Shown: positions 1 through 22,149 of the stretch, one piece after another | Layout of the letters: the number at the start of each line of letters is the position of its first letter | Numbering within the stretch: the first letter of the stretch is position 1 | DNA from: Pigoraptor vietnamica | Taxonomy: Eukaryota > Opisthokonta > Filasterea | DNA length: 22,149 bases | Direction: 5' to 3' | NCBI GenBank assembly: GCA_943704525.1 | Contig: CALSCQ010002507.1 | Coordinates: forward strand, 1 to 22,149 | Translations under genes and position numbers: made by a program | Notes under the pieces: generated by a model | What the model was told of the DNA's origin: nothing | Database searches by the model: none | What the model saw: the letters and a program-made list of their open reading frames with translations, nothing else

Positions 1-7
1 CCGATCT
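1..7. other. Illumina adapter remnant, left contig end
   Basis: The first seven bases, CCGATCT, are the 3' end of the reverse complement of the standard Illumina TruSeq adapter (AGATCGGAAGAGC). The contig ends with the matching AGATCGG. These bases are most likely untrimmed adapter, not genome. Confidence 0.8.
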
Positions 8-8
8 C

Positions 9-28
9 TTTTTTTTTTTTTTTTTTTT
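9..28. repeat. T homopolymer, 20 nt
   Basis: An uninterrupted run of 20 T lies at the left edge. It is inside the intron that precedes the first visible kinase exon, about 35 nt upstream of the acceptor ctcag at 58-62, so it can act as or near the polypyrimidine tract. Its length is uncertain because homopolymers at contig ends assemble poorly. Confidence 0.8.
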
Positions 29-62
29 CGCTAAGCATTCATGTATTGATCGACTCGCTCAG

Positions 63-917
63 AGTCGTCGGTTCCCGTGAAGTGGACTGCGATCGAGGCG
101 CTGAAAGAGGGCGTTTTCAGCGAGAAGAGCGGTGGGTGCACATCTTCGTTGGCCAACCGAATAGTCGACTGCTTTGGATCTGATCGTGCCCCTTAATGCG
201 CCACCCTCGTTGAATCCCCCCGTAGACGTCTGGTCCTTCGGCGTCGTCCTGTTCGAGATGTGGTCGTTTGGTCAGGTAATGTGCGCCTAAGCGCAGTAGA
301 CGTGCGTCGCAGAGTGCCTCGCAATCCGCGTGGATTGTGTTGGCCACCTGGCCGCCGCGGGTTTTGCTTTGTCCTCAGCTCCCATGCATTACGTCGTCTC
401 ACGTTTGCAACGATGCGCCTCCACACACACGCAGCCTCCCTACGGTGGCATTCCCAACCTGGAAGTGATCGAGTGGATCGCCCGCGGAAATCGCCTGAAG
501 CGACCGGAGGGGTGCCCCAAGCAGATCTACGACATCATGCTCTCATGCTGGGAACCCGACCCCGCTCTGCGCCCTTCCTTCACCGATCTCGTCACCACGT
601 TCACGCCGTCTGCGCCAGAGCCCGTGCAGGAGATCGTGGAAGACTCGGCGGGTAACGCGTCGCTCTTTTCGCTCACGGGATCAACCGCCGGCCGCTCACG
701 GCTCTGGTCTAAGGGCTCTTATTCTAGCGGTTCTTATGCGAATTTCTCCAAGCTGGAACTCGTGGCGGCCCTCGCAGCCGTCGATAGTAAGCCCAACGCT
801 GAAGCTTCAATGACCGATAGCGGACTCACGTCGACGTCGTCTGAGGTCAGCGCGTACGATAACTCGCTCAACGCGACCGTTCGGACTCTACCCTCCATTG
901 ACGAGAGCGTCGTGTGA
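63..917 (+). CDS. Tyrosine protein kinase, C-terminal part (5' truncated)
   Basis: Exons 63-131, 226-275 and 435-917 join in phase to a stop TGA at 915-917. The reading begins just after the activation loop with VPVKWTAIEALKEGVF, then SEKSDVWSFGVVLFEMWSFG, then PPYGGIPNLEV and finally CWEPDPALRPSF. These are kinase subdomains VIII, IX and XI. PVKW before the APE-like motif and PYGG after subdomain IX are marks of tyrosine kinases; the closest family look is Csk/Src/Abl. The APE proline is Ile (AIE), which also occurs in several animal receptor tyrosine kinases. About 115 residues of Ser/Thr-rich tail follow the catalytic core and include two Tyr-x-Asn motifs (735 and 855). The ATP-binding half, HRD and DFG lie off the contig, so whether it is receptor or cytosolic, and whether it is active, is unknown. 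The upstream edge at 63 rests on one acceptor (ctcag) and is the least certain boundary. Confidence 0.88.
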
Positions 918-1359
918 ACGAAGGGAGCCACCGCTTAATTCGACCCGTGAGATTGTAACTCCGTGTGTCGCGCACTAGCCCGTCGTATGGGATCTTTGCG
1001 CTGTTTACTGCGATTGCAACTCCGTATCTCTTTTGCGTGCTTGCGTGCTATAATAATTGTGGCGTGCGAGCAATTAACTGAACAAATAATAACTGCAATT
1101 TCTAGTTGGTCGTTGACGCATAGCAACTCCAACACTTCTGTCCGCAGACGGACATCCGGTTTGAGCGATTCGGCTTCGAGAATCACTCTAGCAAGCGGCA
1201 TGTGTGCCACGACAATGCATTTCGCACGCAACGCTACCACGCACGCACGCGCACGCCCCGCAACAACTGCAAAAAAAAAGAAAAAGAAAAGCGACAGCCA
1301 CCGAAACACGTAAATATACACGAACACGAGTCCCTTCCTCCTCCCGAAAACGCCGAGAG
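918..1359. other. Convergent intergenic region, kinase 3' side
   Basis: This stretch lies between the kinase stop and the region downstream of CLUAP1, which is on the opposite strand. It is less GC-rich at 1035-1105 (around tataataattg and caaataataac), as expected for a 3' UTR, but has no clear AATAAA. A short A-rich run, interrupted by G, lies at 1271-1290. The open frames here are overlapping, low-complexity and on both strands; I see no gene. Confidence 0.5.
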
Positions 1360-1644
1360 CTACCGCACGTAGCTCCACGGCTGGGACGACTCGGAGGCTT
1401 CCGACTGCGCGTCGTCGATTGGAACCGCAAGCGATCCGTCGTCATTGCGCGCCCTCCGCAGACCCAAGCCAGCGGAGTCCACGCCCACACGAGACGCGCC
1501 CTCCCCCCGCACCTTCTTGCCCCGCCGCCGACCCACTGCGGCGGACGCAGCTGCAGAGACAAGGGCGCCGTCTTGAGACGATGCGATCGCGCGGTTCAAC
1601 TCGCCGATGCGCCTCTGACGCTCCTTGTCGCCCCGGGGGTCCCG
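1360..1644 (-). other. Open in-frame extension after the CLUAP1 stop
   Basis: Reading on past the CLUAP1 TGA (1645-1647) in the same frame gives 94 sense codons before TAG at 1360-1362. The peptide begins RDPRGDKERQRRIGELNRAI and ends SESSQPWSYVR. It has no recognised domain. It could be 3' UTR that happens to be open in GC-rich DNA, or a readthrough extension. Several other frames are open here too, so coding use is unproven. CLUAP1 already reaches its normal length at the TGA. Confidence 0.3.
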
Positions 1645-2657
1645 TCAGAACCCATCGAGGTCGTCCTCCTCTTCGTTCTGCGCACGCGTTGAGGAGCGAA
1701 TTAGGACGTTCACATTCAACACCACACAGACAACAAACAACAGACACACATACAGCGTTGCACTAGAGAACACCACACACCTGGTCGAGCTCAGAGTCGC
1801 CCTCCCCGTCGTCTTCGTCAATGTCAATCTCCTCTTCATCGTCGCTCGCCACCGGCCGCGCCTTCCCGCCTGACGAGCGGTTCGACGGCTTTCCGTTGGA
1901 TGCGGCAGCAGCGCGACCCTTTGGCCGCTCGTCGGGATCGCTCATGATGCTGCCCGATAGATTCTGCAGCGAGTCGTTGGGTTAAAATGTGGGGCGACCA
2001 CTGACGAATAACAAAGGCTACTTCATAGGAATGAGTGCCCTGAGTTCACATGTGCGTTGGCCGGGGCTGCGACTACTCACGTCGCTGTCCTCGTCCTCGT
2101 CGTCGCCGCCGTCGAGAGTGCCAAACGACTTGCCAGGCCCAGAGGAACCTAAGGGGCATACCGATGACGCAATGATGAGTCCACTCTTCCCTCCAAGCAT
2201 GCGTCCGGCGGACCACACAACATGACTTCAGCTGCCGGCGCGCGCACACACACACGCACCCTTCGGCTTCCGAGAGTAATCGTCGTCCAACAGGTCCTCG
2301 TCCTCGCCGCGCATAAGCTTGGCGTTCTCCTCGCGAAGGCGCTCCTGAATTCGCTTGAGGTGCGACTCGGTCTTCTGCAGAGAGCGAGTCACGTGCCACA
2401 CACACACGTGTGAGCAAAGAGAGCAATAGCCGTTTGCGACGCCCATAGATCACCATTCTCTTCCACACACAACTATTTTGCTTTTGATGGTACCGTGACT
2501 CCTAACGCCCACCTCCAATTTGTCCATTTCGGCGCGGTTGTGCTCGTCGAGCTGGTGCTCGAGGTACGTGAGGTTTCTGAACTTCTCCAGGTAAATGGCG
2601 TATTGCCGCTGCAGCTCGACCTCAAGCTTCTCGTACTCGTCCATGAACGCAGGTCTG

Positions 2658-2723
<66 letters not shown>

Positions 2724-3243
2724 AAGGAACGCGGGGAAGGGCTTACGTGAGACAGTGTCCTGCTAGTGAAAGATCAAGAGCACCTCTAACTCGGGGAGAC
2801 ACCTTAGGCAGACAAAGAAGCTTCACGACTGAACAGTTACGGTCAACACAGCCGCATGTACATGACACGTGCGATTGAATCGCAACGCACCGCACGCTCT
2901 GCAGGCTGTTGAGGCGCTTCTGGTTTCGCTCGAGGTCAAGCCGCTTCTTCTCAATCTTCGCCTCGAGATTCGCCTGAGGCACGTAATGCACTCGTGAGGA
3001 ATTGTAACGCAACTGGCCCATGAACCGGCACACAAGCACCGTAAATAAGCGGCACACGCTGAACAGAAAAAGGGGCGCACCTCGTCCGACGCAATGTTGG
3101 CGATCATTGTCTCGATCTGCTGCCGCTGGTCGCTGAGGGCGTTGATGCTCTCCTTCACCCCCTTCTCAATGGCGTCCACCTCCAGCGGACGCGCAATCGC
3201 CATCGACCGGGCCTCCTGCATGTGCCAAAGGGACGACGTCAGA

Positions 3244-3327
<84 letters not shown>

Positions 3328-4032
3328 AGGAACTGGCGAAAAGAGTGTAAAAATGGAGCAGAGGAGAGTGCGAGAGACGACAACGTGAGCATGAAGTGCG
3401 CGTTCGCACTCGATTGGGCCGTTGACTAAGCCGCCCCAACCGCGCACAGTCGCCCGGTTCATGCACCGCAACCACGCGACACCCACCCTGAGCTCCATCT
3501 CACGCCCGAGGAGGTCGTACAGCTTTGCGCCGCGTGTGGTGATCTCAGAGGCCAGCTGCCGCGACAGCTTCAGATCGGCCACCTTCCCCGAGATGTCGAG
3601 CATACGCGCAACAGACGCTGTGTCGTCCTCGCCCATCTTTTCCGTGATGCGCATGGCGTTGTAGAGGACCGTCGTGACCTTGAGCATCTCCTTCACCGCG
3701 TAGCCATCGGCAGAGTACAGCTTCTTCGTGTTGAGCTTGATGTGTGCGCGCGTCGCCATGAACTGCGCAATCGCCTTGATGAACGTCACGCGGTCCGTCT
3801 CCGTGTCAATGTCCGTGGGAAGGGGCGCGTTCGGGTCGTACCTGAGGCACACCGGGCGGTATTAGGGAAATATCCATCCATCTCCCATTAAAACAGTGTT
3901 CCAGTCACAGATAGGTGTGCCGATGCCGGTGACAGGCACTCATTTTCGCATGCAGACAAAAGCACGCGACAGTGGGAACGACACGCTTCTCGAGGCAGTC
4001 AACAACACACGCACATAATTACCGTTGCCAAT

Positions 4033-4072
<40 letters not shown>

Positions 4073-4588
4073 ACACATACACACACACGCACACGCACAC
4101 GCACACACACATACACACACACACACCACACACACACACCACACACACACACATTTCTGTGCACCGGACCCTAGTGTCCATCAGCACACCACCTCTACAC
4201 CCTACGCGTTCGACACACAACTCTGACCCTGAAGCCATTCAGCACGGCATGCGACACACACGGAATCACTCGGAGCGCCACTAGCCCCACGCCCACCTCT
4301 GCACGAGCCATATGAGAATTTCGTGGATCAGCTTGAAGTTGGGCGTGCGAAAGTTCTCCATGGAAATGAGCCGCGGGTACCCGAGTGCCCGCATCATCTC
4401 AGTAAAGTCTTTGGGAAGAGAGGGCAGAGGCGGTCAGGTGTTCAGTACGAAACTCGCAATTCACATACACAACATCGCGACGAAATATGAGTGTCAGCAA
4501 CGCACACGACAAGCGTGGGTACGCAACACGGATCGCTGCCTTCGCTGCACAGCGAACACGACTTACTTCGCAAATCCCTGTACGACAT
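1645..4588 (-). CDS. CLUAP1: Clusterin-associated protein 1 / IFT38, IFT-B subunit
   Basis: CLUAP1 is a subunit of intraflagellar transport complex B and is needed to build cilia. Ten exons on the minus strand (4588-4567, 4408-4297, 3841-3487, 3215-3081, 2973-2891, 2654-2513, 2374-2260, 2148-2081, 1963-1781, 1677-1645) join in phase to 415 residues; human CLUAP1 is 413 as I recall it. The first 20 residues, [20 protein letters not shown], match my recollection of the human protein exactly, across the first intron. Other conserved blocks are [36 protein letters not shown] and [12 protein letters not shown]. Residues 1 to about 130 form the CH-like N-terminal domain. Coiled coil follows from about 160 to 320, then an acidic Asp/Glu/Ser-rich tail ending DDLDGF. 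The start is the only ATG that gives the family N-terminus, and it has A at -3. The gene is head to head with PRPF8. Its presence implies that the organism makes flagella at some stage. Confidence 0.96.
2661..2718. repeat. (GT)29 microsatellite in CLUAP1 intron 5
   Basis: A pure GT run on the plus strand, so CA in the sense of CLUAP1. It ends about 5 nt before the acceptor AG (2656-2655) of the exon starting [10 protein letters not shown], in the place where a polypyrimidine tract is expected. Confidence 0.95.
3246..3326. repeat. A homopolymer of 81 nt in CLUAP1 intron 3
   Basis: An uninterrupted run of 81 A on the plus strand, which is 81 T in the sense of CLUAP1. It sits about 28 nt upstream of the acceptor at 3217-3216. 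It fills about a third of the 271-nt intron. The exact length is doubtful in a short-read assembly. Confidence 0.9.
3842..4296 (-). other. CLUAP1 intron 2 with long CA/GT microsatellite
   Basis: This is the longest inferred intron in the window (455 nt), with donor gtgggc and acceptor cctcag. Positions 4034-4153 are an almost unbroken CA tract (GT in the sense strand), with a few T, G and C interruptions. The rest has no recognisable gene. It splits an Arg codon between VQ and YDPNAP. Confidence 0.85.
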
Positions 4589-4826
4589 TTTCGACACAAA
4601 CGGCCACCGTGGTGGAGGTGTGCGACCAGAGTGTCGGTTGTGCACTCGCCCAGAGATTACTACCAATGAAGTGACAACAACCCCGATACGAATGCCGCCC
4701 GCGCACTCGGCACTGCAGTTGCGACGAGAGAGTGACGAAGGTATTGGACGCGGATAAGTTTTCTACGCGTAGAGATGCGCCCAGTAGCCACATTCCACAG
4801 TCCGGGGCTGTTTCAAACCGATCAAC

Positions 4827-4864
4827 ATCCGGGGTGGTAGCGATAGTGTATTTACACCCCGGAT
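4827..4864. repeat. 10-bp perfect inverted repeat in the divergent promoter
   Basis: ATCCGGGGTG at 4827-4836 pairs perfectly with CACCCCGGAT at 4855-4864 across an 18-nt spacer. A related half-site, TCCGGGGCTG, starts at 4801. It could be a paired protein-binding site or a hairpin. Confidence 0.7.
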
Positions 4865-4963
4865 TAAAATTTCGACACAGCGGCGCACGTGTGATCAGGC
4901 CACTATCGAAATAAAAAGCGCAATGTATGAAAAATGTATTGAACGGATCCCTGAATAATAATC

Positions 4964-4981
4964 CGCCACGTCAAGGTGGCG
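4964..4981. repeat. Short 6-bp hairpin repeat
   Basis: CGCCAC (4964-4969) and GTGGCG (4976-4981) are perfect inverse complements around a 6-nt loop. It lies about 290 nt upstream of the PRPF8 ATG. It is short enough to occur by chance in GC-rich DNA. Confidence 0.4.
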
Positions 4982-5266
4982 CCATCGCCCAGCTGGTCTC
5001 TCCCACACACGCGCACACGCATCTCACTCTGAAAGCGAAAACGGCGCGTTATAACGGGCGTCTAAAGCGGCGACTCTGTGGGCGTCCACACTGTCCGCCG
5101 TGTTCTCGTGTGGTAGTCGCTTGTTCGCTTTTTGGGCGAAATCGGCGCCGAGTGCGCCCAGTGATTGCGCTGCGCGGTCTGTCAATCGCGCCGAAGGGGT
5201 TCGCCCCGCGTTATCGCCTAGCTTTCTTCATCGCGGGTGTCGTGCGCGTTGGCGCACCTTGCGAAC

Positions 5267-8200
5267 ATGGATCCGATGGATACGTCTGAGCCTGGCGTGC
5301 AGTCTGCTGTGGACGAGAAGCTTCAGGAGAAAGGTGGGCATCTCTTTTTTGTGTGTGTGGTTTGTGGCGTGAGTGTGAGTGCGTGTGTGTGCGCGCGCGT
5401 GTGTGTGTGTGTGTGTGGGTAGTGCGCATGAAGCTGTGCTTGAAGTTTAGAACGCCGCATGAATGCGCAGCGTTTGCGGGATGTGTCTGTTGTCGTGTTG
5501 TGATTTTTTATTTTGGAAGATGTTGAGATTGTTTTTTTTTGGTAACATCTTGTTCTCTGTGGTTTATTGTCGCTGTACGCTGCTGTGAGGCGCTTTCCGT
5601 ATGTTTGGCGTGTCGCTGTGTTCTGCGTGTGGATCCGGCCATCCACTCTGCCCATCGGCGATTCCACTTGGGTTGCTTCCACTGCGTGCCACTAATCGAC
5701 TTCTGCCCGTCCCGCAGCGCGCAAATGGCAGCAGCTGCAGTCGAAGCGCTACAGCGAGAAGCGCAAGTTTGGCTATCAGGAGATGCAGAAGGAGGACATG
5801 CCTCCGGAGCACGTGCGCAAGATCATCCGCGACCACGGCGACATGACCAACAAGAAGTTTCGCCACGACAAGCGCGTCTACCTCGGCGCCCTCAAGTGAG
5901 TCGACTCACGCATCTCTATTTGTGCATGTCATTTTTTTGTGCATATCTTATTTGTGTACTCTTAAGGCGTGCGATCGAACACTTTGTGCGCCATCGAATG
6001 CCTTGAGTGCATCCACGCCTGCGCGTGACGTGACTCGACGCGTTATGTTTTCCGTCACTGTCACTGATTTGTTTCGTCGCCTCCAGGTACGTCCCGCACG
6101 CCGTGCTCAAGCTACTCGAGAACATGCCGATGCCCTGGGAGCAGGTCCGCGACGTCAAGGCGCTGTACCACGTGACCGGCGCCATCACGTTCATCGACGA
6201 GACGCCCAAGGTCATCGAGCCGGTGTATCTCGCACAGTGGGGCACGATGTGGATCATGATGCGCCGCGAGAAGCGCGACCGTCGCCACTTTAAGCGCATG
6301 CGTTTCCCGCCCTTCGACGACGAGGAGCCTCCGCTCGATTTTGGCGACAACGTGCTGGACGTCGAGCCGCTCGAGGCGATTCAGATGGAGCTAGATCCCG
6401 ACGAAGATGCCGCGGTGAAGGAGTGGCTGTACGAGCACAAGCCGCTCTCCGAGTCGAAGTTTGTGAACGGGCCGAGCTATCGCTTCTGGCGGCTGAACCT
6501 CCCGATCCGCGCGACGCTGTTTCGCCTCGCCAACCAGCTTCTTTCGGACATTGCCGACGACAACTACTTCTACCTGTTCGACCTCCAGTCGTTCTTCACG
6601 GCCAAGGCGCTGAACATGGCCATTCCCGGCGGCCCCAAGTTCGAGCCCCTGTACCGCGACGTCGACACGATGAACGAGGACTGGAACGAGTTCAACGACA
6701 TCAACAAGATCATCATTCGGCAGCCCATCCGCACCGAGTACCGCATCGCGTTTCCCTACCTCTACAACTCGCTCCCGCGGTCGGTCCACCTCTCGCGCTA
6801 CCACCACCCGACGGTGCAGTACATCAAGACGGAGGACCCCGACCTCCCGGCCTTCTACTTTGACCCGCTGATCAACCCGATCTCGCACCGCACGACGCTC
6901 GCGGGTCGCTTTGAGGAGCCGACGATCGACGACGACGACGACTTTGTGCTGCCGGAGGGCGTCGAGCCGTTCCTCGCGTCGACGCCGCTGTACACGGACA
7001 ACACGGCGAACGGGATTGCGCTGCTGTGGGCGCCGCGGCCCTTCTGCCTGCGGTCAGGACAGACGCGCCGCGCGCTCGACGTGCCCCTCGTCAAGTCGTG
7101 GTACCGCGAGCACGTGCCGCCGGGCCAGCCCGTGAAGGTCCGCGTGTCGTATCAGAAGCTTCTCAAGTGCTTCGTCATCAACGCGCTGCACCACCGGCCC
7201 CCGAAGGCGCTCAAGAAGCGCTACCTCTTCCGGTCGTTCAAGGCAACGAAGTTTTTCCAGACGACGACGCTCGACTGGGTGGAGGTCGGCCTGCAGGTGT
7301 GCCGGCAGGGCTACAACATGCTCAACCTGCTCATCCACCGCAAGAACTTGAACTACCTCCACCTCGACTACAACTTCAACCTCAAGCCCGTCAAGACGCT
7401 GACGACGAAGGAGCGCAAGAAGTCGCGCTTCGGCAACGCCTTCCACCTTTGCCGCGAGATCCTTCGCATGACCAAGCTGATCGTCGACTCGCACGTGCAG
7501 TACCGCCTCGGCAACGTCGACGCGTACCAGCTCGCCGACGGCCTGCAGTACATTTTCGCGCACGTCGGCCAGCTGACGGGCATGTACCGCTACAAGTACA
7601 AGCTCATGCGGCAGATTCGCATGTGCAAGGACCTCAAGCACGTCATCTACTACCGCTTCAACACGGGCCCCGTCGGCAAGGGTCCCGGCGTCGGCTTCTG
7701 GGCGCCGAGCTGGCGCGTGTGGATGTTCTTCCTACGCGGCATCGTGCCGCTACTCGAGCGGTGGCTCGGCAACCTCCTCGCGAGGCAGTTTGAGGGGCGC
7801 ACGTCGAAGGGCGTCGCGAAGACGGTGACGAAGCAGCGCGTCGAGTCGCACTTTGACCTCGAGCTGCGCGCGGCGGTGATGCACGACATTCTCGACATGA
7901 TGCCGGAGGGCATCCGCCAGAACAAGGCGCGCGCGATCCTCCAGCACCTGAGCGAGGCGTGGCGGTGCTGGAAGGCCAACATCCCGTGGAAGGTCCCGGG
8001 CCTCCCGACGCCGATCGAGAACATGATTCTCCGCTACGTCAAGATGAAGGCCGACTGGTGGACGAACACGGCGCACTACCAGCGCGAGCGCATCAAGCGC
8101 GGCGCGACGGTCGACAAGACGGTGTGCAAGAAGAACCTCGGTCGCCTCACGCGCCTCTTCCTCAAGGCGGAGCAGGAGCGGCAGCACAACTACCTCAAGG

Positions 8201-10197
8201 ACGGGCCGTACATCACGGCGGAGGAGGCCGTCGCGATCTACACGACGACGGTTCACTGGCTCGAGAGCCGCCGGTTCTCGCCGATCCCGTTCCCGCCGCT
8301 CAGCTACAAGCACGACACGAAGCTGCTCATCCTCGCGCTCGAGCGGCTGCGCGAGGCGTACAGCGTCAAGTCGAAGCTGAACCAGAGCCAGCGCGAGGAG
8401 CTCGGGCTCATTGAGCAGGCATACGACAACCCGCACGAGGCGCTCAGCCGCATCAAGCGGCACCTTCTCACGCAGCGCGCGTTCAAGGAGGTCGGGATTG
8501 AGTTTATGGACGTTTACTCGCACCTCATCCCCGTCTACGACGTCGAGCCGCTCGAGAAGATCACGGACGCGTACCTCGACCAGTACCTGTGGTTCGAGGG
8601 CGACAAGCGGCGCCTGTTCCCCGCGTGGATCAAGCCCGCCGACACGGAGCCACCGCCGCTTCTCGTGTACAAGTGGTGCCAGGGGATCAACAACCTGCAG
8701 GACGTGTGGGACACGGCGGAGGGCGAGTGCAACGTCATGCTCGAGGCGACGTTCGAGAAGATGAACGAGAAGATGGACCTGACGCTGCTCAACCGCCTCC
8801 TCCGCCTGATCGTCGACCACAACATCGCGGACTACATGACGGCGAAGAACAACATTGTCGTTAACTACAAGGACATGAACCACACGAACTCGTACGGGCT
8901 CATCCGCGGCCTCCAGTTTGCGTCGTTCATCACGCAGTACTACGGCCTCGTGCTCGACCTCCTCGTGCTCGGGCTCCAGCGCGCCGCGGAGATGGCCGGT
9001 CCGCCGCAGCTGCCGAACGACTTTCTCACGTTCCAGGACGCCGCGACCGAGACGCGCCACCCGATCCGCCTCTACTCGCGCTACATTGACCGCGTGCACA
9101 TGCTGCTGCGGTTCTCGGCGGAGGACTCGCGCGACCTTATCCAGCGGTACCTGACGGAGCATCCCGACCCGAACAACGAGAATATCGTCGGCTACAACAA
9201 CAAGAAGTGCTGGCCGCGCGACGCCCGCATGCGCCTCATGAAGCACGACGTGAACCTCGGCCGCGCCGTGTTCTGGGACATCAAGAACCGCCTGCCGCGC
9301 TCGGTGACGACGATCGAGTGGGACAACGCGTTCGTCTCGGTCTACTCGAAGGACAACCCCAACCTCCTCTTCGACATGTGCGGGTTCGAGGTGCGCATCC
9401 TCCCGAAGTGCCGCATCACGGCGGGCGAGATGACGACACGCGACGGCGTGTGGAACCTCCAGAACGAGGCGACGAAGGAGCGCACGGCGCAGGCGTTCCT
9501 GCGCGTCGACGACGACTCGCTCGAGAAGTTCAACAACCGCATCCGCCAGGTGCTCATGGCGTCCGGTTCGACGACGTTCACCAAGATCATCAACAAGTGG
9601 AACACGTCGCTGATCGGCCTGATGACGTACTTTCGCGAGGCCGTCGTCAACACGCAGGAGCTCCTCGACCTCCTCGTCAAGTGCGAGAACAAGATCCAGA
9701 CGCGTGTCAAGATCGGCCTCAACTCGAAGATGCCCAGCCGCTTCCCGCCCGTCGTCTTCTACACGCCGAAGGAACTCGGCGGTCTCGGCATGCTCTCGAT
9801 GGGCCACGTGCTCATTCCGCAGTCGGACCTCCGCTGGTCGAAGCAGACGGACGCCGGCGTGACGCACTTTCGTTCGGGCATGTCGCACGAGGAGGACCAG
9901 CTGATCCCGAACCTCTACCGCTACATCCAGCCGTGGGAGTCGGAGTTTATCGACTCGCAGCGCGTGTGGGCCGAGTACGCGCTCAAGCGGCAGGAGGCGC
10001 TCGCGCAGAACCGTCGGCTGACGCTCGAGGACCTCCAGGACTCGTGGGACCGCGGCATTCCGCGCATCAACACGCTCTTCCAGAAGGATCGGCACACGCT
10101 CGCGTACGACAAGGGGTGGCGCGTGCGGACGGACTTCAAGCAGTACCAAGTCATGAAGCAGAACCCGTTCTGGTGGACGCACCAGCGCCACGACGGC

Positions 10198-10235
<38 letters not shown>

Positions 10236-12822
10236 CCAGGCGCTCGGCGGCGTGGAGGGCATCCTCGAGCACACGCTCTTCAAGGGGACGTACTTCCCCA
10301 CATGGGAAGGTCTCTTCTGGGAGAAGGCGAGCGGCTTCGAGGAGAGCATGAAGTACAAGAAGCTCACGAACGCGCAGCGCAGCGGTCTCAACCAGATCCC
10401 GAACCGCCGCTTTACGCTGTGGTGGTCGCCGACGATCAACCGCGCGAACGTCTACGTCGGCTTCCAGGTCCAGCTCGACCTCACGGGCATCTTCATGCAC
10501 GGCAAGATTCCGACGCTCAAGATCTCGCTCATCCAGATTTTCCGCGCGCATCTGTGGCAGAAGATCCACGAGTCGGTCGTGATGGATCTCTGCCAGGTCT
10601 TCGACCAGGAGCTCGACGCGCTCGAGATCGAGACGGTGCAGAAGGAGACGATCCACCCGCGCAAGTCGTACAAGATGAACTCGTCGTGCGCCGACATTCT
10701 CCTGTTCGCTGCGTACAAGTGGAACATCTCGAAGCCGTCGCTGCTCGCCGACACGAAGGACACGATGGACTCGACGACGAGCCAGAAGTACTGGCTGGAC
10801 GTGCAGCTCCGCTGGGGCGACTACGACAGCCACGACGTCGAGCGCTACGCGCGCGCCAAGTTCCTCGACTACACGACGGACAACATGAGCATCTACCCGT
10901 CGCCGACCGGCGTGCTGATCGCGATGGACCTCGCGTACAACCTCTACTCTGCGTACGGCAACTGGTTCCCGGGCATGAAGCCGCTGATCCAGCAGGCGAT
11001 GGGCAAGATCATGAAGGCGAACCCCGCGCTCTACGTGCTGCGGGAGCGCGTGCGCAAGGCCCTCCAGCTCTACTCGTCCGAGCCGACCGAGCCGTACCTC
11101 TCGTCGCAAAACTACGGCGAGCTCTTTTCGAACCAGATTGTGTGGTTTGTCGACGACACGAACGTGTACCGCGTGACGATCCACAAGACGTTCGAGGGCA
11201 ACCTGACGACGAAGCCGATCAACGGCGCCATCTTCATCTTCAACCCGCGCACCGGCCAGCTGTTCCTCAAGATCATCCACACGTCGGTGTGGGCCGGGCA
11301 GAAGCGTCTCGGGCAGCTCGCCAAGTGGAAGACGGCCGAAGAAGTCGCGGCGCTCATCCGCGGTCTCCCCGTCGAAGAGCAGCCGAAGCAGATCATCGTG
11401 ACGCGCAAGGGCATGCTCGATCCGCTCGAGGTCCACCTCCTCGACTTTCCGAACATCGTCATCAAGGGGAGCGAGCTCCAGCTGCCCTTCCAGGCGTGCC
11501 TCAAGATTGAGAAGTTTGGCGACCTCATCCTCAAGGCGACCGAGCCCAAGATGGTCCTCTTCAACCTTTACGACGACTGGCTCAAGTCGATCTCGTCGTA
11601 CACGGCGTTCAGCCGCCTCATCCTCATCCTACGCGCGCTCCACGTCAACAACGAGAAGACCAAGGTCATCCTCAAGCCGGACAAGACGACGATCACGGAG
11701 CCCCACCACATCTGGCCGACGCTCTCGGACGAGCAGTGGATCGCCGTCGAAGTCGCGCTCAAGGACCTCATCCTCGCCGACTACGGCAAGAAGAACAACG
11801 TCAACGTCGCGTCGCTCACGCAGTCGGAGATTCGCGACATCATCCTCGGCATGGAGATTTCGGCGCCGTCGCAGCAGCGCCAGCAGATTGCGGAGATTGA
11901 GAAGCAGACGAAGGAGCAGTCGCAGCTGACGGCGACGACGACGCGCACGGTGAACGTCCACGGCGACGAGATTATCGTCGCGACGACGACCAACTACGAG
12001 GCGCAGACGTTCTCGTCGAAGACGGAGTGGCGCGTGCGCGCGATTTCGGCGACGAACCTGCACCTTCGCACGCAGCACATCTACGTGTCGTCGGACGACA
12101 TCAAGGAGACGGGCTATACGTACATTCTCCCCAAGAACCTCCTCAAGAAGTTCATCACGATTTCGGACCTGCGCACGCAGATCGCCGGGTACCTCTACGG
12201 CGTGAGCCCGCCCGACAACCCGCAGGTCAAGGAGATTCGCGCCGTCGTGCTCGTCCCGCAGCTCGGCACGCACCAGACGGTCACGCTGCCGAACCAGCTC
12301 CCGTCGCACGAGTACCTGCGCGACCTCGAGCCGCTCGGGTGGATCCACACGCAGCCCAACGAACTGCCGCAGCTGTCGCCGCAGGACGTGACGACGCACG
12401 CCAAGATCATGGCGGACAACGCGGCGTGGGACGTCGAGAAGACGATCGTCATGACGTGCAGCTTCACGCCCGGTTCGTGCTCGCTCACGGCGTACCGCCT
12501 CACGCCCTCCGGGTACGAGTGGGGCCGGAACAACAAGGACAGCGGCAACAACCCGCAGGGCTACCTCCCCTCGCACTACGAGCGCGTGCAGATGGTGCTG
12601 TCGGACCGGTTCATGGGCTTCTTCATGGTGCCCTCGGACGGCGTGTGGAACTACAACTTCCTCGGCCACAGGCACCAGATGAGCATGCGCTACGAGCTGC
12701 AGCTGGCGTACCCGAAGGAGTTTTACCACGAGATACACCGCCCCGCCCACTTTCTCAAGTTCACCGACATTGAGGAGGAGGGCTTTGGCGTCGGGGCCGA
12801 CCACGACGACGCGTTCGCGTGA
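5267..12822 (+). CDS. PRPF8: Pre-mRNA-processing factor 8 (U5 snRNP scaffold)
   Basis: Prp8 is the scaffold of the spliceosome's catalytic centre. It contacts U5 and U6 RNA and both splice sites, and its C-terminus controls the Brr2 helicase. Exons 5267-5333, 5718-5895 and 6087-12822 join in phase to 2326 residues (human about 2335). Near identity to the recalled human protein is visible throughout, for example [38 protein letters not shown]-like NSSCADILL and [20 protein letters not shown]. By family order the PRO8NT, PROCN, RRM-like, U5- and U6-binding, RT/endonuclease-like, RNase H-like and MPN domains are all present. The RNase H-like finger [20 protein letters not shown] begins near residue 1770. 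The N-terminus lacks the proline-rich leader seen in human. The ATG has good context (aacATGG). No intein is present. Codon bias is strong (ACG, TCG and C/G-ending codons). Both introns lie within the first 250 nt of coding sequence. Confidence 0.98.
5334..5717 (+). other. PRPF8 intron 1 with GT-rich tract
   Basis: 384 nt, donor gtgggc and acceptor cccgcag. It splits an Ala codon between EK and RKWQQ. Positions 5351-5418 are GT/GC-rich, starting about 17 nt after the donor. Short T runs occur at 5345 and 5532. The rest carries no recognisable element. Confidence 0.85.
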
Positions 12823-13630
12823 TCGCCGGCGTGCCTTTTTTCCGCATTTGGCAATGCGCAGCGTACCCGCGCGTGTCGCAGCGTTCACGGAGTGTGCATC
12901 TCTAAAACTTGGCTTCAGAAGAAGAGCAGAGAAGAAGAGCACAGGCCAAGAAACCTTTATTCACGTGACTCCACGTGACGACTAACACTTCCAACCGTAG
13001 GACGGGGTCTATTTTTCACTCTTACAGCCACCGCCGGGGTGTCGTTTATCACGTGACGTTCTCCCAATGGAACGCGCTGTAATAACTTTCGCTGACTATG
13101 GCCAATGTATTGAAATTTCTCACATTTTTTCCCCAATTTTCCTCGCTGGTGACGTCATGTTCCCGCCGTCCCTTTAGTTTACCCAAACTGTGTCGCGTCC
13201 GCGCGAGGTGCGACGCCCATTGCGCTCCCCACCCGACCGCTGTATTGCGCACCCCTCCAGCGAAACGCGGCACGTTCTTCGCCTCCCTTCTTACCGCCCT
13301 TTGATTCGTCCGTCCACCCCGTCCATCGTTCTCTGTCCGTCTGCGCACGGGAACAAGCAGTTGTGGCGCGTGCGTGCTTGAGGGCGTTTTCACACCTGTT
13401 CTCTCGCTCACTGTCGCGCACGCACGGAAACAGACCTGCACGCTCGCGCAAGCCGTATTGGCAGTGCTCATCGATCGGCGGAAGACAAGCACACGGTGAT
13501 TGATTGCACACGGGGGATTTTTCTGTCCGGCGTTTTTTTTTTTTTGAAATTTCGCAACGCTGCGTTCTCGAGCGCGTTTTATCCCTCGGATCGCCTCCAA
13601 ATTCCCGTTGAAAACGACGCGGCGGAGGCT
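12823..13630. promoter_or_regulatory. PRPF8 3' side and promoter of the CNB-forkhead-REC gene
   Basis: 808 nt between two genes on the same strand. Visible motifs are three CACGTG E-boxes (12962, 12972 and 13050, each followed by AC), three CCAAT boxes (13064, 13102, 13133) and one full palindromic cAMP-response-element sequence TGACGTCA (13150-13157). A 13-nt T run lies at 13533-13545, about 85 nt before the chosen ATG. No AATAAA for PRPF8 is evident. No protein-coding signal was recognised. Function of the motifs is inferred from known animal and fungal sites. Confidence 0.6.
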
Positions 13631-16406
13631 ATGGAAGATGCAAAATCGGGAGAGCGGAGCGGCGGGGGTTTAGGTGGTGCGGCGGCGGACAACACCACGA
13701 TGACGGTCGATCGCGAAAGCTCGGGGGATTCGCGCGGCGAGAAGCACGCTCGCGACGAAGGTGCGCTCGTCTCAAGCGGCGATCAGCCCTCGAAGAGGCG
13801 GGCGTATTCTTCGTCGTCAAACGGCGCACCCTCTGAAATGCCAAACGAGGGCGATGCGGGACCTGACGCGGCGAGCGTCGCGATCGCTATCGAAAAGAGC
13901 GGCGCGGGCCTGGGTGGCGTGGCGGGGCTCCCCGCGTTGCCTCTGAGCGCGCAGCTCATGCACGCGTACGGAGGGAGTGGGCGCGCGCGTGTGTCGCAAC
14001 AAATTCTCGTGCGATTCATGAGCCAGCTCTCGCTGTGCATGAAGTCGCAGTCGTTTTCTGCGGGGGACGTCGTGTTTACGTCCGGCGACGCGTCTTCGGC
14101 CATGTACTTTATTCGATCGGGCGGCGTGAACGTGTGCGACGTGGACGGGAAAACAGTGCTCGACACGATGTCTGCGGGAAGCTTTTTCGGTGGGTTTGTC
14201 GCGTCGAGCGGGCGCTATTGGGTTTGTTGTCTTCTATGGTCACGTGTGCATGCAGACAGTTCGCGCATGGGTTTAAATTTTTGCGTGCGCTCTTGTTTTT
14301 TTTTGTGCACATACACGCGCACACACACGCACACATAAACGGGCGCGCAAGCACATGCCCGCACAAGTACACACACGCACACTCAGACACACTACACAAA
14401 CAGGGTAACGCACAATCAGAGACGCACACTCACGTCACACTGCGCCACAAAATACTGACGCAATTTGCTCGCCGTCGCCCGCAGGCGAGGTGGGCCTCCT
14501 CCTGGGGATCCCGCGCGTGTGCACCGTTCGCACGTCCAAGGACAGCGAGCTGTTTGTGCTCCAACGCGACGACTTCTTTTCGACCCTCCTCGAGTTCCCA
14601 CAGGTCGCCAGCCACATTCAGTCGGTTGGCAACGAGAGGGTGAAACTGCGAGAGCGCTTTCGGTCACTCGCGTTCTTGAGTCTGGACGATCGCACGTCGT
14701 CCACGTCGCACGCGAAGAGCGAGCCCACGCACGCTCCGTCCGAGGGCGCCGGTGAGGCCGCGCCGACCGTTACGCCCCGCGGCGACGCCACGGGGTCCAC
14801 TTCGGCGTTCATGCGGGAGCTCATTCTCGCGATTGTCGGCAACACGCCGAACAGGGTCGACTCGTTCGACAACATTTGCACGCGAATTGCGGGCGTGTTT
14901 CCCGAGATCCACCAGCAGAGCGATTGGCTCAACGGCGTCCGCAGCGCCCTCCGCTCGAACGACTGCTTTGTCCGCTCGGGCGACATGTGGACGACGATTT
15001 TGCCGCAGCTGAAAGGCCTGTTATCCGACGCCGCGGCTGCGGGAGGCGCCTTGCGTTGGGAGCACGCACTCGTGGCCCGGCCGGCCGAGAGTGCGACGGG
15101 CGCCGCCTCCGGGGTGTCTGGGACAAACGCAGCGGGCGATGGATTGTTGCCGCACCAGCGGCAAGAGACGGGGGCGGGCACGCGAAAACACAAGCGCGGG
15201 TCCAAGGGGACTGCGTCGTCGCAGACAGGAGCGAGTCAAATGGGCCCTCCGTCCGGACAGGGACAGCCCCCGCCGCTGCAACCCGCGCTTGGCGTTACCG
15301 GCCAGACGCAGCCGCCGCCGATTTCGCAGCACTACGGCTTACCGTCCCTGGGTTTCGGAGCCCCCCAAGTGTCGGTGCCGGGGTACCGGCCCCTCTTCGC
15401 AGGGCCCGTCGAGCAGATGTCATACCCGGGCAGCTACATGCAGGCCGGTTCCGCGATGGCGCCGGGCGCGATGATGCCGTCCATACCCACACGGCCTACG
15501 GGTCTCGCTTCGGCCGTTGCGATGAGCGCCACGGGCGGAATGGCGCCCCAGGGCCTGTCGTGGGGACCCGTCCCGCACTGGCCCACCGCAGGGCCGCCGT
15601 ACGCGTCGTATGCGACTCCGGCGCCGGAGATGTACGACGCCTCGTTGATATACCGCGGAATGGCGCCGGTGCAGCCAGGAATGCAGGCGCAACAGCCGTC
15701 GACGGTACCACAAACGCTCCCCGCCCGACCGCCCGCACCCCCTACGCCGCGCTCGGAGGCGTCCTCGACGGGGCCTGCGCCGGCGAACTTGAGCGAGCCG
15801 CACGTCAAGGAGGTGTCTTACTCGGTCGCAAAAATTCTGGCGGAGCTGTCAAGTTCGGGCGCGCGGCAGCCCGAGTTTCGGATATTGCTCGTGGAGGACA
15901 ACGAGATTGCGCAGCGTGCGGCAGCGAAGATCATCCGGGACAGCGGCTTTGCGTTTGACGTGGCTGCGAACGGGAAGGAGGCGCTGGAGCGGATGGAGAC
16001 GAGCCGGTACTCGCTCGTGCTGATGGACTGCCAAATGCCGACAATGGACGGTTACACGGCGACAAAGTGGGTTTTACTCCTGCCGCTGTGTGCGTCGCGC
16101 GCCCCCCTGTTGCACGCGTTCCCATCTCTCTCTCTGTGTGTGTGCGGTGCATGTCGTCATGATCTGTCGTGGATAGCGTCGATTATCGTGCAGTAACACC
16201 ATGTCTCCGTGCAACACGGCAGGTACATTCGCATGTACGAAGGGTCGACGGGCGCCCACACACCGGTCGTTGCGCTGACGGCATTTGCGGCAGAAGACGT
16301 TAAGACGCTCTGCTTCGAGTCGGGAATGGACGGCTTCATGCTCAAACCGATGAGCAAGCACGCGCTGAAGGACGTCGTAAGCAAGTGGGCGCGGCTGCGA
16401 ATGTGA
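13631..16406 (+). CDS. Cyclic-nucleotide-binding / forkhead-like / response-regulator protein
   Basis: Exons 13631-14189, 14485-16066 and 16223-16406 give 774 residues. Residues 1-110 are Gly/Ser-rich with a possible nuclear signal (PSKRR). Residues about 125-230 are a cyclic-nucleotide-binding domain. Its phosphate cassette FGEVGLLLGIPRVCTV keeps the Glu and Arg that bind the ribose and phosphate; the first intron cuts inside FGE. Residues about 293-360 look like a forkhead winged helix: FDNICTRIAGVFPEI, then WLNGVRSALRSNDCF, then W before a final strand. Next come a basic patch (RKHKRGSK) and about 280 residues rich in Pro, Gly, Met and Ala. Residues about 650-774 are a receiver domain with the acidic pair in LLVEDNE, phosphoacceptor Asp701 in LMDCQMPTMDG, Thr in VALTAF and Lys in MLKPM. 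No histidine-kinase domain or membrane segment is seen. I infer a nuclear regulator combining cyclic nucleotide and phosphorelay input. The start ATG (13631) has A/G-rich context; an upstream in-frame ATG (13496) would add 45 hydrophobic residues and is less likely. Confidence 0.88.
14307..14398. repeat. CA-rich tract in intron 1 of the CNB-forkhead-REC gene
   Basis: The 295-nt intron (14190-14484, donor gtgggt, acceptor cgcag) contains a T run near 14296 followed by imperfect CACACG/CACAC repeats. It resembles tracts in other introns of this window. Confidence 0.75.
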
Positions 16407-16738
16407 GCCAGAATGAAAAAAAGCCGGCTGGAACAGTTGTTACTGTTGTTACTCGGCCCGTGGTATTTGCATTGGACCGACCACAGAAATTTTTGTGGTT
16501 TTTCGCAGTCCTTTTCAATGCAAAAATTGACACTTTGAACGAAATAGATATTCAAATTCACTTTCATGGAGAAATGTAATATATCTCTACAACAATGCTT
16601 ACTTAAATATAAATGTAAGTAGAAATGGCTGCTTTGTCCGGGTGATTGCAGGGAGTGCCGAATGTGCGCTGTGATTGGAGCGAACCGCGTGACAACCGCC
16701 AAACTGTGCGTCCTCCGCACGCACACACCTCCAGCGGT

Positions 16739-16788
<50 letters not shown>

Positions 16789-16979
16789 CTCCTGTCGCTC
16801 ACACCGCGCACGTTGCACCCCAACATCGCCTCCCGCTTAACTGCGTCGTTGCTGTGGGGATGAAGTGAACGATCGAGAACATCGTTTGATTACGGCACGT
16901 GCGTTTCATCATCGCACATTTCACTTTACATCAAACCGGCGAATCTCCAATTTTTTCATTTCCTCGCTGTCATTCGACC
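16407..16979. other. Intergenic region with AT-rich patch and CA microsatellite
   Basis: The first 220 nt hold the 3' UTR of the CNB-forkhead-REC gene. About 16480-16625 is clearly more AT-rich than its surroundings and includes the tandem 9-mer GTTGTTACT at 16437-16454. The last 100 nt before 16980 are pyrimidine- and A-rich and probably form the 5' UTR or core promoter of the carrier gene. No gene is recognised in between. Confidence 0.55.
16741..16788. repeat. (AC)24 microsatellite
   Basis: A pure AC run ending about 190 nt upstream of the mitochondrial carrier ATG, outside any inferred intron. Confidence 0.95.
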
Positions 16980-18546
16980 ATGGCGTCCGCGCAGACAACT
17001 GCAACGGCGGCGCCGCCCGCAGTCGTGAACGTCAACGTGACGACACACCATCACAAGCCGCAACGCACGAGCTTCGCCAGCAAGCTCGTCGCTGGCGGCA
17101 TCGCCGGTATTGTCGGCGTGTCGGCCATCTACCCGCTCGATCTCATCAAGACGCGCCTTCAGAATCAGCGGGCGGGTCCCAATGGCGAGCTTGCGTACCG
17201 CGGCGGCTTGGATTGCCTCCGGAAAATTGTGCGCGCGGAGGGCGTGCGTGGGCTCTACAGCGGGCTTGGATGGAATCTTATCGGAGTGACGCCCGAGAAG
17301 GCCATTAAGCTGGCCGTGAACAGCTATCTGCGCGACCTCTTGCAAGGGGATCGCGAGACAATCACCCTCGGCGAGGAACTGCTCGCGGGTGGCGGCGCCG
17401 GGTTTTGCCAGGTGCGTTGTGCGTTGTGTGTGTGTGTGTGTGTGTGGATTGTGCCAGTGTGCTCATTGCGTATGGCAATGGTTGCACTGTGCTCAGTGTA
17501 CAGCGCGTACAGTCGCGACCCGCTTGTGTTGTAGTGTGGTTCGCATGCGTTCTCATGTGATAGTGCTTAGGTTCCATTCACAGCCACAAATTGTTCGGCT
17601 TGTCGTTCTACGTCGTTTCCAGTTTGTGTGCCCTGAACACGCATGTCTCCTTCCCTTCCCCCCTCTCCTTCCCCCCTTCTGCATCGCACAGGTGATTGTG
17701 ACGACGCCGATGGAGCGCGTCAAGATTCAGTTCCAGATAAACGGGACGTCGAGCGACCCCAAGGTGCGCAACATGACGGCGATGGACCACATTCGCACGA
17801 TGGGCATCTCGGGCGTGTACAAGGGCACCGTCGCGACGCTCCTCCGCGACGTCCCGTTCTCCATGATGTACTTTACGCTCTACGCCAACTTGAAGGTGGG
17901 CACGTGACAGAACCGGAGAGAGGGAGAGAATGGGAGGGAGAGGAAGGTCAATGTGGTATGTTGTGAGACGCACACCCTCTAGGCCAACTTGAGGTGGGCA
18001 CGTGACAGCCGGAGAGTGAAGGGGAAAGAGGAAAGGGGGTCAATGTGGTATGTTGTGAGAGGCACGCCAAACGGAAGTGTGCTGAGGGAGGTATGGGGGT
18101 GTTTTGGGGAGTGGGTCATGTGGTATTGAAGCGCATTCGTGTAGTAGTCGTACAAGGGGTCTTCATGAATTCCAGCCACTGTGACAATGTTACACGCTTC
18201 ACTGTTTCTAAGCGTTCCGCGTCATCTCTCTCTCCCTCTTTAGGAGTATGCCGCGGACGCAAATGGCACGACGTCCTTCCCCAAGGTCCTCGGCTCTGCG
18301 TTTGTCGCGGGGACCATCGCCTCTGCCGCTGCGACCCCCATGGACGTCGTCAAGACGCGCCTGCAGGCACCGCTCGCGCCCGGTGAGGCGCCGTACAAGG
18401 GCATTGCCGAGTGCACGACGCGCATTTTGCGGAACGAGGGACCGGCGGCCTTTTTCAAGGGCGTTGTGCCGCGCGTGATGATCATCTCGCCACTGTTTGG
18501 CATCGCGCTCACGGTGTTTGAGATTCAGCAGCGGTACTTTGGATAG
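16980..18546 (+). CDS. Mitochondrial solute carrier, glutamate-carrier type (SLC25A18/A22-like)
   Basis: Exons 16980-17411, 17692-17895 and 18244-18546 join in phase 0 at both junctions to 312 residues, the usual size of an SLC25 inner-membrane carrier. The three family repeats each show their signature: PLDLIKTRLQNQ, PMERVKIQF and PMDVVKTRLQ. TPEKAIKLAVN, GAGFCQVIVTTPMERVKIQ and ATLLRDVPFS closely follow the human glutamate carriers SLC25A22/A18 and the carrier half of aralar (SLC25A12/13). No EF-hand regulatory half is present, so I favour the glutamate/H+ symporter group over the calcium-regulated aspartate/glutamate exchanger; substrate is inferred by similarity. Residues 1-38 form a polar leader that includes HHHKPQR. 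The ATG has a good context (accATGG). An upstream in-frame ATG (16899) would add 27 residues and is less likely. Intron 2 contains a tandem duplication of its own donor region. Confidence 0.93.
17425..17446. repeat. (TG)11 run just after the carrier intron 1 donor
   Basis: Intron 1 (17412-17691) begins gtgcgttgtgcg and passes straight into this TG run. The overlapping GT steps give several alternative GT dinucleotides next to the true donor. Confidence 0.85.
17884..18068 (+). repeat. Tandem duplication across the carrier exon 2 donor
   Basis: Unit 1 (17884-17982) begins with GCCAACTTGAAG, the last 12 nt of exon 2, then gtgggcacgtgacag. Unit 2 (17983-18068) repeats this as GCCAACTTGAG then gtgggcacgtgacag. 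Both units also share TCAATGTGGTATGTTGTGAG near their ends. The offset is 99 nt at the left and 92 nt at the right, so the copies have diverged by small indels. The copy carries a decoy donor. Confidence 0.9.
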
Positions 18547-19109
18547 GGTGTTCGGGCATAAATATCAAATTCAATTATTGCTTTGCTGTCCCTCTCCCTG
18601 TCCCTCTCCCACTCCCGTCTCGTCTGTCTTGTCCCGCGTGGAAAGGGCAGCTCGTGTCCTTACGGGCGTGCATGTATGTAGGAACGTGTGTGTACGCGAC
18701 GCACTCGCTGTCCGTATTTGTGTGTGATTGTGTCGAACCACACTCTGTGTACCATCGCATGTCGCTCCTTCACGCACGTAATGGCTCGTCCTTGTCGTTT
18801 GTACTGCTGCGGTGTGCCCTTTTCTCAGTGACTATTGCCAAACTGAATCACAACCGGTGCGCTAGTGAATTGTAATGGGACGCGGCAACACGCGCGGCAC
18901 AAAAACGCAGACACGCACGAAGGGAGGAGCAAACGGCTGCCGCCAACAAAAAGAAAAAACGAACTACGCGCCAGGAAAGCACGCGAAAAAGTTACACAGG
19001 TAGCGCTTCCAGGCGCCACCATGTGACTTGAGGAGAAGACACAACGACCGACCAGTGTCACACGCCACAGCGCAACGGCGTTACAGCGCGCGCACAGGGC
19101 GTGTGCGCC
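18547..19109. other. Convergent intergenic region, carrier and ABC transporter 3' sides
   Basis: 563 nt between two genes transcribed toward each other. CATAAATATCAAATTC at 18556-18571 is the nearest thing to a poly(A) signal for the carrier. A pyrimidine-rich stretch of CCCTCTCC-like repeats lies at 18588-18618. An A-rich, adenine-run segment lies at 18945-18962. No gene, RNA or mobile element was recognised. Confidence 0.55.
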
Positions 19110-22100
19110 TCACACGACGAGCGAGTTCCTGCGGACGGCTTCCCCGCCGTGCTCGTCCTCGTCGCGCTTGATAATGTTCAAAAACACGTCCTCCAGCGTC
19201 GTCATCTTAATGCCCCAGTCGGTGACGCCGGCCGCAGGACCCTCGCGTTCGATGCGTTCAAACAGCGCAGAGACGTTCACGTGCTCCTTTGGCACGGCGT
19301 ACGCCAGCGTCCCCGCAAACGCCTCGAACAGCGTCGCGTGCGGGCACACAGCTGCCACAAACTCGCGCACGGAGGGAATCGATGCCTCGGTCGTGTTGAA
19401 GAGCAGCTGGTAGCCGCGCCCAAACTTGTTCTTAAGGTGGAGCTGCGACCCGATGCACTTGAGGCGGCCACGTGACATGATCCCAATGCGCGTGCACAGG
19501 CGGTCGGCCTCGTCCATCCCGTGCGTCGTGAGGATCATCGAGTGGTCCTTCTTGACGTTCTCGAGCACCTCCCACACGCTGTGCCGCGCCTTCGGGTCGA
19601 GGCCCGTCGTGGGCTCGTCGAGAAAGACGATAGCGGGATCGCCGATGATCGAGATGGCGAGAGAGAGGCGCCGCTTCATGCCGCCGGAGAGGTTCTTGGA
19701 TAGGCGGTCCTGCGCGTCGAACAGGTTCACCTGGCGCAGCGCAATGTCGACCTTCTCGTTCTCGAGAGCGCGCGGGACGCCCTTGAGGCGGGCATAGAAG
19801 AGGAGGTGCTCGCGGGACGTGAGGTCGTCGCTGAGTATGTCGAACTGCGGGCACACGCCGATGCGGAGGTGGATCTTGTCCATGTCCGTGCGGAGGTCGA
19901 ACCCGGCGATCCGCGCCGTCCCCTTCGTCGGCTCGTACAGCCCCGTCAGCACAGAGATGAGCGTCTGCGATGGCGTAACGATGGAAAGGGTGTGAGCAAT
20001 TAAAGAGAAGGATAAAGTGAACGAATGCCACGGTTACATCAACAGAACAGCGCACATGCATTGACACAGCCCCAGCCTGCTCTGTCTGCGCCACAACAGC
20101 CCCAAATAATGTGAACGAGCACCCCACCGTCTTCCCGGCGCCGTTGGCCCCGAGCAGCCCAAAGCACTCTCCCTTCTCGACCGCAAACGAGACGTTGCGG
20201 ACGGCGACGTGGGGCTTCCCGTTCCCGCCCTTGCGCGGGGGATACTCCTTGAGGATCGACTGGATGACGACGGGGCATGCCTCCGACACGCGGTTGGCGG
20301 CAATACGCTCCGACTCCTCGAGCACGTCCTCGTCCACGTACGTCGAGTCGTGCTGACAAGAGGGAAAGTGTTAGCGATAGGCCTGTCACCCTCAAGAAAC
20401 GTGTCCTGCACTCGAGTCCGCACAAACAGATAGACGTGTAAACATGATAACACGAGTGACAATTGACTCACCATCAGACTGGCGGCCGACGGAGCGCGCC
20501 CGCGGCCGACTTCGTCGATGGCGACGTGCGTCTCGTCCGACGCAGAGACCTCGTAAAGCGACGCCACCGAGCTATTGAGGGCCCCGTAGCCCTTCGGCCG
20601 GCAGCACCACGCCTTGAGGCGGCGGAAGGGCTTGAGGAAGCAGAACATCGGGTGGAGGGGCACGCCGTACTGGCGCGGGAAGACGAGCGAGAAGTACGCC
20701 GCAAGCAGACCAAAGAGGAGGCTGCCGACCCACACATAGACGAACGAAACGGTGAGCTGCGTGCCCGGCGAGAGCTCGGAGAGGCCGAAGCAGCGGTAGC
20801 TTCCGCACGCGTCGTTCATGATGTAGAGGATACGGTAGAAGGCGAAGGGCGGGAAGATCATGTAGTTGAAGCTCGGCGTCGTGTCCGACGGGAAAATGTC
20901 GAGCGTCTCGACAACGTTCGACGTGATCACGGCGCCGATGACGAGGAGGTACGAGACGACCGTCGCCGTCTTTGCGTTGGAGAAGAACGTAGAGAAGAAG
21001 AAGGCGACCATGATCTCGGCGTGTCCCCACGCGAGGAAGACGACGAGCAGGAGAAAGTTGTTCGATTGCGTGAAGAGGCGCATCTTGAACCCGTGCGACG
21101 TCGCAAAAATCATCGCGAGGATGCACAGGTAGAGCATGTAGTTGTAGACGTACGTGATGAGCCAGTAGACGCGCTCCTTCAGCCCGGACATCTCCATCAT
21201 CATGAGCTGCCGTTCTTGCTTGTCCTTCACAATGTTGCTCACAAACACGGGGAGGAGGAAGGACGCCGCAAACGAGAAGCAGAAGCCGCCCGCGAGCGAC
21301 ACGACGTCCACCGTCGTCTTCTGCGTGTAGTCGGGCATGTTCACGACGAGCGTCCGGATGATCGGCGTCATCTTAAGATCCCCCGTAATCCCCAGCTTCA
21401 TGCGGAGAATCGCGTTGCTCACAAACGTCAGGAGGTTCGAGCGACGCTGCGTCTCGTAGCCCGTCTGGTCAAACTCGAACGAGTTAGCGACGACGGTGAA
21501 CGGCACCGTCCCCATCGGGGTCGTGCGCGTCCCGACGGCGTCCGTGTTGAGCGTCGGGAACTCGAGCCCGCCGAACGGACGCACGCGGTCCAGCTCGCCC
21601 ATGACGACGAGGCGCAGGATCTCCTGCATCTGCTCAAAGTTCTGGCCGGCGATGCTATACGTCGCGTTGTAAATCTTGTTCATCTTTCCCTGCTTCACGG
21701 GCGCCCACGCGTAGTACTCCTTCATCGTCGCCGCCACGCGCGCGTTGAACCACGACGGACCCTCTGAGTCGAGAAACGCGGGAAAGTACTCGTAGCGGCT
21801 CGGTGGCTGCGCCGGCGGGTTCAGGTATTGCGCAAAGACGTCCATGTCGAAGATAAGGCGCGGCTGCATCTGCGCAAGGAGCCCGGTGCGCGTGCCGTCC
21901 GGGTACGCCGCGCCGAGGAACGCCTTCGTCTTTGCATCGGGCGCGTAGACGTAGTAAAGCGGGTTCTGGACCATGAAATCGTAGGGGGTGAGGGGCTGGC
22001 TCGAGTTGATGATGGAAGGGAAGCCGGGGATGGGGAGGCTGATGAGGTTCACGCCGAGCGTGCACGAGTCCTGGGGGTCGAAAAAGCTCGAGCACGGGAC

Positions 22101-22114
22101 TGTGTTGTACGTGT
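19110..22114 (-). CDS. ABC transporter, ABCA family (5' truncated)
   Basis: Exons 22114-20472, 20352-20128 and 19964-19110 join in phase to 906 visible residues ending in TGA. The N-terminal start lies beyond the contig; an acceptor with a good pyrimidine tract (tgcaatcag) marks 22114. Residues about 1-240 of the visible part form a large, probably extracytoplasmic loop. About six hydrophobic segments follow (from GFCFSFAASFLLPVFVSNI to VYVWVGSLLFGLLAAYF). KDKQERQLMMMEMSGLKE after the first is typical of ABCA transporters. The nucleotide-binding domain has Walker A GANGAGKTT, Q-loop CPQFD, signature LSGGMKRRLS, Walker B IVFLDEPTTGLDP and H-loop LTTHGMDEAD, all intact. The chain ends soon after this single domain, so it is either a half-size transporter, as in plant ATH and Dictyostelium ABCA proteins, or the second half of a full one. 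Lipid transport is the family role; the substrate here is unknown. An intron splits Walker A between its two Thr codons. Confidence 0.93.
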
Positions 22115-22142
22115 CTGATTGCAGAAGGAGAAGGGGGGTGGG

Positions 22143-22149
22143 AGATCGG
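22143..22149. other. Illumina adapter remnant, right contig end
   Basis: The last seven bases, AGATCGG, equal the start of the Illumina TruSeq adapter and are the inverse complement of bases 1-7. They probably are not genomic. The window therefore appears to be a whole contig, not an excerpt. Confidence 0.8.

Follow-up and report, generated by a model that had tools for sequence, protein, structure and literature searches.

Gene content and structure of the locus

The window, i.e., the whole stretch of 22,149 nucleotides that was analysed, carries genes for Prp8, Cluap1/IFT38, a mitochondrial carrier and an ABCA-like transporter, together with a partial kinase gene. Prp8 was found at 6034-12822 on the + strand as one stop-to-stop frame of 2262 codons, and it lies beside intron-split neighbours. 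By Prp8, PDB chain 9r8v was considered as a near relative and rejected, since it aligns with the query in two stretches, so that its higher score carries no information on kinship; the relevant paper deals with the human spliceosome (PMC13332222). Cluap1 is an intraflagellar-transport protein and points to a ciliated organism.

A spliced gene was predicted on the + strand. Its three exons, i.e., 13631-14189, 14485-16066 and 16223-16406, join in frame to 2325 nt, encode 774 amino acids and end with a stop codon at 16406. The features of the gene are as follows.

13631..14189, + strand: exon 1, residues 1-187, an N-terminus of low complexity rich in Gly, Ala and Ser, followed by the first half of the cyclic-nucleotide-binding domain (CNB)
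14190..14484, + strand: intron 1, GT...CAG, 295 bp, within the CNB phosphate-binding cassette
14485..16066, + strand: exon 2, one open frame that holds the rest of the CNB, the forkhead-like domain, the low-complexity linker and the receiver's first half
14796..15008, + strand: forkhead-like domain, residues 291-361, by Pfam PF00250, phmmer against PDB, own-genome profile and hhalign
15021..15860, + strand: linker, residues 366-645, rich in Ala/Pro/Gly/Ser/Gln
16067..16222, + strand: intron 2, GT...CAG, 156 bp, within the receiver
16223..16406, + strand: exon 3, the rest of the receiver, with T733 and K755, and the stop codon

The frame of exon 1 is open from 13382, and the first Met in its translation lies at 13631. 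Intron 1 divides the codon of Gly187, and its removal restores the FGE...PR motif. Inside this intron, third-position GC fell to 0.45 and the coding scores were negative. Removal of intron 2 restores DGYTATKYIR and the full Response_reg match. The gene is predicted to be transcribed and spliced in this form.

Domain arrangement

A cyclic-nucleotide-binding domain, a forkhead-like region and a receiver were confirmed in one spliced frame. This order, from CNB through the forkhead-like region to the receiver, had been proposed in the first-pass annotation, and it was borne out by the spliced gene model, Pfam and the open exon 2, which alone unites parts of all three domains and holds the forkhead region whole. 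In the Pfam check of the three regions, cNMP_binding was found at residues 140-220 (E=2.5e-19, 69.5 bits against a cut-off of 27.5), Forkhead at residues 298-351 (E=8e-4, 19.9 bits, below the curated cut-off of 27 bits) and Response_reg at residues 653-766 (E=1e-24). A fourth, weak match, i.e., PDE8A_N (0.012), overlapped the receiver.

No CRP-type helix-turn-helix was found after the CNB, and between the CNB and the receiver Pfam reported only Forkhead when the whole protein was searched at E<=10. HisKA and HATPase had no Pfam match in the protein. About 45 residues separate the end of the CNB from the forkhead-like domain, and the receiver lies about 290 residues beyond the latter.

Cyclic-nucleotide-binding domain

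The phosphate cassette FGE...PR, described as intact in the first pass, was verified residue by residue with a script (F186, G187, E188, P196 and R197). Searching PDB with the CNB gave 159 matching sequences at E<=0.001. The best 60 of these 159 were headed by apicomplexan cGMP-dependent kinases, followed by PKA regulatory subunits, SthK/CNG/HCN channels and EPAC. The rows labelled Crp/Fnr among the best 60 of 159 were the SthK channel, and no CRP regulator proper was among them. The label CAP-type, given to the domain at first, was not borne out by these matches, and from its sequence the CNB does not look CAP-type.

The domain resembles the CNBs of PKG, PKA regulatory subunits and CNG channels in its intact cassette and in its best PDB matches (best 60 of 159). 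It differs from them in that a single CNB match is present and is joined to a DNA-binding-like domain, not to a kinase, GEF or channel.

Receiver and linker

All key residues of the receiver are present, as checked by script, i.e., E657, D658, D701, T733, F735 and K755. The domain is therefore complete, as it had been described. Among the best 60 of 66 PDB rows for the receiver, histidine-kinase receivers lead. The receiver resembles those of hybrid histidine kinases, whereas this protein has no HisKA or HATPase match.

The receiver (window 15882-16403) was nearer to the matched bacterial receivers than to the own-genome receivers compared. The best bacterial locus showed 45% identity over 119 aa (117 bits), with the best six at 43-46%; the best own-genome receiver showed 37% over 120 aa (82 bits), with the best six at 34-39%. 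A FastTree tree of the window receiver with 12 own receivers placed it on a long branch with no close partner (nearby support 0.73-0.82), and no weight is given to this tree. An origin separate from the own-genome receivers is possible, and the identity comparison gives only a hint of it, because the bacterial set was picked by matching this query in 84,980 genomes.

The linker is composed of Ala (15%), Pro (15%), Gly (12%) and Ser (11%), among others. Judged by eye, it is a candidate disordered or activation region, and the basic stretch RKHKRGSK at 420-427 is a candidate NLS-like signal.

Forkhead-like region

The helix-3 pattern that had been noticed in the first pass was found from W334 to F348, i.e., W334-x-N336-x-V-R339-x-x-L342-x-x-N345-x-C347-F348. 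It is followed by a short wing and by W355-T356. When the region was excised (77 residues), the Forkhead match gave 25.6 bits (E=1.3e-5), which is likewise under the Pfam cut-off. The phmmer search against PDB gave 19 rows at E<=10, all on the forkhead region. Eighteen of the 19 were forkhead proteins, two of which (labelled Genesis and 'transcription factor') we assume to be forkheads, and one was labelled eIF3b. The best row was HNF-3beta (FOXA2), at 3.2e-4.

Forkheads of the own genome gave similar results. A profile of eight of them scored the region at 21.6 bits, and the best of 5000 shuffles of the region scored 9.7. By hhalign against seven own forkheads the region reached 94.4%, and one scrambled copy (an exact permutation) reached 0.2%. 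Identity to single own forkheads was 16-22 of 68-73 aligned positions. By sequence homology, the conclusion that the middle region is a divergent forkhead-like domain holds. Of the original claim of a forkhead DNA-binding domain, the homology part stands on Pfam, the own profile and hhalign; the rest is qualified, since the score is under the cut-off and the helix-3 His and wing Lys are missing.

AlphaFold single-sequence models, built without relatives, were of low confidence, with mean pLDDT of 57.3 for residues 288-372 and 57.9 for residues 292-360. Both had helices near the expected H1, H2 and H3 and no wing strands. Foldseek and VIA-align searches with these two models, which are too poor to judge the fold, returned no significant match and no forkhead row.

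The domain is like FOX factors in its profile match over helices 1-3 and in the W-T after the wing. It is unlike them in having no K-P-x-x-S start, no helix-3 His and no wing Lys, and in being joined to a CNB and a receiver.

Search for the same architecture

The genome comprises 32.5 Mb in 1395 contigs. Its rows, which are exons or parts and not genes, so that the counts are lower bounds, numbered 40 for receivers, 16 for forkheads, 47 for CNBs, 96 for cyclases, 19 for HisKA (17 over the cut-off) and two for HPt (one over the cut-off). The receiver, forkhead and CNB rows were placed on 34, 10 and 33 contigs, respectively, and the window contig, C1035, was the only one in more than one list. 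The whole protein was also searched against its own genome, giving 38 rows. Three were the gene itself, and residues 291-361 were covered by none of the remaining 35.

Exon 2 was compared with viral contigs, which gave four pattern matches and no relative, and with 84,980 prokaryote genomes, which gave 83 relatives, of which 80 were kept. All 80 listed matches begin at or beyond query residue 358 (protein residue 545), i.e., they cover the linker and receiver only. When these 80 loci were searched by tblastn (E<=1), the forkhead piece had no match and the CNB piece had a single one (E 0.46). The viral contigs, the prokaryote genomes and the own genome thus yielded no relative that shares this architecture.

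In open-licence papers, judged by titles and the starts of abstracts, a forkhead joined to a receiver or CNB was not found, which is weak evidence of novelty. The available parts of PMC3493443, PMC7098662 and PMC4558063 hold nothing on a CNB-forkhead-receiver architecture.

Comparison with known systems

Bacterial CRP/FNR proteins place a cyclic-nucleotide-type sensor beside a DNA-binding domain of the winged-helix class. The logic is the same in the present protein, whereas its putative DNA-binding part is forkhead-like, its gene has two spliceosomal introns and a receiver is added.

Fungal Skn7 combines an HSF (winged-helix) domain with a C-terminal receiver that is supplied by a histidine-kinase/HPt relay, and the receiver is described as important for its transcriptional activity (PMC11774045). 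A winged-helix DNA-binding domain, in this protein a predicted one that is forkhead-like by sequence, with a C-terminal receiver is what Skn7-type regulators and this protein have in common (PMC11774045). The differences are the forkhead-like domain in place of HSF and the extra N-terminal CNB.

RegA of Dictyostelium and Physarum joins a receiver and cAMP signalling in one protein (PMC11988041, PMC4758236). However, RegA hydrolyses cAMP by a phosphodiesterase domain, and the passages on this protein name no DNA-binding domain (PMC11988041, PMC4758236). Most Physarum response regulators are described as having no additional features, two as having leucine-rich repeats and two as RegA-like; the words forkhead and Fox are absent from the main text of that survey (PMC4758236).

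Eukaryotic receivers had been framed in the first-pass annotation as usually belonging to hybrid histidine kinases or simple regulators, with no described protein of this order. The second part stood as far as the papers and genomes searched go, since no match to this exact order was found in them. The first part did not, because winged-helix DNA-binding response regulators such as Skn7 are already known (PMC11774045). What appears to be new is that a forkhead stands where Skn7 has its HSF domain and that a CNB is present as well.

Proposed function

The protein is proposed to be a eukaryotic DNA-binding response regulator of Skn7-like logic, with a forkhead-like domain in place of HSF and with a cyclic-nucleotide sensor. 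We assign this reading a probability of roughly 0.55. Its host would be a eukaryote that is probably single-celled and probably ciliated.

The CNB (about residues 125-245) would bind a cyclic nucleotide. Its C-terminal helices, together with the short linker, would then affect how available the adjoining forkhead-like domain (291-361) is. This domain is predicted to bind DNA with altered specificity. In the receiver (653-766), D701 would be phosphorylated by a hybrid histidine kinase via an HPt protein. This phosphorylation may alter receiver pairing or activation-domain contacts across the linker 366-645. The nucleotide is expected to act on DNA binding and the phosphate on pairing or activation, because the Skn7 receiver is important for transcriptional activity (PMC11774045). 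The whole protein would thus be a coincidence switch at its target genes between cyclic-nucleotide signalling and a His-Asp phosphorelay. That the protein is nuclear, binds DNA and a ligand and is phosphorylated, with events in this order, is inferred.

Both inputs probably exist in the organism, since cyclase, histidine-kinase and HPt matches were found in the same genome. It is reasonable to consider the protein a transcription factor that would read cAMP/cGMP and a phosphorelay. A further reading can be put forward tentatively, i.e., a forkhead transcription factor under direct chemical control by two inputs, with a cyclic nucleotide acting at one end and a His-Asp phosphorelay at the other. 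Its host would be a ciliated protist, probably near animals.

Alternative explanations

In forkhead domains, the helix-3 Asn and His contact bases. Of 23 positions invariant in the reference own forkheads (seven of the eight aligned; C1067 was left out as divergent, and the C686 forkhead was not in the alignment), 12 are kept, i.e., L299, I300, I317, P326, W334, N336, R339, L342, C347, F348, W355 and T356. The other 11 are changed, i.e., K1, P2, S5, A13, I14 (to Val), Y28, H51, N52, S54, L55 and the wing Lys K71. In helix 3, Asn336 is kept, H51 is replaced by S340, N52 by A341 and S54 by R343, and the HNLSL segment now reads SALRS. The helix-3 His and wing Lys, found in all seven reference forkheads, are missing, and the wing is about nine residues shorter than that of the own forkhead C1271. 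As the core is largely kept and the DNA-facing surface partly rebuilt, the specificity should differ from that of a canonical forkhead site. It is also possible that DNA binding was lost. The domain would then be a protein-interaction module, and the protein a signalling scaffold or co-regulator that senses both inputs. The change of the helix-3 His to Ser, the SALRS segment, the shortened wing and the absent wing Lys would all suit such a module, whereas helix 3 retains Asn336 and Arg339, and the core residues are also kept, as is the W-T that follows the wing, which argues against it. We consider this scaffold unlikely.

A second alternative is a DNA-binding response regulator of the Skn7 type with a ligand-free or structural CNB, in which the phosphorelay would be the only input. 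It is decidedly unlikely too. The sequence gives no ligand preference, and the CNB-homology domain of some eukaryotic channels, which binds no nucleotide, gives a precedent. On the other side, F-G-E...P-R is intact here, and F-G-E was also found in 12 of 15 own-genome CNBs that were aligned (the 15 taken from the 47 rows).

The middle domain could instead belong to another family, of winged-helix or other helical type, and resemble forkheads by chance or convergence. The sub-threshold Pfam score fits this, yet of the 24,736 Pfam models run against the excised region, two alone appeared at E<=10, i.e., Forkhead (1.3e-5) and DUF7430 (0.18). When all six frames of the 32.5 Mb genome were searched with the Forkhead HMM, the locus was listed at E=9.8e-4, and the window contig is absent from the 14 HSF rows of the genome. 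Another family is very improbable on these results. A Skn7/HSF identity was tried and rejected on the same HSF rows and because no HSF family was reported for the protein at E<=10, a null to be read with the HMMER filters, which drop most matches above about 0.1.

The coding sequence was examined for continuity. Exon 2 (1582 bp) is open for 526 codons, and in 300 base shuffles the longest open run had a mean of 170 and a maximum of 378. Third-position GC was 0.72-0.86 across ten segments of the coding sequence, including 0.74-0.86 in the seven segments of exon 2. With a codon model built from Prp8, frame 0 was the best of the three frames in all ten segments, also in the weakest one, i.e., the linker 366-460 (-0.39 against -0.45 and -0.70). 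Separate transcripts for the CNB and the receiver would require a hidden intron or promoter inside this continuous exon, and none of the donor motifs sought was found in residues 366-640. An artefact, i.e., a mis-assembly or a wrong gene model that fused parts of neighbouring genes, would suit a draft genome of so many contigs and the weak coding score of the linker segment, but with exon 2 in one frame at the third-position GC given above, no such donor motif in residues 366-640 and each intron cutting a domain whose two halves match in frame, it is extremely improbable.

Meaning of a proposed forkhead with two inputs

Forkhead factors are normally controlled indirectly, via kinases and nuclear traffic. 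In the proposed response regulator, the sensor and the switch would be placed on the same chain, so that control of a forkhead by cAMP/cGMP and by a phosphorelay could be tested with purified protein. If the reading is true, it would be, to our knowledge, the first case of a forkhead linked directly both to a second messenger and to two-component signalling; we also know of no other eukaryotic response regulator with a cyclic-nucleotide-binding domain. Should the forkhead part prove to bind DNA, the finding would be of real interest.

Histidine kinases are reported as absent from Metazoa (PMC4758236). Forkheads, on the other hand, are central in Metazoa. A protein that joins the two, in a genome with cadherin repeats and a FOXP-like gene, would shed light on how the regulators of animals were connected before the loss of the phosphorelay.

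Other features of the genome

Cyclic-nucleotide signalling is heavy in this genome, as seen from the 47 CNB rows, three of which lie close together on C535 and three on C987, and the 96 cyclase rows. Two receiver rows were found about 0.5 kb apart on one strand of C68 (47565-48425), possibly in a dual-receiver protein. Pairs of receiver rows with wider spacing were also found on C609, C1260, C72 and C960.

On C686 (L022/L144), a divergent forkhead gene lies directly downstream of a hybrid kinase on the same strand. HisKA of this kinase was found by profile search, whereas its PAS, HATPase and degenerate-looking receiver were recognized by eye. An FHA-like start of the forkhead gene was suspected by eye, and Pfam did not find one.

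All 47 cadherin-repeat rows listed were placed on two contigs, i.e., C1328 (34677-47467) and C874 (60-4547), where they form long arrays. These repeats, together with the FOXP-like gene described next, hint that the organism may be a single-celled relative of animals. On C1151 (L010), a forkhead gene around 1501-1731 showed a FOXP coiled-coil match (PF16159, E 4.4e-12). A C2H2 finger was seen by eye in the same gene, which suggests a FOXP-type architecture.
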